From an uncultured Nitrospirales bacterium (GTDB lineage: Bacteria > Nitrospirota > Nitrospiria > Nitrospirales > UBA8639): a stretch of DNA of 64,000 nucleotides. The DNA lies in assembly GCA_951812745.1 (NCBI GenBank), contig OX638327.1, positions 868,001 through 932,000 of the forward strand, given 5' to 3'. Under the pieces are notes generated by a model, which was given only the letters and a program-made list of their open reading frames with translations, was not told where the DNA came from and did no database searches. A program made the translations under genes and the position numbers. Shown in pieces: positions 1 through 64,000 of the stretch. Position 1 is the first letter of the stretch, and each line of letters starts with the position of its first letter.

Positions 1-417
1 CGGCTTACCGTCCTTCATGACCGTGACTTGGTTGGCCACGCGATCGAACGTGACGTCAAACTGTTCATGGCGGCCACCTTCCCGACGCTTAAAAAATAAA
101 TGCCGAGGAAGCATGGTCCGGGAATCAACCAGCGAATCCACGTGGTTCTTGACTGGGAAAAAGACAGAAATAAAGTCGTTCGAGCGAATCGTGGTCGTCA
201 GGTGCCGGGCCGCCCCCCCGTCAGCGTCAACCAGTGTTTCGTTTTTCATATATGCGTGTCCAGCCGGAATACCCCACAGGGAGATGCCATAGCGATAGTC
301 TTCTTTTTCCTGAACAGCAAAAGCGGAAGGTGACAGAGCCATCCCCCACAAGAAGCCCAGGATCAGGCCGCCCACTCCGAACACGAACAGTTGAGGTCGA
401 ATGAATACCGTACGCAT
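1..417 (-). CDS. DUF3108 family exported protein (3' end cut by window edge)
   Basis: The reverse strand is open from an ATG at 417 to the window edge, giving the first 139 codons. It starts with a Sec-type signal: a short basic start (MRTVFIRPQ), a Gly/Leu-rich core and a likely cleavage after ALSPSAFA. The mature part starts EKEDYRYGISLWGIPAGHA and later has an SVFFPVKNHVDSLVDS stretch, which resembles the periplasmic beta-rich DUF3108 proteins of Gram-negative bacteria. Members are about 230-280 residues, so roughly half is missing. The function of the family is not established. The assignment rests on recognised pattern only. Confidence 0.7.
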   Translation of the reverse strand, partial: MRTVFIRPQLFVFGVGGLILGFLWGMALSPSAFAVQEKEDYRYGISLWGIPAGHAYMKNETLVDADGGAARHLTTTIRSNDFISVFFPVKNHVDSLVDSRTMLPRHLFFKRREGGRHEQFDVTFDRVANQVTVMKDGKP

Positions 418-500
418 ACGTATCTGCAGAGATTGTACACCATACGGAAGGAACCGGCACAAGAGAAAAAGCGGCCGGTGCGACGGGCTGTCATTCCAAG

Positions 501-524
501 CTTGTCCTGAGCAACGCGAAGGAC
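501..524. repeat. Short dispersed repeat, family D
   Basis: The sequence cttgtcctgagcaacgcgaa with the following ggac is the reverse complement, with small changes, of the element that fills the lptF-lptG gap at 7786-7810. A third, more diverged copy lies near 14601-14643. It is intergenic here. Confidence 0.6.
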
Positions 525-545
525 CTCGCGAGGAATCTCGTAATT

Positions 546-579
546 CCCCTCTCCCTCTGGGAGAGGGCCAGGGTGAGGG
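546..579. repeat. Short palindromic repeat, family B (ccctctccc...gggagaggg)
   Basis: The core ctctccctctgggagag forms a hairpin and is followed by ccagggtgaggg. Related copies are at 23231-23272 and twice within 37797-37880, all between genes. This layout is typical of REP-like dispersed elements. Confidence 0.65.
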
Positions 580-870
580 AAGAGCATGTCTTTGCCTTTG
601 TTTTATCCGTCATCCTCAACATCTTTAATCGAGGATCCAGGATCTTTTCTTTGTCTTTGTAGCCGCGCCATCTCATGGCGCATCTCTTCCGTGCCTCGGA
701 AAGTAGTGATCAAGCCTACCGTCGCCACAGACGGGTCAGATTTACCGTGGAACCCTCCAATCGCCCACTGCCCTCAGCGGGTAAAATTTCATCAACCCCT
801 GATGGATCCACCTGGATCCAAATAGGATGGAAGGTCAACCTGACGACCACAAGATTTCGCCCCGCAATCG

Positions 871-2538
871 TCAGGGTTTTCGTTTTACTGACTTGATCCC
901 AAGCGCTCGATGGAAAGTTGTGTGAACTACTACGTGAGTCGTGTCGTCTATTTCGGAAAGAGAAACCGTTTGTCCTGTTTCATCTACCCAAGATGCGCTC
1001 TCAAAAGTTTCAAGCTTTAGACCTATCAAACCGACTCTGTAGAAAACCATAAACAATGTTCTCTTGAAGTCTGCTACGTTTACTAATTCCTCTACGACGT
1101 TTCTTGCATGTTCTCTTAGTACCCCATGCTCTTCTGGATGCTGAATTGCAGACTTTAGACAGAGATCGGCAATATCCGCGCGTTCAACTTGACTAATCGA
1201 AAATGATGATGGCCGGTTCTTTAGGATATCGGTAAAATCCAATAATCCAGTGTAATTTGCATACCATTCATCTCCAAGGGCTCTCAGTCGTTGTCGTGAA
1301 TACTCTCCTTCAGCACGCTTGAGCGTGTCTACATTCAACTGCGGCCTTCCTTCGGCTACTTCGATGCACTTGTTAAAAAAGCTGATCACATCTCGCGGCC
1401 TTGGTGCCCGGCTAGTAATGAAATCTTTAATAGGGACTTTATCAACTTGCTTAGGAAGTAGATCTTGATGCGTTACGCTTTTGCTTCTTTGGTATTGCCG
1501 AGCAACAAGTGCGTCTACTCGCTTATCTAGTAGTTCAATTATCTGCCTCGAAGGCCAACGCAGAGGCAAGTAAAGAGATTGATATTTCTCCTCTTGGAAT
1601 CCCGCCTCACGCACCAGATTGAAGACTCTTTCGATCAGATCGCGCCTGATGGCGACCAAAACTTTGACATTTCGCACTTGGCTGATCTTTCTCAGTGAGT
1701 CCAGCAGCGCCATAATTAGTCGATAACGTAGCTTCTCCTCAATCCAATTCTCGTCAAGACGGTCAATTAGCACGTAGTAATGTTTCTGTGGATCAGACAG
1801 CACCCTTTCTAAGAGATCACCCACCTTTTTTAGGTCTTGGACTTGAGTCTCGCTGACTACGCGCTGGCCTCGATTCACCACCTCAGCCTTTTCCTCTTCT
1901 GATAGAAGCGATTGCACATTGGATGCTGCCTTTGCCTTGAGAAAGCGTGGCCCTAAATCACCCCCAAGTGCATCAGTTATTTTTTTCTCTAGCGTGGAGG
2001 TGATCTCTTTGACTCGGTATTCAGTCTCTAGCCAGAATTTTTCACCCCATTCCTGGAGATATTGCACGGCTTGCTTTGCATCTTTGTCATTACGAGTCTG
2101 GCTTTGGAATTTTTCAATAATGACTTCCCAAAATCGGCCTTTTGCGGTATTTGCATGTGGCTCAAAATGCTTTCTCAGCACCTCAACGGTCAAAACATGT
2201 CGCCAGAGTAATTTGTAAAAGGGATCTAAATTCACACCGAGATCAGACAGATACTCGATCATAGAGGAGTTTGAAACATATGTAAGGGCAAGCTCATCAG
2301 GTGCAATTGAAATGATGTGCTCTTCTTCCTCCTGCTTAAGGCGTTCAAAGAGCGCAGATTTCCCCGAGCCTGTTCTACCGAGAACAATCTGCCGAATATC
2401 ATTTTGATTCTTGAGCGCTTCATAGTCGCCAGTCTCAACAAAGCAGGTTTTAAGCAATTCCGTATCGTCCTCTGCGCTCGCCGCGCCGATTGTGTCCGTG
2501 TTTCGGAATCTAAATTCAGACTGATGGACTTTGCGCAT
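871..2538 (-). CDS. P-loop ATPase of the Sll1717 kind, accessory or defence-like
   Basis: The protein has a Walker A motif GRTGSGKSALF near residue 55 and an acidic Walker B-like segment YYVLIDRLDENW near residue 255. The C-terminal half is rich in basic and helical segments and carries a LVAIRRDLIERVF stretch and an SRAPRPRDVI motif, as in STAND/KAP-like ATPases named after Sll1717. The frame is open up to a TTG at 2622, but that TTG is the first base of a good promoter (TTGACG, 17 bases, TAGATA), so I prefer the ATG at 2538, giving 555 residues. Base composition is lower in GC than the neighbours. These ATPases are often found in variable islands, and a role in defence is inference. Confidence 0.7.
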   Translation of the reverse strand: MRKVHQSEFRFRNTDTIGAASAEDDTELLKTCFVETGDYEALKNQNDIRQIVLGRTGSGKSALFERLKQEEEEHIISIAPDELALTYVSNSSMIEYLSDLGVNLDPFYKLLWRHVLTVEVLRKHFEPHANTAKGRFWEVIIEKFQSQTRNDKDAKQAVQYLQEWGEKFWLETEYRVKEITSTLEKKITDALGGDLGPRFLKAKAASNVQSLLSEEEKAEVVNRGQRVVSETQVQDLKKVGDLLERVLSDPQKHYYVLIDRLDENWIEEKLRYRLIMALLDSLRKISQVRNVKVLVAIRRDLIERVFNLVREAGFQEEKYQSLYLPLRWPSRQIIELLDKRVDALVARQYQRSKSVTHQDLLPKQVDKVPIKDFITSRAPRPRDVISFFNKCIEVAEGRPQLNVDTLKRAEGEYSRQRLRALGDEWYANYTGLLDFTDILKNRPSSFSISQVERADIADLCLKSAIQHPEEHGVLREHARNVVEELVNVADFKRTLFMVFYRVGLIGLKLETFESASWVDETGQTVSLSEIDDTTHVVVHTTFHRALGIKSVKRKP

Positions 2539-2593
2539 ATGATATATAGCCCGACTATAGATAGGGTGCCTGGCAAGAGATACTTCAGATGAG

Positions 2594-2622
2594 TATCTAG
2601 AGAAATTTCTGTCGAGCGTCAA
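2594..2622 (-). promoter_or_regulatory. Sigma-70-like promoter for the P-loop ATPase gene
   Basis: On the reverse strand a -35 TTGACG (2622-2617) is separated by 17 bases from a -10 TAGATA (2599-2594). It sits 56 bases before the ATG at 2538. It overlaps the longest reading of the ORF, which argues for the shorter start. Confidence 0.5.
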
Positions 2623-2980
2623 GGGTTGTTGAGGTTACTAGCCCAACTAACCCGATGAAATACTCATTCGTCGAACGCTAAATGCCACACTCAACGATAT
2701 CCTCCCGCTCCGATTAAGAAAGCGATGCCGGAGCTAAAACCAAAAAAACGGCGGCCGGGCAATGCGCCCACTGTTCATCAAGTACGTCGACCGCTAGCGC
2801 AGTAATCTTTATGCACTAAAAGGTGTATGAAATATATAAAATATATGCTTTATTTCCTATTTTTAGCACCTTTTCTGCTCTATTTTGCTACTTTTTGTCT
2901 TCTCAATTATTTCCGTGCGAAACGCGCACGAAAAAACTTTCTTTGGCAGATAGTTGCAGGTGGTAAGCGAAAACGGGCGG
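2623..2980. other. AT-rich intergenic patch beside the P-loop ATPase
   Basis: The stretch from about 2810 to 2960 is strikingly AT-rich (for example atgaaatatataaaatatat) compared with the GC-rich genes on its right. A small open frame at 2827-3072 encodes a hydrophobic N-terminus but runs into the 3' end of the phosphomannomutase gene on the other strand. I see no tRNA, integrase or clear att site. It may mark the edge of acquired DNA that includes the ATPase gene. Confidence 0.4.
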
Positions 2981-4396
2981 TTACCGTGTTTGTGTCGCGA
3001 CGGACCGGGTGCAGGCTTCCAACTCTCCTTCCAGATACGTGCGAAGGGCTTGCAACCGTTCGGCTGAGGTAGCTTCAAAACGAAGGACCAACGCGGGTTG
3101 CGTGTTGGAGGCGCGAATGAGGCCCCAGCCGTCCTCAAAACAAACTCGAACGCCGTCGATCGTCACCACTTCACGAATCGCCAAGTCGGGGGCATTCGCG
3201 TTCGGCTGCTTTGCCGATGCCACAAGCCGATTGCGAACCGCCTCGACCACTCGGAATTTCACGTCGTCAGGACACTCCACGCGAATTTCCGGGGTGACCT
3301 GCGTTGGCGGCAGATCCGCCAGGAGGGAAGAGAATGGCGTTTGCGTTTTCGACAGGATTTCAATCAACCGGCAGGAGGCATAAATCGCATCGTCGTACCC
3401 GAAATAGCGATCGGCAAAGAACATATGCCCCGACATTTCCCCGGCTAGAGCGGCGTGTTCTTCCTTCATCTTAGCCTTCAGCACGGAATGACCTGTCTTC
3501 CACATGACGCCGTTTCCCCCTCGGGCTCGAATATCGTCGTACAGGCATTGCGAGGCTTTGACTTCGGAAACAACCGTGCTCCCTGGTCTGTCCTTCAAGA
3601 GGTCCCGGGCAAAAATCAGGAGCAGGCGGTCTCCCCATAGAATGGTTCCCTTCTCATCGATGGTTCCGATACGGTCCGCGTCACCGTCGTACGCAATCCC
3701 GACGTCCGCTCGATGGCGTTTGACGGCCTGAATCAGATCCTGAAGATTTTCGACGACGGTGGGATCGGGATGATGGTTGGGAAACCGGCCGTCCAGGTCG
3801 TCATGCAACCCTGTGACGCGACAGCCTAATTGCTCTAAGGCTTCTTTTGCTACCAAACTCGCGGCGCCGTTTCCGCAATCGACCACCACGTGCATGCCTT
3901 GTCCGTCGACCCCGACAAAATGTTCTTTGAGATACTCCAGATAAGAGGGCATCACCGATGCCGTGGAAACGGTCCCCGATCCGGACGCATACGCCCCGGC
4001 TTCGATCAGGCGCTTGAGTTCTTGAATGTCTTCACCATACAGGGCCGTTTTCTCCAGACACATCTTGAAGCCGTTATATTCGGCCGCATTGTGGCTGCCG
4101 GTGACCATCATGCCTCCATCAACGGGCAACGTATATAAGGCAAAATAGAGTAACGGCGTCGGGCAAACCCCGATGTCCACGACGTTCACCCCCGTGCCTG
4201 TGATACCGGCAAGCACCCGATCCCGGAGATCCGACGAAGTCAGGCGCCCGTCCCGTCCCAGGGCCACCGTTCGACAGCCGCGTTGCCGGGCCATGGTCCC
4301 ATAGGCCCGGCCGATGGATTCCGCCACGTCGGGCGTCAAATCTTTCCCGACGATTCCACGAACGTCATATTCTCGAAACATACTCACGAACGACAT
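2981..4396 (-). CDS. manB: Phosphomannomutase/phosphoglucomutase
   Basis: This is a 471-residue alpha-D-phosphohexomutase, the usual size. It would interconvert mannose-6-P and mannose-1-P (or the glucose pair) in the cytoplasm, feeding GDP-mannose and other surface sugars. All four signature loops are visible: the phosphoserine loop TGSHN (Ser101), the magnesium loop DGDADR (237-242), the sugar loop GEMSGH near 325 and the phosphate loop RASNTQP near 431. The neighbour on the right encodes the next enzyme, mannose-1-P guanylyltransferase. Met6 (MFREYDVRG) is an alternative start. AlgC-type dual specificity cannot be told from PMM alone. Confidence 0.92.
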   Translation of the reverse strand: MSFVSMFREYDVRGIVGKDLTPDVAESIGRAYGTMARQRGCRTVALGRDGRLTSSDLRDRVLAGITGTGVNVVDIGVCPTPLLYFALYTLPVDGGMMVTGSHNAAEYNGFKMCLEKTALYGEDIQELKRLIEAGAYASGSGTVSTASVMPSYLEYLKEHFVGVDGQGMHVVVDCGNGAASLVAKEALEQLGCRVTGLHDDLDGRFPNHHPDPTVVENLQDLIQAVKRHRADVGIAYDGDADRIGTIDEKGTILWGDRLLLIFARDLLKDRPGSTVVSEVKASQCLYDDIRARGGNGVMWKTGHSVLKAKMKEEHAALAGEMSGHMFFADRYFGYDDAIYASCRLIEILSKTQTPFSSLLADLPPTQVTPEIRVECPDDVKFRVVEAVRNRLVASAKQPNANAPDLAIREVVTIDGVRVCFEDGWGLIRASNTQPALVLRFEATSAERLQALRTYLEGELEACTRSVATQTR

Positions 4397-4473
4397 CCTT
4401 AGGAAACAGAAAAACCTCTTATGCCGGCTTGCCTGCGCCTGAAGTCATGAAAAGGTGACACTGAGCTCCGCTG

Positions 4474-4504
4474 CCGGATTACGCGAGGCTCATCCGACCT
4501 ACGA
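4474..4504. repeat. Short palindromic repeat, family A (diverged copy)
   Basis: The sequence ccggattacgcgaggctcat, followed by ccgacctacg, is a variant of the GGATTACGC-CATCCGACCTACG family that recurs at 14150, 21023, 23164, 44012 and elsewhere. It lies between manC and manB. Confidence 0.6.
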
Positions 4505-4550
4505 CTCTGCCTAATTTTTTGGCGGCATGGCTATTTTCATACCAATGACA

Positions 4551-5984
4551 CTACGGAGATCGTCCATAATCATCCTGATACCGGACGATGTCGTCTTCTC
4601 CCACGTAGGCGCCGTATTGCACTTCAATGACTTCGAGGGGAACCGACCCGGGATTTTCCAGCCGATGTTTAGCTTGTATGGGAATGCCCGTACTCTCCCC
4701 GGGACCCAAGTCAAACACCTTGTCGCCACGGGTTATACGGGCCGTCCCGGCGATCACCACCCAATGCTCGCTCCGTTGGCGATGCATCTGCAGCGACAAC
4801 CGCCGACCGGGCAACATACTGATACGCTTAACCTTGTATCCTCTCGCGTCCTCAAGGACCGTGTACGACCCCCAGGGACGATAGACTACCGTATGCTCCA
4901 CGTGCTCCGGCGCACCACGTTTTCTCAAAACCTCAACTAACAATTTAACTTCCTGCGTACGTGATTTCGGACAGACCAGCGTCGCATCGGGCGTATCGAC
5001 CACCACCATATCGGACAGCCCAATGGACCCCACGAGTCGCTTGGTCGTGAAAAAGATTGAACGGTGACTGTCGATATCCACGATATTTCCGGTCATCACG
5101 TTGCCCCGCTTGTCCCGAGGCAAAAGGTTCTCCAGACTGCTCCAAGTCCCGACATCCAACCAGGAAAATTCGACGGGGATCACCGTGGCCCGAGTCGACC
5201 GCTCCATCAATCCATGGTCGATCGAAACGGACTTCAGCCGTTTGTACCGCTTGACCACCTGGGCCGCCTGCCCGCCTGTTTCGATCATCTTGTCCATGGC
5301 CTGGAGGCCCTTCAGCAGCGCGGGCTGATGAAGAGCAAATTCCTCGACAAGCCTGTCGGCGCGCCACACGAACATGCCGCTGTTCCACAGATAACCGCCG
5401 GACTTCAGAAAACGTTGGGCTTTTTTCAGATCGGGCTTTTCCACAAACCGCCTGACCTTATAGCCTGAAAGTCCCCTGAAGGTTCCCAAAAGCGCCCGCG
5501 TATCGGACTGAATATAGCCATACCCGGTTTCCGGTCCGGTGGGGCGAATCCCAAACGTCACCAGGGCACCTTGCTGGGCCAATCGATACCCGAAGGCGAC
5601 CGCTTGTTTGAATTTTCCGTCACCTTTGATGACGTGGTCAGCCGGCAGGACCACCATCGTGGCATCGGGATCACGACGCAATAAGCGAAAGGCCGCCAAG
5701 CCGATGGCCGGACCGGTATTCCGACTTTCCGGCTCGAGCACAAAATTCAATTCATCTTTCCAATTTGACAATTGCAGTTTGATCGTTTCGACCTGAAAAG
5801 CGTTGGTCACGACGTACACGTTTCGGGCCGGAACGACTTTCAAGACGCGTCGGACCGTCTGTTGGATCAGGGTCTCTTCTCCGATGATCTCAAGCAGTTG
5901 TTTGGGAAACCGTTCACGGCTCATGGGCCAAAACCGGGTCCCGCTCCCGCCGGCAAGAATAGCCGCGTACAAGTGGCGACTCAC
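4551..5984 (-). CDS. manC: Mannose-1-phosphate guanylyltransferase / mannose-6-phosphate isomerase
   Basis: This 477-residue protein is of the bifunctional type II PMI-GMP class. The N-terminal nucleotidyltransferase begins AAILAGGSGTRFWPMSR, the GTP-binding signature, with FVEKPD near residue 176. The C-terminal cupin domain (about 355-470) has the RPWGSY and MHRQRSEHW segments that hold the isomerase metal site. It makes GDP-mannose, and probably also mannose-6-P from fructose-6-P. It overlaps kdsC by 4 bases, so the two are translationally coupled, and manB lies 154 bases downstream. Confidence 0.93.
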   Translation of the reverse strand: MSRHLYAAILAGGSGTRFWPMSRERFPKQLLEIIGEETLIQQTVRRVLKVVPARNVYVVTNAFQVETIKLQLSNWKDELNFVLEPESRNTGPAIGLAAFRLLRRDPDATMVVLPADHVIKGDGKFKQAVAFGYRLAQQGALVTFGIRPTGPETGYGYIQSDTRALLGTFRGLSGYKVRRFVEKPDLKKAQRFLKSGGYLWNSGMFVWRADRLVEEFALHQPALLKGLQAMDKMIETGGQAAQVVKRYKRLKSVSIDHGLMERSTRATVIPVEFSWLDVGTWSSLENLLPRDKRGNVMTGNIVDIDSHRSIFFTTKRLVGSIGLSDMVVVDTPDATLVCPKSRTQEVKLLVEVLRKRGAPEHVEHTVVYRPWGSYTVLEDARGYKVKRISMLPGRRLSLQMHRQRSEHWVVIAGTARITRGDKVFDLGPGESTGIPIQAKHRLENPGSVPLEVIEVQYGAYVGEDDIVRYQDDYGRSP

Positions 5985-6538
5985 GAGTGCGCACCCTCGT
6001 CGAATGTGACACCCTGCGCAGCCAAAATCAGGTCGGCCACTTCCCTGATCGCGCCTTCACCACCCTTGGCCTTGCACACGTACTGGACCTTGTTCCGAAC
6101 GGGATCGCGTGCGTTCGCTGGAGCAGCGGAAAACCCCACCACCCGGAGAGCGGGCAAATCCGTGACGTCATCTCCCACGTAGGCGATTTCCTCAAGCGGG
6201 AGGCCATATTTCGATGAGAGTTCTTTCAAAACCGTTAGTTTATCCTTGACACCCTGATGAATCTCGGCAATGCCGAGTTTGGCGGACCGGACCTTCACCA
6301 ACGGCGTTTGATCCATGGTGATGATGGCCGTGACCAAGCCAGCTTGCTTCAACAGGACCAACCCCAGACCATCCCAGACGTTGAATTTTTTGGTTTGCTC
6401 GCCCGAGTCTGAATAATAGAGACCGCCGTCGGTCAGGACCCCATCGACGTCGGTCGCGACCAGCCGAATGGTTTTGAGTATCCGGGTCAACCGATGGGCA
6501 GGGGCAGGCGTGCGTCCTGAGCGAGCTTTCATTACCAT
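5981..6538 (-). CDS. kdsC: 3-deoxy-D-manno-octulosonate 8-phosphate phosphatase
   Basis: The protein is a 185-residue C0-type HAD phosphatase with the nucleophile motif VATDVDGVLTDG near residue 28 and the acidic motif YVGDDVTDLPAL near residue 125, followed by a conserved CKAKGGEGAIRE tail typical of KdsC. It would release Kdo from Kdo-8-P for lipopolysaccharide. The second HAD motif reads IITMDQTP rather than the usual TGR-type loop, a small oddity. The first ATG is followed two codons later by another, so the start could be Met3. It is coupled to manC by a 4-base overlap. Confidence 0.88.
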   Translation of the reverse strand: MVMKARSGRTPAPAHRLTRILKTIRLVATDVDGVLTDGGLYYSDSGEQTKKFNVWDGLGLVLLKQAGLVTAIITMDQTPLVKVRSAKLGIAEIHQGVKDKLTVLKELSSKYGLPLEEIAYVGDDVTDLPALRVVGFSAAPANARDPVRNKVQYVCKAKGGEGAIREVADLILAAQGVTFDEGAHS

Positions 6539-6562
6539 GTCTTTTCAGCCGAATGGAGCGCA

Positions 6563-6590
6563 ATTAAAACACACTCCACTCTTGAAGCAA
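6563..6590 (-). promoter_or_regulatory. Candidate promoter for kdsC-manC
   Basis: On the reverse strand TTGCTT (6590-6585), 16 bases, then TTTAAT (6568-6563) sits 25 bases before the kdsC ATG. The -10 matches five of six consensus positions. Confidence 0.4.
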
Positions 6591-6625
6591 AGAGGTTTCC
6601 ACCATTGTAAATGTTCACCGATGCG

Positions 6626-6654
6626 TTGACAAAATCAGTGACTGCCCACATCAT
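6626..6654 (+). promoter_or_regulatory. Candidate promoter for lptF-lptG-lpxD
   Basis: TTGACA at 6626-6631, a 17-base spacer and CATCAT at 6649-6654 lie 49 bases before the lptF ATG. The -35 is perfect and the -10 matches four of six positions. It is divergent from the kdsC promoter. Confidence 0.45.
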
Positions 6655-6702
6655 GAGGGGCAGCCCCGCAGAGCCCTTCTTCCCTCACGCGAACAGACAG
6701 CC

Positions 6703-7785
6703 ATGACGATTCTCGATCGCTACATATTCAAAGAGCTCCTCGTTCCCTTCTCCATCAGCCTCGGCATCCTTTGCTTTATCGTCCTGACCAAAGAGATGTT
6801 ACGGCTGGTGGAATTGTTGGTCACGAACGGGGTCAGCCTTCTGGCCGTATTGAAGATTATCGTCAATCTCATGCCCTCCTTTTTGGTACTGACGCTGCCC
6901 ATGGCCTGCCTGATCTCCTCGATCACCACCTTCAGTCGATTTTCCTTCGACAAGGAGCTTGTCGCCATGCGAGCGGCCGGGCTGAGCTTGCTCAGGATCG
7001 CGGTTCCCGTTTTCTTCTTTTCGTTTCTCGTGTTCCTGAGCACCCTGTTCCTTTCACAATGGGGACAGCCCTGGTCGTCGATCTCCCTGAAAAAATTGGC
7101 CATCAGCCTGATCCAGGACCAATTGCACCTGGTGTTGGATCGCGGCGTCTTTAATGAACCCATGGATGACATGATGATTTTCGTCCCCACGCCCGAGCCG
7201 GGGGAACACGCCAGGGGTATTTTTATCCTGGACCAGCGTGACCCGGCCCAAAAAGTCATTATCACGGCCCAAACTTTTCAAATGCTTGAAAATCCGCAAC
7301 GCAAACAATTCGGCATGCGCTTGTATGAGGGTGAGATTCACCACGTTCCCAAAGACGGCGCCCAACATCATCAGCTGGCGTTCTCCACGTATGATCTCAA
7401 GATGAATCTGTCCCCGGCCCTCACGGTGGGAAAACCCGACCGGCCCGATTACCAACACATCATGGCCGAATTGGATAAGTCCGACTGGCGGGACACCAGG
7501 ATGCTTCGCCGCCTCATGGAATACTACAAGGACCTGGGATTTCCAGTGGCCACGCTCATCCTTGGGGTCCTGGGCATGCCGGTCGGGATCGCCTCCAAAC
7601 GCACCGGACGCATGAGAGGGTTTGTCTTGGGAATTTTTATCATGGTCGGCTATTATTTGCTGAACGTATTGGGAGAGTTTTCCGTCACGGCCTTGCTGCT
7701 TCATCCGTTTGCCGGAGCATGGCTCCCCAATGTTCTTTTACTCCTGATGACGTGGATACTGTTTTATCAGGCGAGCCGGCGCTGA
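6703..7785 (+). CDS. lptF: LPS export ABC transporter permease LptF
   Basis: This is a 360-residue YjgP/YjgQ-family permease. It starts MTILDRYIFKELLVPFSIS, the typical beginning of these proteins, with three membrane spans before residue about 120, a periplasmic beta-jellyroll region (about 130-265) and three spans at the end (PVATLILGVLGMPVGI onward). With LptG and LptB it would extract lipopolysaccharide from the inner membrane. lptG follows 25 bases later and lpxD after that. LptF and LptG are paralogues and the names are assigned by order. Confidence 0.88.
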   Translation: MTILDRYIFKELLVPFSISLGILCFIVLTKEMLRLVELLVTNGVSLLAVLKIIVNLMPSFLVLTLPMACLISSITTFSRFSFDKELVAMRAAGLSLLRIAVPVFFFSFLVFLSTLFLSQWGQPWSSISLKKLAISLIQDQLHLVLDRGVFNEPMDDMMIFVPTPEPGEHARGIFILDQRDPAQKVIITAQTFQMLENPQRKQFGMRLYEGEIHHVPKDGAQHHQLAFSTYDLKMNLSPALTVGKPDRPDYQHIMAELDKSDWRDTRMLRRLMEYYKDLGFPVATLILGVLGMPVGIASKRTGRMRGFVLGIFIMVGYYLLNVLGEFSVTALLLHPFAGAWLPNVLLLLMTWILFYQASRR

Positions 7786-7810
7786 TCCTTCGACTTCGCT
7801 CAGGACAAGC
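7786..7810. repeat. Family D repeat that exactly fills the lptF-lptG gap
   Basis: The 25 bases tccttcgacttcgctcagga plus caagc run from the base after the lptF stop to the base before the lptG ATG. The same element is found inverted at 501-524. Its aggacaagc end places AGGA at ribosome-site distance from the lptG ATG. Confidence 0.6.
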
Positions 7811-8902
7811 ATGGGCATTTTATTCTGGTACATCGTTCGACAGTATTTCGGCCTGCTGACCTTGTGTCTCACCGGGCTCGTCACGATCTACCTGGCGATC
7901 GATTTTTTCGAGAAATTGCGAAGGTTTCTTCGTCACGATGCGGATTTATCCTCCATGGTGATGTATTTCGCCTTGAAAATCCCCGACATTTCCTTTCAAC
8001 TCATGCCCTTTGCCGTTCTCATGGCCTCCCTCCTCACGATCGGGCTCCTGAACAAAAACCACGAAATCACCGCGATGAGAAGTTGTGGGGTCGGCATCGT
8101 TCACGTTACCATGCCGTTCCTGGCGGTCGCGGGCCTCGTGACCCTCATCCTGCTGGGATTGACGGCCGTCGTGATTCCGTTGGCCAATACCAAGGCGGAA
8201 TACATTCGAACCGTCGAGATCCAGAAAAAACCGCAACCGCTTTCTTTTACAAGCGAAAATCTTTGGCTGCACAGTCGCAACAACACGCTCATGCACGTCC
8301 AACGCGTCGCGCCCGAAGGCACACACCTACACGATGTCACGCTCTATCGACTGGACGACGGATTCACGGTGAAGGAATTGCTGACGGCGGCCGGTGCCGC
8401 TTTCGCGGATGGCCGATGGTCCTTACACGACGTCGCGCAACGGGTGATCAATCCGGACGGCAGTGTCGAGATGACTCAAGCGACGACTCTGCCCTTGGAG
8501 TTGGCCTTAACGCCCGATGACCTGAAAGCCTGGAACGAACTCGAACCCGAACATATGACGCTGAATCAACTCGGCACCCACATCGAGCGCCTACGACGGG
8601 AGAAACACAACGCTACCAAATTTCTTGCCGATTATTGGAGGCGGGTGGCGTTTGCGTTCGTCCCCGTGATCATGACCATTCTGGGCGTGGCCATCGGGCT
8701 CCTCGAAACCGGCACCAGGACGGCCAGCATCGGGAAAGGCATCGGGCAGGCCTTAAGCATCAGCTTTTTGTTCTGGGCCACGAATTCCATCGGCATCACA
8801 TTGGGAAAAAGCGGGGCGTTGCTCCCCGTGGTTGCAGCCTGGATCGCGTGCGTGATGTTTTTCATCGTCAGCCTTAACCTTTTTTTGAAAGTGCGATATT
8901 GA
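7811..8902 (+). CDS. lptG: LPS export ABC transporter permease LptG
   Basis: The 363-residue protein is the paralogue of LptF and starts [19 protein letters not shown]. It has spans around residues 15-35, 55-80 and 100-125, a periplasmic jellyroll in the middle and three C-terminal spans ([19 protein letters not shown] onward). It would pair with LptF as the transmembrane core of the lipopolysaccharide export machine. The only Shine-Dalgarno-like bases before it (AGGA) lie inside the family D repeat that makes up the whole intergenic gap, so the repeat appears to provide its translation start. Confidence 0.88.
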
Positions 8903-8963
8903 GCAACGAATCACAAGGCTTGACTCACACGTTCGACGCTTTCAAATCCAAAGGGGAAGAGAC

Positions 8964-10037
8964 ATGCCTCCTCAAACGTCCGACGGCTATCCATTAACTG
9001 ACTTGGCCCGCGCCATCGATGCGCGACTTCACGGCCCGGCGGATCTTCGTATTTCAGGCGTCAACAGTCTCGAACAGGCGACGCGCGGCGATCTGACTTT
9101 GCTGACCGGTCATCGACTGATGGCCAAGGCCGTCCGATCGAAGGCCTCGGCTTTCATCGTCCCCCAATACTATCCTGATTTGAGCGGCGCCCAATTGGTC
9201 TCGGCGCAGCCTCAGTTCGATTTTGTCCGGTTAATCACCCGGTTTTTCACAACACAACGCTCTCCCACGGGGATAGCCCAACACGTGGTACAGGGCACGG
9301 ATGTGCGTCTGGGCCGCGATGTGTCCATCGGACCCTTCGTCACAATCGACCATCGCACGACCATCGGGGACCGGGTGACGATCTACCCCGGAGTCTTCTT
9401 GGGAGAGGACGTCACCCTCGGTGATGACACGGTGCTGCATCCGAACGTGAGCATTCTGAACGGATGCCGGATCGGCTCCCGGGTCATCATCCACGCCGGA
9501 ACCATCATCGGCAGTGATGGATTCGGGTACGTTCAACACGAAGGCCGCCATCATAAGATTCCACAACGAGGCATCGTGGTGGTTGAGGATGACGTTGAAA
9601 TCGGGGCCAACGTGACGATTGACCGGGCCACGTTCGGACAAACCCGCGTCAAGCAGGGCACCAAAATCGACAACCTGGTCCAGATCGCGCACAACGTGAC
9701 CGTGGGAGAACACGGTATCATCGTGGCTCAGGTCGGCGTCGCGGGCAGCACGTCCATCGGCAAACAGGTCATGATCGGAGGGCAAGCCGGCGTGATCGAT
9801 CATCTCACGATCGGAGATCAGGCCATGATCTCGGCAGGCGCGGGAATCGAAAAAAACGTGGAACCCGGCGCCCGGATGTCCGGGCGACCCGCGACGCAAC
9901 GTACGGCCTTTTTCCGCACCCACGTCCTGGTGCAACGCTTGCCCGAACTGTATAAACAGGTCTCGACTCTGGAAAAACGTCTTGCCGCCATGGAGGACGA
10001 GAAATCCCAAACTCGCAAAACCAAGAAAACGACCTGA
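8964..10037 (+). CDS. lpxD: UDP-3-O-(3-hydroxyacyl)glucosamine N-acyltransferase
   Basis: This 357-residue protein adds the N-linked hydroxyacyl chain in lipid A synthesis, from hydroxyacyl-ACP. It has the N-terminal uridine-binding domain (about 1-100), then a left-handed beta-helix of hexapeptide repeats (about 105-315, such as [20 protein letters not shown]) with the catalytic His in [11 protein letters not shown], and a basic helical tail ending in KKTT. The ribosome site aggggaagag lies 5 bases before the ATG. It follows lptFG and probably shares their promoter. Confidence 0.92.
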
Positions 10038-10061
10038 GGGAGCACACGGGAACGGGACGGT

Positions 10062-10613
10062 TTATTTTTTACCCTTCATACCCGTCAACGGCGGAATGAC
10101 CGATCGCCAAGTAAACAACTTGCCCCAAAAAAATCCCGCCCACGGCAAGGCAAAGGCTGCCATATAGTCCAAGGAACCTGAATTGAAACTCCATGCGGAG
10201 AGCCCGACCAAACACCCAATCCCCAACACGTAGGCAACGGGCACCAAACTCCGGCCGGCATGCTTCAACTCCACTTCGGCCGAAACTTTCGCTTTTTTGA
10301 GTCGTTGCGCGCCCCGGCTGTTGGAGGCTTTCATACGGCTCGCCCAAAATTCAGGAAATGCTCGAAACAGATAACGGTGATAGCGCGTTTGTCCCCACCC
10401 GAGCAGAATGCCGGCCAGCATCAGGCCCGAACTCTTGATAAACGTCCATTCATCGTAGGTTTCGACGAATAACTGGTACACCAGCGCAAGGATTCCGATG
10501 ATCATGGCCAACAAACCCAGCAGCCCAGACGGAAACAAAATATAGGTGCGGATGTAGTTTTCCGCGAGCTGCGTCTCATTCTCCTTGCGTTGAGCTGTAA
10601 TGATTTTTCCCAT
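10062..10613 (-). CDS. Conserved membrane protein of unknown function
   Basis: The frame is open further upstream, but that part lies over yacG, so I start at the ATG at 10613, which has GGGGAG five bases before it. The 183-residue product starts MGKIITAQRKENETQLAE and has two spans near 27-50 and 60-78 (ILFPSGLLGLLAMIIGILAL; SSGLMLAGILLGWGQ). A basic cytoplasmic loop (KASNSRGAQRLKKAK) follows, then two more spans near 130-150 and 152-170. I do not recognise a family. It probably forms an operon with yacG, 19 bases upstream. Confidence 0.6.
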   Translation of the reverse strand: MGKIITAQRKENETQLAENYIRTYILFPSGLLGLLAMIIGILALVYQLFVETYDEWTFIKSSGLMLAGILLGWGQTRYHRYLFRAFPEFWASRMKASNSRGAQRLKKAKVSAEVELKHAGRSLVPVAYVLGIGCLVGLSAWSFNSGSLDYMAAFALPWAGFFWGKLFTWRSVIPPLTGMKGKK

Positions 10614-10632
10614 GAGACTCCCCGCTACGGAC

Positions 10633-10821
10633 TTACGGATCTTGTGAAGGCGTGTCTTCGATTGGAACAGACGCAGAGTGTTGGGGATCTTCGGGAATCC
10701 GATAGCCGGCATTGAGCCAGGCCCCGAGATCAACGACCCGACACCGTTCCGAGCAAAACGGATGAAATGGATTTGAGTCCCCCGAAATGGGACATCGACA
10801 GCCGGGACACAACGTTGTCAT
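10633..10821 (-). CDS. yacG: YacG-type zinc protein (DNA gyrase inhibitor family)
   Basis: The 62-residue protein shows the YacG zinc site: CPGC near residue 5 and [20 protein letters not shown] near residue 22, giving a C-x2-C, C-x3-C arrangement. The E. coli homologue binds GyrB and inhibits gyrase, while the role here is inferred. The tail ([12 protein letters not shown]) is acidic and likely disordered. It lies directly upstream of the membrane protein gene at 10062-10613. Confidence 0.8.
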
Positions 10822-11020
10822 GCAAAAAGTATATCAAGACGGCGTATGCAAGGGAACACACGTTTCTCCACAAAAACGGGGCCGAGCCCCATCGCAGGAA
10901 CCAGGTGTTCTCCTCCATCACCATTGCAAACTCACACTGAAGCAGTGTACAAATCCAAGTAGAACATGCCATGCAAAGAGAATCGTTAATTCACGCTATG
11001 AGGAGGGAGTTCGTACATTT

Positions 11021-11206
11021 ATGAAAAACGTCCAAATTGTTTTTAATATCCAAGTCCCCGACCACGTATCGGAGGAAGAGGTGAACTCCAGACTCCATCA
11101 AGTCATCGGCAGCCTCATGGCGCAAGAATTTGGCGGCAATTCATTAATCGACCAACCGGCAGGACACCCCTCGGACGGTCACGACGGACAAGTCGGCCAC
11201 GCCTGA
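11021..11206 (+). CDS. Small unknown protein with His-rich tail
   Basis: The ATG at 11021 is preceded by aggagggag about 11 bases upstream. The 61-residue product starts MKNVQIVFNIQVPDHVSEEE, which looks like a small alternating beta-alpha fold, and ends in a Gly/His-rich tail (GHPSDGHDGQVGHA) that could bind metal. There is no signal peptide or membrane span. I do not recognise a family. The frame remains open upstream to 10787, but the ribosome site favours the short form. Confidence 0.5.
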   Translation: MKNVQIVFNIQVPDHVSEEEVNSRLHQVIGSLMAQEFGGNSLIDQPAGHPSDGHDGQVGHA

Positions 11207-11265
11207 CTCCTCAAACGACCCGCTTCATCCTTCCGTCAGATTTGGAACATACCCCGTCACAACAG

Positions 11266-11703
11266 TTAACGCATCCACTTTTCTTTGAACCACGTGAGGT
11301 GCTCCACGGCCTCAGCCTTCTGCTCCGGGGTCATGGTGGCATGCAATTCGCTCACCTTGGCGATCACTTGAGGCGCTGCCTGCCTCATTAATGCATTATG
11401 CTGATCGAGTAGATCCAACACGGAAGCCTGGTTAATCCGGTCACTCTCAACCTGCGTGATGACTTCATTCAACATGACTTGGCGTTCATCACGCATGGCG
11501 CGTCGAGCTTGAAGAATTTCATTCTTCACTTCATTGAGTTTTCCTCGTTGTTGTTCCGTCAAATCAAGGAAATAACCGACGTAGTCCAGATTGCGGACGA
11601 TTCGTTCCTCCGGCGACTGATGCCTGTTACATCCTGGCAAGCCCCAAAAAGTTGCCGCCAGCGTGATCGCCGCTACGGCCATAAACATTTGTGACTTTCG
11701 CAT
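11266..11703 (-). CDS. Spy/CpxP-like periplasmic lipoprotein
   Basis: The 145-residue precursor has a signal (MRKSQMFMAVAAITLAATF) ending in the lipobox LPGC at residue 25. The mature part is helical with two LTxxQ-like motifs, DLTEQQRGKLNEVK and TMTPEQKAEAVEHL, the hallmark of Spy/CpxP/Zra proteins, which act as periplasmic chaperones or metal/envelope stress sensors. The aggagg before the ATG is a strong ribosome site. It stands alone between convergent or unrelated genes. The function is inferred from the fold only. Confidence 0.7.
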   Translation of the reverse strand: MRKSQMFMAVAAITLAATFWGLPGCNRHQSPEERIVRNLDYVGYFLDLTEQQRGKLNEVKNEILQARRAMRDERQVMLNEVITQVESDRINQASVLDLLDQHNALMRQAAPQVIAKVSELHATMTPEQKAEAVEHLTWFKEKWMR

Positions 11704-11865
11704 GATGTCCTCCTACTGAGAGAAGATTATGTAATGAGCTTGAAGTCAGTTTACCAGGGGAAACGCGAGCATTGGTTGCACGATCGTAAGAATGTGTAAC
11801 AATTTGTAACGGCGTCAATGAAGAAGCATCCTTGTTCCCTTCCAATTACACGTTTTGGAAAGCCT

Positions 11866-13893
11866 TCAGGTTTGTGTTGAGGGCCTCCCTTGTATTCGTG
11901 CTCGCGCAAGATCGAGGTAACTCAACGTTCCGACCGGCCGACCATGCTCATCCAGGACCGGAGCCTTTTTCACGCCTTTCAGGTAGAACACTTGCAAGGC
12001 CTCGTGGATTAACTGATTGGACTGTAGTGATATGACTTCCCGGGAGACATTGTCTTTCAGGATTCCAGAAAACTTCTGTTGTTTGGCTGCGGAACGGAAT
12101 AAGTCGGTTTCCGTCAACAGACTCGTCAACTTTCCGTCATCATCCACCACCACGAGTACGTTCTGATGGCTTTCAGTCAACTTCTGGATCGCTTCGGCTA
12201 TTGTCGCCGACTCGAAAATTGATGCCGGTGCCGTGTTCATGAGATCCGTGACCGGCCTGTTAAGAAGTTCTTCCGACCAGGTTGATGGCCTTAAAAACTC
12301 TTCAAGCGGACCTCTGGTTGCCGTGGAACTGAGCAATTGCCGAAGTGACTTAAACAGATCAACGAAAAGTTTGAACTCTTTTGACGCGAAGACGAGCAGC
12401 GTCACTTGCGTTTTCGCCGTCACCGTAACCCGCCGCGCGAAACCATAGAGAAGAGCGCCTTCACCAAAATGGTCTCCGTGAACTAATTCATCTTTCCATA
12501 GAATGTAGCCATCGGCATCGTGTCTTGTCGCTTCCAGAACCCCGTCCTCGACGATGTAAAACCCATTGCTTCGCTCACCCTGATGAAAGACAACATCACC
12601 TGGTTCGATGTGAATTCGGGCCAATTTTTGCGTTTTCCGCAAATCCCAATAATTGAGATCCGGTGGGAAAAAGAGTTCGAACGTCCAATCAATAACCACC
12701 CGAAGCTTACGGTCCAGTCCGGGCAACTTTAACAGATGAATGGTCCGGGTAAGCCACCATGCGAACAGGCCGCTAAAACGAAACCCGAGAATCGAACAGA
12801 CGCCCTTATGGTGGCCGATCGTGGCCATCTGCCCGAGCATCTTGAATCGAAACGGGCGAAGAGAGGCATGGGTGAACGTTGCGGCAATATTATCCGCTGC
12901 CTGTTTGCCCAACGGCGTTGCAAATTGGGCGGTGGGGGGACAGCGATGACCATATCCATCCGGATTAGCCGCTCCATCGCCGATCGCCCAGACATTCTCA
13001 TATCCGTTGACCCTTAACCATTCATCCGTCAGAAGTTTACCTTGCTCATATTCAGCCTCCAGATCCGAGAGCACAGGATTAGGAGCATTCCCAATGGTAC
13101 AGACGACATTTTGAGCTTCGAGACGCGTTCCATCTTTCAGTCGGATATAATCACTACTCACGGACGTCACACGTTGATTGATCAAGACGACCATGCCTCG
13201 CTTTTCCAGGGTTCTTTGTGTAAAACAGCCAAGATCTTCGCCGAGTTCCGGGAGTAAATGAGGGCCGGAATGAACTAAAGTAACTTGCAAGTCCGAGGCA
13301 TCCAGGTTTCGATAAAACCGTCTCGCAGTGAGCAGCAAATCCAGGATTTCACCAGCCGTTTCAACCCCACTATAGCCACCTCCCACAATGACAAAATGGA
13401 GAAGCCTTTTCCGGTGCTGCGGATTTGGCTCCAGACTCGCTTCTTCAAGTCGCCGGACAATGTGCTCGCGAAGAGACAGGGCATCTGCCAACGTTTTCAA
13501 AAAAAGCGCATGCTCCATCATTCCCGGCACCGCTCGAAGGTTTGTACTGGTTCCGAGAGCCAGAACTAAATGATTGGCATCAATAGGTTCTATTTCAGGC
13601 CCATCCGTGACATCAAATTCAACTCGCCGGTTATCGAGATGTATTTTCGAAACCTCTGCCCGCATCAGGGCACAATGGCGAAGGACGATTCGAATGGGGT
13701 TGGTCACATGTCGAGGTTCGATGCTGGCGCCGATGACTTCGGGTAAAAATGGTTGGAAAACGAAATAATTTTCAGCACTGGCCAAAAGAATCCTTTGGGC
13801 AGACGCCTTGCCCCACAATTTTTCTAAACGCCTGGCACAGGTTAGTCCGGCAAAGCCACCCCCAAGAATCACCACGTCCCAATTCTTCTTCAT
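11866..13893 (-). CDS. NDH-2-like FAD/NAD oxidoreductase fused to cNMP-binding and CBS domains
   Basis: From the ATG at 13893 (GGGGA upstream) the product is 675 residues. Residues 1-400 resemble type II NADH dehydrogenase: FAD motif VVILGGGFAGL near 7, NAD motif FVIVGGGYSGVETAG near 165, and NVWAIGDGA near 320. A hydrophobic stretch (FSGLFAWWLTRTIHLL) near 385 fits the membrane-binding end. Residues about 425-520 form a cyclic-nucleotide-binding domain (HIEPGDVVFHQGERSNGFYIV; GDHFGEGALL), and about 545-675 are two CBS domains. It would pass electrons from NAD(P)H to quinone, gated by bound nucleotides. That gating is inference. Confidence 0.8.
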   Translation of the reverse strand: MKKNWDVVILGGGFAGLTCARRLEKLWGKASAQRILLASAENYFVFQPFLPEVIGASIEPRHVTNPIRIVLRHCALMRAEVSKIHLDNRRVEFDVTDGPEIEPIDANHLVLALGTSTNLRAVPGMMEHALFLKTLADALSLREHIVRRLEEASLEPNPQHRKRLLHFVIVGGGYSGVETAGEILDLLLTARRFYRNLDASDLQVTLVHSGPHLLPELGEDLGCFTQRTLEKRGMVVLINQRVTSVSSDYIRLKDGTRLEAQNVVCTIGNAPNPVLSDLEAEYEQGKLLTDEWLRVNGYENVWAIGDGAANPDGYGHRCPPTAQFATPLGKQAADNIAATFTHASLRPFRFKMLGQMATIGHHKGVCSILGFRFSGLFAWWLTRTIHLLKLPGLDRKLRVVIDWTFELFFPPDLNYWDLRKTQKLARIHIEPGDVVFHQGERSNGFYIVEDGVLEATRHDADGYILWKDELVHGDHFGEGALLYGFARRVTVTAKTQVTLLVFASKEFKLFVDLFKSLRQLLSSTATRGPLEEFLRPSTWSEELLNRPVTDLMNTAPASIFESATIAEAIQKLTESHQNVLVVVDDDGKLTSLLTETDLFRSAAKQQKFSGILKDNVSREVISLQSNQLIHEALQVFYLKGVKKAPVLDEHGRPVGTLSYLDLARARIQGRPSTQT

Positions 13894-14200
13894 GGAATCC
13901 CCATCTACTTCTTCCGGAGAACGATTTACAGAAATTTTACGCTGAATGGAAATTTGATTAAAGTTGGTGGGAAAGAGTCGGAGCGAGTGAGGGGCAAGCA
14001 ACCTCTTTTAATTCCAAGGGGTTAGGAGCTCTTAGGCTCATTACCACACCCTTTCACCATCATTTTGTGGAGAACTGAAAAATCAATTGAGAATGCGATG
14101 TTACAGCCTAAAGAGTAAAGAGGAAGGACATGAAACAATCGGTCAGTCCGTCGGATTACGCTCCACTAACCCGACCTACGTGTCTTTTCCCGGCTTTCAC
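13894..14200. other. Intergenic stretch with one family A repeat
   Basis: The gap between two leftward genes contains one family A palindrome at 14150-14180. The open frame at 14087-14407 overlaps the gene on the other strand and has no ribosome site. I see no gene here. Confidence 0.5.
14150..14180. repeat. Short palindromic repeat, family A
   Basis: gtcggattacgctccactaa followed by cccgacctacg is an intergenic copy with imperfect arms. Confidence 0.6.
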
Positions 14201-14434
14201 TTAGAATTGACTTCCCAAAAACCTCAACGCATCGTCATACGTGAAAAACTTTGGGGTTCCGTCTTTTTCCGTCACGATCGAGTGCGCCGACACATCACCT
14301 GTGTCAATGTTGTAATCATGCGGCGTATACCCGTGCTCCGTCACGTCGTCACGTTGCCGCATCACAGGTTGAAAGAAAATCCCTTCCGGTTTGGCTTTGC
14401 GTTGTAAATCATCATACTCACCTTGATTGATCAT
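14201..14434 (-). CDS. Small unknown protein
   Basis: The ATG at 14434 has AGAGGA six bases upstream, which favours it over the longer frame from 14467. The 77-residue product starts MINQGEYDDLQRKAKPEGIF and ends DGTPKFFTYDDALRFLGSQF. It is soluble, acidic and without Cys. I do not recognise a family. Confidence 0.5.
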   Translation of the reverse strand: MINQGEYDDLQRKAKPEGIFFQPVMRQRDDVTEHGYTPHDYNIDTGDVSAHSIVTEKDGTPKFFTYDDALRFLGSQF

Positions 14435-14570
14435 ACGGGTTCCTCTGTGATGCATGAATGGATACAAAATAGCCGCGCACGGATTTTTGAACGCCTATTT
14501 TGATCTGTACGTGAGAGGGGTTTCTTCCCTCAAGCGGCTTCCTGCGCTCCCAAGTACGCCGCCCGGTTAT

Positions 14571-14671
14571 GCGCGGGTCGGATTAGCCCTTCGGCTCCGC
14601 TTCCTTCGACTTTAGGCGCGTTGCGCCTTACGCTCAGGACAGGCGTAGCATAATCTGACCTACAAATTCTT
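14571..14671. repeat. Composite of family A arms around a family D copy
   Basis: A family A arm (gcgggtcggattagcccttc) is followed by ccttcgactttaggcgcg...cgctcaggac, which matches family D, then by a second A arm (gcgtagcataatctgaccta). One repeat seems to have inserted into another. Confidence 0.5.
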
Positions 14672-14678
14672 TCTGGCT

Positions 14679-14987
14679 TCACGCTGCATACAGCAGTTCC
14701 TTGGTCTCCTCTACGGATTCCCGGAAGTGCGGATTCTTGATGGCTGAGGCGCTAACCAGATCAACGGGCCGGCCAAACACTTCTTGCAGATCTTCAAGCA
14801 GACCAAAATAGGCGTTTGCATACCCACAGGGAGGAGAAGGCTGAAACTCCACGAGAAAGTCAAGGTCGCTGTCCAGCCTAAAGCGCCGGATGTCAGTTGC
14901 GGAGCCGAATACCTCCAGCCGCAGGACGTGGTAGCGGCGGCACAATTGCCCCAGTTCGGTCGTCCGTTCTGCGATGGCTTGTATCAT
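14679..14987 (-). CDS. MNT-type minimal nucleotidyltransferase (MntA-like)
   Basis: The 102-residue protein has the nucleotidyltransferase core VFGSATDIRRFRLDSDLDFLV: GS followed by the DxD pair. MNT proteins pair with HEPN RNases as toxin-antitoxin systems, the MNT protein modifying the HEPN toxin. Here no HEPN/DUF86 gene is adjacent on either side, so this is an orphan. Its ribosome site aggagaggag lies before the ATG at 14987. A MazEF pair follows on the other strand. Confidence 0.75.
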   Translation of the reverse strand: MIQAIAERTTELGQLCRRYHVLRLEVFGSATDIRRFRLDSDLDFLVEFQPSPPCGYANAYFGLLEDLQEVFGRPVDLVSASAIKNPHFRESVEETKELLYAA

Positions 14988-15151
14988 CAGACTTCTCCTC
15001 TCCTGAGAATCGTTGTTTTATTGTAGGGAGACTCGCGTCCTCCGTCTATATCAAAGCCTCACTTTTGCAAGCTGCGCTCACCAAACCTGGCAAAATGCGT
15101 AAGAGAAGAAACATGTATTCCCCTTGCTGTTATGAAAAATGAGGTCACTTC

Positions 15152-15187
15152 TTGACATTTCACCAAAAAGTAATTACACGTGATTAC
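15152..15187 (+). promoter_or_regulatory. Candidate promoter and operator of the MazEF pair
   Basis: TTGACA at 15152-15157 is followed by the imperfect palindrome gtaattacacgtgattac at 15170-15187, which covers the likely -10 position. Autorepression at such a palindrome is typical for MazE-MazF loci. The -10 itself is weak. Confidence 0.4.
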
Positions 15188-15282
15188 TGCATGGCGTTAC
15201 ACGACGACGCCATATGAGTCATTTTCCAGAAGACAGCAAAACATCCGGTATTTTTCCCTTTAACATTGAGGTATTCGTCGAT

Positions 15283-15543
15283 ATGGGACAGCACAAAGAC
15301 ACCAAACTCATTTCTATTGGAAATTCCCAAGGCATACGCATCTCAAAGCCTCTGTTACAGAAATACAGGTTCATAGATCGCCTTGTATTAGAGGAAACCG
15401 ACCGGGGAATTTTGATTCGCAAGCCCGATGAAGATAATCGGTTTTCCTGGGAAGAGACTTTTAAGGCAATGGCTCAGGAACAAGAAGATTGGCGTGATCT
15501 GGATGTGACGCTTATGGATGGACTGGCAAACGATGACGCCTGA
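15283..15543 (+). CDS. mazE: MazE-like AbrB-fold antitoxin
   Basis: The 86-residue product starts MGQHKDTKLISIGNSQGIRI and continues SKPLLQKYRF, the swapped-hairpin DNA-binding motif of MazE/AbrB antitoxins. The acidic C-terminal tail (EQEDWRDLDVTLMDGLANDD) would wrap the toxin. The frame is open to an earlier ATG at 15214, but only the ATG at 15283 has a GAGG upstream and fits family length. It overlaps the toxin gene by 11 bases. Confidence 0.82.
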   Translation: MGQHKDTKLISIGNSQGIRISKPLLQKYRFIDRLVLEETDRGILIRKPDEDNRFSWEETFKAMAQEQEDWRDLDVTLMDGLANDDA

Positions 15544-15862
15544 ACGATATGAAATCTATTTTGCTGATTTGAACCCGACTTCAGGCCGTGAAATTAACAA
15601 AGTTCGTCCGGTGGTGATTGTGAGTCAAAATGAGATGAATCGTTATTTGGATACCCTTGTGGTCTGCCCTCTCACCTCAAGTCTGCACCCTCAATGGCGA
15701 AGTCGCATTCAGATTATGTGTGCGGGCAAAGATGCGGAGATCGCCGTTGACCAAATCCGGACGATCAGCAAACAACGCCTGAGAGAGAAAATTGACAGGC
15801 TTTCGGACGATGCGGCCGCGCAAGTGAGACGACTGATCACGGAAATGTATGGTGAAGCTTGA
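15533..15862 (+). CDS. mazF: MazF/PemK endoribonuclease toxin
   Basis: The 109-residue product starts MTPERYEIYFADLNPTSGRE, followed by INKVRPVVIVS, the typical MazF beginning with the P-x-x-G-x-E and RP motifs. VVCPLTSSLHP and a later VDQIRTISKQRL complete the fold. It would cut mRNA at short sequence motifs unless bound by the upstream MazE-like protein. The start overlaps the antitoxin end, typical of coupled expression. An ATG five codons earlier (15518) is an alternative start. Confidence 0.85.
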   Translation: MTPERYEIYFADLNPTSGREINKVRPVVIVSQNEMNRYLDTLVVCPLTSSLHPQWRSRIQIMCAGKDAEIAVDQIRTISKQRLREKIDRLSDDAAAQVRRLITEMYGEA

Positions 15863-15908
15863 GTCTTCCGTTCAGAAAGTTGGAAAGGAAGTGATGATCC
15901 TTTTTGAT

Positions 15909-15983
15909 TGGAGCGGGTGAGGAGATTCGAACTCCCGACCAACGGCTTGGGAAGCCGATGCGCTACCACTGCGCTACACCCGC
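15909..15983 (-). tRNA. tRNA-Gly (anticodon CCC)
   Basis: The reverse strand folds as a tRNA: acceptor GCGGGTG/CACCCGC, D arm GCGC-AGTGGTA-GCGC, anticodon loop TTCCCAA (anticodon CCC), T arm GGGAG-TTCGAAT-CTCCT, discriminator T and an encoded CCA at 15911-15909. The top pair of the anticodon stem is a T-T mismatch. Confidence 0.95.
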
Positions 15984-16059
15984 TCGCAGTTAGAGAAGGA
16001 AATTCATTCTAGGCAGGGCCCGGAATGCAAGTCAAGGATAGGGCTCAGTCCGTCCTGGG

Positions 16060-17283
16060 CTATAGCCGTACCTGCACCAGCGCATATTTCCGTTTACCGA
16101 TTTTCATTTGGTACGACTCGTTCGACTGCAACGGCAGAACCGCGTTGCTGTCATGGCAGCGTTCCTGGTTCATGACCACGGCGCCTTGCGCAATCAACCG
16201 ACGAGCTTCTCCTTTGCTGGGCAGCAACCCCGTTCGCATGAGGAGGTCCACCAGCCCGATCGAGGGATTTCCCGGATCCGCAAAGTCCGCCGCTGTCAAC
16301 GTGACCGTGACGTCGGGTTGTTCGGGAAATTCCCGCTTCCGAAATTTCTGCTCGAAGTCTTCCTTGGCTTGTCGCCCGGCATCCGCCCCGTGATACCGCG
16401 TCACCATGGCGTCTGCCAGGTCCAGTTTCGCCTCCTTGGGATGGCGTTGCCCGACCGCATCGAGATCTTCGGAGGTCAGCAGTTCATAATACCGGAACAT
16501 CAGGTCGTCGCTGATCGACATGATCTTACCGAACATGTCCGCAGGTTCGTCTTCCAGGGCAATGAAGTTGCCGAAGCTCTTGCTCATTTTTCGCACGCCA
16601 TCCGTCCCTTCCAGGAGCGGCATGGTGATGACGACCTGGGGGACCTGGCCCCAATTGCGCTGAAGATCCCGGCCCACGAGCAAGTTGAACGTCTGGTCGG
16701 TGCCGCCCAGTTCAACGTCGGCCTTGAGTGCCACGGAATCATAGCCCTGCACCAGCGGATATAAAAATTCATGAACGCCGATGGGTTTCTGATCCCGGTA
16801 ACGTTTGGAAAAGTCGTCCCGTTCCAACATGCGCGCCAAATTATAGTGCGAACATAATTCAATGACTTCCTGCGCACGCATGTCCTGCATCCAGCGGCTG
16901 TTGAACTCGATGCGTGTTTTCTCGGGATCCAGTGTTTTGAAAATCTGCCGCTCATAGGTCTTGGCGTTGGCCAGGACCTGGTCCTTACTCAGCACTTTCC
17001 TCGTTTCGGAGACACCGGTCGGATCACCGATCATACCGGTAAAATCGCCGATCAGGAAGATCGCCTCGTGCCCGAGTTCCTGAAAATGCCGCAGCTTCTG
17101 GATCAACACGATATGGCCGAGATGCAGATCGGGTGCAGTGGGATCAAACCCCGCCTTCACCCGCAAGGGTCTCCCCTCCTTGAGCGAGGCCCTGACCCGA
17201 TCCTCCAGCTCGCGCTGCTGGATCACCTCAACGGTGCCGCGCGTGATCAGGTCAAGTTGCCTTTTCAATTCTCGATCGGACAT
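16060..17283 (-). CDS. tyrS: Tyrosyl-tRNA synthetase (TyrZ-type)
   Basis: The 407-residue class I synthetase has the HIGH-like motif [11 protein letters not shown] near residue 52 and [12 protein letters not shown] near residue 230. KMSKS, rather than the KFGKT of E. coli TyrS, places it with the TyrZ-like group. An S4 RNA-binding domain follows at the C-terminus (about 340-407, [20 protein letters not shown]). It is the last gene of a leftward cluster behind a comEA-like gene 21 bases upstream. Confidence 0.93.
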
Positions 17284-17303
17284 CAGATTCCGGTCTCCAC
17301 AAC

Positions 17304-17726
17304 TTATTCGCCGGGCGACGGGGTTTTCGGATCAATGTGAATATACGGCTCGAGTTGCGCAAACCGTTTCACACCGATCCCCTTCACGTTTTGAATATCA
17401 CGAATGGATGTAAATTTTCCATTCTCCCGGCGATACCGAAGGACGCGCCCAGCCAGGACCGGCCCGATACCCGGCAACCGTCGCAGTTCCTCTACCGAAC
17501 CGCGATTAATATCGATGTGCCCAACGCCTGCCACCGTCATGGGCTGCGGCATCGGGAGTCGCACCGACGACGTGCCGACCTGCTGCACGGGCAGAGCTTG
17601 GGATTGCGTCGATGGACTCTGCAACAGGCCCGCAAGAGACAGAAACCCCACGGTTCCGGCAAGGAGCAGAAGTTTGACTCCGAATGAGTATGCCGTGGGA
17701 CATGTTCTGATTGACCATTCTCTCAT
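17304..17726 (-). CDS. ComEA-like helix-hairpin-helix DNA-binding protein
   Basis: The 140-residue protein has one N-terminal membrane span ([19 protein letters not shown], about 18-37), a Pro/Gln/Ser linker and a C-terminal helix-hairpin-helix pair starting [20 protein letters not shown] and ending [16 protein letters not shown]. This is the layout of ComEA, the DNA receptor of natural transformation, though many small secreted HhH proteins exist. Its start overlaps the last base of lpdA. No comEC or other competence gene is in the window. Confidence 0.75.
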
Positions 17727-19129
17727 CAGGATCGTTTCCCGGCCAGGTGAATCGCCATGCCCTCGACGTCCTCGAATGCCTCCATCAAGGCTTCGGCATG
17801 CGTGGGGTGCGCATGGATCATGCCAGCGACGTCCCTGGCCCTGGCGTGCAACTGCATGGCCATTGCCGCTTCATGCACCAGATCCGCTGCATGCGTTCCG
17901 ACCAAATGCGCCCCCAGGACACGATCCGTTTGGGGGTGGGCCAGGATCTTCACCAACCCGACCGTGTCGCCGACGGCATGGGCCTTGCCTAATGCACTAT
18001 AGCGAAAGCGTCCGATGTTGGGAACGATTCCCTGTTCACGAATTTGCTCTTCGGTCAATCCGACCCGCCCGATCTCCGGCAGTGTAAAGATGCCCGCCGG
18101 CACCACGTCATAATTCATGATTTTCGCGTTCCCCACCAGATTGTCCGCGGCAACTTTGCCTTGTGCCGACGCGACGTGCGCCAACATCGCCTTCCCAACC
18201 ACGTCACCGACGGCATACACGCCCGGCACGTTCGTTTCCATACGGTCGTCGACTTCGATCTCCCCTTTGTCCCCAAGCTTGACGCCCACGTCTTCCAACC
18301 CGATTCCTTTTGTATTGCAGCGCCGCCCCACCGAAACCACAATCGCGTCGCAAACCAGCCGCTCTCCGTCGGCCAATTCCGAGGAGATACCCGCGTCCGT
18401 CTTTTCAACGGACTTCACCGAATTCCCGGCGATGATTCGCACCTGACGTTTCTTCAATTCACGTTCGATAACAGCCGAGATCTCCTCATCTTCCAGCGGC
18501 AACAGACGGGCCATCATTTCCACGACCGTCACCCGTGACCCCAACCCGGCGTACAGGGAAGCAAATTCGCACCCTTCGACTCCTCCACCGACGATGAGTA
18601 ATCGCTCAGGTATTCGTGGAATCTCCAGAGCCTCCTGACTCGTCATGATGTCGTACCCGTCCACGGGAAACATCGGAAGCGCCGGGGACGATGAACCCGT
18701 CGCGATGATAATGCCATCCGCCTGGACCGACGTTTCAGCGCCATCGGGAAGGGTCACCCGCACCGTCCGGTCATTGACGAGTCGTCCCGTTCCCTGGACG
18801 TGCGACACGCCCCAATGCTTCAGCAGCGTGGCAATGCCCTTGACCAGCCCGCCGACGACCCGGTTTTTTCTTACCACCATTTGTGCCGGGACAAAGACCG
18901 GAGGAGAGGAAAGTTGCAGGCCAAGCTCGTGCGCCTTTTTCAGTTTTTCGCCCAGTTCGACGACGGACAGCAGCGCCTTGCTGGGGATGCAGCCCCAATT
19001 CAGGCAGACTCCGCCCAGCGCCCGGTTTTCAATCACCGTCACCTTGGCCCCGAGTTGGGCCGCACGAATGGCTGCCACGTAGCCACCGGGACCCGCGCCG
19101 AGAATGGCAATATGTTTAGGGGAAGGCAT
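17726..19129 (-). CDS. lpdA: Dihydrolipoyl dehydrogenase
   Basis: The 467-residue flavoprotein has the FAD motif ILGAGPGGYVAAIRAAQLG, the redox disulfide GGVCLNWGCIPSKAL near residue 40, a NAD motif LLIVGGGVEGCEFASLYAG and the C-terminal active-site HAHPTHAEALME. It would reoxidise lipoyl groups of the glycine cleavage system or 2-oxoacid dehydrogenases. It overlaps gcvH as TAATG, so H protein and dehydrogenase are coupled. gcvT and gcvP are not nearby. Confidence 0.93.
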   Translation of the reverse strand: MPSPKHIAILGAGPGGYVAAIRAAQLGAKVTVIENRALGGVCLNWGCIPSKALLSVVELGEKLKKAHELGLQLSSPPVFVPAQMVVRKNRVVGGLVKGIATLLKHWGVSHVQGTGRLVNDRTVRVTLPDGAETSVQADGIIIATGSSSPALPMFPVDGYDIMTSQEALEIPRIPERLLIVGGGVEGCEFASLYAGLGSRVTVVEMMARLLPLEDEEISAVIERELKKRQVRIIAGNSVKSVEKTDAGISSELADGERLVCDAIVVSVGRRCNTKGIGLEDVGVKLGDKGEIEVDDRMETNVPGVYAVGDVVGKAMLAHVASAQGKVAADNLVGNAKIMNYDVVPAGIFTLPEIGRVGLTEEQIREQGIVPNIGRFRYSALGKAHAVGDTVGLVKILAHPQTDRVLGAHLVGTHAADLVHEAAMAMQLHARARDVAGMIHAHPTHAEALMEAFEDVEGMAIHLAGKRS

Positions 19130-19512
19130 TAACTCTGCGAGGAAAGAAATTCCTCATACTGCGAGGCCGTCATCAAGGCTTCAACGTCGGCGGGATTGGT
19201 CAATTCGATCACTGCGATCCATCCTTTCACATAGGGATCCTGGTTCAGATATTCAGGATGGTCCTGTAATTCGGTATTCACTTCTGAGATTTTTCCGCTG
19301 ACCGGCGAATACAGACTGGACGTGGCTTTGGTTGATTCCACCTCGCCCATTTCCTGGTTTACGGTCAATTCGGCGCCGACTTTCGGCAAATCCACGAATA
19401 CCACGTCACCCAGGGCATCTTGCGCGAAGTCGCTGATCCCCAGCGTCGCCTGCTGCCCGTCCAGCCGCACCCATTCATGTTCTTTGTGATACCGCAAATC
19501 TTCAGGAATCAT
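19129..19512 (-). CDS. gcvH: Glycine cleavage system H protein
   Basis: From the ATG at 19512 the product is 127 residues, the usual H-protein length. It starts MIPEDLRYHKEHEWVRLDG and carries the lipoylation site in MGEVESTKATSSLYSPVSG, with Lys near residue 63. The longer reading from 19536 adds eight residues. It lies in a tight leftward cluster before lpdA. It could serve glycine cleavage or act as a lipoyl carrier for another pathway. Confidence 0.92.
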   Translation of the reverse strand: MIPEDLRYHKEHEWVRLDGQQATLGISDFAQDALGDVVFVDLPKVGAELTVNQEMGEVESTKATSSLYSPVSGKISEVNTELQDHPEYLNQDPYVKGWIAVIELTNPADVEALMTASQYEEFLSSQS

Positions 19513-19579
19513 TCCCGACAGTCTCCGCTCCCGCATACCGCCTTGGCAAAACTTTTCTTAAATGAGGGGCGCTTGTTTG

Positions 19580-20986
19580 TCAAGGAACGCCACGGTGATC
19601 ATAGATGCGGCCAACTTCTTTGGGAAGGATGGGCGTTTGTGTGCGTGTATGCATTCCCCGGCCGGACAGCACGGCCCAGACTTTCTCAGGCTTTCCAAGG
19701 TACTGAACCAGCTTCACCACAGGGCCCACTTCATCGTTGCTTTCCGAAAAGACCGTGGACGAACCTTGAGCAGTCGGTCGTACAATCGTAGGATTCGGTC
19801 CTTCGATCGCAATCAGAAACCTGTCAAACGGCGCGCGCGCCACAGCGACCCAATCTTCAGCAAAATGAATCAACCCTCGCATGGGGTCGGTCAAGCTCGG
19901 GGATTTTAGTGTCACGCCGAACTCAAGATGAGGAAGACGAACGCGCAACGCTTGAACCAGGCTTTGGACAATTCGGAGCCGTTCCCGGGACTTCCACCCG
20001 GCCCATTTCCAGAATACTGCAGGAAGCTGAACGCCGGAATTGAAATCATTTGCCGGCCCGGCCCGGTCATCGTGAAACATGCGGACCGGGTCGAAGTCCA
20101 CACCGAATTCTCTCGCAAATAACTGTACCGCCAGGGGACTGAATCCTTCATACTGGCCCACGGGCATCTCATTGCGGAACACCAGTCCTCTCAATGGAAG
20201 GTCACGGAGTTGCGCCAGCCAATCCACAAGGAATTTCTGGTATCCCCAAAAATGCAACGAATAATAGGGTGAATGCCGCACCGTTCCCGATTGCGGGTCG
20301 TAGATCCAATCTTTCCAATCGTCCAATTTCCGTTCTTGGGCGAATTGTCCCAAGCACCTCAGGGTCACCCCAAGATAGACCGCTGCTCCTCGAGAGTGCA
20401 GATGCTGAACAGCGGAACGCATCGCAGCAATAGAGAAAAGTTCCCTGTTGTCTTGCGAATTCCCGTCAACTCTGCATGGGACATCCAATAGAATTACGGA
20501 CCCTTCGACTTCCCGGTTCGTTGCAATCATGGCATCCACGTCACCGGGCAAGGCCCCCAGAGATGTCAGAATTCCCCTGATCGAGCCACTCGTCAGCGGT
20601 TGGCTCAATTGTTCCTCAAGTTTCGTTACGCGAAACCGGGCATCAGCCTGATACACGTTCCAGGTCCGCGTATCGGCTACAAAGCGAAAATGCTCAAGAG
20701 CCGAAGACAGATTTCCCGTCTTCTGATGCGCCCGGGCCAACCACCATCGTGCTTCCAGCGACAGGGACGATTGGGGATGCGTCCGTAAGAACCGGTTCAG
20801 CAACAGCACGGCCGTCGAATAATCGGCACGAAGAAAAGCACGTTCCGCCTGATCCAAAGAGTGTTTCTCGGTTTGGTCGCGTAATGCCCTGACTCCCACG
20901 TCAGGTCCGGCAGCGCGGAAACACCCGCTCAACAAAAGGAGGGCGGCCAGCGTGATGACCATGAATCGCCAATACGGAAACGGCAT
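19580..20986 (-). CDS. Lipoprotein with TPR-like helices and a GHL13/PgaB-like domain
   Basis: The 468-residue precursor has a signal and lipobox LLSGC near residue 22. Residues about 40-130 are helical with TPR-like spacing (AERAFLRADYSTAVLLLNRF; ARAHQKTGNLSSALEHFRF). The rest, from about 150, has the features of a barrel domain like the C-terminal half of PgaB (GHL13): WIYDPQSG, LHFWGYQKFLVDWLAQL, LRGLVFRNEMP. It may act on an exopolysaccharide at the outer membrane. The domain call is by pattern and is moderately sure. Confidence 0.6.
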   Translation of the reverse strand: MPFPYWRFMVITLAALLLLSGCFRAAGPDVGVRALRDQTEKHSLDQAERAFLRADYSTAVLLLNRFLRTHPQSSLSLEARWWLARAHQKTGNLSSALEHFRFVADTRTWNVYQADARFRVTKLEEQLSQPLTSGSIRGILTSLGALPGDVDAMIATNREVEGSVILLDVPCRVDGNSQDNRELFSIAAMRSAVQHLHSRGAAVYLGVTLRCLGQFAQERKLDDWKDWIYDPQSGTVRHSPYYSLHFWGYQKFLVDWLAQLRDLPLRGLVFRNEMPVGQYEGFSPLAVQLFAREFGVDFDPVRMFHDDRAGPANDFNSGVQLPAVFWKWAGWKSRERLRIVQSLVQALRVRLPHLEFGVTLKSPSLTDPMRGLIHFAEDWVAVARAPFDRFLIAIEGPNPTIVRPTAQGSSTVFSESNDEVGPVVKLVQYLGKPEKVWAVLSGRGMHTRTQTPILPKEVGRIYDHRGVP

Positions 20987-21022
20987 CTAGAGAAGAATTG
21001 TCAATGTTCAGCAGTTGCAGAT

Positions 21023-21047
21023 CAGATTAGCGTAGCGTAATCCGACA
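21023..21047. repeat. Short palindromic repeat, family A
   Basis: cagattagcgtagcgtaatc followed by cgac is a perfect-arm variant of family A between ndk and the GHL13-like gene. Confidence 0.55.
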
Positions 21048-21119
21048 CCAGAACTCTACCCCACCTGACCTCCCCTTACAAAGGGGAGGAAAAAGACCGT
21101 CATGCCTTCTGTGTCCCCA

Positions 21120-21170
21120 TCCTTTATAAGGACGGGGACTTTTTCCGAAGAGGGAAAAGTCGGGAGGTAG
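21120..21170. repeat. Family C repeat, about 51 bp, inverted copy at 61353-61403
   Basis: The stretch contains ggacggggactttttccgaa and gagggaaaagtcgggaggta. Its reverse complement, with few changes, is found at 61353-61403. A shorter part (ccttacaaaggaggag-type) occurs at 21067-21090 and 57321-57357. All copies are intergenic. Confidence 0.65.
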
Positions 21171-21187
21171 AGGCGACTCTGTACATT

Positions 21188-21215
21188 GTCGGGTTACGCC
21201 TTCGGCTAACCCGAC
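21188..21215. repeat. Short palindromic repeat, family A
   Basis: gtcgggttacgccttcggct followed by aacccgac is a near-perfect hairpin just after the ndk stop and may also act as a transcript end. Confidence 0.6.
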
Positions 21216-21229
21216 CGGCACGACAGCGT

Positions 21230-21655
21230 TCAATGCCCCGCCTGCAAATCCATACTCGGAAAAAAATACCCTATTTCGAAGTTGGCTGTTTCGGGAGAAT
21301 CCGATCCATGAACCGCATTGGCCTCAATCGAAGCCCCATGCGCCGCTCGAATCGTGCCGGCCTCTGCTTTCTGTGGATCGGTCGCTCCCATCAGCTCCCG
21401 GTTTGCCTGGATCGCGTTTTCTCCTTCGAGCACAAGAACGACTGACGGCCCCGAGGACATGAACGTAGTCAGATCATGAAAAAATGGGCGTGCACGGTGA
21501 ACGGCGTAGAACCCTTCGGCAATCGATTCGGACAAATGCATCATTTTTATGGCAATCGGATTCAGCCCGGCAGCTTCATATCGCCGGATCACGTCGCCAA
21601 TCACCCGTTTGTTCACGGCATCAGGTTTAATAATCGCTAACGTTCGTTCCACCAT
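21230..21655 (-). CDS. ndk: Nucleoside diphosphate kinase
   Basis: The 141-residue protein exchanges the terminal phosphate between nucleoside tri- and diphosphates. It starts [20 protein letters not shown] and has the active-site His116 in NAVHGSDS. The C-terminus matches the family (FEIGYFFP). It stands at the left side of a divergent gap facing the lytic transglycosylase gene. Confidence 0.95.
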
Positions 21656-22010
21656 CCTTCCTCATCCTTTCTTCATTGCTTCACATTCGGCATCGTTTCA
21701 CACGCCTTCATCCTCATCCAATATCAACTATGCTGAAAACAGTCTCCCTGGTTCCTCAGATGCCTTCATGCAGGGCCTCGACTAGACTAACACGTTCCAG
21801 GAGAACAACACCAACACGCAGCGAACAACGATCGTTCTTGCGTATGCTTCAAATGAACACCATAGACGACGTTGAACATCTTCTGGTTTTTCGCATTCAG
21901 TATCTCGACCGTTCATTACGAAAGCATGCTTGCGATTGACACCGGATTCGTGCAAAGATAGAAACCAAATGTGTATTCGGGGCAAACATCGTTGGGCGGC
22001 GAAAAGTTCC
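21656..22010. other. Divergent gap between ndk and the lytic transglycosylase gene
   Basis: The only signal I can support is a promoter for the right-hand gene at 21936-21964. Short open frames on both strands lack ribosome sites and recognisable content. Confidence 0.45.
21936..21964 (+). promoter_or_regulatory. Candidate promoter for the lytic transglycosylase gene
   Basis: A perfect TTGACA (21936-21941), 17 bases, then TAGAAA (21959-21964) precede the gene. Transcription would start near 21971, which makes the ATG at 21969 unlikely and favours the ATG at 22011. Confidence 0.5.
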
Positions 22011-22787
22011 ATGATTTCGCTTCTGTCGAAATACCGTCCGGAGAAACCTGAATTTTTACGGGCGGCATCCGTCATCGGAAAGAGTACGGCAGCTTGTGCC
22101 GGTCTCCTGTTGCTTATTGCGGGAGTCTGGCTGAACGTTCCCGTCACCCAGCCAATTCCTTCGTCCCCGTCTGAACCCAAAACCGTGGCACCTATGCCGG
22201 CTCCGGTCAAGTCCGATCTCGCCTGGTGGGAGGTACGTCGTTTCCAGCACCACATTGAAACCCGTCTACCCCAGTATCGGCGGCAATTTGAAGGCGTCGC
22301 GCAGGCCTATGGCATTTCCTGGACGTTACTGGCGGCTCAAGCCTATCAGGAATCACGTTGGGACCGGCATGCCGTCAGTCCAACCGGAGTTCGGGGCATC
22401 ATGATGCTCACCCGCGATACCGCTTCGTCTTTGGGCATTCAAAACCGAACAGATCCCACCAAGAGCATTGAAGGTGGAGCCCGGTATTTTCAGAGCCTGG
22501 AGAAACGCCTTCCCCGCCGTATCGGCAAAGCCGATCGGATCTGGATTGCCCTGGCGGCCTATAACGTGGGCATGGGGCATATCAAGGATGCCCAACACTT
22601 GGCCCGCCGGATGGGTAAGAATCCCCATTCCTGGAATGATCTCAAGACTATGCTGCCCCTCCTGGCTCAAAAACCCTACTACGAAACCTTGCGATACGGG
22701 TACGCTCGCGGTTGGGAGCCCGTCCGGTACGTGAAACGCATCCGCGCCTACCACGCCTTGCTCCAGCAATACCTCAGCGAAATCTGA
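22011..22787 (+). CDS. Membrane-anchored lytic transglycosylase (SLT/MltF-like domain)
   Basis: The 258-residue product from the ATG at 22011 has one N-terminal span (TAACAGLLLLIAGVWLNV) and a periplasmic SLT domain from about 90. The catalytic Glu lies in AAQAYQESRWDRHAVSPTG, followed by VRGIMMLTRDTA and the AAYNVGMGHIKDA motif. This matches the C-terminal catalytic module of MltF, which cleaves the MurNAc-GlcNAc bond. The N-terminal solute-binding domain of MltF is absent. A longer frame upstream starts with TTG at 21930. Confidence 0.85.
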   Translation: MISLLSKYRPEKPEFLRAASVIGKSTAACAGLLLLIAGVWLNVPVTQPIPSSPSEPKTVAPMPAPVKSDLAWWEVRRFQHHIETRLPQYRRQFEGVAQAYGISWTLLAAQAYQESRWDRHAVSPTGVRGIMMLTRDTASSLGIQNRTDPTKSIEGGARYFQSLEKRLPRRIGKADRIWIALAAYNVGMGHIKDAQHLARRMGKNPHSWNDLKTMLPLLAQKPYYETLRYGYARGWEPVRYVKRIRAYHALLQQYLSEI

Positions 22788-22812
22788 CGATTCTCCGAGA
22801 GTTGGAGAAGCT

Positions 22813-23075
22813 ATGAATGCAGAAGATATGGAGCGGCTGAAACGCCACTTTAGCGTTGTTGCTGAAGGACTCCAGCACGATCTTCAGCAAGTAGCCGAAG
22901 GCCATCAGGTCATCCTTACTCAGGTTCAACAATTTCGAGAAGATGTCAAGAAAGAGTTTAAGGAAGTCAGGGCGTTGTTGAAGTTTCCTTTGCAGAACCG
23001 GATCATCGAATCCAAGCGCTTGAAACGGACATGGGTGTTCTCAAGGCAAGACTCAATCGCCTCGAAGCTCGATAA
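22813..23075 (+). pseudogene. Small coiled-coil protein gene with a one-base frameshift
   Basis: The frame starts at an ATG with ggagaag upstream and reads MNAEDMERLKRHFSVVAEGL, a helical coiled-coil protein. Near 22984 (aagtttcc) the sequence loses frame: in the next frame it reads AEPDHRIQALETDMGVLKAR, then LNRLEAR and a stop at 23073-23075, which completes the heptad pattern seen in this kind of protein. Without correction the frame ends at 23088 with unrelated residues. A missing T in the T run is the simplest explanation, either real mutation or sequencing error. The function is unknown. Confidence 0.6.
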
Positions 23076-23084
23076 AGATAGTCC

Positions 23085-23119
23085 GTAGGTCGGGTTAGCC
23101 GAAGGCGTAACCCGACAAT
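23085..23119. repeat. Short palindromic repeat, family A (reference copy)
   Basis: gtaggtcgggttagccgaag followed by gcgtaacccgacaat forms a hairpin with arms gtcgggttagcc-type and ggcgtaacccgac. Close copies are at 37901-37934 and 44095-44129. Confidence 0.65.
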
Positions 23120-23163
23120 TTTTGCGTCACCCCGCACCGCACCCTTCATCTGTGCGACAAATC

Positions 23164-23194
23164 GGTCGGATTACGCTACGCTCATCCGACCGAC
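23164..23194. repeat. Short palindromic repeat, family A variant
   Basis: ggtcggattacgctacgctc followed by atccgaccgac has arms of about eight bases. Confidence 0.6.
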
Positions 23195-23230
23195 GCCCTG
23201 GCTCTCTACCCCAAGGTATGTCCCGGGCAG

Positions 23231-23272
23231 CCCCCCTCACCCCAGCCCTCTCCCACGGTGGGGAGAGGGTGT
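23231..23272. repeat. Short palindromic repeat, family B
   Basis: cccctcaccccagccctctc followed by ccacggtggggagagggtgtg folds through ctctccc/gggagag arms. Confidence 0.6.
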
Positions 23273-23388
23273 GATCAAAGCCAGGATGCAACCCTACGAC
23301 ATCTTTACAATCAATCCCGCCATCATTGTGGCAACGTGATTCCTTCGCGTAAGATGCCTCAACGGCTTCTAAACGTTCTTGATTGACC

Positions 23389-24117
23389 ATGAACGCCTCA
23401 CCCACGATTCAGGATTTGAAGGCGCGGCTTGCTCGAGCCACCGCCGTGACGGTCCTGACTGGAGCCGGCATTTCCGCGGACAGCGGCGTGCCGACGTTTC
23501 GGGGTGCGGATGGGCTGTGGAAGGATCACCGGCCCGAAGAACTCGCCTCGCCCGAGGCTTTTGCCCGCGATCCCAAGCTCGTGTGGGAATGGTACAATTG
23601 GCGCCGCGAACTCCTGGCAACCAAGCAACCGAATCCGGCCCATACCGCCCTTGTGGAACTGGAACGCAAGATAAACAATTTTTGGCTCATCACTCAAAAC
23701 GTCGATGGGCTCCACCCTTTGGCTGGATCTCAACGCCTATCGGAAATCCACGGCAATATCTGGAAGGTGCGTTGCACTCAATGCGGACAGATAGTCGTCA
23801 ATCGCGACGTGCCCATCGCCATCTTACCTGAATGTTCAACCTGCCGGGGACTTCTTCGTCCTCACATCGTCTGGTTCGGAGAATCCCTTGATCCTGAAGA
23901 TTTGCAACACAGTTTCGACGCGTTACGAAATTGCGAAATCCTTCTGATTATCGGCACGTCCGGCGTGGTGTACCCGGCCGCGTCTTTCGGGCCCATTGCC
24001 AAAGAAAATGGAGCCTTCGTAGCGGAACTGAATCTGGACCCAACGCCCAATTCCAACCTGGTCGACGTGGCCATCCAGGGTCATGCCAAAGATCTGGTAC
24101 CTCAAATTGTCTCGTAA
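23389..24117 (+). CDS. cobB: NAD-dependent protein deacylase, SIR2 family
   Basis: The 242-residue sirtuin shows the NAD motif TGAGISADSGVPTFRG, TQNVDGLH, the catalytic His121 in SEIHGN, and a zinc site with Cys129, 132, 149 and 152. Tyr69 and Arg72 in WEWYNWRRE form the YxxR pair that marks class III (SIRT5-like) enzymes, so removal of acidic acyl groups such as succinyl is likely along with deacetylation. I start at the ATG at 23389, and a TTG two codons earlier is possible. It lies just upstream of the sulfur-carrier cluster but has its own spacing of 91 bases. Confidence 0.92.
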   Translation: MNASPTIQDLKARLARATAVTVLTGAGISADSGVPTFRGADGLWKDHRPEELASPEAFARDPKLVWEWYNWRRELLATKQPNPAHTALVELERKINNFWLITQNVDGLHPLAGSQRLSEIHGNIWKVRCTQCGQIVVNRDVPIAILPECSTCRGLLRPHIVWFGESLDPEDLQHSFDALRNCEILLIIGTSGVVYPAASFGPIAKENGAFVAELNLDPTPNSNLVDVAIQGHAKDLVPQIVS

Positions 24118-24208
24118 CCCCTTGTAATTTCACATTTTCTTGACGACATTGTTATGAGTTTGTTACTCTTAACTGTTTATAGTCATATCCCATAGGGCGG
24201 AGAACATA

Positions 24209-24409
24209 ATGCAAATCACCATTAATGGTAAACCCGAAGAGCTGCAGGCCGACACGATCATGGACGTCCTCAAACATAAGGACATCGACCCACATATGGT
24301 TGCCGTTGAACTCAACACTCAAATTGTCGAACGAGACCAGCTTGACACCACAAACGTCCGGGACGGCGATAAAGTAGAATTCCTGTTTTATATGGGTGGA
24401 GGGACGTGA
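24209..24409 (+). CDS. ThiS/CysO-like sulfur carrier protein (carrier 1)
   Basis: The 66-residue beta-grasp protein starts MQITINGKPEELQADTIMDV and ends FLFYMGGGT. Sulfur carriers of this fold are adenylated and thiocarboxylated at a terminal Gly-Gly. Here one Thr follows the glycines, so the tail must be trimmed first. The ribosome site is ggcggag. The stop overlaps the GTG start of the cysteine synthase gene, so the two are coupled. This points to a CysO-like role in cysteine synthesis rather than thiazole synthesis, and no thiG or thiH is nearby. Confidence 0.85.
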   Translation: MQITINGKPEELQADTIMDVLKHKDIDPHMVAVELNTQIVERDQLDTTNVRDGDKVEFLFYMGGGT

Positions 24410-25335
24410 CCACCCGATATTTATCAAAAATTACGGAGGGAATCGGCAAGACGCCTCTGGTTCGCTTGAATCGCCTTTCCGAGGACGGTGGCGCCACCAT
24501 TTTCGGAAAAGTGGAGTTTGCCAATCCCGGCGGGAGCGTCAAGGATCGGATCTGCCTCAATATGATTGATGAGGCTGAACGCACCGGCACACTCCAACCC
24601 GGAGGAACAATTGTCGAACCGACCAGCGGCAATACGGGGATCGGGCTTGCATTAATCGCCGCGGTTCGCGGCTATAAACTGATTCTGGTCATGCCCGAAA
24701 GCATGAGCCTCGAGCGCGCAAGCCTGTTATCCTCCTATGGCGCGCAATTGATTTTAACCCCGGCCTGGGAAGGCATGCAGGGTTCGATTCGAGAGGCCCA
24801 GAGCATTATTGCCCAAAACCCCGAATACTTTATGCCCGACCAATTTTCCAATCCGGCGAATCCCGCAATCCACCGGGCCACGACGGCAATTGAGATCTGG
24901 GACGCGATGGACGGCAACATCGATGCGTTTGTCGCAGCCGTGGGGACGGGCGGGACCATTACGGGGTGCGGGGAGGTGCTGAAAGAACGTGCTCCGGCCA
25001 CCAAAATCGTGGCCGTGGAACCGTCGGGATCTCCGGTGCTCTCCGGCGGGGCACCCGGGCCGCATAAGATTCAAGGCATCGGCGCCGGCTTTGTGCCAAA
25101 AGTGCTGAATCGCTCCATCATTGATGATATTATTCGTGTCACCGACGACCAGGCCTATCAGACCACGAAACTGCTGGCGAAAAAGGAAGGGCTGCTCGTG
25201 GGTATTTCCGCCGGAGCCAACGTGTTTGCAGCCCAGCAGGTCGCGAAAGACCTGAAGCCGGATCAAAACGTGGTCACGGTATTATGCGATACGGGCGAAC
25301 GGTATCTGAGCATCGAAAAATATTTTAACATCTAG
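24406..25335 (+). CDS. cysM: Cysteine synthase (PLP), probably carrier-dependent
   Basis: The 309-residue fold type II PLP enzyme has the PLP lysine Lys46 in GGSVKDR, the substrate loop PTSGNTG (72-78), the phosphate loop GTGGT near 178 and GPHKIQGIGAGF near 223. It would replace the acetyl (or phosphate) group of an activated serine with sulfur. The gene starts with GTG inside the stop of carrier 1. By analogy with the CysO-CysM pair of mycobacteria, the sulfur donor may be the thiocarboxylated carrier rather than free sulfide. Family features alone also fit CysK. Confidence 0.88.
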   Translation: MTTRYLSKITEGIGKTPLVRLNRLSEDGGATIFGKVEFANPGGSVKDRICLNMIDEAERTGTLQPGGTIVEPTSGNTGIGLALIAAVRGYKLILVMPESMSLERASLLSSYGAQLILTPAWEGMQGSIREAQSIIAQNPEYFMPDQFSNPANPAIHRATTAIEIWDAMDGNIDAFVAAVGTGGTITGCGEVLKERAPATKIVAVEPSGSPVLSGGAPGPHKIQGIGAGFVPKVLNRSIIDDIIRVTDDQAYQTTKLLAKKEGLLVGISAGANVFAAQQVAKDLKPDQNVVTVLCDTGERYLSIEKYFNI

Positions 25336-25343
25336 CAGGCGAC

Positions 25344-26171
25344 ATGAGCTTCACGGAAGAACAAATCACCCGATACAGCCGGCACATCCTGTTGCCCGAA
25401 GTCGGTGGGAAGGGACAGAAGAAAATTGCCCAGGCGAAAGTGTTTGTGGTCGGGGCCGGAGGGCTGGGTTCGCCGGCAGCCTTATACTTGGCCGCAGCCG
25501 GTATCGGAACGATTGGATTGATCGACAGCGACGTGGTCGACCGGTCCAATCTTCAACGACAGGTCCTTCACCATACTCCCGACGTCGGACGGTCGAAGGT
25601 GCAATCGGCGAAAGAAAAAATTTACCTCCTGAATCCCGACGTGACCGTTGAAACATACGAAGATCGATTTACCGCCTCCAATGCGATGGACTATATCGCG
25701 CCCTACGACGTGGTGATTGATGGGGTGGATACGTTTCCTGCAAAGTTTCTCATCAATGATGCGTGCTATTTCGCGGAGAAACCCCTTGTCCACGGCGGGA
25801 TCCTCCGGTTCGAGGGCCGGGTGTTCTCCATTGTACCCAAGCAATCGGCCTGCTACCGGTGCATTTTCAATCATCCCCCTCCGCCCGGGCTCGTGCCCAG
25901 TTGCCAGGAGGCCGGCATCATCGGCGTCGTGGCCGGCATCATCGGGACCATTCAGGCCACGGAGACGTTGAAATTGATCCTTGGAATCGGGGATCCGCTC
26001 ACCGACCGGATTCTCGACTTTGATGCTCGAAAAACCGCATTTCGTGAAATCAAGACAAAACGAAATGCCAGGTGTCCCTTGTGTGGGGACCATCCGACCA
26101 TTACCGAACTGTTTGAGCACGAACAGGAGGCGTGCCAACTACAAACGCCCGGAGCGCTCGGCGTTTCCTAG
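25344..26171 (+). CDS. MoeB/ThiF-type E1-like carrier-activating enzyme 1
   Basis: The 275-residue enzyme has the ATP motif VVGAGGLGSPAALYLAAAGIG (34-54), the RQVLHHT segment, zinc pairs CYRC (170-173) and CPLC (245-248), and the conserved Cys187 in VPSCQEAGIIG. It would adenylate the Gly-Gly end of a sulfur carrier. It has no rhodanese domain. The usual DNFxxR motif reads DTFPAK (129-134), a clear departure from the second E1 in this cluster. It lies 8 bases after cysM, so it is probably assigned to carrier 1. Confidence 0.88.
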   Translation: MSFTEEQITRYSRHILLPEVGGKGQKKIAQAKVFVVGAGGLGSPAALYLAAAGIGTIGLIDSDVVDRSNLQRQVLHHTPDVGRSKVQSAKEKIYLLNPDVTVETYEDRFTASNAMDYIAPYDVVIDGVDTFPAKFLINDACYFAEKPLVHGGILRFEGRVFSIVPKQSACYRCIFNHPPPPGLVPSCQEAGIIGVVAGIIGTIQATETLKLILGIGDPLTDRILDFDARKTAFREIKTKRNARCPLCGDHPTITELFEHEQEACQLQTPGALGVS

Positions 26172-26203
26172 TTTGCCGGCCGGATGCGGAAGGAGGTTGA
26201 ACC

Positions 26204-27442
26204 ATGGCAAAAATGAAAGCCCTCATATGCCGGGAATGTGGGAAGGAATATCCCACGGAAGCCCTTCACGTCTGCGAACTGTGCTTTGGGCCCCTGGAAG
26301 TCAAATATAATTACGAAGAAATCAAGGAAGCGATGTCGCGCGCCTCGGTCGAGGCCGGCCCCAAGTCCCTGTGGCGGTACAAGGAATTACTCCCGATTGA
26401 AGGCGGACCGACGATCGGGTTACACGCCGGCATGACCCCCCTCGTACACGCAAAAAACCTCGGCTCCTTTTTGGGTCTCGACGAGCTCTACATCAAGAAC
26501 GACTGCGTCAATCAGCCCACCCTGTCGTTCAAGGACCGTGTCGTCGCCGTGGCCCTCACGCGCGCCAGGGAACTGGGGTATGAAACCGCGGCCTGCGCCT
26601 CCACCGGCAATTTGGCCAATTCCGTCGCCGCGCATGCCGCGCAGGCCGGCATGCAATGCTACGTGTTCATCCCCGGCGACCTGGAAGCGGCGAAAGTTCT
26701 CGGCAACCTGATCTACCGGCCGAAGGTCGTGGAAATCGAAGGCAATTATGACGACGTCAATCGTTTATGCAGCGAGATTGCCGGCGAACGACGATGGGCC
26801 TTCGTCAACGTGAATATCCGCCCGTATTATGCGGAAGGCTCGAAGACCTTGGCATTCGAAGTCGTGGAACAACTGGGCTGGCGCGCTCCGGATCAGGTCG
26901 TCGTGCCCATGGCTTCGGGTTCCTTGTTGACCAAAATCTGGAAAGGCCTCAACGAATTCAAAAAAATCGGTTTTCTCAAGGACGTGTCCACGAAGGTGAA
27001 TGGCGCTCAGGCCGAAGGGTGCTCACCGATCGCCACGGCGTTTAAAGATGGACGAGACTTCTTTAAACCGGTCAAGCCGAGTACCATCGCCAAGTCCTTG
27101 GCCATCGGCAACCCCGCCGACGGATACTACGCGTTGAAAACCGTCGCAGAAAGCGGCGGGGCCATGGAAGCGGTCACCGACGACGAAATCATAGAAGGCA
27201 TCAAGCTCTTGGCCCAAACAGAAGGGATTTTTGCGGAGACTGCCGGAGGCGTCACCATCGGGACCCTTCTCAAGCTCGTGAAACAAGGCGTGATCAAGAA
27301 GCACGACGTGACCGTCGCCTACATCACCGGCAATGGATTGAAAACACAGGAAGCCGTTGTGGATTCCGTCGGGCGTCCATATCGAATTCCACCGAGTCTG
27401 GTCAAATTTGAACAAATGTTTGGACAACAGGGGGCGGCATGA
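26204..27442 (+). CDS. thrC: Threonine synthase-like PLP enzyme, candidate thiocarboxylate-dependent homocysteine synthase
   Basis: The 412-residue protein has an N-terminal zinc ribbon with Cys9, 12, 24 and 27, then a fold type II PLP domain with Lys110 in LSFKDR, the ACASTGNLANS loop and an AETAGGVT segment. The family converts O-phosphohomoserine to threonine. Its position inside a sulfur-carrier cluster, with a 4-base ATGA overlap with carrier 2, suggests it may instead (or also) put sulfur on phosphohomoserine to give homocysteine. That is inference, and the sequence alone supports a plain threonine synthase. Confidence 0.85.
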   Translation: MAKMKALICRECGKEYPTEALHVCELCFGPLEVKYNYEEIKEAMSRASVEAGPKSLWRYKELLPIEGGPTIGLHAGMTPLVHAKNLGSFLGLDELYIKNDCVNQPTLSFKDRVVAVALTRARELGYETAACASTGNLANSVAAHAAQAGMQCYVFIPGDLEAAKVLGNLIYRPKVVEIEGNYDDVNRLCSEIAGERRWAFVNVNIRPYYAEGSKTLAFEVVEQLGWRAPDQVVVPMASGSLLTKIWKGLNEFKKIGFLKDVSTKVNGAQAEGCSPIATAFKDGRDFFKPVKPSTIAKSLAIGNPADGYYALKTVAESGGAMEAVTDDEIIEGIKLLAQTEGIFAETAGGVTIGTLLKLVKQGVIKKHDVTVAYITGNGLKTQEAVVDSVGRPYRIPPSLVKFEQMFGQQGAA

Positions 27443-27720
27443 TCACGGTACGTATCCCAACTCCCCTCCGCCCGATGACCGGAGGCAAGAGTGAGGTCGA
27501 AAGCACAGGCAACAGTATCGGCGAATTGATCGACCAATTGAATGACGCGCATCCGGGATTGAAAGACCGGATATGTGACGAACAGGGAGAGATTCGTCGG
27601 TTTATCAACATTTACCTGAACGAAGAAGACATCCGTTTCCTGACGGGAAAAGACACACCCGTCAAAGACGGCGATGAGGTGTCGATCGTTCCCGCCATCG
27701 CCGGGGGTTGTCATGACTAA
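27439..27720 (+). CDS. MoaD-like sulfur carrier protein with a CHD tail (carrier 2)
   Basis: The 93-residue beta-grasp protein starts MITVRIPTPLRPMTGGKSEV and ends IVPAIAGGCHD. The Gly-Gly at 89-90 is followed by Cys-His-Asp, which would have to be removed before activation. It starts inside the stop of the threonine-synthase-like gene. The last codons overlap the ATG of the NIL-domain gene, so the tail is partly set by the downstream start. It would carry sulfur for the neighbouring PLP enzyme. It is not near any molybdopterin gene. Confidence 0.85.
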   Translation: MITVRIPTPLRPMTGGKSEVESTGNSIGELIDQLNDAHPGLKDRICDEQGEIRRFINIYLNEEDIRFLTGKDTPVKDGDEVSIVPAIAGGCHD

Positions 27721-27952
27721 ACTGCGGTTTCACATCCGGTTTCCCGAAGAAAAAATCCCCGAACCCGTCATTTATCAGATCGGGCATGAATACCAGGTCG
27801 TCACCAGCATCCGCCGGGCCGACGTCCGCGAAACCACCGGCTGGATGGACGTGGAATTTTCAGGTGAAACCGAAGAGATCGAACGCGCGATTGCCGGCAT
27901 GCGGAACAAGGGCGTGCTCGTCGATCCCATTGAACTCAACGTGGTGGAGTAG
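27713..27952 (+). CDS. NIL-domain protein
   Basis: The 79-residue protein is a stand-alone NIL domain, a ferredoxin-like fold. It starts MTKLRFHIRFPEEKIPEPVI and ends NKGVLVDPIELNVVE. NIL domains occur at the end of methionine ABC transporter ATPases (MetN), where they bind methionine, and in ferredoxins tied to homocysteine synthesis. The gene starts eight bases before the carrier 2 stop (ATGACTAA). A role in homocysteine or methionine sensing or synthesis fits the context but is inferred. Confidence 0.8.
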   Translation: MTKLRFHIRFPEEKIPEPVIYQIGHEYQVVTSIRRADVRETTGWMDVEFSGETEEIERAIAGMRNKGVLVDPIELNVVE

Positions 27953-27961
27953 AGGCTGGTA

Positions 27962-28762
27962 ATGGATTTTAGCGAAGAACAGATAGAACGATACAGCCGG
28001 CAGATCATCCTCGAGCAGGTTGGCGGAAAAGGTCAACAAAAATTGAGCCGGGCCAAGGTCCTGGTCGTCGGCGCCGGAGGTCTGGGGTCGCCGATCGCGC
28101 TGTATCTGGGAGCAGCGGGCATCGGCACGATCGGATTGATCGACGGCGACGTGGTGGATCTCTCGAACCTGCAACGGCAGGTCCTCCACACCACGCCCCA
28201 CGTGGGCGTCCCCAAGGTCGAATCCGGCCGCCGGCTTCTGGAGGCGTTGAATCCCGACGTCCACGTGAAGACCTATCAGGAGCATATCAACGCCGAAAAC
28301 ATCATGACCCTGTTGTCCGACTACGATCTGGTGCTCGACGGCTCCGATAACTTCGGCACCCGGTTCCTGGTGAATGACGCCTGTTTCTTTGCGAAAAAGC
28401 CCCTGATCTCAGGAAGCATCTTTCGTTTTGAAGGGCAGCTTGCCACGATCAAACCACATGAAGGCTACCCCTGCTATCGGTGTCTCTACCCTGAACCGCC
28501 TCCCGCCGGATTGGTCCCCAATTGCCAGGAAGCCGGGGTTTTGGGGGTCCTCGCGGGCACCATCGGCATTTTGCAGGCCAATGAAGCCGTCAAGGAAATC
28601 CTGGAGATCGGCGAGACCCTCGCGGATCGTTTGCTGATCTACGATGCTCTCGAAATGAAGTTTCGCAGCGTCGGGCGCCCCAAGGATCCCCGCTGCCCGC
28701 TCTGCAGCGCCACCCCGACGATCACCGCGCTGGAAGAACATCACGTCTCGTGCAGCGTGTAA
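27962..28762 (+). CDS. moeB: MoeB/ThiF-type E1-like carrier-activating enzyme 2
   Basis: The 266-residue enzyme is the paralogue of the first E1 and matches it over its whole length (VVGAGGLGSPIALYLGAAGIG at 35-55). It has zinc pairs CYRC (171-174) and CPLC (245-248), conserved Cys188 in VPNCQEAGVLG, and the canonical DNFGTR motif (129-134) that the first E1 lacks. It has no rhodanese domain. It follows the NIL gene by 9 bases and is likely to activate carrier 2. Confidence 0.88.
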   Translation: MDFSEEQIERYSRQIILEQVGGKGQQKLSRAKVLVVGAGGLGSPIALYLGAAGIGTIGLIDGDVVDLSNLQRQVLHTTPHVGVPKVESGRRLLEALNPDVHVKTYQEHINAENIMTLLSDYDLVLDGSDNFGTRFLVNDACFFAKKPLISGSIFRFEGQLATIKPHEGYPCYRCLYPEPPPAGLVPNCQEAGVLGVLAGTIGILQANEAVKEILEIGETLADRLLIYDALEMKFRSVGRPKDPRCPLCSATPTITALEEHHVSCSV

Positions 28763-28867
28763 CGGGAATGGATACACATCGGCCGTTCATCCTCCCCGGA
28801 TTGGTATTGGCGGCCCGAACGTCCGCACCGTCAACACCACAAACACGCTGACCGGCTTTTGACCGTC

Positions 28868-29374
28868 ATGCTTTCGATTCCTTCAGACATTTGGGACGAC
28901 ATGATCGAGCACGCGCGGGCCCTGGACCCTCATGAATGCTGCGGCATTTTGGCCGGCACGGACGACGCCATTACCGGGCATTATCGCATTACCAACATCC
29001 TGGCCAACATGAGTGAGGCCGAACTGGCCCGTTTCGATCAGGCAAAACTGTCGGACCTCAAACAACTTTCACCGGAGGAACGAGCCGATATCGCCTTTCA
29101 AATGGATGCCCAGGAAATGTCACAAGCGCAAAAGGACATCCGTCAGAAAGGCGTCACACTGAGGGCTTTTTATCATTCACATACCTTCAGCCCCGCTCGC
29201 CCATCCACCACGGATATTAAAATCGCCATGGAATTTGAGAGCTACCGGGAAAAACTCAATATACCCGAGCCCGTACACGTCATCATCTCCCTCCAGGATA
29301 AGACGACTCCCGTCATCCGCGCCTATCGGATTCAGGATTCGACGGCTACCGAAGTTCCCGTCGAACGCCGATAA
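28868..29374 (+). CDS. JAMM/MPN+ zinc metallopeptidase, candidate carrier-tail protease
   Basis: From the ATG at 28868 the product is 168 residues. It has the JAMM signature: Glu23 in PHECCGIL and H103-S-H105-x7-S113-x2-D116 in FYHSHTFSPARPSTTD. Bacterial JAMM enzymes of this kind (Mec+, QbsD, HcyD) trim residues after the Gly-Gly of sulfur carriers or release the amino acid formed on them. Both carriers in this cluster have extra C-terminal residues. It lies 105 bases after the second E1, probably in the same transcript. The middle insert (about 45-90) is acidic and helical. Confidence 0.85.
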   Translation: MLSIPSDIWDDMIEHARALDPHECCGILAGTDDAITGHYRITNILANMSEAELARFDQAKLSDLKQLSPEERADIAFQMDAQEMSQAQKDIRQKGVTLRAFYHSHTFSPARPSTTDIKIAMEFESYREKLNIPEPVHVIISLQDKTTPVIRAYRIQDSTATEVPVERR

Positions 29375-29465
29375 ATCCCTCTATCGCACGATATTCTAGA
29401 CATCCCTTATCCAAGTTGCCATAATGCGAAAAATTTATTCTCCCCTTATAACAAGGAGATCCGTC

Positions 29466-29834
29466 ATGTTCCGTCCTTTTGCCTTCATCCTTCTGGCACT
29501 TCTCGTTTTTTTTGCGTCAGGGGCTACCTTAGGTTGGGCTTTTACCGATGAACCCGGCAAAGAGGGAAGTTTTTACAGCCCGGTGATCCGTGTCGTCCCG
29601 GATAAAGGATTTATCCTGATCAGCAGCGGAAGCGGCATTCTTTGGCTCAAAGCCAGCGAGGCTGCAATGCCTCATCTTTCAGAACTACCCGTCGGCGGAC
29701 TGCTTGACGTCGTCGTCGAATTTCAGGGAAAACCCAATCCGCCGATCATCAAGTCATGGAAATTGACGAGCGGTGATTCAGCCTGCCCCGTCTTTGACGG
29801 CAAACAATGCGTGCCGCCCGAAAAAAAGAAGTGA
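29466..29834 (+). CDS. Small exported protein of unknown function
   Basis: The ATG at 29466 has an AAGGAGA ribosome site and starts a signal peptide (MFRPFAFILLALLVFFASGA, cleavage probably after WAF or later). The mature part, about 95 residues, starts DEPGKEGSFYSPVIRVVPDK, is beta-rich and ends CVPPEKKK. It has one Cys pair near the end (Cys in SACP and KQCV) that could form a disulfide. I do not recognise the family. Confidence 0.6.
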   Translation: MFRPFAFILLALLVFFASGATLGWAFTDEPGKEGSFYSPVIRVVPDKGFILISSGSGILWLKASEAAMPHLSELPVGGLLDVVVEFQGKPNPPIIKSWKLTSGDSACPVFDGKQCVPPEKKK

Positions 29835-29868
29835 TATCCATGGATGGGCTTTTCGCCGGGAGCTGCGG

Positions 29869-30951
29869 CTAACTCAGAGCAACTGCCTTGAAATTCGCAT
29901 GCACCTTCTGGCCGGGTCGCAGCCCGAGTCGTTGAAAAGATTTTCTCGTAATCATGGCCAGCAACGGACAACCCACGTCCAGCTTCACTTCAACGGCATA
30001 CTGATCGCTCGGTGACTCGCTGACCTCAACGATCGTCGCCTCCAGGGTATTCAGCATGCTGCTTGTCTCAGGAGGGACGCCCGCCACCAGGCTCACGTCA
30101 CGTGACAGAATTTGTACCCGCAACGGCGCACCGGTCGGAAGCGCCTGCTGGGGGAGAAACAGAGAATGTCCCAAAAATTCAACCCGGGTCAATCCGAATT
30201 GCGGTTCATGCTCGGCAATCCGCGTTTCAAGAATAGCCCCGACCACGTTCGATTCGACCAACTCCGGCAGATCCAACCGGGCGAAGACTTCCTGAATCGG
30301 CCCCGTCGCCGCCACCCTCCCCTCTTTCAGCAGAATCATATGATGGGCGAGTTGCAGTATTTCGTGAAGGTCGTGGCTCACGTACAGGACGGGAATGCGT
30401 AATTCATGGTTCAGTCTCTGAAGATAGGGAACGATTTCCTTTTTTCGTTGTTGGTCGAGAGAGGCCAGGGGTTCATCCATCAACAAGAGTTGCGGGCTGG
30501 TTAACAGCGCTCTTCCTATTGCCACACGTTGCTGCTCGCCACCCGACAAGTGTGGCACACGGCGCTGAAAGAGCGGCTCAAGGTCCAACAACTCACTCAC
30601 GTGATCGAATGCAATGCGCCGCCGGGAGGGATGGCTGCGTTTCATTCCGTACTTGAGGTTTTGCGTGACGGTGAGATGCGGAAACAGGCGCGCTTCCTGA
30701 AACACGACCCCGACGTGCCGGCGTTCGACCGGTAGAAAAATTCCGCGCGCGTCGTCTTGCCAAACTTCTTGTGCGAACTGAAGAAACCCCGAAGGCGCGC
30801 GGGTTAAACCGGCTATACACCTCAACAGCGTGGTCTTGCCGCTCCCGGACGACCCGAATACCGCAATCGTCCCTTCAAGCGGGACCGTGCAAGTCACGTC
30901 AAAACGAAACCCGGGATAATCGATGCGGAATCGTGCGTCGAGTCTATTCAT
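29869..30951 (-). CDS. modC: Molybdate ABC transporter ATP-binding protein
   Basis: The 360-residue ATPase has Walker A GSSGSGKTTLL near 35, signature LSGGEQQRVAIGRALL near 135, Walker B LLLMDEPLASLD, and a C-terminal Mop/TOBE-like domain (about 290-360) of the kind that binds molybdate and regulates ModC. It would power the ModAB importer. It starts in the stop of modB (ATGA). The order regulator, porin, modA, modB, modC on one strand suggests one transcript. Confidence 0.92.
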   Translation of the reverse strand: MNRLDARFRIDYPGFRFDVTCTVPLEGTIAVFGSSGSGKTTLLRCIAGLTRAPSGFLQFAQEVWQDDARGIFLPVERRHVGVVFQEARLFPHLTVTQNLKYGMKRSHPSRRRIAFDHVSELLDLEPLFQRRVPHLSGGEQQRVAIGRALLTSPQLLLMDEPLASLDQQRKKEIVPYLQRLNHELRIPVLYVSHDLHEILQLAHHMILLKEGRVAATGPIQEVFARLDLPELVESNVVGAILETRIAEHEPQFGLTRVEFLGHSLFLPQQALPTGAPLRVQILSRDVSLVAGVPPETSSMLNTLEATIVEVSESPSDQYAVEVKLDVGCPLLAMITRKSFQRLGLRPGQKVHANFKAVALS

Positions 30952-31625
30952 GAGACGTGAATGGGCAAACGGCGGTTGACCGTATACACGATCGTCAGAA
31001 TGAGAAAACTGAAGATAAGGAGCACGGCCGAAAGCACATGGGCTTGGGTATATTCAAGCACCTCGACGTGATCGTAGATGGCAATGGAAAGAACTTTGGT
31101 CACGCCTGGAATATTGCCGCCAACCATCAGCACCACGCCGAACTCGCCGAGCGTATGGGCAAAGCCTAATACCACGGCGCTCAGGTATCCTCGAATCGCC
31201 ATGGGTGACGCCACGGTAAAAAAGGCATCCAGCTTCGAGGCCCCCAGCGACCAGGCCGCTTCCAGTGGCTTCTTGCCTACTGCCTCGAACGCTCCGTGCA
31301 GGGGTTGCACGACAAAAGGGAGCGAATAGAACGTCGAGGCGATGACCAGCCCCGTAAACGTAAAGGAGAGCGCCGAGCCGGTGAGGTCTTTCCACGGGCC
31401 GCCGATCAAACCATGGGGACCGAGTGCGATCAACAGATAGAAACCCAGCACGGTTGGTGGAAGAACAATGGGAAGCGCCACAATTGCCTCTACCAGAGTC
31501 CTAAGCCGCGAGCGCGTGAACGCCAACCACCATGCCAGGGGGGTGCCGACCAGCAGCAACACGACCACGGTCACCGCTGCCAGTTGCAAGGTCAGCCATA
31601 ACGGGCCCCAATCCATGACGTTCAT
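30948..31625 (-). CDS. modB: Molybdate ABC transporter permease
   Basis: The 225-residue membrane protein has five or six spans (LTLQLAAVTVVVLLLVGTPL, LPIVLPPTVLGFYLLIALG and so on) and the EAA-type loop EAAWSLGASKLDAFFTVASP that docks on the ATPase. HTLGEFGVVLMVGGNIPG is typical of ModB/CysT-family permeases. The gene lies 21 bases after modA and overlaps modC by 4 bases. Confidence 0.92.
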   Translation of the reverse strand: MNVMDWGPLWLTLQLAAVTVVVLLLVGTPLAWWLAFTRSRLRTLVEAIVALPIVLPPTVLGFYLLIALGPHGLIGGPWKDLTGSALSFTFTGLVIASTFYSLPFVVQPLHGAFEAVGKKPLEAAWSLGASKLDAFFTVASPMAIRGYLSAVVLGFAHTLGEFGVVLMVGGNIPGVTKVLSIAIYDHVEVLEYTQAHVLSAVLLIFSFLILTIVYTVNRRLPIHVS

Positions 31626-31646
31626 CCTGCTACTCCCCGGCCTCGA

Positions 31647-32441
31647 TCATTCCAAGCCATACCCGAATCGTTCAATGATGTTCCGGGACGTGACCCCTTT
31701 GACGTAGTCCAGGAACGCGCGTGCGCCTTCGTTCCGTTGACCGTTGCGCAACAGAACCGCTTGTTGCCGGAGAGGGGCATACAAATGCGTCGGCACGTCC
31801 CATCGGCTACCGGACCCGTTGACTTTGGGACCAAACACCTGCGAAAGGGCGACGAATCCCAGTTGAGCATTCTTCGAGAACACGAAATGAAACGTTTGTC
31901 CGACATTTTCTCCACGGACCAGCCGATCCTGGAGCCGTTCCCACAGTCCCAATGCCTGCAAAACCTCCCTTGCAGCGGCGCCATACGGCGCGGTCTTGGG
32001 ATTCGCAATGGCCACGTGCTCGACGTGGTCGCTCAACAGCATGGATGTTCCATTCCCCTCGATCATGGTGGGAACGGGACTCCACAACGTCAATCGTCCC
32101 ACCGCATACGTAAACCGACTTCCTTGAACCGCAACCCCTTCTTCTTCCATCAACTTCGGACGCGTGACGTCGGCGGAAAAGAACACGTCAAACGGGGCGC
32201 CGTTTTTGATCTGTGCATAGAGCTTGCCGCTCGATCCCGAACTGACAGCGGCGGCGTGATCGGTGTCTCGTTCAAAATGGTTCACGATTTCATTGAGCGT
32301 CGCCAAAAAATTGGATGCAACCGCAACGTGTACCTCTTCGGCGGCACTCGTGGCCGGACTCATCGTTAAAAAAAGAAGGCACAAAAAACCGTGAATATTG
32401 GCGCTCATCGCGGGCTTCCTGAAACACCGACGTTTACTCAT
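31647..32441 (-). CDS. modA: Molybdate-binding periplasmic protein
   Basis: The 264-residue precursor starts MSKRRCFRKPAMSANIHGFL. Met12, with AGGAAG ahead of it, is an equally good start and gives a clean signal peptide (MSANIHGFLCLLFLTMSPAT, cleavage near SAAEE). The mature part has VAVASNFLATLNEIV and SGSSGKLYAQIKNGAPFDVFFSAD, the oxyanion-binding loops of ModA. It lies 13 bases after the porin gene and before modB. Confidence 0.9.
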   Translation of the reverse strand: MSKRRCFRKPAMSANIHGFLCLLFLTMSPATSAAEEVHVAVASNFLATLNEIVNHFERDTDHAAAVSSGSSGKLYAQIKNGAPFDVFFSADVTRPKLMEEEGVAVQGSRFTYAVGRLTLWSPVPTMIEGNGTSMLLSDHVEHVAIANPKTAPYGAAAREVLQALGLWERLQDRLVRGENVGQTFHFVFSKNAQLGFVALSQVFGPKVNGSGSRWDVPTHLYAPLRQQAVLLRNGQRNEGARAFLDYVKGVTSRNIIERFGYGLE

Positions 32442-32454
32442 GACTCATATGCCC

Positions 32455-33921
32455 TTATAGTCTGAACTTCGTCTGTATGTAAAAATAGTCGCTATCCTTA
32501 TTTCCGCCGGGAGGCAACCCTGCCGAATCGGGAAGCCTGTCGAGATAACTGCCTTTAAACCAATGAGTGTAGCCCAATTCGAATTCCAGGTTGTCGTTGG
32601 TTTTCCACTGAGCCCGCAGTTCAAGATCATGGCCGAGAAAATTTCCGGATCCACCCGTGGGGTCATGCAATCCGTTGCCTCCAAACGCACCTCTTGAGGT
32701 CGCGAGATACCACACCCGATGTTTGAGTTGTACTTCGCAACCCTGACACGGAACCACGATTACCCGCCATCCCGGCGAACTGAAGTTCGTCCGAAAAAAC
32801 GGCCCGAAATTGCCGGTGGGCATATAATCGAAACGTCGTGCGCCGAACAGCGTATCAAAGGCCGAACTCTGGCTATCCTGCGCGTCCCGGTCCCCACTGG
32901 CGTAGTCATAATGAATCAGCAATCGCGGCGACCAGGGAAGATCCAACGTGTACCCGATATCAATGTGCTGAAAATGGGCAAAATGATTGACATGGCCCTT
33001 TTTCCCCGTCTGCACGACGCTCTCGATTTCATAATCGATTCTTCCTGGTTTCGGGTCGTCATAGAGGCGCATTCCGAACGTCGAAAACGTTCTGTGCCTG
33101 CCGACGGTGGCACTCCGTTGGTCGTTCAATCCGAAATAGTAAGCATTGAGGCCCAACCTCGGCATTTGTTCGCTTTCAATGAAGCTTCCCCAAAAGACGC
33201 TCCGTTTCGATTGTTCGTCAGGTTGCACCTCATCCCGCAACACCGGTTCCACCAGAAACAGACGGACACGCCAACGCCTATCCCGTCCCAGTTGCCAATG
33301 CACCCCGTCAAACGCATTCGAGGTGTTGCGATAGTCGTTTCGGATGATCAGGCGGCCCCGGCCAAAGTCCATCGTCAGCCGTCCAACGTGCAGGTCGGTC
33401 CGGAGACCGGTCTCCAACACGTTGTCCAGCGTGACGGATGCCATGAGCTGTAACACGTCCATTTCATTCCTGATGCCCGTGGTGACATAACTTTCAACCT
33501 CATCGAGATAAACCCTGGCATCCTGCCCTTCAAACAAGAATTTGAAACTCGTCCCGTTCAGACCCAGCCGTACGCGCGATCGTTGTTGAATTTGGGAATC
33601 CGTTTGTCCCGTGGGTTGACTGGGCCGCCAGGGGCGGTCATACGTTTCGAAACGCGTCCGGTGTTCCAGTCCAAGGTCCAGCCAAGCCGGGAGATGCAAG
33701 GCGGCCTTCAGGTAGCGATTCCACTTCCATTCCCGTGTTTGAACGAGTACCGCGTCTGCGGGCTCCGGTACCGGCATCATGGATACCGGTTCAGGCAACC
33801 CAATACCCGTTTGTGGGGAAACATCCGGGGAGCCGTGTGCCATCCCCCCCCAAACGATCAAGACCAAACCGCCAAACAGGACAAGAGCCAAGCCCTTGCC
33901 CTTTCTTCCTTCAAGCATCAT
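32455..33921 (-). CDS. Alginate-export-family outer-membrane porin in the mod locus
   Basis: The 488-residue precursor has a signal (MMLEGRKGKGLALVLFGGLV onward, cleavage near MAHG) and a beta-barrel pattern throughout, starting about residue 60 (AALHLPAWLDLGLEHRTRFE) and ending in YFYIQTKFRL. This resembles the AlgE-like Alginate_exp family. Here it lies 13 bases before modA and in the same direction, which suggests an outer-membrane channel for molybdate or another oxyanion rather than alginate. The substrate is inferred from position. Confidence 0.8.
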   Translation of the reverse strand: MMLEGRKGKGLALVLFGGLVLIVWGGMAHGSPDVSPQTGIGLPEPVSMMPVPEPADAVLVQTREWKWNRYLKAALHLPAWLDLGLEHRTRFETYDRPWRPSQPTGQTDSQIQQRSRVRLGLNGTSFKFLFEGQDARVYLDEVESYVTTGIRNEMDVLQLMASVTLDNVLETGLRTDLHVGRLTMDFGRGRLIIRNDYRNTSNAFDGVHWQLGRDRRWRVRLFLVEPVLRDEVQPDEQSKRSVFWGSFIESEQMPRLGLNAYYFGLNDQRSATVGRHRTFSTFGMRLYDDPKPGRIDYEIESVVQTGKKGHVNHFAHFQHIDIGYTLDLPWSPRLLIHYDYASGDRDAQDSQSSAFDTLFGARRFDYMPTGNFGPFFRTNFSSPGWRVIVVPCQGCEVQLKHRVWYLATSRGAFGGNGLHDPTGGSGNFLGHDLELRAQWKTNDNLEFELGYTHWFKGSYLDRLPDSAGLPPGGNKDSDYFYIQTKFRL

Positions 33922-33988
33922 CCATGACTTTCATTCCATCAGAAGCCCCTAGATTGGGATGAATGATGGTAATCTATATTAGACTTTA

Positions 33989-33994
33989 TGTCAA
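33989..33994 (-). promoter_or_regulatory. Candidate -35 element (TTGACA) upstream of the porin-mod operon
   Basis: On the reverse strand a perfect TTGACA is followed 17 bases later by TACCAT, about 45 bases before the porin ATG. It overlaps ATGTCA (33988-33993), the same half-site as the palindrome in front of the regulator gene. The -10 is weak. Confidence 0.35.
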
Positions 33995-34158
33995 TAATAC
34001 ATTACCTCTATAAAGCAGTCGAGTACTATTGGACGCACGTAAGGCAGCCATCACGTTTGATGAAACGGCCCGATTGGGAAAACCTGCGGAACGGCTGCTA
34101 TGAAACTCAGGAAAAGGATCGCCGACGGGTCAGGGGCAAGGCGGGATGGATTCCGCGA

Positions 34159-35358
34159 TTATTGTTCGTCGCGACCCGATTGAAAAGCCGTACGGCTCGA
34201 AGAACATTCATTGTCACGGATGATCTTTCCACTCTCTCTGGCGTCATACCCCCCCAAGGCTTCAATTTCCTGTTGAAACCTGCGCGTCACCAAGGTGTCC
34301 AAAAATACCTTCATGCCGGGATGCGAGTGCACGTACGCCGTCGGAATAACCAAATCATACCGTTCTTCCTGCAACGGAATGAAATCAAAATTGTACAATT
34401 GGGCCACGGCCCGTGCTCCAATGCCGACGTCCGCCTTTCCCTCCGAAATACATCGCCCAAGGCCGATCTGGGAAGAAGCCATTGTTCCATAGCCCCTCAC
34501 GACTTGACTCGGAATACGATGACGGGAGAGCAAATGATCCAAAAGCAGGCGAGCACCAGCCCCTTTCTCGCGATTCACGATCCGTACGTCCGGCCTGGCC
34601 AGATCTTCAAGACCGCGGACGTGCTTGGGATTTCCCTCTTTCAACAACAGCCCTTCCTGCCACGTGGCAAACCGGACGACCGTCACGGTTTGACCTTGCA
34701 AATACTTTTTCAAAAACGGAAGGTTATACTCTCCGGAACGGGGGTCCCGCATATGAATCCCCGCGACGTGGACGTCTCCGCGTTTTAAGGCACGCAGAGC
34801 GGCAAGGCTTGTCATGTTCCACCCGACAACCGACGCGTTTCCTGCTTGTTGACGAACGTGCTCCCCGGCCAGATACATGGCGGGATCGCATCCCGCCACG
34901 AGAATCTGCTTTTCCACGTCCTTCTGGCTTTTCAAGAGCTGCACGTAAACCGAACGTTTTCGCCGGGATGTCGCTCCCAATATCAGTGCATCCGCGGGAA
35001 CCGTATAATTCAGGACGTCTCCCAGTTCCATCACCGGCTTGGCCACCAGACGATTCCCTACTGTCGCCAACTTGACCCTGGTGGAATTCAAGACTCCGGG
35101 ATGATCGACCGGCAGTTCCGCCTCAAGAATTTCACGACCCTCATTCAACGAGAACAGATCCTCAACCGAGGTTCCCAACGCATCCGCGAGATGCAAGGCA
35201 ACTTCCGTACCCGGGAGATACTGATCTTTTTCCATGGCATAGAGGGCCTGTCGAGTAATGCCCGCATTCTTGGCCAACTCACCTTGGGAGAGACCAGCGG
35301 AAACCCGCATTTCACGTAAACGGTTCGTCACTCGTTGTTGAAGTTTGGGAACAGACAT
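34159..35358 (-). CDS. XRE-type regulator with a periplasmic-binding-protein-like sensor domain
   Basis: The 399-residue protein has an N-terminal helix-turn-helix (about 12-70, VSAGLSQGELAKNAGITRQA) of the XRE type. A linker follows, then a C-terminal PBP-like domain (about 130-380) with segments such as LVAGCDPAMYLAGEH and MASSQIGLGRCISEGKADVG. This layout is typical of regulators that sense molybdate, tungstate or a related small molecule. It sits directly upstream of the porin-modABC genes on the same strand. The ligand is inferred from context. Confidence 0.8.
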   Translation of the reverse strand: MSVPKLQQRVTNRLREMRVSAGLSQGELAKNAGITRQALYAMEKDQYLPGTEVALHLADALGTSVEDLFSLNEGREILEAELPVDHPGVLNSTRVKLATVGNRLVAKPVMELGDVLNYTVPADALILGATSRRKRSVYVQLLKSQKDVEKQILVAGCDPAMYLAGEHVRQQAGNASVVGWNMTSLAALRALKRGDVHVAGIHMRDPRSGEYNLPFLKKYLQGQTVTVVRFATWQEGLLLKEGNPKHVRGLEDLARPDVRIVNREKGAGARLLLDHLLSRHRIPSQVVRGYGTMASSQIGLGRCISEGKADVGIGARAVAQLYNFDFIPLQEERYDLVIPTAYVHSHPGMKVFLDTLVTRRFQQEIEALGGYDARESGKIIRDNECSSSRTAFQSGRDEQ

Positions 35359-35386
35359 CGGGTCACACTAATAGGAAATTAATAAG

Positions 35387-35398
35387 TGACATATGTCA
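35387..35398. promoter_or_regulatory. Perfect 12-base palindrome, candidate operator
   Basis: TGACATATGTCA lies between the divergent regulator and oligopeptidase genes, 29 bases upstream of the regulator ATG. It ends two bases before a -10-like TATAAT at 35401-35406 on the + strand. The half-site ATGTCA recurs in front of the porin-mod operon, so it may be the regulator's own operator. Confidence 0.45.
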
Positions 35399-35400
35399 TG

Positions 35401-35406
35401 TATAAT
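35401..35406 (+). promoter_or_regulatory. Perfect -10 element for the oligopeptidase gene
   Basis: TATAAT is present with no recognisable -35 at the right distance (attaat). It directly follows the palindrome at 35387-35398, so repression or activation there is plausible. Confidence 0.4.
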
Positions 35407-35539
35407 AGTATATTCTGAAAAACATGGCAACCACCCGTCCATGAGAATGCGATCTTGCTGCTCTGTGCAACGAGGTCGCGAGAGATCATTGGCTTGTGTC
35501 CAGTCCGAAATAGCTTAACGAAGTCATGAGGAGTCAAAC

Positions 35540-37336
35540 ATGCCAAGAGTACATGCAGGGCCCAAAACAACCGGCCTTCCCCAATGGAACCTGAAAGATC
35601 TGCTCCGGCATCCGGACAAAGATCTCGAGACCCGTTCCCGGGCACTGAACGATCACGTGCGATCGCTGGAAAAACTTCGTAAAGACCTTTCCTCGACACT
35701 GCCCCCCCGTACTTTGCTCAAGGGCCTGCAACTTCGAGAAACGATTGCGGCTGAAACGTCCAGGCTGACTGCCTACGCCCAGTTACGGTTCGCTCAAAAT
35801 ACCCAAAACCAGCGCGCGAGGGCATTCGAGACTCAAGTCAGGAAACACCTGCTCCCTCTTTCCAACCGGACACTCTTCTTTGATTTGTGGTGGCAACGGA
35901 TCGGGGACCGGACGGCCAAGCGGTTGCTAAGCCATGCAGGAAAATACCGCTACCATTTGGAATCACTCCGGCGAGTCAAACATCACACGTTGTCCGAAGC
36001 CGAAGAACAAATCATCAACGTCAAAAACACGACAGGACGGGAAGCCCTCGACAGCCTCTACGACGTGATCACCAATGGATTGACGTTCCAATTGGAATCA
36101 CGCTACGGCTCACGGCCGCTGTCGCGCGAACAACTGACCGTCCATTTCCGGGATCCCTCCGCTCGCGTGCGCCGGCAGGCTTATGACGAACTCTTTCGCG
36201 TTTATTCGAAACATTCCAATTCCCTTGGGGACATCTATAAGGCCCTTGTGATGGATTGGAAAAACGAGAGATTGGATCTTCGCGGCTATGTCAGCCCCAT
36301 TGCCGTTCGAAACCTTCACAACGACATCCCCGACAAAGCCGTCTCCACACTGCTTCAAACCTGTCGAGACAATAGGCACGTATTTCAGGAATATTTTCGG
36401 ATCAAGGCCAGGATCTGTGGTTTCCCGCAAATGACTCGTTACGACGTGTATGCCCCGCCGAAAATCAGAAAAGGCTTTTATCCCTTCGATCAAGCCGTCA
36501 AACTCGTTCTTGACTCGTATCAAGAGTTTTCTCCAACTCTCGCAGATCACGCTCGCCAAGTCTTTGCTGAACGGCACATTGACGCGGCACCCTCCCCCGG
36601 GAAAATGGGCGGGGCATTTTGCTATAGCGTGTTGCCGTCTCTCACTCCGTACGTCCTGTTGAACTACTCCGGGGACGCCAGAGACGTTGCCACGTTAGCG
36701 CACGAACTCGGTCATGCCGTACACAGCATGATGGCCCGGCAGCATTCGGTGTTCACGTTTCACGCCACCCTGCCTCTCGCCGAAACCGCCTCCGTGTTCG
36801 GAGAACAGCTTCTCTCCGATGCCCTGCTGGCGGATGCCGCAGGAGCAAAAGTGAAACAACGATTGTTGTTGAGCCAACTCGATGACCTGTACGCCACGAT
36901 TCTTCGGCAAGCGTATTTTGTCGAATTCGAAAACCAGGCCCATGATCTCATCGCTCGCGGCACGACCATTGACGGGCTTGCCCAAACGTATGTTCACCTT
37001 CTTCAAGAACAATTCGGTCGTACCCTGACCATCTCCAAGGCGTTTCAATGGGAATGGTTGACCATTCCCCACATTTTCCGAAGCCCGTTTTACTGCTATG
37101 CGTACAGTTTTGGGAATTTGTTGGTTCTCGCACTCTTTCAACGCTACAAAAAAGAGGGAACGCCCTTCATCCCGCAATACCTCGAACTGTTGAGTCACGG
37201 AGGTTCCCGAAGCCCTCAGGATATGCTGAAACCTCTCGGCATCGATCTCTGCAAAAAATCGTTTTGGCAAGCGGGGTTTAATCGTATCCAGGACCTCGTT
37301 GAAGCGCTTGAAAAAACCGTAGATAAAAAACCCTGA
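35540..37336 (+). CDS. pepF: M3 family oligoendopeptidase (PepF-like)
   Basis: The 598-residue zinc peptidase has the HExxH site in LAHELGHAVHSMMA (His388-His392) and the third-ligand Glu in FHATLPLAETASVFGEQL about 25 residues later. It starts PRVHAGPKTTGLPQWNLKDL, as PepF-like M3 enzymes do. It would degrade short peptides in the cytoplasm. The ribosome site is aggagtc. The gene is divergent from the mod regulator. Confidence 0.9.
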   Translation: MPRVHAGPKTTGLPQWNLKDLLRHPDKDLETRSRALNDHVRSLEKLRKDLSSTLPPRTLLKGLQLRETIAAETSRLTAYAQLRFAQNTQNQRARAFETQVRKHLLPLSNRTLFFDLWWQRIGDRTAKRLLSHAGKYRYHLESLRRVKHHTLSEAEEQIINVKNTTGREALDSLYDVITNGLTFQLESRYGSRPLSREQLTVHFRDPSARVRRQAYDELFRVYSKHSNSLGDIYKALVMDWKNERLDLRGYVSPIAVRNLHNDIPDKAVSTLLQTCRDNRHVFQEYFRIKARICGFPQMTRYDVYAPPKIRKGFYPFDQAVKLVLDSYQEFSPTLADHARQVFAERHIDAAPSPGKMGGAFCYSVLPSLTPYVLLNYSGDARDVATLAHELGHAVHSMMARQHSVFTFHATLPLAETASVFGEQLLSDALLADAAGAKVKQRLLLSQLDDLYATILRQAYFVEFENQAHDLIARGTTIDGLAQTYVHLLQEQFGRTLTISKAFQWEWLTIPHIFRSPFYCYAYSFGNLLVLALFQRYKKEGTPFIPQYLELLSHGGSRSPQDMLKPLGIDLCKKSFWQAGFNRIQDLVEALEKTVDKKP

Positions 37337-37476
37337 ACAAGGAGACGAACCGTTCGCCTGTTCACACGCGTCAAGCATCCCGCCTTGATTTGGAGACACC
37401 TGTTGCGTTAGCCTGTTTTCTGGTTCGTTGCGGGATGATCTTGAAATACGGGATTTTGAAAAAGGGAGTTTGACAC

Positions 37477-37719
37477 ATGCCGGAAAGTGCTTATGTTCTG
37501 ATCAACGTGCTGCCTGGCCAAACGGCAAACGTGAAAAATTTATTGACGCAAATCGAGGAAATTAAAACGATTGACGCCTGTTGGGGGAAGCCCGATATTT
37601 TTGTCAAGGTGGAAGTGGCGAGCCAGGAGGCCTTGACGCAATTGGTTCTCACCAAAATCCATGCCATCGAAGGAGTCGCCCAAACCGATACCCACCTGGT
37701 CTACACGCTCCACGAATAA
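37477..37719 (+). CDS. Stand-alone Lrp/AsnC ligand-binding (RAM) domain protein
   Basis: The 80-residue protein is only the C-terminal alpha-beta sandwich of Lrp/AsnC regulators, with no DNA-binding helix-turn-helix. It starts MPESAYVLINVLPGQTANVK and has the WGKPDIFVKVEVASQEAL turn and a GVAQTDTHLVYTLHE end. Such small RAM proteins oligomerise and may bind amino acids, but their role is unclear. The ribosome site is aaaaaggg. Confidence 0.85.
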   Translation: MPESAYVLINVLPGQTANVKNLLTQIEEIKTIDACWGKPDIFVKVEVASQEALTQLVLTKIHAIEGVAQTDTHLVYTLHE

Positions 37720-37747
37720 TCAATCATCTTCGATAATGTCTTGTTTT

Positions 37748-37782
37748 GTAGGTCGGGGTAGCCGAATGCGTAACCCGGCAAT
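37748..37782. repeat. Short palindromic repeat, family A
   Basis: gtaggtcggggtagccgaat followed by gcgtaacccggcaat is a copy with two changes in the arms. Confidence 0.55.
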
Positions 37783-37796
37783 CCCCACGTCTGGGC

Positions 37797-37880
37797 CCCC
37801 TCACCCCAGCCCTCTCCCGCCAGGGGCGAGGGAATACAGAGCAGGTCCTCTCCCTTGATGGGAGAGGATAAAGGTGAGGG
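37797..37880. repeat. Two tandem family B repeats
   Basis: A B copy (ccctctcccgccaggggcga) is followed at once by a second, tcctctcccttgatgggaga plus aaggtgaggg. They lie in the gap after the Lrp-like gene. Confidence 0.55.
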
Positions 37881-37900
37881 TGGTGAGTCTTGTAGGTCCT

Positions 37901-37934
37901 GTAGGTCGGGTTAGCCAAAGGCGTAACCCGACAA
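37901..37934. repeat. Short palindromic repeat, family A
   Basis: gtaggtcgggttagccaaag followed by gcgtaacccgacaa is close to the copy at 23085-23119. Confidence 0.6.
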
Positions 37935-37967
37935 TCCGCGGTCGTCCGGCAACCGGACACATGTTCT

Positions 37968-38411
37968 TCAATAAATTCCCGCCTGCCGTTGCAACCACCG
38001 GATGTAGGAAATGATCTTTGTCACGTCGTCGGGCGTGGCTTCGGAAATTCGGGGCATATTTCCGAATTTCCAGTGGTGAGCCCGGACGCCTTGCATGGCC
38101 GCTCGCATGAACGCAAAGTCGGCATGATGGGAAGGCTCATAAATTTTATGCACCAACGGCGGCCCCATGTTCGTCCCACGTCCTGCCATGCCGTGACAGC
38201 GCGCGCACAGTGCATTGAAACGTTCTTCCCCTGTTTCATATTCTTCAGGTACCGGTTTCGAAGCACCTCGGGACGCACTAGCCTCCTGCGTGACGCCTTC
38301 ATGAGAGGCATGCGTTGAACCCGGTTCGTCCTGCCCGTCCGAGCAACCGATCATACAGGTCAACACTGCCGCACCGAGCCACACCAGTTTCATCTCGAAA
38401 CGTCGTATCAT
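37968..38411 (-). CDS. Lipoprotein c-type cytochrome
   Basis: From the ATG at 38411 the 147-residue precursor starts MIRRFEMKLVWLGAAVLTCM and has a lipobox MIGC near residue 21. An S/A/E-rich linker follows, then one haem site CARCHG near residue 77 and a likely axial Met in FGNMPRISEATPDD near residue 122. This is a class I monohaem cytochrome attached to a membrane, serving as an electron carrier in the periplasm. The frame upstream overlaps queC and is not used. Met7 (MKLVWLG) is an alternative start. Confidence 0.85.
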   Translation of the reverse strand: MIRRFEMKLVWLGAAVLTCMIGCSDGQDEPGSTHASHEGVTQEASASRGASKPVPEEYETGEERFNALCARCHGMAGRGTNMGPPLVHKIYEPSHHADFAFMRAAMQGVRAHHWKFGNMPRISEATPDDVTKIISYIRWLQRQAGIY

Positions 38412-38448
38412 CCGAGCGCGTTCCGTCACCGATCTTCCGGAAGGACGA

Positions 38449-39147
38449 TTATAAACCAGAGGTTCTTGCCGCATAAGGTGCCGGATCCTGAAGGCCCGCA
38501 TCGCGAAAACCCTGTAACCGGATCATGCAACTGTCACATTGCCCGCAAGCCAAGCCATCATCACGAGGGTCATAGCAACTGTGGGTCAGATCAAAGGGCA
38601 CTCCCAGGACCCGGCCTTGTTGAATAATCTGGGTCTTACTCAAAAGCAGGAGCGGCGCCTTAATCTGAATCGTTTGGCCATCCGTCCCCTTTTTCGTGCC
38701 CAACCCGGCTACCCGTTCAAACGCCTGCAAAAACTCAGGGCGACAATCCGGGTATCCGGAATAATCCAATACATTCGCCCCAATAAAGATACAAGAAGCA
38801 TCGACGATCTCGGCATAGGCTAACGCCAACGACAGGAATATCGTGTTTCGTGCCGGAACATACGTGGATGGTATGCCGGTCTGCCGTTCCTGGTCCGACC
38901 GATTCTTCGGGATGTCTCCCGAGCCGACCAAGGCCGAGCCACCGAATTCGTGCAGATCCAATTGAAGAACTTTATGTTCCGCTGCCCCCAGCCACGCTGC
39001 AATCTCCCGTGCCTTTTGAATTTCAGCGTGATGGCGCTGTCCATACCTGATCGTGAGCAGGTACAGGGTGTACCCTTCGCGACGAGCCATGGCGGCCGTC
39101 ACGGTTGAATCGAGTCCTCCACTGGCCAGGACGACGGCTTTCATCAT
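38449..39147 (-). CDS. queC: 7-cyano-7-deazaguanine synthase
   Basis: The 232-residue protein turns carboxydeazaguanine into preQ0 with ATP and ammonia, for queuosine in tRNA. It has the pyrophosphatase loop VVLASGGLDST near 5 and a zinc site at the C-terminus with HSCYDPRDDGLACGQCDSC. The first ATG is doubled (ATGATG). The other que genes are not in the window. Confidence 0.93.
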   Translation of the reverse strand: MMKAVVLASGGLDSTVTAAMARREGYTLYLLTIRYGQRHHAEIQKAREIAAWLGAAEHKVLQLDLHEFGGSALVGSGDIPKNRSDQERQTGIPSTYVPARNTIFLSLALAYAEIVDASCIFIGANVLDYSGYPDCRPEFLQAFERVAGLGTKKGTDGQTIQIKAPLLLLSKTQIIQQGRVLGVPFDLTHSCYDPRDDGLACGQCDSCMIRLQGFRDAGLQDPAPYAARTSGL

Positions 39148-39261
39148 GCCTTGGACGACCCGGCACGCACCATCATGTTACCGGGTCAGGAAATCGATGC
39201 AAAGACGGGATCGGCGGAACAGTCCACAAAAGGCGGGAGTCAGGACACGTGATTGCTCAGG

Positions 39262-39855
39262 TCAGATCCGTTGCTCCCCTCGTTCAATTTTTTCAAGCAA
39301 CTCGATTTTTTCCTGGCATTCGACGCAGAGCCTGGCGAACGGCATGACAGCTAGGCGTTTTTCGCCGATTTCAGTACTACACTCAACGCAAATACCATAC
39401 GTCCCTTCTTCCAGGCTCACCAACGCTTCATCAATCATTTGCCGTTCCCGGTTTCGTTTTTCTTGAAGGGAAATGCCCATTTCACGTTCCAAATCCAATA
39501 AGGCCTGGTCGCCACTGTCCATGGCCGATTCAAACCGACGTTGCTGCTCATCCGTCAATGATTGACCCAGCTGGTCCTGGATTTCCTTCATCAGCTTCAC
39601 CCGCTTTTCCAGCATAATCTTTCGTAACGTCACCGATCGTGAAGAAGGCAGCCGTTTAGGTGCTTTCGCTTTCGCCGGAGCCTTCTTTTTCGCCGCTTTC
39701 GCTTCACCGGCCTTTCGTTTTGCCGAATGAGCACTGGCTTTAGACGTGACTTTCGTTGTTTGGCTTTTGGAAGACCCGGATGATTTCGTCTTGGAAGTTT
39801 TGGCTGCACGCTTGGCAACTGCAGTCGAACTCTTCTTCGTCGATTTTCCTGCCAT
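39262..39855 (-). CDS. DksA/TraR-family zinc protein with a histone-like basic tail
   Basis: The ATG at 39855 has AAAGGAGAT before it. Of its 197 residues the first 75 are almost only Lys, Ala, Ser and Thr (MAGKSTKKSSTAVAKRAAKT onward), like a histone H1 tail. The rest is DksA-like: a coiled coil with the DxxDxA tip (MDSGDQA) and a zinc site C-x2-C-x17-C-x2-C (CVECS and LCVECQ). DksA proteins act at RNA polymerase with ppGpp. The basic tail could bind DNA or RNA, which is inference. Confidence 0.85.
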   Translation of the reverse strand: MAGKSTKKSSTAVAKRAAKTSKTKSSGSSKSQTTKVTSKASAHSAKRKAGEAKAAKKKAPAKAKAPKRLPSSRSVTLRKIMLEKRVKLMKEIQDQLGQSLTDEQQRRFESAMDSGDQALLDLEREMGISLQEKRNRERQMIDEALVSLEEGTYGICVECSTEIGEKRLAVMPFARLCVECQEKIELLEKIERGEQRI

Positions 39856-39963
39856 TTCAGATCTCCTTTTATTGCGCAACTGCAGTGCTTTGATTCCGGC
39901 GCTGGCCGTTACGAGCGACGATTCTCCTCATTCCACGACGTCAAGGCTGCCAAAGATAGCAGT

Positions 39964-40479
39964 TCAGTCATAAGTCATCAAGGAATGAACCTCGCAATCC
40001 TCAATTTTTTGACGCCCCTGCAAAAACAGCAATTCAATCATAAAGGCACACCCCACGATTTCCGCGCCCAATTTCCGCAATAAGTCCACCGTTGCAGCCG
40101 CGGTCCCTCCGGTGGCCAGGAGATCATCTACCACCAAGACCCGTTCTTCCATCGTCACGGCGTCTCGATGGATCGCCAGTGAGCTTGCCCCGTACTCCAG
40201 GTTGTATTTCACCTCGAACACGTCGGCGGGAAGCTTACCGGCTTTGCGGACCGGCACAAACCCCGCACCCAGGTTGTACGCCAACGGCGCCCCCAAGATG
40301 AAACCTCGCGACTCAATCCCCACCACCTTACTGATCTTGTCATTCCGGTAACGTGCCGAGAGGTCGTCGATGACCGCCCGATATCCTTGAGAATCCTTCA
40401 ACAACGTGGTGATGTCATAAAACAAGATGCCGGGCTTTGGAAAATCCGGGATCTCGCGAATCAATGATTTGTAATCCAT
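39964..40479 (-). CDS. apt: Adenine phosphoribosyltransferase
   Basis: From the ATG at 40479 (aaaggatt upstream) the 171-residue product starts [20 protein letters not shown], the typical Apt start, and has the PRPP loop [17 protein letters not shown]. It salvages adenine to AMP. It lies 40 bases after the acylphosphatase gene on the same strand. Confidence 0.94.
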
Positions 40480-40519
40480 AGGGTAATCCTTTCCGACCAA
40501 GTTTCAGCAAAACGCTCAG

Positions 40520-40828
40520 CTACACCCTGCCGGTGATGATCATGAAATCGGACGAATCCTGGGCATTCGGGTTGAGCCATTCCACCTGAACATCTTGAAC
40601 GTGCGCTAAGGATGGCCCGCGTTTGAGGACTTGGATGAATTCATCGACGAGAACGTGAAGCCCTTCAACTTCCGTTTCAATTCGGCCATCCGGCAAGTTC
40701 CTGACCCACCCGCTCAACCCGCGCCTGATCGCCTGAGATTGTAGAAACACACGAAACCCAACGCCCTGCACGCGGCCTTGGGCCACGACGTGAGCCCGAA
40801 CACGATTTACTCCGGGGTCTCGGCCCAT
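40520..40828 (-). CDS. acyP: Acylphosphatase
   Basis: The 102-residue protein has the acylphosphatase core VVAQGRVQGVGFRVFLQSQA, with the phosphate-binding loop and catalytic Arg in GVGFR, and Asn in GWVRNLPDGRIETEVEG. It hydrolyses acyl phosphates such as carbamoyl or acetyl phosphate. It may also start at a later residue. It lies between apt and the haem oxidase gene. Confidence 0.9.
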   Translation of the reverse strand: MGRDPGVNRVRAHVVAQGRVQGVGFRVFLQSQAIRRGLSGWVRNLPDGRIETEVEGLHVLVDEFIQVLKRGPSLAHVQDVQVEWLNPNAQDSSDFMIITGRV

Positions 40829-40865
40829 TATCCTACCACAACCGATTCATGGCGCGTTATGAAGG

Positions 40866-42305
40866 CTACTCCCACAAATATGCACTCAGCTTTGCAGACG
40901 TGTTTTCCGCGTCGCGGATACAATCAGGGATTCCTATTCCGTCATAAGCCGCCCCCGTCACATACAACCCGGGGTGCAGGGCGACACGTTCACGAATGCG
41001 TTGGACGCGCTCCCGATGTCCGCGGGTGTACTGGGGCATGGCCCGAGGCCATCGATACACTTCCACGTGGAGGGGCGGGGGTTGAATGCCGACCATCGAT
41101 TCCAACTCACGACAGGCCCGTTCCATCAATTCCGCATCCTCCAAATCCAGCAGATGCTCCCGCCCACGCCCGCCCAGATAACACCGGATCAGACATTGGC
41201 CCGAGGGCGCACGACCCGCCCACTTCATCGACGACCACGTCGCCGCGATCAATGAACGATTTTCAACGCGCGGGACCACGAACCCGTAACCGCGCAACCG
41301 GGACCGGACTTCCGGCTCGGGAAAGACCATCGAGACGGTCATGGTAGAGGCATAGGGGATGCCATCCAACGCTGTCGCGGCTTCATGATCGAACGAGCGA
41401 AGAAAACCCGCGGAAACGTACGCGGGAGTCGCAAGAACCACGGCCTCCGCATCCAATCGTTCGCCTCCTTCCAACTCGACCCGAAACGGCGGATCGGTAT
41501 GAGAACCGGATGACTGAACCACCCGCACGTCGGCGCCTCGCCGCAGGGACACTCCGGCGCATGACAGCCTGTCCGTCAGACTCGTAATCAAATCACCCAA
41601 CCCACCCTGCAAGGTCGTGAACAGCGTGCGGGCAGTCGCATCCGGCCGGTGAGAAGACCGCGCCCGCTGCATGGCCAATGCTCCCTTGATCAGACTGCCG
41701 TGTTTGCGCTCCAATTCGACAAGATGAGGAAAGGTCGCATCCACGCTCAACTCATTGGCGTCACCGGCGTAAATCCCCGAGACTAACGGCTCAATCAGGT
41801 GATCAAATGCCTCGGAACCCAGGCGCCGGCTGAAAAACTCCGTCAATGTTTCCTCAGCGTTCGTTCGAGCCCGGGCAGGGATGATCCAATCGGCCCCCAT
41901 TCGCACGATCCCGGCCCAGGAGATCACCCCGCTGTGAAACAAGGGGCCTAATTTCGTGGGAACCATTGAAATAAGACCTTGCGGGAATTCACGCAATCGT
42001 CCTTTCGAATAGGTAAACGTTTGCGCGTGTTCCTTATTCGTGTTGATCAATTGCGAAGTCAGTCCCAATTTTTCACAGAGCGCCAGGGCAGAGGGCTTCG
42101 TCGTGAGGAACGAATCAGGCCCCCCCTCCGTGACCAAACCATCCCGGCGATTCGTGACGATTTTTCCGCCAAAATACTCCTGTCCCTCCACCACGGTACA
42201 TTGAACAGACTCATCCCTGCTTCCTGCCTGCTCCAGCAAGGCGAAGGCGGCGGAAAGCCCCGAAATCCCTCCTCCGACAATCACTACTCGTTTGAGAGCC
42301 GCCAT
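40866..42305 (-). CDS. hemY: Protoporphyrinogen/coproporphyrinogen oxidase (HemY type)
   Basis: The 479-residue flavoprotein has the FAD motif VVIVGGGISGLSAAFAL and the GGKIVTNRRDGLVTEGGPDSF segment typical of the HemY/HemG-FAD group, with a C-terminal LYVTGAAYDGIGIPDCIRDA. It oxidises a porphyrinogen late in haem synthesis. Whether it acts on proto- or coproporphyrinogen cannot be told here. hemE is immediately upstream (49 bases) on the same strand. Confidence 0.9.
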   Translation of the reverse strand: MAALKRVVIVGGGISGLSAAFALLEQAGSRDESVQCTVVEGQEYFGGKIVTNRRDGLVTEGGPDSFLTTKPSALALCEKLGLTSQLINTNKEHAQTFTYSKGRLREFPQGLISMVPTKLGPLFHSGVISWAGIVRMGADWIIPARARTNAEETLTEFFSRRLGSEAFDHLIEPLVSGIYAGDANELSVDATFPHLVELERKHGSLIKGALAMQRARSSHRPDATARTLFTTLQGGLGDLITSLTDRLSCAGVSLRRGADVRVVQSSGSHTDPPFRVELEGGERLDAEAVVLATPAYVSAGFLRSFDHEAATALDGIPYASTMTVSMVFPEPEVRSRLRGYGFVVPRVENRSLIAATWSSMKWAGRAPSGQCLIRCYLGGRGREHLLDLEDAELMERACRELESMVGIQPPPLHVEVYRWPRAMPQYTRGHRERVQRIRERVALHPGLYVTGAAYDGIGIPDCIRDAENTSAKLSAYLWE

Positions 42306-42354
42306 GCTGAATCACGCGTTGCGGGGAAAGAACATCGAGCAAGCCGGGGCAGGC

Positions 42355-43383
42355 TCATCGAGTGCTGTATTTGTGAACGAACCCAATGGCGGACTCAACG
42401 TGATCGACGGGAGTTTTGGGAAGAATTCCATGACCGAGATTGAAAATGTGCCCGGCCCTGTTCCCGGCCTTGTCCAAAATATCCTTAATGCGGCGCTCGA
42501 TCTCCGGTAAAGGCGCAAACAGGACCACGGGGTCGAGGTTGCCCTGTACGGCGACGTCGAACCCCACTCGCGCCCATGCTTCATCGAGTTCGACGTGCCA
42601 ATCCAACCCCAAGACGTCGCTACCGGCACTGCGCATGAGCGGCAGGAGCGTCGACGTTCCCGTTCCAAAATAAATGATCGGAATCCCTTCGGGTTTCAAG
42701 CGGTCGATCACCGATTTCACGTGCGGCAAGACGTATTCGTCGTAGTCGACCGGAGACAGGCATCCCACCCAACTGTCGAAAATTTGAACGGCGTGCACGC
42801 CCGCGCGGATCTGGTTTTCCAAGTATGTGACAACCACGTCCGAAAGTTTGCGAAGCAACGCATGCCACTGATCCGGCCTACCGAACATCATGTGCTTGGT
42901 ATTGAGATAATTCCGTGAACTCCCTCCCTCGATCGCGTAACTGGCCAGGGTGAACGGGGCTCCGGCAAAACCGATGAGGGGGACGCGTCCGGCCAACGCT
43001 TCGTTCGTCAACGTGACGGCATCGGAAGAAAACCGAAAGGCGTCACGCTCTACCCGGCGTAACCGCGTCACGTCGTCCTGATGTCTGACCGGATTGAGAA
43101 TGACCGGACCTTCCTCTTCACGGAACGTCAACTGCAACCCCATCGGTTCCAGGGGCAACAGGATATCCGCAAAAATGATGGCCGCATCCAAGTCAAAGCG
43201 TTCGATGGGTTGGAGCGTCACCTCCGCGGCCAGGTCCGGGGTCTTACAGACGTCGAGAATACCGTGCTTCGCCCGAATCCGCTGATATTCGGCCATGTAG
43301 CGACCGGCCTGTCGCATAAACCAGACCGGCGTTCGATCAACGGGTTCCCGGCGGCAGGCTTTCAAAAACCGATTATTGATCAT
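42355..43383 (-). CDS. hemE: Uroporphyrinogen decarboxylase
   Basis: The 342-residue enzyme has the N-terminal PVWFMRQAGRYMAEYQ signature and GFAGAPFTLASYAIEGGSSR, the two classical HemE motifs, with Asp in FADILLPLEPMG. It removes four carboxyl groups from uroporphyrinogen III. It forms a haem pair with the downstream HemY-type oxidase gene. Confidence 0.95.
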   Translation of the reverse strand: MINNRFLKACRREPVDRTPVWFMRQAGRYMAEYQRIRAKHGILDVCKTPDLAAEVTLQPIERFDLDAAIIFADILLPLEPMGLQLTFREEEGPVILNPVRHQDDVTRLRRVERDAFRFSSDAVTLTNEALAGRVPLIGFAGAPFTLASYAIEGGSSRNYLNTKHMMFGRPDQWHALLRKLSDVVVTYLENQIRAGVHAVQIFDSWVGCLSPVDYDEYVLPHVKSVIDRLKPEGIPIIYFGTGTSTLLPLMRSAGSDVLGLDWHVELDEAWARVGFDVAVQGNLDPVVLFAPLPEIERRIKDILDKAGNRAGHIFNLGHGILPKTPVDHVESAIGFVHKYSTR

Positions 43384-43467
43384 AAGGGAAGAAATTGTAC
43401 GGATGGGAAGAAAAGACTGTCAATGAAAGAGACACGCCGCCCGGAGCGCGGTTGTCGGCTATCGAGG

Positions 43468-43944
43468 CTAGAACCACTCTTGATCGGTGGATTCTGTTTC
43501 CGCGGGAGGCTTAACGGATCTACCGGCATTGGCTTCCCTGATTTGTTTGCTTTGCTCGTCATGGCATGAGGCTTCGGCAGGATCGAGGAGCCGGGCATCC
43601 CCTTCCTGCAATTCAATCCGATAATGATCGCCTCCAAGAGAAAACCACTCAATATAGGGATGTGGCGCAAGAAGCGGATGCGGGTCAAAAGAAATCGAGC
43701 TCACGGTGCCGATCTGGGGATTGGCCAAATCGAGCAGACGCGACCCCGCGTTGGGATCGTCAACGAATTGAGTGTTTTCAAAGGAAAAAATCAAACCGGC
43801 AATGTCGGGTTTGAAATCACCGTTCAAAAAAAATTCTATCGGACCCAGGGAGGCAAAGGTCATCTCCCCGACTACGACTCCCCGTATGCGATTGTCGAGA
43901 TAACCTTCCTTGATCCATCGATACCCGCCGAATTTCTCCGCCAT
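43468..43944 (-). CDS. Conserved protein of unknown function
   Basis: The 158-residue soluble protein starts MAEKFGGYRWIKEGYLDNRI and is beta-rich in its first 110 residues, with motifs such as GPIEFFLNGDFKPDIAGLIF and PHPYIEWFSLGGDHYRIELQ. An acidic, probably disordered tail (EANAGRSVKPPAETESTDQE) follows. No catalytic motif is apparent. The start has only a weak ribosome site. I do not recognise it. Confidence 0.5.
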   Translation of the reverse strand: MAEKFGGYRWIKEGYLDNRIRGVVVGEMTFASLGPIEFFLNGDFKPDIAGLIFSFENTQFVDDPNAGSRLLDLANPQIGTVSSISFDPHPLLAPHPYIEWFSLGGDHYRIELQEGDARLLDPAEASCHDEQSKQIREANAGRSVKPPAETESTDQEWF

Positions 43945-44011
43945 GAACGTTTATCGCTTCCCCCAAGGTTCTTTACAACGTCTCGACCGGCTCCCCTTTC
44001 TATGTTACCGC

Positions 44012-44042
44012 GTCGGATTACGCTTCGCTAATCCGACCTACG
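44012..44042. repeat. Short palindromic repeat, family A
   Basis: gtcggattacgcttcgctaa followed by tccgacctacg is a hairpin with seven-base arms. Confidence 0.6.
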
Positions 44043-44094
44043 AGGACTGGATTCCCGATTAAAGCTGTCGGGAATGACAGAAGGAGTTTTTCTT

Positions 44095-44129
44095 GTAGGT
44101 CGGGTTAGCCGAAGGCGTAACTCCACAAT
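44095..44129. repeat. Short palindromic repeat, family A
   Basis: gtaggtcgggttagccgaag followed by gcgtaactccacaat has an intact left arm and a changed right arm. Confidence 0.55.
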
Positions 44130-44199
44130 CCGTTGAACCCGAGGCTGAGATAGGTGAGGGTTGAGCGGGGACCGGCCAGCACCCGCTAGTGCAATACAT

Positions 44200-44403
44200 C
44201 TAGGGCTTACACAGACGACACTTCACCTGACGCACCACTCCGGACTGTTCCAGCGCGTCCAGCGCCGTATCTTTGTCGGGATATTCAAACCATCCACCTT
44301 CCCAAAAATCAGACCGTGTAGGAATCGAAGGGACTTCGATGCACCGTTCCTTATGCAAAACAGCCTCATCTACAGATCTTCGAATATTGACCCAAAGAGC
44401 CAT
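44200..44403 (-). CDS. Small unknown protein
   Basis: The 67-residue product starts MALWVNIRRSVDEAVLHKER behind GAGAGGT. It has three Cys, two of them in a C-terminal CRLC motif that could bind zinc or iron. It lies 32 bases after the next small gene on the same strand. I do not recognise a family. Confidence 0.5.
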   Translation of the reverse strand: MALWVNIRRSVDEAVLHKERCIEVPSIPTRSDFWEGGWFEYPDKDTALDALEQSGVVRQVKCRLCKP

Positions 44404-44435
44404 ATGGTACCTCTCAGCAGTAAAAACCTGCGCAA

Positions 44436-44615
44436 TTAATCTTCAAGAAGCTGCCATTCATCTTTTTCAATCTTGACCTTTGCCCCTGTCTGGATTTTTT
44501 TCACATCCTCCCGATCAAATAGCTTCATATACCGTTCAATACGATCCGGATCATCAATCCGTTCCACCTGCTGTAACCCACTTGCCAACCGATACGTTCT
44601 CACCAAGACAGACAT
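44436..44615 (-). CDS. Small unknown protein
   Basis: The ATG at 44615 has GGAGG seven bases upstream, better than the TTG two codons earlier. The 59-residue product starts MSVLVRTYRLASGLQQVERI and ends KVKIEKDEWQLLED. It is charged and soluble. It probably shares a transcript with the small gene at 44200-44403. I do not recognise a family. Confidence 0.5.
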   Translation of the reverse strand: MSVLVRTYRLASGLQQVERIDDPDRIERYMKLFDREDVKKIQTGAKVKIEKDEWQLLED

Positions 44616-44800
44616 CTGCAATCCTCCAACCCGTTAAAATGAACAAGAACCTTCAGAACTCTAAGAATCTAAAGAAGAAAACCTTGGGTCGTCAAGAGCG
44701 GCCCTCTGACTCCGTCCCCGAATCGTGTCCGAAGCAAGCGTTCTCCCGGGACCGGCAGAATAATTTCATGGGGTCATGGTCAAGAGCATTTTCAATCCTG

Positions 44801-44806
44801 TATAAT
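44801..44806 (+). promoter_or_regulatory. Perfect -10 element for the FmdB-like gene
   Basis: TATAAT lies 55 bases before the ATG at 44861 and is preceded by cctg, close to an extended -10. No strong -35 is seen (tggtca at the wrong spacing). Confidence 0.4.
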
Positions 44807-44860
44807 AGGTCCAACGCCATAACATGTCTAGGAATCCGTAAAAAAGGAGTGACCCGATCC

Positions 44861-45178
44861 ATGCCTGTTTATGAATATCAATGCAATGCCTGTGACCATA
44901 AATTTGAACTGCTCCAATCCGTCAACGCCAAGCCGGAAGCGACGGCCTGTCCCCGATGCAACGAAGTCAATGCTCAAAGGCTTATGTCTGCTTTTGCTTC
45001 CCAAATCAAAGGCGATCATAAACCCGGGTTCAGTGAGATGAAGGCCTACGACATGTACAATGAGAGGATGGATAAATTCAAAAAACTTCCACCTCTTATG
45101 GGTGTAGCCCGTGAGGCGCCCGGTGCTCCCAGAATGACGCAACCGACGGATTCAGGCTCAAGTTCAGGAGAAAATTAG
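44861..45178 (+). CDS. FmdB-type zinc-ribbon protein
   Basis: The 105-residue product starts MPVYEYQCNACDHKFELLQS, with zinc pairs CNAC and CPRC, the small FmdB/putative regulatory zinc ribbon. The rest is flexible, ends in a Ser/Gly-rich tail (TDSGSSSGEN) and has no further domain. The ribosome site is aaaaaggag. The function of the family is uncertain. Confidence 0.85.
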   Translation: MPVYEYQCNACDHKFELLQSVNAKPEATACPRCNEVNAQRLMSAFASQIKGDHKPGFSEMKAYDMYNERMDKFKKLPPLMGVAREAPGAPRMTQPTDSGSSSGEN

Positions 45179-45319
45179 CACTCACCACTCCCGTCGCCTA
45201 GTGATTCCCTGTACGATCGACAAAATTCGGAAACCTAGTCGGGTTGTTCCACCCCGTCGTTATGATGAGATCGCTTCATTTTTCAAGAGACACTGATTCC
45301 ACTGATTAAGAGAACTCCG

Positions 45320-46213
45320 ATGCGAAACGTTCGGGAAAATGCCAGGGTACCAAAAATCAACGCACTGGTTGGGTTCTGGCTGATGGCCTTGCTGCCGCTC
45401 GGTTTGCCGGTGCTTGGAGCGACCGAAGAATTAACCGGTTCCGCCTTAATCGTGGGCAACGGACCGGAACGGTATGCGATCGAAGCCCTGGCAAAGAACT
45501 TCGAAGCGTTGCATCCCAAGACGTCCATTGATTTTTTCTGGCACCAGAACGCCAGGCCCGTCGAAGAAGTGCGGGAACATGGCGCCGATATCGCCATTAC
45601 GGGTCAGGCGGAACAGGATCTCTCGTCGACCACCGTGGCCTGGGACGGGATCGCCGTGGTGACGAATTTTTCCAATACCGTCGAGGAAATCACCCGGGAC
45701 CAACTGGCGAAAATTTTCTCGGGCAAAATAAAATATTGGTCGCAGGTGTACGAAGAGGGACCGGAAGCCAGAATTATGCTGATTCACCGGGCCTGGAATC
45801 AGAATATACGCCAGCCATTCGAACAATTTCTCGGCCTTGAAAACCACAAGGGAATCCGGGCCAAAATCGCCGAAAAAGAGAATGAAACCTTCAAGGCCAT
45901 CAACGGCGACATCTATTCTATTTCCTACGTCTCGATGGGACCCGCTTTGCAGGCGCGCAAGGACGGGTACGGCGTGACCCTCCTCTTCATCGACGACATC
46001 GAGCCTGAATACCAAACGGTCCTGGACGGCACCTATCCCCTTCGTCGACCGGTGGTCTTCGTCATGAACCCCAAGGCCTCGCCTGTGGCGCAAGCCTTTT
46101 TGGAGTACGTGCTGTCGCCTCAAGGACAACGAGCCATCAAACTAGGCGCCAGCGGTCTGTTCCAGGACAAAACCAGTTCGGTCATTAAATATTACCCCCT
46201 CCACGGGGAGTAA
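45320..46213 (+). CDS. PstS-like phosphate-binding periplasmic protein
   Basis: The 297-residue precursor has a signal (about 1-33, ending PVLGATEEL) and a type II substrate-binding fold. Features include VVTNFSNTVEEITRDQLAKI followed by FSGKIKYW, the Asp-His-type loop ITGQAEQDLSS, and GDIYSISYVSMGPALQARKD. Phosphate uptake proteins of this kind usually sit with pstC, pstA and pstB, which are absent here. It could be an orphan or serve another anion. Confidence 0.75.
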   Translation: MRNVRENARVPKINALVGFWLMALLPLGLPVLGATEELTGSALIVGNGPERYAIEALAKNFEALHPKTSIDFFWHQNARPVEEVREHGADIAITGQAEQDLSSTTVAWDGIAVVTNFSNTVEEITRDQLAKIFSGKIKYWSQVYEEGPEARIMLIHRAWNQNIRQPFEQFLGLENHKGIRAKIAEKENETFKAINGDIYSISYVSMGPALQARKDGYGVTLLFIDDIEPEYQTVLDGTYPLRRPVVFVMNPKASPVAQAFLEYVLSPQGQRAIKLGASGLFQDKTSSVIKYYPLHGE

Positions 46214-46239
46214 TCCCGATTCCCGGTCCGAGCCCACTA

Positions 46240-46270
46240 TTGACAGGAGCCTTCCTATCCATGCTACATA
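46240..46270 (+). promoter_or_regulatory. Candidate promoter for the pyruvate carboxylase operon
   Basis: A perfect TTGACA (46240-46245) is followed, after 19 bases, by TACATA (46265-46270) with TG one base before it, as in an extended -10. The -10 is weak and the spacer is long, so this is tentative. Confidence 0.35.
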
Positions 46271-46396
46271 GGCCCTGCTCCACGGCCCGCGATACTCTCT
46301 CCAACAATTAATTTCCCAGAACGGAGATTCGTAGGGACACCCCCCTGTGGTTGTCCTCAACCCAAGACATGATACCTCTCTCCCTCAAGGCACGCC

Positions 46397-47815
46397 ATGT
46401 TTAAAAAAATACTCGTGGCCAATCGTGGTGAAATTGCCATGCGGGTCTTCCGGGCCTGTCGTGAACTCAACATTGCCACGGCTGCAATCTACGCCGAATG
46501 CGAAGCCACGGCGATTTACGTCAAAAAGGCCAATGAAGCGTATTTGGTCGGCCCCGGTCCGGTCCAGGGCTTCCTGGATGCCCGGCAAATCGTCAACCTA
46601 GCCAACCGCATCGGCGCCGATGCGATCCATCCTGGATACGGATTTTTGGCAGAAAATGCCCAGTTTGCCCATTTGTGTCGAGAGGCGGGTATCACGTTTA
46701 TTGGCCCGACTCCCGAGGCGTTGGAACTGTTGGGGGACAAAGTACGGGCCAGGGAACTCGCCAAGCAACTCGGGATCCCCGTGGTTCCGGGAACGGACGG
46801 CCGAGTCGAAAGCCTTGAAGAAGGCCTGCACTTCGCCCAATCCATCGGCTATCCGGTGATGGTCAAAGCCAGTGCCGGTGGCGGAGGACGCGGTCTTCGC
46901 GTCGTGCGTTCCGACGAAGAACTGAAAGAGGCCATGGAGTCCGGGGCTCGGGAAGCCTTGGCGGCTTTCGGCAACGCCGATCTTTTTCTTGAAAAATACC
47001 TTGAACGCCCCCATCATATCGAATTTCAGCTTCTTGCGGACAAAGAAGGGCACATCGTGCATCTGGGCGAACGCGATTGTTCCATTCAGCGTCGCCATCA
47101 GAAAATGATCGAAATTGCCCCTTCCTTGATCTTGACTCCGCAACTGCGTGGCCAAATGGGCGATGCCGCGGTTGCGCTGGCCCGTGCCGCCGAGTTTGAA
47201 AACGCCGGCACCGTGGAATTCCTGTTGGATCAGGAGGGTCACTACTATTTCATGGAAATGAATCCAAGAATTCAGGTGGAACATACAGTCACGGAACAGA
47301 TCACCACCATCGATATCGTGCAGACCCAAATTTGGATTGCCGCCGGACGACCGCTCGTGTTTGGGCAACATGAAGTGAATCTTCAAGGCTATGCCATTCA
47401 ATGTCGAATTAACGCCGAAGACCCTCAAAACGGGTTTCGTCCGTCTTCGGGCAAAATCACGGCTTATCTGTCTCCCGGCGGAATCGGAGTGCGGATCGAC
47501 GGCGTCGTGTATAAGGACTATACCGTTCCCCCCTACTATGACGCGTTGTTGGCCAAAATGACGGTACAAGGCCGGACCTGGGACGAAACCGTCCGGCGAA
47601 CCCATCGCTCACTGGAGGAATTTTTATTGCGGGGAGTCAAAACGACAATTCCCTTTTTGAAGAACATTATGGAAGAAACCGATTTCCGGTCGGGCACATT
47701 CGACACGTTGTACCTGGACTCTCACCCGGATCTTTATCACTACGACCACGCCTTGGTATCGGAAGACCTGGTGGTGACGCTCTCTGCGGCCATTGCGGCG
47801 TACGAAGGGTTGTAA
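46397..47815 (+). CDS. pycA: Pyruvate carboxylase biotin carboxylase subunit
   Basis: The 472-residue biotin carboxylase has MFKKILVANRGEIAMRVFRA at the start, the ATP-grasp glycine loop KASAGGGGRGLRVV near 156, and EMNPRIQVEHTVTE near 290. It carboxylates the biotin carried by the partner subunit using ATP and bicarbonate. It could also serve acetyl-CoA carboxylase, but pycB follows 40 bases later, which favours pyruvate carboxylase. Nitrospira-like bacteria use it to feed the reductive TCA cycle. Confidence 0.88.
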   Translation: MFKKILVANRGEIAMRVFRACRELNIATAAIYAECEATAIYVKKANEAYLVGPGPVQGFLDARQIVNLANRIGADAIHPGYGFLAENAQFAHLCREAGITFIGPTPEALELLGDKVRARELAKQLGIPVVPGTDGRVESLEEGLHFAQSIGYPVMVKASAGGGGRGLRVVRSDEELKEAMESGAREALAAFGNADLFLEKYLERPHHIEFQLLADKEGHIVHLGERDCSIQRRHQKMIEIAPSLILTPQLRGQMGDAAVALARAAEFENAGTVEFLLDQEGHYYFMEMNPRIQVEHTVTEQITTIDIVQTQIWIAAGRPLVFGQHEVNLQGYAIQCRINAEDPQNGFRPSSGKITAYLSPGGIGVRIDGVVYKDYTVPPYYDALLAKMTVQGRTWDETVRRTHRSLEEFLLRGVKTTIPFLKNIMEETDFRSGTFDTLYLDSHPDLYHYDHALVSEDLVVTLSAAIAAYEGL

Positions 47816-47855
47816 CGCCTCTCGGCAACGGGGATCTTTAACGCAAAGGCACCTT

Positions 47856-49802
47856 ATGGCAAAGCAACCAACATTCTGGGACAAATTCAAAAAACGCACC
47901 GGCGCATCACCTCGGAAGCGACGGAAGGGCAAGCGTCCGGATACGTTCGAACTGGAAGCCTCGCCGGGACGAAAAATCCACCTCACGGACGTATCGTTAC
48001 GCGACGGGCATCAATCGCTGCTCGCGACGCGCATGCGTACGGAAGACCTGATCCCGACCGCGGAACAACTGGACGCGGTCGGGTTCTGGTCCCTGGAAGT
48101 CTGGGGCGGTGCGACGTTCGATGCTTGCCTGCGATTTCTAAAAGAAGATCCGTGGGAGCGGTTGCGCGCTTTCCGCCAGGCAGCCCCCAACACCAAGTTG
48201 CAAATGCTGCTGCGCGGACAAAATTTGGTCGGGTATCGGCATTATGCCGACGACGTCCTGGAACAATTCATCGTCAAGTCCGCGGAACACGGCATCGACG
48301 TCTTTCGCATTTTCGATGCTTTGAACGACATTCGAAATCTTCAATCCGCCATCAGGGTGGTCCGGCAATGCAACAAACACGTGGAAGCCACGATTTGTTA
48401 TACGGTCAGCCCGGTACACAGCCTGCATCACTTCGTGGAACAAGCCAAACGACTCGAAGATCTCGGCACGGACAGCATCTGCATCAAGGATATGGCCGGC
48501 CTCTTACCGCCTTTCGAAGCCTATGCACTCATCAAACGGTTGAAGGAAGCAGTTCGGGTCCCTATCCACCTTCATACGCACTATACGTCTGGCATGGCTT
48601 CGATGTCCTCACTCATGGCGATCCTCGGCGGTCTCGATGTTTTAGATACGGCCCTGTCTCCGCTCGCGGGCGGCGCGTCGCATCCTCCGACTGAGACCTT
48701 TATTGCGGCACTGAAAAAGACCCCGTACGACACCGGGTTGGATTTATCACAGTTCCCATCCATGACGGAACAATTGCGAGCGGCCAGAAAGAAATATCAC
48801 CAATTTGAAAGTGATTACACGGGCGTCGATACGGACGTCTTGTTGTCACAGGTGCCGGGCGGCATGATTTCGAACCTGGCCTCCCAATTGGCGGAACAAA
48901 ATGCCATAGATAAAATGAAAGAAGTGCTGGAGGAAATCCCCCGAGTCCGCAAGGACATGGGTTACCCGCCGTTGGTCACCCCCACCAGTCAGATCGTCGG
49001 CACACAAGCCACCCTAAACGTCATGACCGGCGAACGGTACAAAGTCATCACCAACGAAGCCAAAAATTACTTCTTGGGCCTCTACGGCGAACCTCCCGGG
49101 TCCGTGGATGCGACCACCAAAGACAAAGCCATTGCCGACGACACTCCTATCTCTAACAGACCGGCGGATAACCTTGCTCCTGAATTGAAAGAAGCCGCCA
49201 AAGAATTGAGCGCGCATGACGTCTCCGAGGAAGACGTGTTGTCGTATACCTTGTTCCCTTCCGTTGCGTTACAGTATATCCACGAACGGGCAAGCGGAGA
49301 GCTCCGACCCGAACCCCTTGAACCACCAGGAGGAGGACAAGGCACTCCGTCGACCTCTGGGCTGCATCTCGCACCCATCGAATTTAACGTCACCCTCCAC
49401 GGGGAATCGTATCACGTCCGGGTTTCAGGCTCCGGACGATCCATCGACGGCAAGAAGCCCTACTATATCAAGGTCGATGACAAACTCGAAGAAGTCTACT
49501 TGGAACCGCTGCAGGAAGTGCTGGCCAGTGGACCCGAGACACCCGTCTCAACCGGCGCGGCCAAAGGAGAACGTCCCAAACCCAGTGGCCCGGGAGACGT
49601 GACGACTCCTATGCCGGGCCGCATCGTCAAAATCCTCGTCACGGAAGGCAGCAAGGTAGCTGCCGACGATCCGGTTCTCGTGATTGAAGCGATGAAAATG
49701 GAAAACCGGGTCACCGCCCCGATTGAAGGCACGGTGAAGGCCATCTACGTCAACGAAGGCGACCTCGTCAATTGCGATGAAACCCTGATCCAACTCGAAT
49801 AA
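47856..49802 (+). CDS. pycB: Pyruvate carboxylase carboxyltransferase subunit with biotinyl domain
   Basis: From the ATG at 47856 the 648-residue product starts MAKQPTFWDKFKKRTGASPR. It has a carboxyltransferase TIM barrel (about 30-320) with ILLTDVSLRDGHQSL-type metal motif LTDVSLRDGHQSLLATRMR, a PYC_OADA-like middle domain, a Pro/Gly linker and a C-terminal biotinyl domain with Lys614 in EAMKMEN. It transfers CO2 from biotin to pyruvate, giving oxaloacetate. It would otherwise be an oxaloacetate decarboxylase alpha subunit, but no membrane partner genes are present. Confidence 0.88.
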   Translation: MAKQPTFWDKFKKRTGASPRKRRKGKRPDTFELEASPGRKIHLTDVSLRDGHQSLLATRMRTEDLIPTAEQLDAVGFWSLEVWGGATFDACLRFLKEDPWERLRAFRQAAPNTKLQMLLRGQNLVGYRHYADDVLEQFIVKSAEHGIDVFRIFDALNDIRNLQSAIRVVRQCNKHVEATICYTVSPVHSLHHFVEQAKRLEDLGTDSICIKDMAGLLPPFEAYALIKRLKEAVRVPIHLHTHYTSGMASMSSLMAILGGLDVLDTALSPLAGGASHPPTETFIAALKKTPYDTGLDLSQFPSMTEQLRAARKKYHQFESDYTGVDTDVLLSQVPGGMISNLASQLAEQNAIDKMKEVLEEIPRVRKDMGYPPLVTPTSQIVGTQATLNVMTGERYKVITNEAKNYFLGLYGEPPGSVDATTKDKAIADDTPISNRPADNLAPELKEAAKELSAHDVSEEDVLSYTLFPSVALQYIHERASGELRPEPLEPPGGGQGTPSTSGLHLAPIEFNVTLHGESYHVRVSGSGRSIDGKKPYYIKVDDKLEEVYLEPLQEVLASGPETPVSTGAAKGERPKPSGPGDVTTPMPGRIVKILVTEGSKVAADDPVLVIEAMKMENRVTAPIEGTVKAIYVNEGDLVNCDETLIQLE

Positions 49803-49804
49803 AC

Positions 49805-49828
49805 AGGGACCAACGATCGTTGGTCCCT
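49805..49828. terminator. Perfect 24-base palindrome after pycB, likely terminator
   Basis: agggaccaacgatcgttggt followed by ccct is fully self-complementary and starts two bases after the pycB stop. There is no T run behind it, so it may be a terminator helped by Rho or a different protein site. Confidence 0.5.
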
Positions 49829-49865
49829 CCATTCCAGCCCTCTGTCGGCGCGTTATTCTACCACT

Positions 49866-50756
49866 ATGACACCCTCATCTCTTTCTCGTACCCCCTCCCA
49901 CGTTGCCCTGCTCCATCGACACGCCGTTCATACCACGACCGTAAACGGACATCGCGTGGCCTATCTGGACCACGGAAAGGGCCCGCCCGTCATTTTGATT
50001 CATGGGCTGGGAGGCTCCATGTGGCATTGGGAACACCAACAAGTCGCGCTCGCCCGATCGTGCCGGCTCATTACGCCTGATCTGTTGGGGTCGGGACTGT
50101 CCGAGAAACCCGAACGTACGTACTCTCCGGCCTTTCTCCTCGATACCCTGCGCACGTTCATGGATACCCTCCACATCCAAAAAGCCGCGTTAATCGGCAG
50201 TTCCATGGGAGCCGGTCTCGCCATCGGGATGAGCCTGGAGCATCCGGACCGCGTCACCAAACTCGGGCTGATTGGGGGATTTCCTGCCAACATCCTCGAC
50301 AACCTTCAATCGTCGAAAACCAAGCAGTTTATCACGCACCGGCCGGCACTCTGGCTGTCAAAACTGGGGAGTCGGATATTCGGCCGTTGGTCCATCAAAC
50401 TCATTTTGGAAGAAATCATTCACGATCAGGCCCTGATTTCCCCGATCGTCGTGGAACGTGTTCATCGCCTTCGCTTTCAGCCCGGCTTCTTCCAGGCCAT
50501 GTATTCACAACTGGATCAGATCCCGGTATGGGAAACGACATTTGCTCCACGATTGATGGACATTTCACACGCCACGCTCATTATTTGGGGAGCCTACGAC
50601 AACATCTTTCCCCCTTCGGTAGGCCAAACCCTGCAAACGACCATTTCCGATAGCTCATTCTTCCTAGCGCCGACTGCCGGACATCTCCCCCAGTGGGAAA
50701 CCCCCGACGTCGTCAACCCCGCCCTCCTGCAGTTCCTGGTCGGCGCGTCAAGCTAA
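49866..50756 (+). CDS. Alpha/beta hydrolase
   Basis: The 296-residue protein has the oxyanion motif LIHGLGGSMWHWEHQ near residue 37, the nucleophile elbow GSSMGAGLAIGM near 115, an Asp in LIIWGAYDNIFPP and the catalytic His in TAGHLPQWETPD. The substrate is unknown. It stands behind the pycB terminator palindrome. Confidence 0.85.
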   Translation: MTPSSLSRTPSHVALLHRHAVHTTTVNGHRVAYLDHGKGPPVILIHGLGGSMWHWEHQQVALARSCRLITPDLLGSGLSEKPERTYSPAFLLDTLRTFMDTLHIQKAALIGSSMGAGLAIGMSLEHPDRVTKLGLIGGFPANILDNLQSSKTKQFITHRPALWLSKLGSRIFGRWSIKLILEEIIHDQALISPIVVERVHRLRFQPGFFQAMYSQLDQIPVWETTFAPRLMDISHATLIIWGAYDNIFPPSVGQTLQTTISDSSFFLAPTAGHLPQWETPDVVNPALLQFLVGASS

Positions 50757-51137
50757 ATGGTTCTCATCGGCAACGTTGCCTTACCGTCATCCTCGTGCCT
50801 TTCGTTGTCGTGCTGAGCAACGCCAAGCATCGGCTTTTCAAGACGATTGGGTTGAGTCATCTCGTCAGGTACCAGCCTTGGCATCGCGAGTGAGCAGCGC
50901 GAGCCGGAAACTGCCGCTGGGGAGTCATTCGGAAATGGGCTTCCTGCCTTGACATTCATTTTGGGGTTCACCTACTATCAAACGGTCTGTCGGAAACATG
51001 TGCTGCAGACGCCAGTCACTACCCGTATAGGTCAAAGACGAACGATTCTTGCCCCTAGTACTGCAACCCCAAACACGTTGTCAGGTTCTGGGTGACTCGC
51101 ACCGGTGACCGACTCTATCGATTCACGCGTATCATCA
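50757..51137. other. Intergenic region upstream of lon
   Basis: The gap of about 380 bases contains a strong promoter candidate for lon at 50949-50978. Nothing else in it looks like a gene. A frame from 51105 (GTG) runs into lon and is not used. Confidence 0.5.
50949..50978 (+). promoter_or_regulatory. Candidate promoter for lon
   Basis: TTGACA (50949-50954), 18 bases, then TACTAT (50973-50978). It lies 160 bases before the start, leaving a long leader. A heat-shock-type promoter cannot be recognised by eye. Confidence 0.45.
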
Positions 51138-53600
51138 ATGACTGAAGAACTTCATCAGGCTCCTCAACACGTTGATATTCCTGACGACGTGCCGTTGATT
51201 CCCGTCAGAGACATCGTCGTCTTTCCGTACATGGTGCTGCCCCTGTTTGTCGGGCGGGAAATGTCGATTAAAGCGATTGAGACGGCCCTTGCCGGCAATC
51301 GAATGGTCCTCTTGGCGGCGCAGAAAGACCATGACACGGAATCGCCGACACCCGCGGATATTTTCGAAACCGGGACCGTTGGCATGATCATGCGCATGCT
51401 GAAACTACCCGACGAACGAATCAAAATTCTGGTCCAGGGGCTGACCAAAGCAAAAATCATCGACTATCTCCAGTCCGAACCGTTTTACTCCGTCCGCATT
51501 CAGCCCTACCCGACTTCCCGCGAGCAGGTACCGTCGCTCGAGACCGAGGCCGTCATTCGTAACGCGAAAGAGGGCGTGGACCGGATCGCCAGTCTTGGGA
51601 AAGTGCTCATACCGGACGTCATGGTGGTCATCGAAAACATGGATGAACCCGGCCGGCTGGCGGACATCATCGTGTCGAACCTCGGATTGAAGGTGGACTT
51701 AACCCAGGAAATTTTGGAAATTGACGATCCGGTGACCCGATTAAGGCGCGTCACGGAAATCCTCTCGAAAGAGATTGAAGTCTTATCGATGCAACAAAAA
51801 ATCCAGGCCGACGCCAAAGGCGAAATCGATAAAACCCAGCGGGAGTATTTTCTTCGTGAGCAGTTAAAAGCCATTCAAAAAGAACTTGGAGAACTGGATG
51901 ATCGGGCTGAAGAAGTGGCGGAATTTCGAAAACGCATTGAAGAATGTCGCATGCCGGAAAAGGTACTGAAGGAAGCAGACAAACAATTGAAACGTCTGGA
52001 AAAAATGCACCCCGATACCGCCGAAGCAGCGACCGTGCGCACCTATATGGAATGGATGGTGGAAATTCCGTGGAGTCACGCCTCCACGGATAATCTGGAC
52101 ATGCAAGCCGCCAAACAGGTGCTCAACGAAGACCACTATGATCTGGAAAAAGTCAAAGACCGTATCCTCGAATATTTGGCCGTCCGCAAACTCAAAGAGA
52201 AACTCAAAGGCCCGATTTTGTGCTTCGTCGGTCCACCCGGCGTGGGCAAAACGTCGTTGGGGAGATCGATTGCGCGGGCCTTGGGCCGGGAATTCGTGCG
52301 CATGAGTCTGGGCGGGGTGCGGGACGAAGCCGAAATCAGGGGACATCGTCGGACGTACGTCGGGGCCTTGCCCGGACGGATCATGCAAGGGATCAAGCAG
52401 GCAGGCACCAATAATCCCGTATTTATGCTGGATGAAGTCGATAAAGTCGGGATGGATTTTCGCGGTGATCCGTCAGCCGCGCTGTTGGAAGTGTTGGACC
52501 CCGAGCAGAATCACGCGTTCACGGATCATTATTTGGGAGTCCCCTTCGACCTCAGCAACGTGATGTTCATCACGACGGCCAATCTCATGGACCCCATTCT
52601 TTCGGCGCTGCGGGATCGCATGGAGATTATTGAAATTCCCGGCTATACCGAAGAAGAAAAGCTCGGGATTGCCCGCCGCTTTCTCATCCCACGGCAACTA
52701 GACCAACATGGCATTTCGGAGAAACATTTCCGCATTACCGATCCTGCCGTGCAGCGAATCGTGACCCACTATACGCGCGAAGCCGGTGTCCGCAACCTTG
52801 AACGAGAACTTGCCAACGCCATGCGAAAAGTTGCCAGGCGCGTTGCCGAAGGGAAACCGAAACGCCATTCCATCACGCCGCATTCCCTCCGCACGTACCT
52901 CGGTATTCCCAAATACTTGCCGGAAACCGAAAAAGAAAAAGACCAGGTCGGGTTGGCCATTGGGCTGGCGTGGACGGAAACGGGCGGAGAGACGCTACAC
53001 ATCGAAGCGACGGGGATGCAGGGCAAAGGCAACCTCACCTTAACGGGCCACCTCGGTGAAGTCATGAAGGAATCCGCCCAAGCCGCGCTCAGCTACGTCC
53101 GCGCACAGGCCGGCACGCTGGGCATCAAGGAAGACACCTTCTCGACGACCGACATTCACATTCACGTTCCCGCGGGCGCCATCCCCAAGGATGGGCCTTC
53201 AGCCGGCATTACCATTGCCACGGCTCTCGCGTCGAACCTGGCGAACGTTCCCGCCCGGCACGACGTCGCCATGACGGGAGAAATCACCCTACGCGGACGC
53301 ATACTCCCCATTGGCGGCTTAAAAGAGAAAATCCTTGCGGCGAAGCGGGCCTCCATCCCTCGCATCATTCTTCCAAAACGAAACAAAAAGGATTTGGAAG
53401 AGCTCCCCAACCATTTATTGAAAGGCATCAAGATCATTTTGGCGGAGACGGTGGATCAGGTCTTTGCGGCCGCACTTCACCGACCGCCCCGCGCACGTGT
53501 CACCCCCAAACCGTCAAAACCCACACGCGCCAAAACCGTCTCTTTAATAAAGCGAAAAAAACGAGTAGCCGCGTTGCCTGCAAAAAAGGCTCGGCGGTGA
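51138..53600 (+). CDS. lon: Lon ATP-dependent protease (LonA)
   Basis: The product from the ATG at 51138 is 820 residues. It has the N-terminal substrate domain ([20 protein letters not shown]), a Walker [12 protein letters not shown] near 365, Walker [11 protein letters not shown], and the Ser-Lys dyad domain with Ser688 in PKDGPSAGI. The C-terminal 30 residues are unusually Lys/Arg-rich ([20 protein letters not shown]). It degrades misfolded and regulatory proteins. The frame is open to a GTG 11 codons earlier. Confidence 0.95.
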
Positions 53601-54676
53601 ACCGCTCGAACGCTCTCCCTCCATCAGGGATGAGCACGTCTTCCAAGCGTAACTCCCTCAAGACCATCGGAGAATTCGGTCTCATCCGGCAACTGACACA
53701 CCAGTGGCCCGCGTCCTCTCCAGAGATCGTCAAGGGCATTGGCGACGACGCCGCCATTCTGAAAGCGCGAAAGGGGCAACAGCTTCTCATCAGTACCGAC
53801 GTTTGTATCGAGGGGGTCCATTTCGACCTTGCCTATCAAACCCCGAAGGACGTGGGATGGCGCGCGGGAGTAGCGAACCTCAGTGACATCGCGGCCATGG
53901 GGGGAACTCCGCTGTACCTGCTCGTCTCAATGGGCGTGCCCGTCCGGGTTCCGCCTCAAAACGTCCGCGCACTCTATCGAGGGTTGAAAGACGCCTGTGG
54001 CCCCTGCAACGTCGCCTTGATCGGCGGAGACACTTCATCGTCTCCGTCGCAGATATTTCTCAGTCTGACCATTGTGGGATCCGTTCGAGCGAATCGTGCG
54101 CTCACCAGAAACAGGGCTGAAGTCGGGGACCGTCTTTACGTGACCGGCACCGTGGGTGATTCGAACGCCGGCCTGCGTCTCTTGCAAACCCATTCGAACC
54201 ACCTTCGACGGTTCCGCCCGTCGGCTGTTGAACGATTTCTCATCCGGCGTCACGTACGCCCCACTCCACGGGTTCACGTCGGACAACTCCTGGTCGATCG
54301 AAAGCTCGCGCACGCTGCCATCGACCTCTCCGACGGACTCTCTTCCGACCTGGGGCACGTTTGTGAAGACAGTCAGGTAGGTGCCGAAATCCAGGGGAAG
54401 GCGCTTCCTCTCTCTTCCCAACTACGTGCCTTTGCACGACGAAACAACCTGAACCCCGTGGAGCTGGCTCTGCAAGGAGGGGAAGATTACGAACTCCTAT
54501 TCACCGCCCCTGTCCAACATCATCAAAAAGTGTTACACGTCTCCAGGCAAACCAAGGTGCCTATTTCCTGCATTGGTGAAATCAAACCGAAAATCTTCGG
54601 TCAACAACTTGAGCTTCCCGAGGGCCGGAAACAGAAACTGGCGAACACGAGTTTTCACCACTTCAGCCACCGGTAA
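53597..54676 (+). CDS. thiL: Thiamine-monophosphate kinase
   Basis: The 359-residue kinase starts at a GTG that overlaps the lon stop, though the ATG at 53630 (MSTSSKRNSLKTIGEFGLI) gives the usual length. It has KGIGDDAAIL near 47 and DVCIEGVHFDL near 68, then NLSDIAAMGG, VALIGGDTSSS and AIDLSDGLSSDLGH. These are AIR-synthase-like ATP motifs. It phosphorylates thiamine monophosphate to the active diphosphate. Its place behind lon is odd for a thiamine gene. Confidence 0.92.
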   Translation: MNRSNALPPSGMSTSSKRNSLKTIGEFGLIRQLTHQWPASSPEIVKGIGDDAAILKARKGQQLLISTDVCIEGVHFDLAYQTPKDVGWRAGVANLSDIAAMGGTPLYLLVSMGVPVRVPPQNVRALYRGLKDACGPCNVALIGGDTSSSPSQIFLSLTIVGSVRANRALTRNRAEVGDRLYVTGTVGDSNAGLRLLQTHSNHLRRFRPSAVERFLIRRHVRPTPRVHVGQLLVDRKLAHAAIDLSDGLSSDLGHVCEDSQVGAEIQGKALPLSSQLRAFARRNNLNPVELALQGGEDYELLFTAPVQHHQKVLHVSRQTKVPISCIGEIKPKIFGQQLELPEGRKQKLANTSFHHFSHR

Positions 54677-54701
54677 CGTTCCCATTGCCGATTCCCTCAT
54701 C

Positions 54702-55163
54702 GTGATCACGCTCACGTACTTGCGCGCCAAAATACGCGAAGCACTCCACCTTGGAGAAACGCCGCAACGCACGGCCGTTGCATTTGCCCTCGGGGTCTTT
54801 ATTGCGTTCACACCGACCTATGGCCTGCATTCCGTGAGTGTCGTGTTCCTGGCCTGGGCTTTCCGTCTGAATTTTCCCGCTCTCCTGGTCGGCTCCCTCG
54901 TGAATAATCCCTGGACGGTGGCCCCGATTTTAGGAGCCACGCTGGGGATGGGCTTTTTTCTGTTGGGGAGGCCGGACGCTCCGGACGTGTCCTGGGAAAA
55001 TCTTTCCCTCACCACACTCTACGAGTCGGTGCTGCCCTTCATTCTTCCGTTTACCCTTGGAGCCCTCACCCTGAGCGTCCTGGGCGCCTTGCTGGCTTAC
55101 CCTTTGGGGTTGCTCCTGATTTCCTGGTACCGCAAACGCCCCATTGCTCAAAAAGGGTCGTAG
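54702..55163 (+). CDS. DUF2062 membrane protein
   Basis: The start is uncertain. The frame is open into the thiL end, and no ATG lies between 54677 and 54702. I use the GTG at 54702 (VITLTYLRAKI), giving 153 residues. The family signature GVFIAFTPTYGLHSVSVVFL is clear, followed by a second span near WTVAPILGATLGMGFFLLG and two more at the end. The function of DUF2062 is not known. Its TAG stop is the first part of a family A repeat. Confidence 0.7.
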   Translation: MITLTYLRAKIREALHLGETPQRTAVAFALGVFIAFTPTYGLHSVSVVFLAWAFRLNFPALLVGSLVNNPWTVAPILGATLGMGFFLLGRPDAPDVSWENLSLTTLYESVLPFILPFTLGALTLSVLGALLAYPLGLLLISWYRKRPIAQKGS

Positions 55164-55189
55164 GTCGGATGAGCGAAACGTCATCCGAC
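55160..55189. repeat. Family A repeat that supplies the DUF2062 stop codon
   Basis: gtaggtcggatgagcgaaac followed by gtcatccgac starts within the gene, and its TAG (55161-55163) is the stop. Related copies are at 14150, 23085 and 44012. Confidence 0.6.
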
Positions 55190-55232
55190 AGGCTTGTCGC
55201 CCAGGCATCGTATTCGTCGGTTGGATGAGAGG

Positions 55233-55266
55233 ATTGTCGGGTTACGCCTTTGGCTAACCCGACCTA
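55233..55266. repeat. Short palindromic repeat, family A
   Basis: attgtcgggttacgcctttg followed by gctaacccgacctac is a good hairpin, in the opposite orientation to the 23085 copy. Confidence 0.6.
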
Positions 55267-55365
55267 CCCGACTCACGCTACGGGAACGCAACGGCAGTTG
55301 TTCGTTCCATCATGCTGCGTTAAGATTCGCAAAGGATTCTCTTCTCTCTTCCGACAAGAGCCGTA

Positions 55366-56754
55366 ATGACCGCACCAATCCCTCACGACGTTGCCCTGAT
55401 TGCCGACCCTCTTCATCACTACATTCAATTTACGATTCCCCCTTCCTCGTCGGGCTCCGACGAAACGACTGAAAAAGATTTGATCGATTCTCCCTGGCTC
55501 CAACGCCTTCGGTACATCTATCAATTGCAAAGCGCACGATGGGTCTATCCGGCAGCGGAACACAGCCGGTTTCAGCATTCCCTGGGCGCCATGCATCTTG
55601 CCGGCCAATACGCGAAGCACGTGTATCCGACCCTGGCCCAAACGGTTCGGGACGTTCCCTCCCTCCCCTACGTTGAAGAATTACTCAGGATCACCGCCTT
55701 GCTCCACGACGTGGGACATGGGCCCTTTTGTCATTTTTTCGATCACCACTTTCTTCAACAATACGGGTTATCCCACGAACACGTGAGTCAAGCCATTATT
55801 CGTCATGAAGTCGGCCCCCTGATCAAGCACGTGCGGCGGAGTCCTTCAGGCAGGTTTGCGGACCATGAAACACTCGACCCCGAGTACGTGGCGTTTCTGA
55901 TTTTGAAAGATCCAAACAAGCGAAGCCGGCACTATCCCAGGTGGCTTCAGCTCCTTCAACCGTTAATCGGAGGACTGTTCACGGCGGACAACTTCGATTA
56001 CGTCCTGCGCGATTCCTACATGTGCGGCGTCGCGATCGGGCCGGTGGATATACCTCGATTGATTCATTACACGTTGATCACCCCGAAGGGATTGACCATT
56101 CATAAAAACGGCTTGCCCGCCCTCCAGATGTTTCTCAACGCCAGGCTTTATCTCTATGCCAACGTCTATTACCACCGCACCTCCCGAGCTATTGATCTTC
56201 ACCTCCTGGAGATTTTCCATGAAACCATGGAATGTATTTTTCCTCATAACCCGCTTGAACACATGCAGCACTATCTTCGGCTGACGGATTGGTCGCTTCT
56301 GGAAACGGTCCGCACCTGGGAATCGTCGTCAAATCGCAAAACACGACGAATCGGCAAAGAATGGGCGCGCGTGTTGGGACGACAAATCAAGTGGAAAACG
56401 GCCTACAGCACAACGCTGACGATTCGAGACTGCCGTCCGCGAGGACCCGCGGCCACGCCTGCAACGCTTGAATCGCGGATTCGTCAGAAATTACCACGGC
56501 GCCTGCAGGGGCTGACCTTTCGAGTGGATATGGCCAGCAAGGACACACGGCCATTCAACGTTCTCAATATGGGCCAGTTTCAGTTTTATCTCTATGACCC
56601 AGCCACCCAGTCCGTTGAAAAAGAAAAACTGCAAGAACTCTTGGAATTTTTGCCATCGCAGATCGTCCAACTACGGATTTTTGCTGAAGATCATCACACC
56701 GATGCTGCATTAGCCACGGCAACCGAACACGTGCTTCACGGCTCGCGAAAATGA
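55366..56754 (+). CDS. HD-domain phosphohydrolase (SAMHD1/dNTPase-like)
   Basis: The 462-residue protein has the HD metal site: His in AEHSRFQHSLGAMHLA near 70, HD in LLHDVGHGPFCHFFDH (His114-Asp115) and Asp in TADNFDYVLRDSYMCGVAIG near 207. This SAMHD1-like arrangement fits a dNTP triphosphohydrolase or related nucleotide phosphatase, possibly in dNTP control. The C-terminus has no recognised domain. Confidence 0.85.
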   Translation: MTAPIPHDVALIADPLHHYIQFTIPPSSSGSDETTEKDLIDSPWLQRLRYIYQLQSARWVYPAAEHSRFQHSLGAMHLAGQYAKHVYPTLAQTVRDVPSLPYVEELLRITALLHDVGHGPFCHFFDHHFLQQYGLSHEHVSQAIIRHEVGPLIKHVRRSPSGRFADHETLDPEYVAFLILKDPNKRSRHYPRWLQLLQPLIGGLFTADNFDYVLRDSYMCGVAIGPVDIPRLIHYTLITPKGLTIHKNGLPALQMFLNARLYLYANVYYHRTSRAIDLHLLEIFHETMECIFPHNPLEHMQHYLRLTDWSLLETVRTWESSSNRKTRRIGKEWARVLGRQIKWKTAYSTTLTIRDCRPRGPAATPATLESRIRQKLPRRLQGLTFRVDMASKDTRPFNVLNMGQFQFYLYDPATQSVEKEKLQELLEFLPSQIVQLRIFAEDHHTDAALATATEHVLHGSRK

Positions 56755-57165
56755 GAAAAAATCAGCTTTTTCAAGCTGTTCCGCCCCACCAGCCGTATCG
56801 CTGACGCCTGGCGCTCCAGCACGCGGCAGCACTCCCTGAGGGCCCTCTCCCCGCTCCCTCATAATGAACCCGCCTGAACCGCACCCTCCAAGAACAGTTT
56901 GTGGATGACCAGGAGGACCTATAATTTGATAACGGGGCTGCCTGTCACCGGCCACAGGCAGACTGGGTGAGGGCCTATCATGCCGTGTTGCACCCCCATC
57001 GCCTTTGCCACCCATCTCCGGGACAATCCCTGCTGCACCACCAACCCGAGTGCCCAAACCTGTCCCCGACGCTTGTCACCGACCTGCTCGGGGATTGAAT
57101 CGGGGAGTGGTGGTCCCATACAAGCTCTTGTCAAAGTGATCTAAGTACGCAAGAATAGGCGTGAG
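56755..57165. other. Intergenic region before tRNA-Thr, possible decayed gene
   Basis: The reverse strand between about 57134 and 56755 reads, in fragments, like a helix-turn-helix (GLSRRWVAKAMGVQHGMIG) and later a helical ALRECC-like stretch, but with frame changes and no full ORF. This could be a decayed transposase or phage-like gene next to a tRNA. I cannot show it. Weak hairpins occur at 56763-56778. Confidence 0.35.
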
Positions 57166-57240
57166 GCTGGCGTAGCTCAATGGCAGAGCAGCGGTTTTGT
57201 AAACCGCTGGTTGGAGGTTCGATTCCTCTCGCCAGCTCCA
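57166..57240 (+). tRNA. tRNA-Thr (anticodon TGT)
   Basis: GCTGGCG/CGCCAGC acceptor, D arm with AATGGCAGAGC, anticodon loop TTTGTAA (TGT), T arm GGAGG-TTCGATT-CCTCT, discriminator T and an encoded CCA at 57238-57240. It is a clean 75-base tRNA. Confidence 0.95.
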
Positions 57241-57320
57241 TTTTTTCATGTCGCTGCCATGGCCTACCGATTTGTCAGTTAGTACTCCTCTCTAGGAATC
57301 TTCCGCGAAAGCAAACTGCT

Positions 57321-57357
57321 CTACCTCCCCTCACCCCTCCTTACAAAGGAGGAGAAA
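57321..57357. repeat. Family C repeat, short copy
   Basis: ctacctcccctcacccctcc followed by ttacaaaggaggagaaa resembles the ends of the 21120 and 61353 copies. It lies between tRNA-Thr and the ppiB end. Confidence 0.5.
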
Positions 57358-57385
57358 ACTACCTGTTTCTGTTCTCAGGCCCACT

Positions 57386-57904
57386 CTACGCCGCAATCGT
57401 CACGGTCATTTCGATGCGTTCAAGCGGATTGTCGCGGCCATCGCGCTTGGCGGCGACAACGCGATCAACGACTTCCAGTCCGCTGACGACTTCTCCGAAT
57501 GCCGTATATTGACCGTCCAGAAACAGCGCATCGGCCACGCAGACAAAAAACTGTGACCCTGCGCTGTCCGGGTCCTGAGCCCGAGCCATCGAGAGCACGC
57601 CCCGTTTGTGTTGCCTGTTGTTGAACTCAGCCTTGATGTGATACCCGGGTCCACCCATCCCATGATTGGAGCGGTCGGGGTTCTTGCTGTTCGGGTCGCC
57701 ACCCTGGATCATGAAGCCTGGGATAACTCGATGAAACGTGGTCCCGTTGTAAAACTGTTCCGCCGCGAGTTTGCAGAAATTCTTGGCATGATTCGGAGCC
57801 ACGTCCGGATAAAATTTCAGGACAATGTCTCCCCAGGACTCGCCCTGAGACGACACGGCAATGGTGGCACGGGTGTTGGTGGTGACCTCGATCATGTCGG
57901 ACAT
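57386..57904 (-). CDS. ppiB: Peptidyl-prolyl cis-trans isomerase (cyclophilin)
   Basis: From the ATG at 57904 (AAAGGAGA upstream) the 172-residue product has the cyclophilin core: GTTFHRVIPGFMIQGGDP, the RAQDPDSAGSQFFVCVADA segment with the active Phe-Gln pair, and FLDGQYTAFGEVVSGLEVVD. No signal is seen, so it acts in the cytoplasm. It lies 11 bases after the YCF48-like gene. Confidence 0.93.
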   Translation of the reverse strand: MSDMIEVTTNTRATIAVSSQGESWGDIVLKFYPDVAPNHAKNFCKLAAEQFYNGTTFHRVIPGFMIQGGDPNSKNPDRSNHGMGGPGYHIKAEFNNRQHKRGVLSMARAQDPDSAGSQFFVCVADALFLDGQYTAFGEVVSGLEVVDRVVAAKRDGRDNPLERIEMTVTIAA

Positions 57905-57915
57905 ACATTCTCCTT

Positions 57916-58989
57916 TCAAAAATAGGGCCGGGGCATTGTGTAATGAATGCCCAGCTTTTCACTGATATTGACCCAATGGTTGCCGGCGTCCTGACTGCGA
58001 AAGGCGCCTGCGTTGGTCCCCGCATAAAACTCACCCTCCGAAGAGGCCATCAAGACCTGAATCGATAATTCGGTCAACCCGTTATTCACCGGGACCCATT
58101 CGGAATTTTGCAAATTATTCTTGAAGATTCCTCGCCCCGTGGCGACGTACAACGCCGCCCTCGTGACCACGATGCCACGGATCGAATCATTCGGCAGGGA
58201 ACGGCCGATCGAGTGCCAGGTCTCCCCTGAATCCTTACTGCGATACACACCGCCATCCTGAGTGCCTACGTACAAATGTTGTTGAGGACTCACCGTCGTC
58301 ACACGAATAAACGTATGGGTCAGATGTTCCTTGGGATCCACCAGAGGATCACCCACTCTTTGCCATCGGACCGTGCCGTGTTTGGTCGCGTCGATCTGAT
58401 ACAGTCCTTTGCCGGCGGTGCCGGCGAATAATTGGGACGTGCTCGTCATTGCCAGACTTGCAATGAGCGTTTGCTCAAGGCCGGGTGCCACGGCAGACCA
58501 CTTTTGAGCGGCTTCGCCCCACTGATAGACGCCTTTCCCCGTACCCGCATAAATCGTCCCGTGATGAGCCAGGAGAGATTTGACTTCCACGAGTCTCAAG
58601 CCGGCCTTGATTGATTCCCAGACTTTTCCATCTCCTGTTGTCCGAAAGACGCCGCCGCGTACCGTCCCGGCGTACACCGTCCCGTTCTCATCAGCACTCA
58701 AACAGAGAATAAAGCGATCCCCCAAACCGCCGTTGATCGACTCCCATGTTTCGCCGTAGTCGTCACTGAAAAACACCCCGAACCCGAATGAACCGGCATA
58801 GAGCACTCCCTCGCCCGTCGATGCCAAGGCTTGGATACTCGGCGGTACGCCGCCATCGCGTTCAAATGGGTTGGGATGGCCCCGGTCTTTGGCGAAGGAG
58901 GGGACTCCTCCCCACGCGATGATGAGGGCGAGCAAGGGTATGACGCGGGATGTCACGTGCGACGTCACGAGGCTACCAGGAATCGGCAC
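57916..58989 (-). CDS. Exported beta-propeller with YCF48/BNR-like repeats
   Basis: The 357-residue precursor has a signal (about 1-35, LLALIIAWGGVPSFA). The mature part repeats a blade of about 40 residues, for example DDYGETWESINGGLGDRFIL followed by CLSADENGTVYAGTVRGGVF, with Asp-box-like TGDGKVWESI and SKDSGETWHSIG. This is the YCF48/BNR beta-propeller fold, probably a protein-binding scaffold in the periplasm. The gene lies 6 bases after tatC. Confidence 0.8.
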   Translation of the reverse strand: MPIPGSLVTSHVTSRVIPLLALIIAWGGVPSFAKDRGHPNPFERDGGVPPSIQALASTGEGVLYAGSFGFGVFFSDDYGETWESINGGLGDRFILCLSADENGTVYAGTVRGGVFRTTGDGKVWESIKAGLRLVEVKSLLAHHGTIYAGTGKGVYQWGEAAQKWSAVAPGLEQTLIASLAMTSTSQLFAGTAGKGLYQIDATKHGTVRWQRVGDPLVDPKEHLTHTFIRVTTVSPQQHLYVGTQDGGVYRSKDSGETWHSIGRSLPNDSIRGIVVTRAALYVATGRGIFKNNLQNSEWVPVNNGLTELSIQVLMASSEGEFYAGTNAGAFRSQDAGNHWVNISEKLGIHYTMPRPYF

Positions 58990-58995
58990 GTTTGC

Positions 58996-59784
58996 TTATG
59001 ACACACGATCACCTGCCGTTCCGGTTGGCAAGGACGTCTCTTCTTCCTGATCCCCGTCGTCTTCCTCTTCAGGTTTGGGAGGGGTCCGTCCGAAGATCTT
59101 GGCTCCCCACACGCCGATTTCATACAACACGATCAGCGGAATGGCCATGAGGAGCATCGTAAACAGGGTAGCATCGGGCGTGATGACCGCCGACAGGATC
59201 AGCGCCAACATGGCCGCGTGCCGGCGGTATTGCGCCAGAAGCGTATGAGATACCAACCCCGCCCGCGCCAGGAGAGACAGCACCAACGGAATTTCAAACG
59301 CGAATCCGAACGCCATCAAAAACTTCACGTTGAAATCCACGTAAATGCCGACGGCCAATTCGGGTTTGAGTTCACGCTCCAACCCGAATGAAACGAAAAA
59401 ATCGATCACCAGCGGGAGGATGATTAAATTGCAAAAGACCAGACCCAGTATGAAGAATCCGGTCGCGAGCAGAAACAGGGGAATGCCCCAGCCTTGTTCG
59501 CCCGGCAACAAGGCCGGTTGAACGAATTTCCAAAATTGATAAAGAATGACTGGCAGGCTGACCACAATGCCGGCGAGAAACGAAATCTTGATCGACGCGA
59601 ACAAGGCTTCCGCCGGGCCATAAAACAACAGATCATCGGCAAAGGGACGCTTGAACCATTCAATCAGGTCGGGCGAAACCGAAAACATCGCGATAAACGC
59701 TACCATGATCGTCGCTCCGACAATAATCAGCCGGCGTTTGACGTCACGGATATGGCGAGTAAGCGGGTGAACGAGTGTGGCCAT
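58996..59784 (-). CDS. tatC: Twin-arginine translocase subunit TatC
   Basis: The 262-residue protein has six membrane spans, the N-terminal LTRHIRDVKRRLIIVGATIM segment and the conserved FEIPLVLSLLARAGLVSH. Its C-terminal tail is highly acidic (PEEEDDGDQEEETSLPTGT). It recognises folded twin-arginine precursors. tatA is not in the window. It lies 42 bases after the DUF465 gene. Confidence 0.93.
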   Translation of the reverse strand: MATLVHPLTRHIRDVKRRLIIVGATIMVAFIAMFSVSPDLIEWFKRPFADDLLFYGPAEALFASIKISFLAGIVVSLPVILYQFWKFVQPALLPGEQGWGIPLFLLATGFFILGLVFCNLIILPLVIDFFVSFGLERELKPELAVGIYVDFNVKFLMAFGFAFEIPLVLSLLARAGLVSHTLLAQYRRHAAMLALILSAVITPDATLFTMLLMAIPLIVLYEIGVWGAKIFGRTPPKPEEEDDGDQEEETSLPTGTAGDRVS

Positions 59785-59826
59785 TGCCTGTCACTGCACG
59801 GTGAATCTGGAACCGCCGACTACGCG

Positions 59827-60069
59827 TTACGAAGCTGCGGTCTTTTGTTGCTCATTCCGGTATTCGCGGATGAGCATTGCCATGCGGTCCTTCTTATCCA
59901 ATTTTTCTTTCTGAATCTGTTTTTTGAGGACTTCTTCTTGGGGAGTCAAAATGTGATTCTTCAATAATTCCTGGAGTTGCGTGTCCAATTGATGATGCGT
60001 CTCTTGGAGTTCGTGAAAATCGGCATTGGTGTTACGGAGGTGTTCGGCGATTTGGTCATCAGTCAGCAT
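59827..60069 (-). CDS. DUF465/YdcH-like small protein
   Basis: The 80-residue helical protein starts MLTDDQIAEHLRNTNADFHE and has the LQETHHQLDTQLQELLK and EEVLKKQIQKEKLDKKDRMA segments of the YdcH family. The family role is unknown. It lies in the leftward run with rimI and tatC. Confidence 0.75.
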   Translation of the reverse strand: MLTDDQIAEHLRNTNADFHELQETHHQLDTQLQELLKNHILTPQEEVLKKQIQKEKLDKKDRMAMLIREYRNEQQKTAAS

Positions 60070-60110
60070 GTGGCCCCTCCCTTGTCTAAATAAATCGGCA
60101 GTGATGAATA

Positions 60111-60614
60111 TTATGTTTGAACATTTTCCGCCAACTGCAATTGCATAAGAATAGCATCCTCATCCGGGTTCGTATAGTAGGACCGGCGACAGCCATATTG
60201 CCGAAAGCCCAAGGTCTGATACAGCTTCTGCGCCAGGTCATTCCCGGCCCGCACTTCCAGGAGAGCCCGTGTCGTTCCTTGAGTCATCCCTTCCCCTAGA
60301 GCATACCGGACCAGATGGCTGGCGATTCCCTGACGCCGGCAATCCGGTTGCACTGCCAGGTTCATCAGGCGCAACTCGTCAAAAACCACCCAGTAACAGA
60401 TATACCCCAGAAGCCGCTTCACGGGAGGCCCCTCACCGGGGCAAAAGGCTCCGAAGAACCGGCTGAAGGGATTTCCCAACAACTCCGCTTCAAACATCAC
60501 CCGCGTCCAGGGCGCCGAGAACGATTCCTGCTCAATGGCGAGGACGTCATCCAAATCCCGGGAGTGAAACGGGTGGACGTGAAAATCTAGATGGGATGAG
60601 GTTCGGGTCACCAT
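60111..60614 (-). CDS. rimI: Ribosomal protein alanine acetyltransferase RimI
   Basis: The 167-residue GNAT enzyme starts MVTRTSSHLDFHVHPFHSRD and has the acetyl-CoA loop AVQPDCRRQGIASHLVRYAL near 90 and LLEVRAGNDLAQKLYQTLGF. It modifies the N-terminus of ribosomal S18 or similar. It lies 10 bases after tsaB, the usual neighbour. Confidence 0.88.
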   Translation of the reverse strand: MVTRTSSHLDFHVHPFHSRDLDDVLAIEQESFSAPWTRVMFEAELLGNPFSRFFGAFCPGEGPPVKRLLGYICYWVVFDELRLMNLAVQPDCRRQGIASHLVRYALGEGMTQGTTRALLEVRAGNDLAQKLYQTLGFRQYGCRRSYYTNPDEDAILMQLQLAENVQT

Positions 60615-60624
60615 CGTGCGATCA

Positions 60625-61332
60625 TCAGGGCGACGTGCGCCCTCTTTTGAGGTCCCATTGGACTTCCGCTTCCGACCGTTGAACGTAATGTGGCGAGATA
60701 TGAGAGCCGGCGAATTTCCCGGCTTGAAAAGCGGCTAAACTCGCCAGCCCAACGTGATAGGCAGACGGGTGCATCGACTCCTCCGCGCCGCCGATGGCAC
60801 CATCGCCCAACGCGTCCATGATCACGTGCTGATGACGTAACCATCCTTCTCCAAACAGAACCGTGGGCCGGCGAATCGAATCCATCATCTCCCCAATCGT
60901 GCCGACCCGATCTTCCAGTAACCGAACCATGCATCCGTCCTTCCATTGAAACTGAGCCCAATAGACTTCATTGGTACGGGCAACCAGTATAGGACAGACG
61001 GGATGCACGGAGGTTTGGTGACTCCACGCCATCGCTTCCAGGGTCGGCACGGTGACCAGGGGCACCCCCGTGACAGTTCGGAATCCTACCATAGTTGAAA
61101 GGCCTACGCGCAAACCTGTAAACGATCCGGGACCTGAGGAAACGGCAAGTCCTTCAATGGCCGAAAACGGGCATAGTAGTGAGTCCAGAAGGGTTTGAAT
61201 GGCAGGGATCAGGGAACTGGCGTGCGAGGTACAGTTTCCCTGACTCTTTTCAGCCAACAGGATTGGCCCATCCATGAGAGCTACACTTTGATATCGTGTG
61301 GCGGTTTCAACGGCAAGCAGTTTCATGGGCAT
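60625..61332 (-). CDS. tsaB: tRNA threonylcarbamoyladenosine synthesis protein TsaB
   Basis: The 235-residue protein starts MPMKLLAVETATRYQSVALM and has GLAVSSGPGSFTGLRVGLST, the ASKHA-like TsaB signature. It assembles with TsaD and TsaE to make t6A37. The start could be Met3 (MKLLAVETA). It forms a pair with rimI. tsaD is not in the window. Confidence 0.9.
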   Translation of the reverse strand: MPMKLLAVETATRYQSVALMDGPILLAEKSQGNCTSHASSLIPAIQTLLDSLLCPFSAIEGLAVSSGPGSFTGLRVGLSTMVGFRTVTGVPLVTVPTLEAMAWSHQTSVHPVCPILVARTNEVYWAQFQWKDGCMVRLLEDRVGTIGEMMDSIRRPTVLFGEGWLRHQHVIMDALGDGAIGGAEESMHPSAYHVGLASLAAFQAGKFAGSHISPHYVQRSEAEVQWDLKRGRTSP

Positions 61333-61352
61333 TCAAATATTCCCGACGGTCT

Positions 61353-61403
61353 CTACCTCCCAACTTTTCCCTCTTCGGAAAAAGTTCCCGTCCTTACAAA
61401 GGA
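61353..61403. repeat. Family C repeat, inverted copy of 21120-21170
   Basis: ctacctcccaacttttccct and cttcggaaaaagttcccgtc are found, reverse complement to 21120-21170 with few changes. It lies in the gap between tsaB and the DUF4292-like gene. Confidence 0.65.
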
Positions 61404-61414
61404 GGGGAATCGGA

Positions 61415-62233
61415 TCACTGGAATTCGAACTCCTTTTCGGGCACCGGTACATTTGGCGAAAGCTCCGAAAACTCCAATGTGACTGATCCTGACGTCGCGT
61501 GTTCTTTCACTTCAACCAAAAAAGGAAGCACCACCGGTTGCTCCTTCGACCCCACGTTGCGAAAATCCCCGGCCGTGAGAGTTATCAGCCTTTTCCCCTT
61601 CGACGTGAGATATTCAACGGCTTGAATCAGAGCCGTTGACCGATCCACCCATATATGTTGCAAGAAGGAGGCCTTCCGGGCATTTCCGGAAGATAAGGAT
61701 ATGGTATATCGATAGGCTGTTTTCGCAGCCCGAACTTCGCGAAACTGCTCTGCGGTCCATCGGAGTTTGCCAAGGAGAACGTCTATGGCACGCAAACTCA
61801 ATTGAACCGGAATGCTCAGATCTCCGAGCCGACGAAAATCCGGCACTCGTCCAACCACGGGGTACAAACGATCGGGTGTGCTCAGGGAATAGGATCGTCC
61901 ATGCAGCAGGAAATCGAAGAGCGTTCCACCAAATCGTGTAAACCCTTTAATGCGAATCGATTGAGGTCGCTGGTACAACAGCGTTCCTTGAATGCCGTAC
62001 GAAAAAGGGGAAAACGACCCTTGGACGTCGGCCTGAAACAACCCCTTTAAACTGGTCACATTCGCTTCACGTGCGCGAATGGTTGCAAGCGCTTCCTGGG
62101 GAGTCAGCGAGGGACCCGGCGCGACCGGTGGTGAGACCGGCGGTGAAGGAGCACGACCGGCGCACGCGCCAAGACTGAGGAACAACACCCCGCCGGCAAC
62201 CCACGCGAAGAGCGGGCTCCTGAAATGCAACAC
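61415..62233 (-). CDS. DUF4292/LolB-like lipoprotein
   Basis: The 272-residue precursor has a signal with lipobox SLGAC near residue 24 and a Pro-rich linker (PPVSPPVAPGPS). A beta-rich domain follows with TSLKGLFQADVQGSFSPFSY, then FDFLLHGRSYSLSTP, as in the DUF4292 proteins that share the LolB-like fold. It probably acts in outer-membrane assembly, but this is inferred. It lies 26 bases after radA. Confidence 0.7.
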   Translation of the reverse strand: MLHFRSPLFAWVAGGVLFLSLGACAGRAPSPPVSPPVAPGPSLTPQEALATIRAREANVTSLKGLFQADVQGSFSPFSYGIQGTLLYQRPQSIRIKGFTRFGGTLFDFLLHGRSYSLSTPDRLYPVVGRVPDFRRLGDLSIPVQLSLRAIDVLLGKLRWTAEQFREVRAAKTAYRYTISLSSGNARKASFLQHIWVDRSTALIQAVEYLTSKGKRLITLTAGDFRNVGSKEQPVVLPFLVEVKEHATSGSVTLEFSELSPNVPVPEKEFEFQ

Positions 62234-62259
62234 GTACCGGCACCTCCAACCGATGGATG

Positions 62260-63630
62260 CTACGAAGCCGACGTCACCACGTGATCGAATACTTCACCGA
62301 CTTCGTGCACCCCAAAGAGTTCGATCCCCGGGTTACTCAACTGCTTGGTGATGTTCCCCTGAGGCAACACGCACCGCTGAAAGCCCAGTTTCATGGCTTC
62401 ACGAATTCGCAAATCGACCTGACTGACGGGCCGAATCTCCCCTCCCAAGCCGACTTCCCCAATACAACACGTCTGCCCGTCGAGGGCATGGTCGCGAAAA
62501 CTGGAGACAATCGCCGCGACGATACCAACGTCTATCGCGGGCTCGTCGAGTCGAAGCCCACCCACCACGTTGAGATACACGTCTTGTCCGGACAGGTGTA
62601 ATCCCAATCGTTTTTCCACCACGGCGAGCAACAGGGCCACACGATTCAATTCTATACCATTCGCCATACGCTTGGGCATTGCATACCCCGTGGCCGTGAC
62701 CAGGGCTTGCAGTTCAACCAGAATCGGCCGACTGCCTTCCAGACTCGACACCACGACCGACCCCGTGCTCCTGGCAGGCCGTCCCGCCAAAAACAGTTCG
62801 GACGGATTTGTCACCTCCTGCAACCCTTCATCGTTCATTTCAAACACGCCGATTTCATTGGTCGCTCCGAACCGATTCTTCACGGCCCGCAGGATACGGT
62901 AGGCGTGGCTCTTGTCGCCTTCGAAATACAGGACAGTATCGACGATATGCTCAAGCAGTTTAGGACCGGCAATCATGCCCTCTTTCGTCACGTGCCCGAT
63001 AAGGAAGACCGGCACACCCGTTCGTTTGGCGTACCACATGAGCTGGCACGCCACTTCCTGCACCTGACTGATCGTTCCGGGAGCGGACGTCACCTGGTCG
63101 GTGTGGACGGTCTGGACGGAATCCACCACCAGGGCCGTCGGACAAAGGGTGTCTGCGACCTTGAGCACGCCTTCGAGAGAGGTTTCCGTTAGAATGTACA
63201 ACGAGGAACTCAAGACGCCCAGACGATCCCCGCGCATTTTGATCTGTTGAGCGGATTCTTCTCCCGTCACGTAAAGCACCGGCGGATTGCGTTGCTCCAA
63301 CCCGTGCAGGGTCTGAAGCAGCAAGGTGGTTTTCCCGATGCCGGGATCGCCGCCGACCAGGACGATCGATCCGGGCACGACGCCACCACCGAGAACGCGA
63401 TCCAGTTCAGTCAAGCCGGTAGCAAAACGGATCTCTTTGGTGACGGCCACTTCATTGATCGGCACCGCAGATTCTTTGTCGCCGACCGCTCTCTGCCCAC
63501 GAAGCCGAACCGTGGTTTCCTCTTTCAGGGAATTCCACTGACCGCAATCCGGACAACGCCCGGCCCACCGCGGCGTTTGGCTTCCACACTCCTGGCAGAC
63601 GAAAATCGTGCGAGGTTTACCGGTCTTCAT
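62260..63630 (-). CDS. radA: DNA repair protein RadA
   Basis: The 456-residue protein has an N-terminal zinc ribbon (CQECGSQTPRWAGRCPDCGQ), a RecA-like ATPase with Walker A GGDPGIGKTTLLLQ near 93 and the RadA motif KNRFGATNEIGVF near 255, and a C-terminal Lon-like domain. It speeds branch migration in recombination. It lies 33 bases after the edge-truncated gene. Confidence 0.94.
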   Translation of the reverse strand: MKTGKPRTIFVCQECGSQTPRWAGRCPDCGQWNSLKEETTVRLRGQRAVGDKESAVPINEVAVTKEIRFATGLTELDRVLGGGVVPGSIVLVGGDPGIGKTTLLLQTLHGLEQRNPPVLYVTGEESAQQIKMRGDRLGVLSSSLYILTETSLEGVLKVADTLCPTALVVDSVQTVHTDQVTSAPGTISQVQEVACQLMWYAKRTGVPVFLIGHVTKEGMIAGPKLLEHIVDTVLYFEGDKSHAYRILRAVKNRFGATNEIGVFEMNDEGLQEVTNPSELFLAGRPARSTGSVVVSSLEGSRPILVELQALVTATGYAMPKRMANGIELNRVALLLAVVEKRLGLHLSGQDVYLNVVGGLRLDEPAIDVGIVAAIVSSFRDHALDGQTCCIGEVGLGGEIRPVSQVDLRIREAMKLGFQRCVLPQGNITKQLSNPGIELFGVHEVGEVFDHVVTSAS

Positions 63631-63663
63631 AAGACGCTGGCATGGTCGTAGAGGCGTCTGAGG

Positions 63664-64000
63664 TCATAATTGTTTTCGGACTTCTTTCCATGAACTGACG
63701 ATCTTTGCACGCCGCGGGTATTTCCTTTTTTCCCTGGGATCGGGGAAGATCACCGTCTTGATCCGGTTTTTCACCAACGTCTGAGCAAACTCCCACGTTC
63801 GTCCGATACCGGCTTCCAGGTTATCCCACCCACCCTCTTTCAACTTTTCCATAAACGCCAACAAAGCTTTAGAATCCTGGGGAACCATTCTCGTAATCCC
63901 GACGGGAAATTCGTGCTGCCTCAACCATTCACGGGTTTCATGCAGCGCCGTGCCTTGATGCTCATGCACGTAAATCACGTTGTAATAAAATTCGGTCAAT
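63664..64000 (-). CDS. Unknown protein, 5' end outside the window
   Basis: The reverse strand is open from 63664 to the window edge. The last 111 residues start TEFYYNVIYVHEHQGTALHE and end RRAKIVSSWKEVRKQL, with TREWLRQHEFPVG and NRIKTVIFPDPREKRKYPRR. There is a loose resemblance to HAD-like phosphatase tails, but I cannot support a family. It is upstream of radA on the same strand. Confidence 0.4.
   Translation of the reverse strand, partial: LTEFYYNVIYVHEHQGTALHETREWLRQHEFPVGITRMVPQDSKALLAFMEKLKEGGWDNLEAGIGRTWEFAQTLVKNRIKTVIFPDPREKRKYPRRAKIVSSWKEVRKQL

Follow-up and report, generated by a model that had tools for sequence, protein, structure and literature searches.

The window, a 64,000-nucleotide stretch of the genome of an uncultured Nitrospirales bacterium, carries on its minus strand, at 11866..13893, a gene for a protein of 675 residues plus stop in which an NDH-2-type flavoenzyme is followed by a cyclic nucleotide-binding (CNB) domain and two CBS domains. 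The gene is a single intact frame running from an ATG at 13893 to the stop at 11866-11868; a longer, TTG-started frame is unsupported, because relatives start at the same methionine. In Pfam, the 675-residue protein matches Pyr_redox_2 over residues 6-320 (1.4e-44), cNMP_binding (PF00027) over 427-508 (1.7e-17; 63.6 bits versus a cut-off of 27.5) and two copies of CBS (PF00571; 3.5e-18, best copy at 548-601, over the cut-off). NDH2_C, at 353-409, scores 21.3 bits here against its own cut-off of 27.7 bits and lies above the cut-off in relatives. The AlphaFold model of the fusion has a pLDDT of 87.9 and a pTM of 0.70, indicating that the domains are confident and their relative placement less so. 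An earlier note, made from the letters, had proposed an NDH-2-like dehydrogenase joined in one frame to a cyclic-nucleotide domain and two CBS domains, and had suggested a domain search of the full protein. That search, with the Pyr_redox_2, cNMP_binding and CBS matches over their cut-offs, agrees with the PDB sequence matches, the AlphaFold model, Foldseek and purifying selection, and the fusion is confirmed as real. A short spurious or chimeric frame is ruled out by full-length copies elsewhere (93% to 96% identical) together with low dN/dS. Between the fusion gene and tyrS, the window contains a nucleotidyltransferase-domain ORF (MNT-like; 14679-14987) and two genes that look like a toxin-antitoxin pair of the MazEF type (15214-15862). 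As tyrS is the next gene in a near relative (L145), the block 14679-15862 looks inserted in one genome or lost in the other.

The enzyme part, an NDH-2-type FAD/NAD(P)H:quinone oxidoreductase domain, spans residues 1-411 (12661..13893). The best PDB sequence match of the fusion is a mycobacterial NDH-2 (E 8e-44, residues 6-430), and with the AlphaFold model as query the top 27 Foldseek matches are all NDH-2s. Sulfide:quinone reductase (SQR) and FSP1 were considered as identities and rejected, both ranking below NDH-2s in fold and sequence. The protein is thus a two-dinucleotide-fold flavoprotein with NDH-2 as its closest fold, and it has the GxGxxG motif for FAD, the GxGxxGxE motif with the catalytic glutamate, and the GD motif. 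The FAD motif GGGFAG (residues 11-16, 13846..13863) is near-invariant in alignments. The NAD(P)H motif GGGYSGVE (residues 171-178, 13360..13383; motif described in PMC5299459) is invariant, its E178 being equivalent to the catalytic E172 of Staphylococcus aureus NDH-2, as is G305-D306 (12976..12981), which contacts FAD. A322-Q323 is conserved alongside these and opens the quinone-site motif AQFATP (residues 322-327, 12913..12930). NDH-2 quinone motifs read AQxAxQ, AQxAxR or APxAxQ (PMC5299459); the window protein retains AQ and A and departs from AQxAxQ/AQxAxR at the last position, which is Pro here, Gln in some relatives and Arg in others. Two helices at residues 376-408 (12670..12768), assigned by DSSP on the AlphaFold model, would form the NDH2_C-type membrane-contact region. 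The NDH-2 label rests on homology.

Three substitutions bear on the substrates. Sousa et al. found an adenine-side tryptophan (WxxG) in 99% of 1762 NDH-2s, a set from which proteins with fused N- or C-terminal domains had been excluded (PMC5299459); this residue is common among NDH-2s and is not proven essential. At the equivalent position (Trp261 in S. aureus numbering; PMC5299459) the window protein has C265 (13099..13101). Trp is found there in none of 76 CNB-carrying proteins (one gap) versus 27 of 29 without CNB, and its loss is a clade-level difference, not many independent events. H208 (13270..13272) stands in for the acidic residue that confers selection of NADH against NADPH (rule in PMC5877776); His is present in 48 of the 49 CNB-CBS members and also in 11 of 29 unfused proteins. 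Taken together with the AQFATP quinone motif, these replacements make NADPH no less likely a donor than NADH. The NADH oxidation assumed in the earlier note is not supported by Cys265 and His208, and NADH as donor is, judged from these residues, doubtful. The missing Trp and the Pro ending the quinone motif could also mean that catalysis on NAD(P)H and quinone is altered. The same departures (the Trp position, the histidine and the variable quinone motif) would fit an enzyme outside respiratory NAD(P)H oxidation, with another donor or acceptor, for example an NdbB/NDC1-like reductase of quinone biosynthesis; NDC1 has a role in vitamin K synthesis according to work cited in PMC5877776. Given that the catalytic Glu, GD and AQ are retained, that the fold is nearest to respiratory NDH-2s, and that absence from most close relatives would be unlikely for an essential quinone-biosynthesis step, we consider this improbable.

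The CNB domain occupies residues 427-512 (12358..12615). Its phosphate-binding cassette FGEGALLYGFAR (residues 476-487, 12433..12468) aligns with E478 and R487 intact and in canonical spacing (FGE-x8-R), and modelling the tail alone returns the CNB domains of HCN4, PKA regulatory subunits and MloK1 as Foldseek matches. The Glu/Arg pair is also intact across the genus of the window organism, and in the sister Verrucomicrobiota group the Arg is mostly lost. The fusion is the only protein of its genome with the CNB Glu/Arg signature; the second CNB protein (L120) is CRP/FNR-like and does not have it. Behind the CNB domain lie CBS domain 1 (residues 548-602, 12088..12252) and CBS domain 2 (residues 613-665, 11899..12057). 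Both contain the [ST]xxD ribose motif, as T594-E-T-D597 (12103-12114) and S658-Y-L-D661 (11911-11922), and the tail model matches the solved CBS pairs MJ0100 (MTA/SAM), AcuB (AMP/ADP) and OpuCA. In the window protein, as in most members of its family, both motifs are intact. Neither ribose Asp is present in Nitrospiraceae copies, those of Melainabacteria retain just the first, and among the variable Verrucomicrobiota copies one (L067) keeps both.

How common the fusion is in Nitrospirota was a question raised by the earlier note. It extends beyond the window genome and is present in 25 of 396 sampled Nitrospirota genomes, with one of these copies (G301) cut short within CBS1; four further genomes have NDH2-CNB without CBS. 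The similarity of the short G301 copy (L016:1456-3222) ends at about residue 574 inside CBS1, after which a divergent tail, as if frameshifted, runs to a stop at 588 aa. Of 14 genomes sampled from the window's genus, 4 carry the fusion and the other 10 give no match at E <= 1e-30, which argues that the enzyme is dispensable. The junction region also served as query in a scan of 84,980 species genomes; the counts from it are lower bounds. Among the matches listed, NDH2-CNB-CBS proteins occur in Verrucomicrobiota, in Melainabacteria/Obscuribacterales and in one MAG each of Acidobacteriota (Bryobacterales) and Proteobacteria, with NDH2-CNB proteins without CBS in still more phyla; the nearest named homologue there belongs to Nitrospira sp. 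SB0662_bin_26 (93% identity). A fusion peculiar to one genome or phylum can therefore be dismissed, as can a Nitrospirota-only distribution: the protein is more widespread and better conserved than the sequence-only reading of the earlier note could know.

In a tree of 105 NDH-2 domains, all 49 NDH2-CNB-CBS proteins fall in one group (SH-aLRT 93), which also takes in four Verrucomicrobiota members classed as NDH2-CNB; the domain order is constant across at least about 5 phyla in this one clade. Support is 90 for the window's lineage as sister to the Verrucomicrobiota copies and 99 for a grouping of the Nitrospiraceae copies with those of Melainabacteria, suggesting that the two Nitrospirales families probably got the gene separately. 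These groupings make simple vertical descent within Nitrospirales the less favoured account. Within the genus, dN/dS per domain is 0.09 to 0.33, and all domains are under purifying selection. For this cyclase-free genus the values are about 0.18 to 0.33 for CNB and CBS versus 0.09 to 0.11 for the enzyme part, and for close pairs in a cyclase-bearing genus 0.11 to 0.19 versus 0.11 to 0.13, both from small samples. A broader proposal is that the CNB-carrying NDH-2s form a cross-phylum subfamily of NADPH-using, nucleotide-gated quinone reductases in which Trp loss and sensor tail go together; we hold this possible, if somewhat on the unlikely side.

More distant relatives place the CNB domain in other company. 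Chains of approximately 1,200 aa (L080:3847-7491, L087, L094 and L106) combine DoxX-like segments, an NDH2-like part, CNB, BLUF and a nucleotide cyclase, the cyclase being recognised by Pfam in L080 only and in the other three by similarity to that part of L080. L092 has the same array without the cyclase, and such chains come from a Nitrosomonas MAG and from methanotrophs of the Methylobacter type. Since neither the catalytic Glu nor GD survives in their NDH2-like part, these BLUF-type fusions are distant and not the same kind of enzyme. They tie the CNB type of the fusion to cyclic nucleotide (cNMP) and cyclase signalling. In two Nitrospirota genomes (L126:1274-5667 and L127:1313-5772), an NDH2-CNB gene is followed in tandem by a second gene encoding a DoxX-like membrane part, an NDH2-like domain without the catalytic Glu, and CNB, possibly an active/inactive pair.

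Stand-alone DoxX genes occur as well: in two relatives from the same family as the window organism, one lies directly downstream of the NDH2-CNB-CBS gene (L040:7314-7814 and L144:6904-7401). This neighbourhood and the DoxX-like segments fused to NDH2-CNB chains in other lineages raise the possibility that the tail is structural, with CNB and CBS holding a dimer or docking a partner such as the DoxX membrane protein and no regulatory ligand involved. Bateman modules often dimerise, and many relatives have no CBS motifs. As the window protein keeps E478, R487 and both CBS aspartates, and no DoxX gene was found near the fusion within the window, we regard a purely structural tail as unlikely.

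Which ligands the host could supply was approached through its gene content, assessed family by family in a single-contig genome of 2.35 Mb that is 100% complete. The NxrA encoded there matches the A chain of a solved nitrite oxidoreductase (7b04, E 0). NuoD is present twice, in one case within a fused frame of NuoCD size and in the other on its own, as has been described for Nitrospirales (PMC12342949). These genes mark the host, taken to be a sponge-type marine bacterium, as a nitrite oxidiser with two complex I copies; reverse electron transport and two complex I copies have been described for Nitrospirales (PMC12342949; PMC10579370). The organism probably belongs to lineage IVb, which is mostly sponge-associated (PMC12342949), and the small genome fits. 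The fusion gene is the only NDH-2-like gene found in it at E <= 1e-30. Class III cyclases (PF00211) were absent from the complete host genome and from all 14 sampled genomes of the genus, and class I cyclases (PF01295) from the host genome. Inspection by eye, as opposed to a domain search, identifies its single CYTH match as a CYTH-CHAD protein with a polyphosphate-kinase-like ORF next to it. No DAC was found in the host genome, making a home-made c-di-AMP ligand unlikely; one GGDEF protein is present, leaving c-di-GMP a conceivable ligand.

These results bear on whether the CNB domain binds cAMP or cGMP in this organism and so gates the enzyme, the cyclic nucleotide coming from an unrecognised cyclase, from a host or from seawater. 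The intact, canonically spaced E478/R487 pair, kept even in a cyclase-lacking genus and found in this genome in the fusion alone (and not in L120), points this way, as do the cyclase domain on related chains and the class III cyclase in 18 of the 25 sampled Nitrospirota carriers of the fusion. However, non-carriers often have cyclases too, so the co-occurrence of fusion and cyclase is uninformative; moreover, a complete genome without class III or class I cyclase, a genus without class III, and the loss of the Arg from most of the sister Verrucomicrobiota group all argue against it. We rate cyclic nucleotide gating in the host as rather unlikely; control by cNMPs is plausible in relatives and doubtful in this organism. 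The earlier note had proposed direct control of quinone reduction by a nucleotide signal or by energy charge. The idea of control by a ligand is well founded; its energy-charge half survives on the intact ribose-Asp motifs of both CBS domains, and its cyclic nucleotide half falters in the host on the missing class III and class I cyclases.

The reading we prefer, with somewhat less than an even chance of being right as a whole, is that the fusion represents a distinct NDH-2 subfamily, probably passing electrons from NADPH to quinone, with the tail as a nucleotide-sensing switch in which the CBS pair leads. The CBS pair is placed first because cNMP control is doubtful in the host while an adenosyl ligand may act at the CBS pair; with no class III or class I cyclase and both CBS ribose Asp kept, such a ligand is the likelier signal there. 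The enzyme would be a flavoprotein of one subunit, seated on the cytoplasmic side of the membrane, that reduces quinone with electrons of NAD(P)H (NADPH more probably than NADH) and pumps no protons. Its C-terminal tail, directly behind the membrane-contact helices, would be a regulatory module. An adenosyl compound (AMP, ADP or ATP, possibly SAM or MTA) is the most likely ligand of the CBS pair, whose resemblance to the AMP/ADP-binding AcuB and the MTA/SAM-binding MJ0100 we count in favour of this explanation. The CNB domain would be the older part of the sensor, probably answering cNMPs in relatives with cyclases; in the host it may transmit the signal, or have a residual or some other ligand. 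Because the tail comes immediately after the membrane-contact helices, its displacement by a ligand could reach the quinone entrance, and binding would then move the tail against that entrance and switch activity. For an organism whose reverse electron transport makes NAD(P)H at the cost of proton motive force, this switch might keep an otherwise wasteful enzyme off until reductant is in excess, and the gating would thereby prevent a futile cycle with reverse electron transport.

If the broader proposal on the CNB-carrying NDH-2s is correct, a second messenger or the energy charge directly sets electron entry into the quinone pool, and autotrophic nitrite oxidisers possess a valve against short-circuited reverse electron transport. 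In a conserved subfamily equipped with CNB and CBS domains, small nucleotides would control quinone reduction directly. Such a subfamily would also open to experiment how chemolithoautotrophs with a reversed complex I escape a futile NAD(P)H cycle, in a single-chain enzyme that can be directly expressed and assayed. NDH-2s bypass proton pumping, and most work has treated them as single enzymes free of sensors, the Ca2+-regulated plant forms excepted. We found no description of the NDH2-CNB-CBS architecture in the open-access papers searched, which is weak evidence of novelty, and the design, present in several phyla, seems not to have been described or tested before.

With Ndi1, the S. aureus and C. 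thermarum NDH-2s and mycobacterial Ndh, its top fold matches, the fusion shares two dinucleotide folds, the catalytic Glu, GD and AQ, together with C-terminal membrane helices that in the fusion are predicted from the model. Unlike them, it has Cys for Trp261, His for the NADH-selecting acid, Pro for Q324 and about 265 extra residues of sensor domains. The Ca2+-regulated plant NDB enzymes are likewise NDH-2s with a built-in regulatory domain, and NDB1 also has no NADH-selecting acid; their EF-hand lies inside the enzyme and reads a Ca2+ signal, whereas the fusion carries a putative nucleotide sensor at its C-terminus (PMC5299459, PMC5877776). AcuB, OpuCA and KpsF/GutQ-type isomerases, also Foldseek matches, have a CBS pair with ribose-Asp motifs as in the fusion and, unlike it, neither an NDH-2 domain nor CNB. 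HCN4, MloK1 and PKA regulatory subunits share the CNB fold and the phosphate-binding Glu/Arg with the fusion, whose own CNB ligand is putative; unlike it, they have no redox domain.
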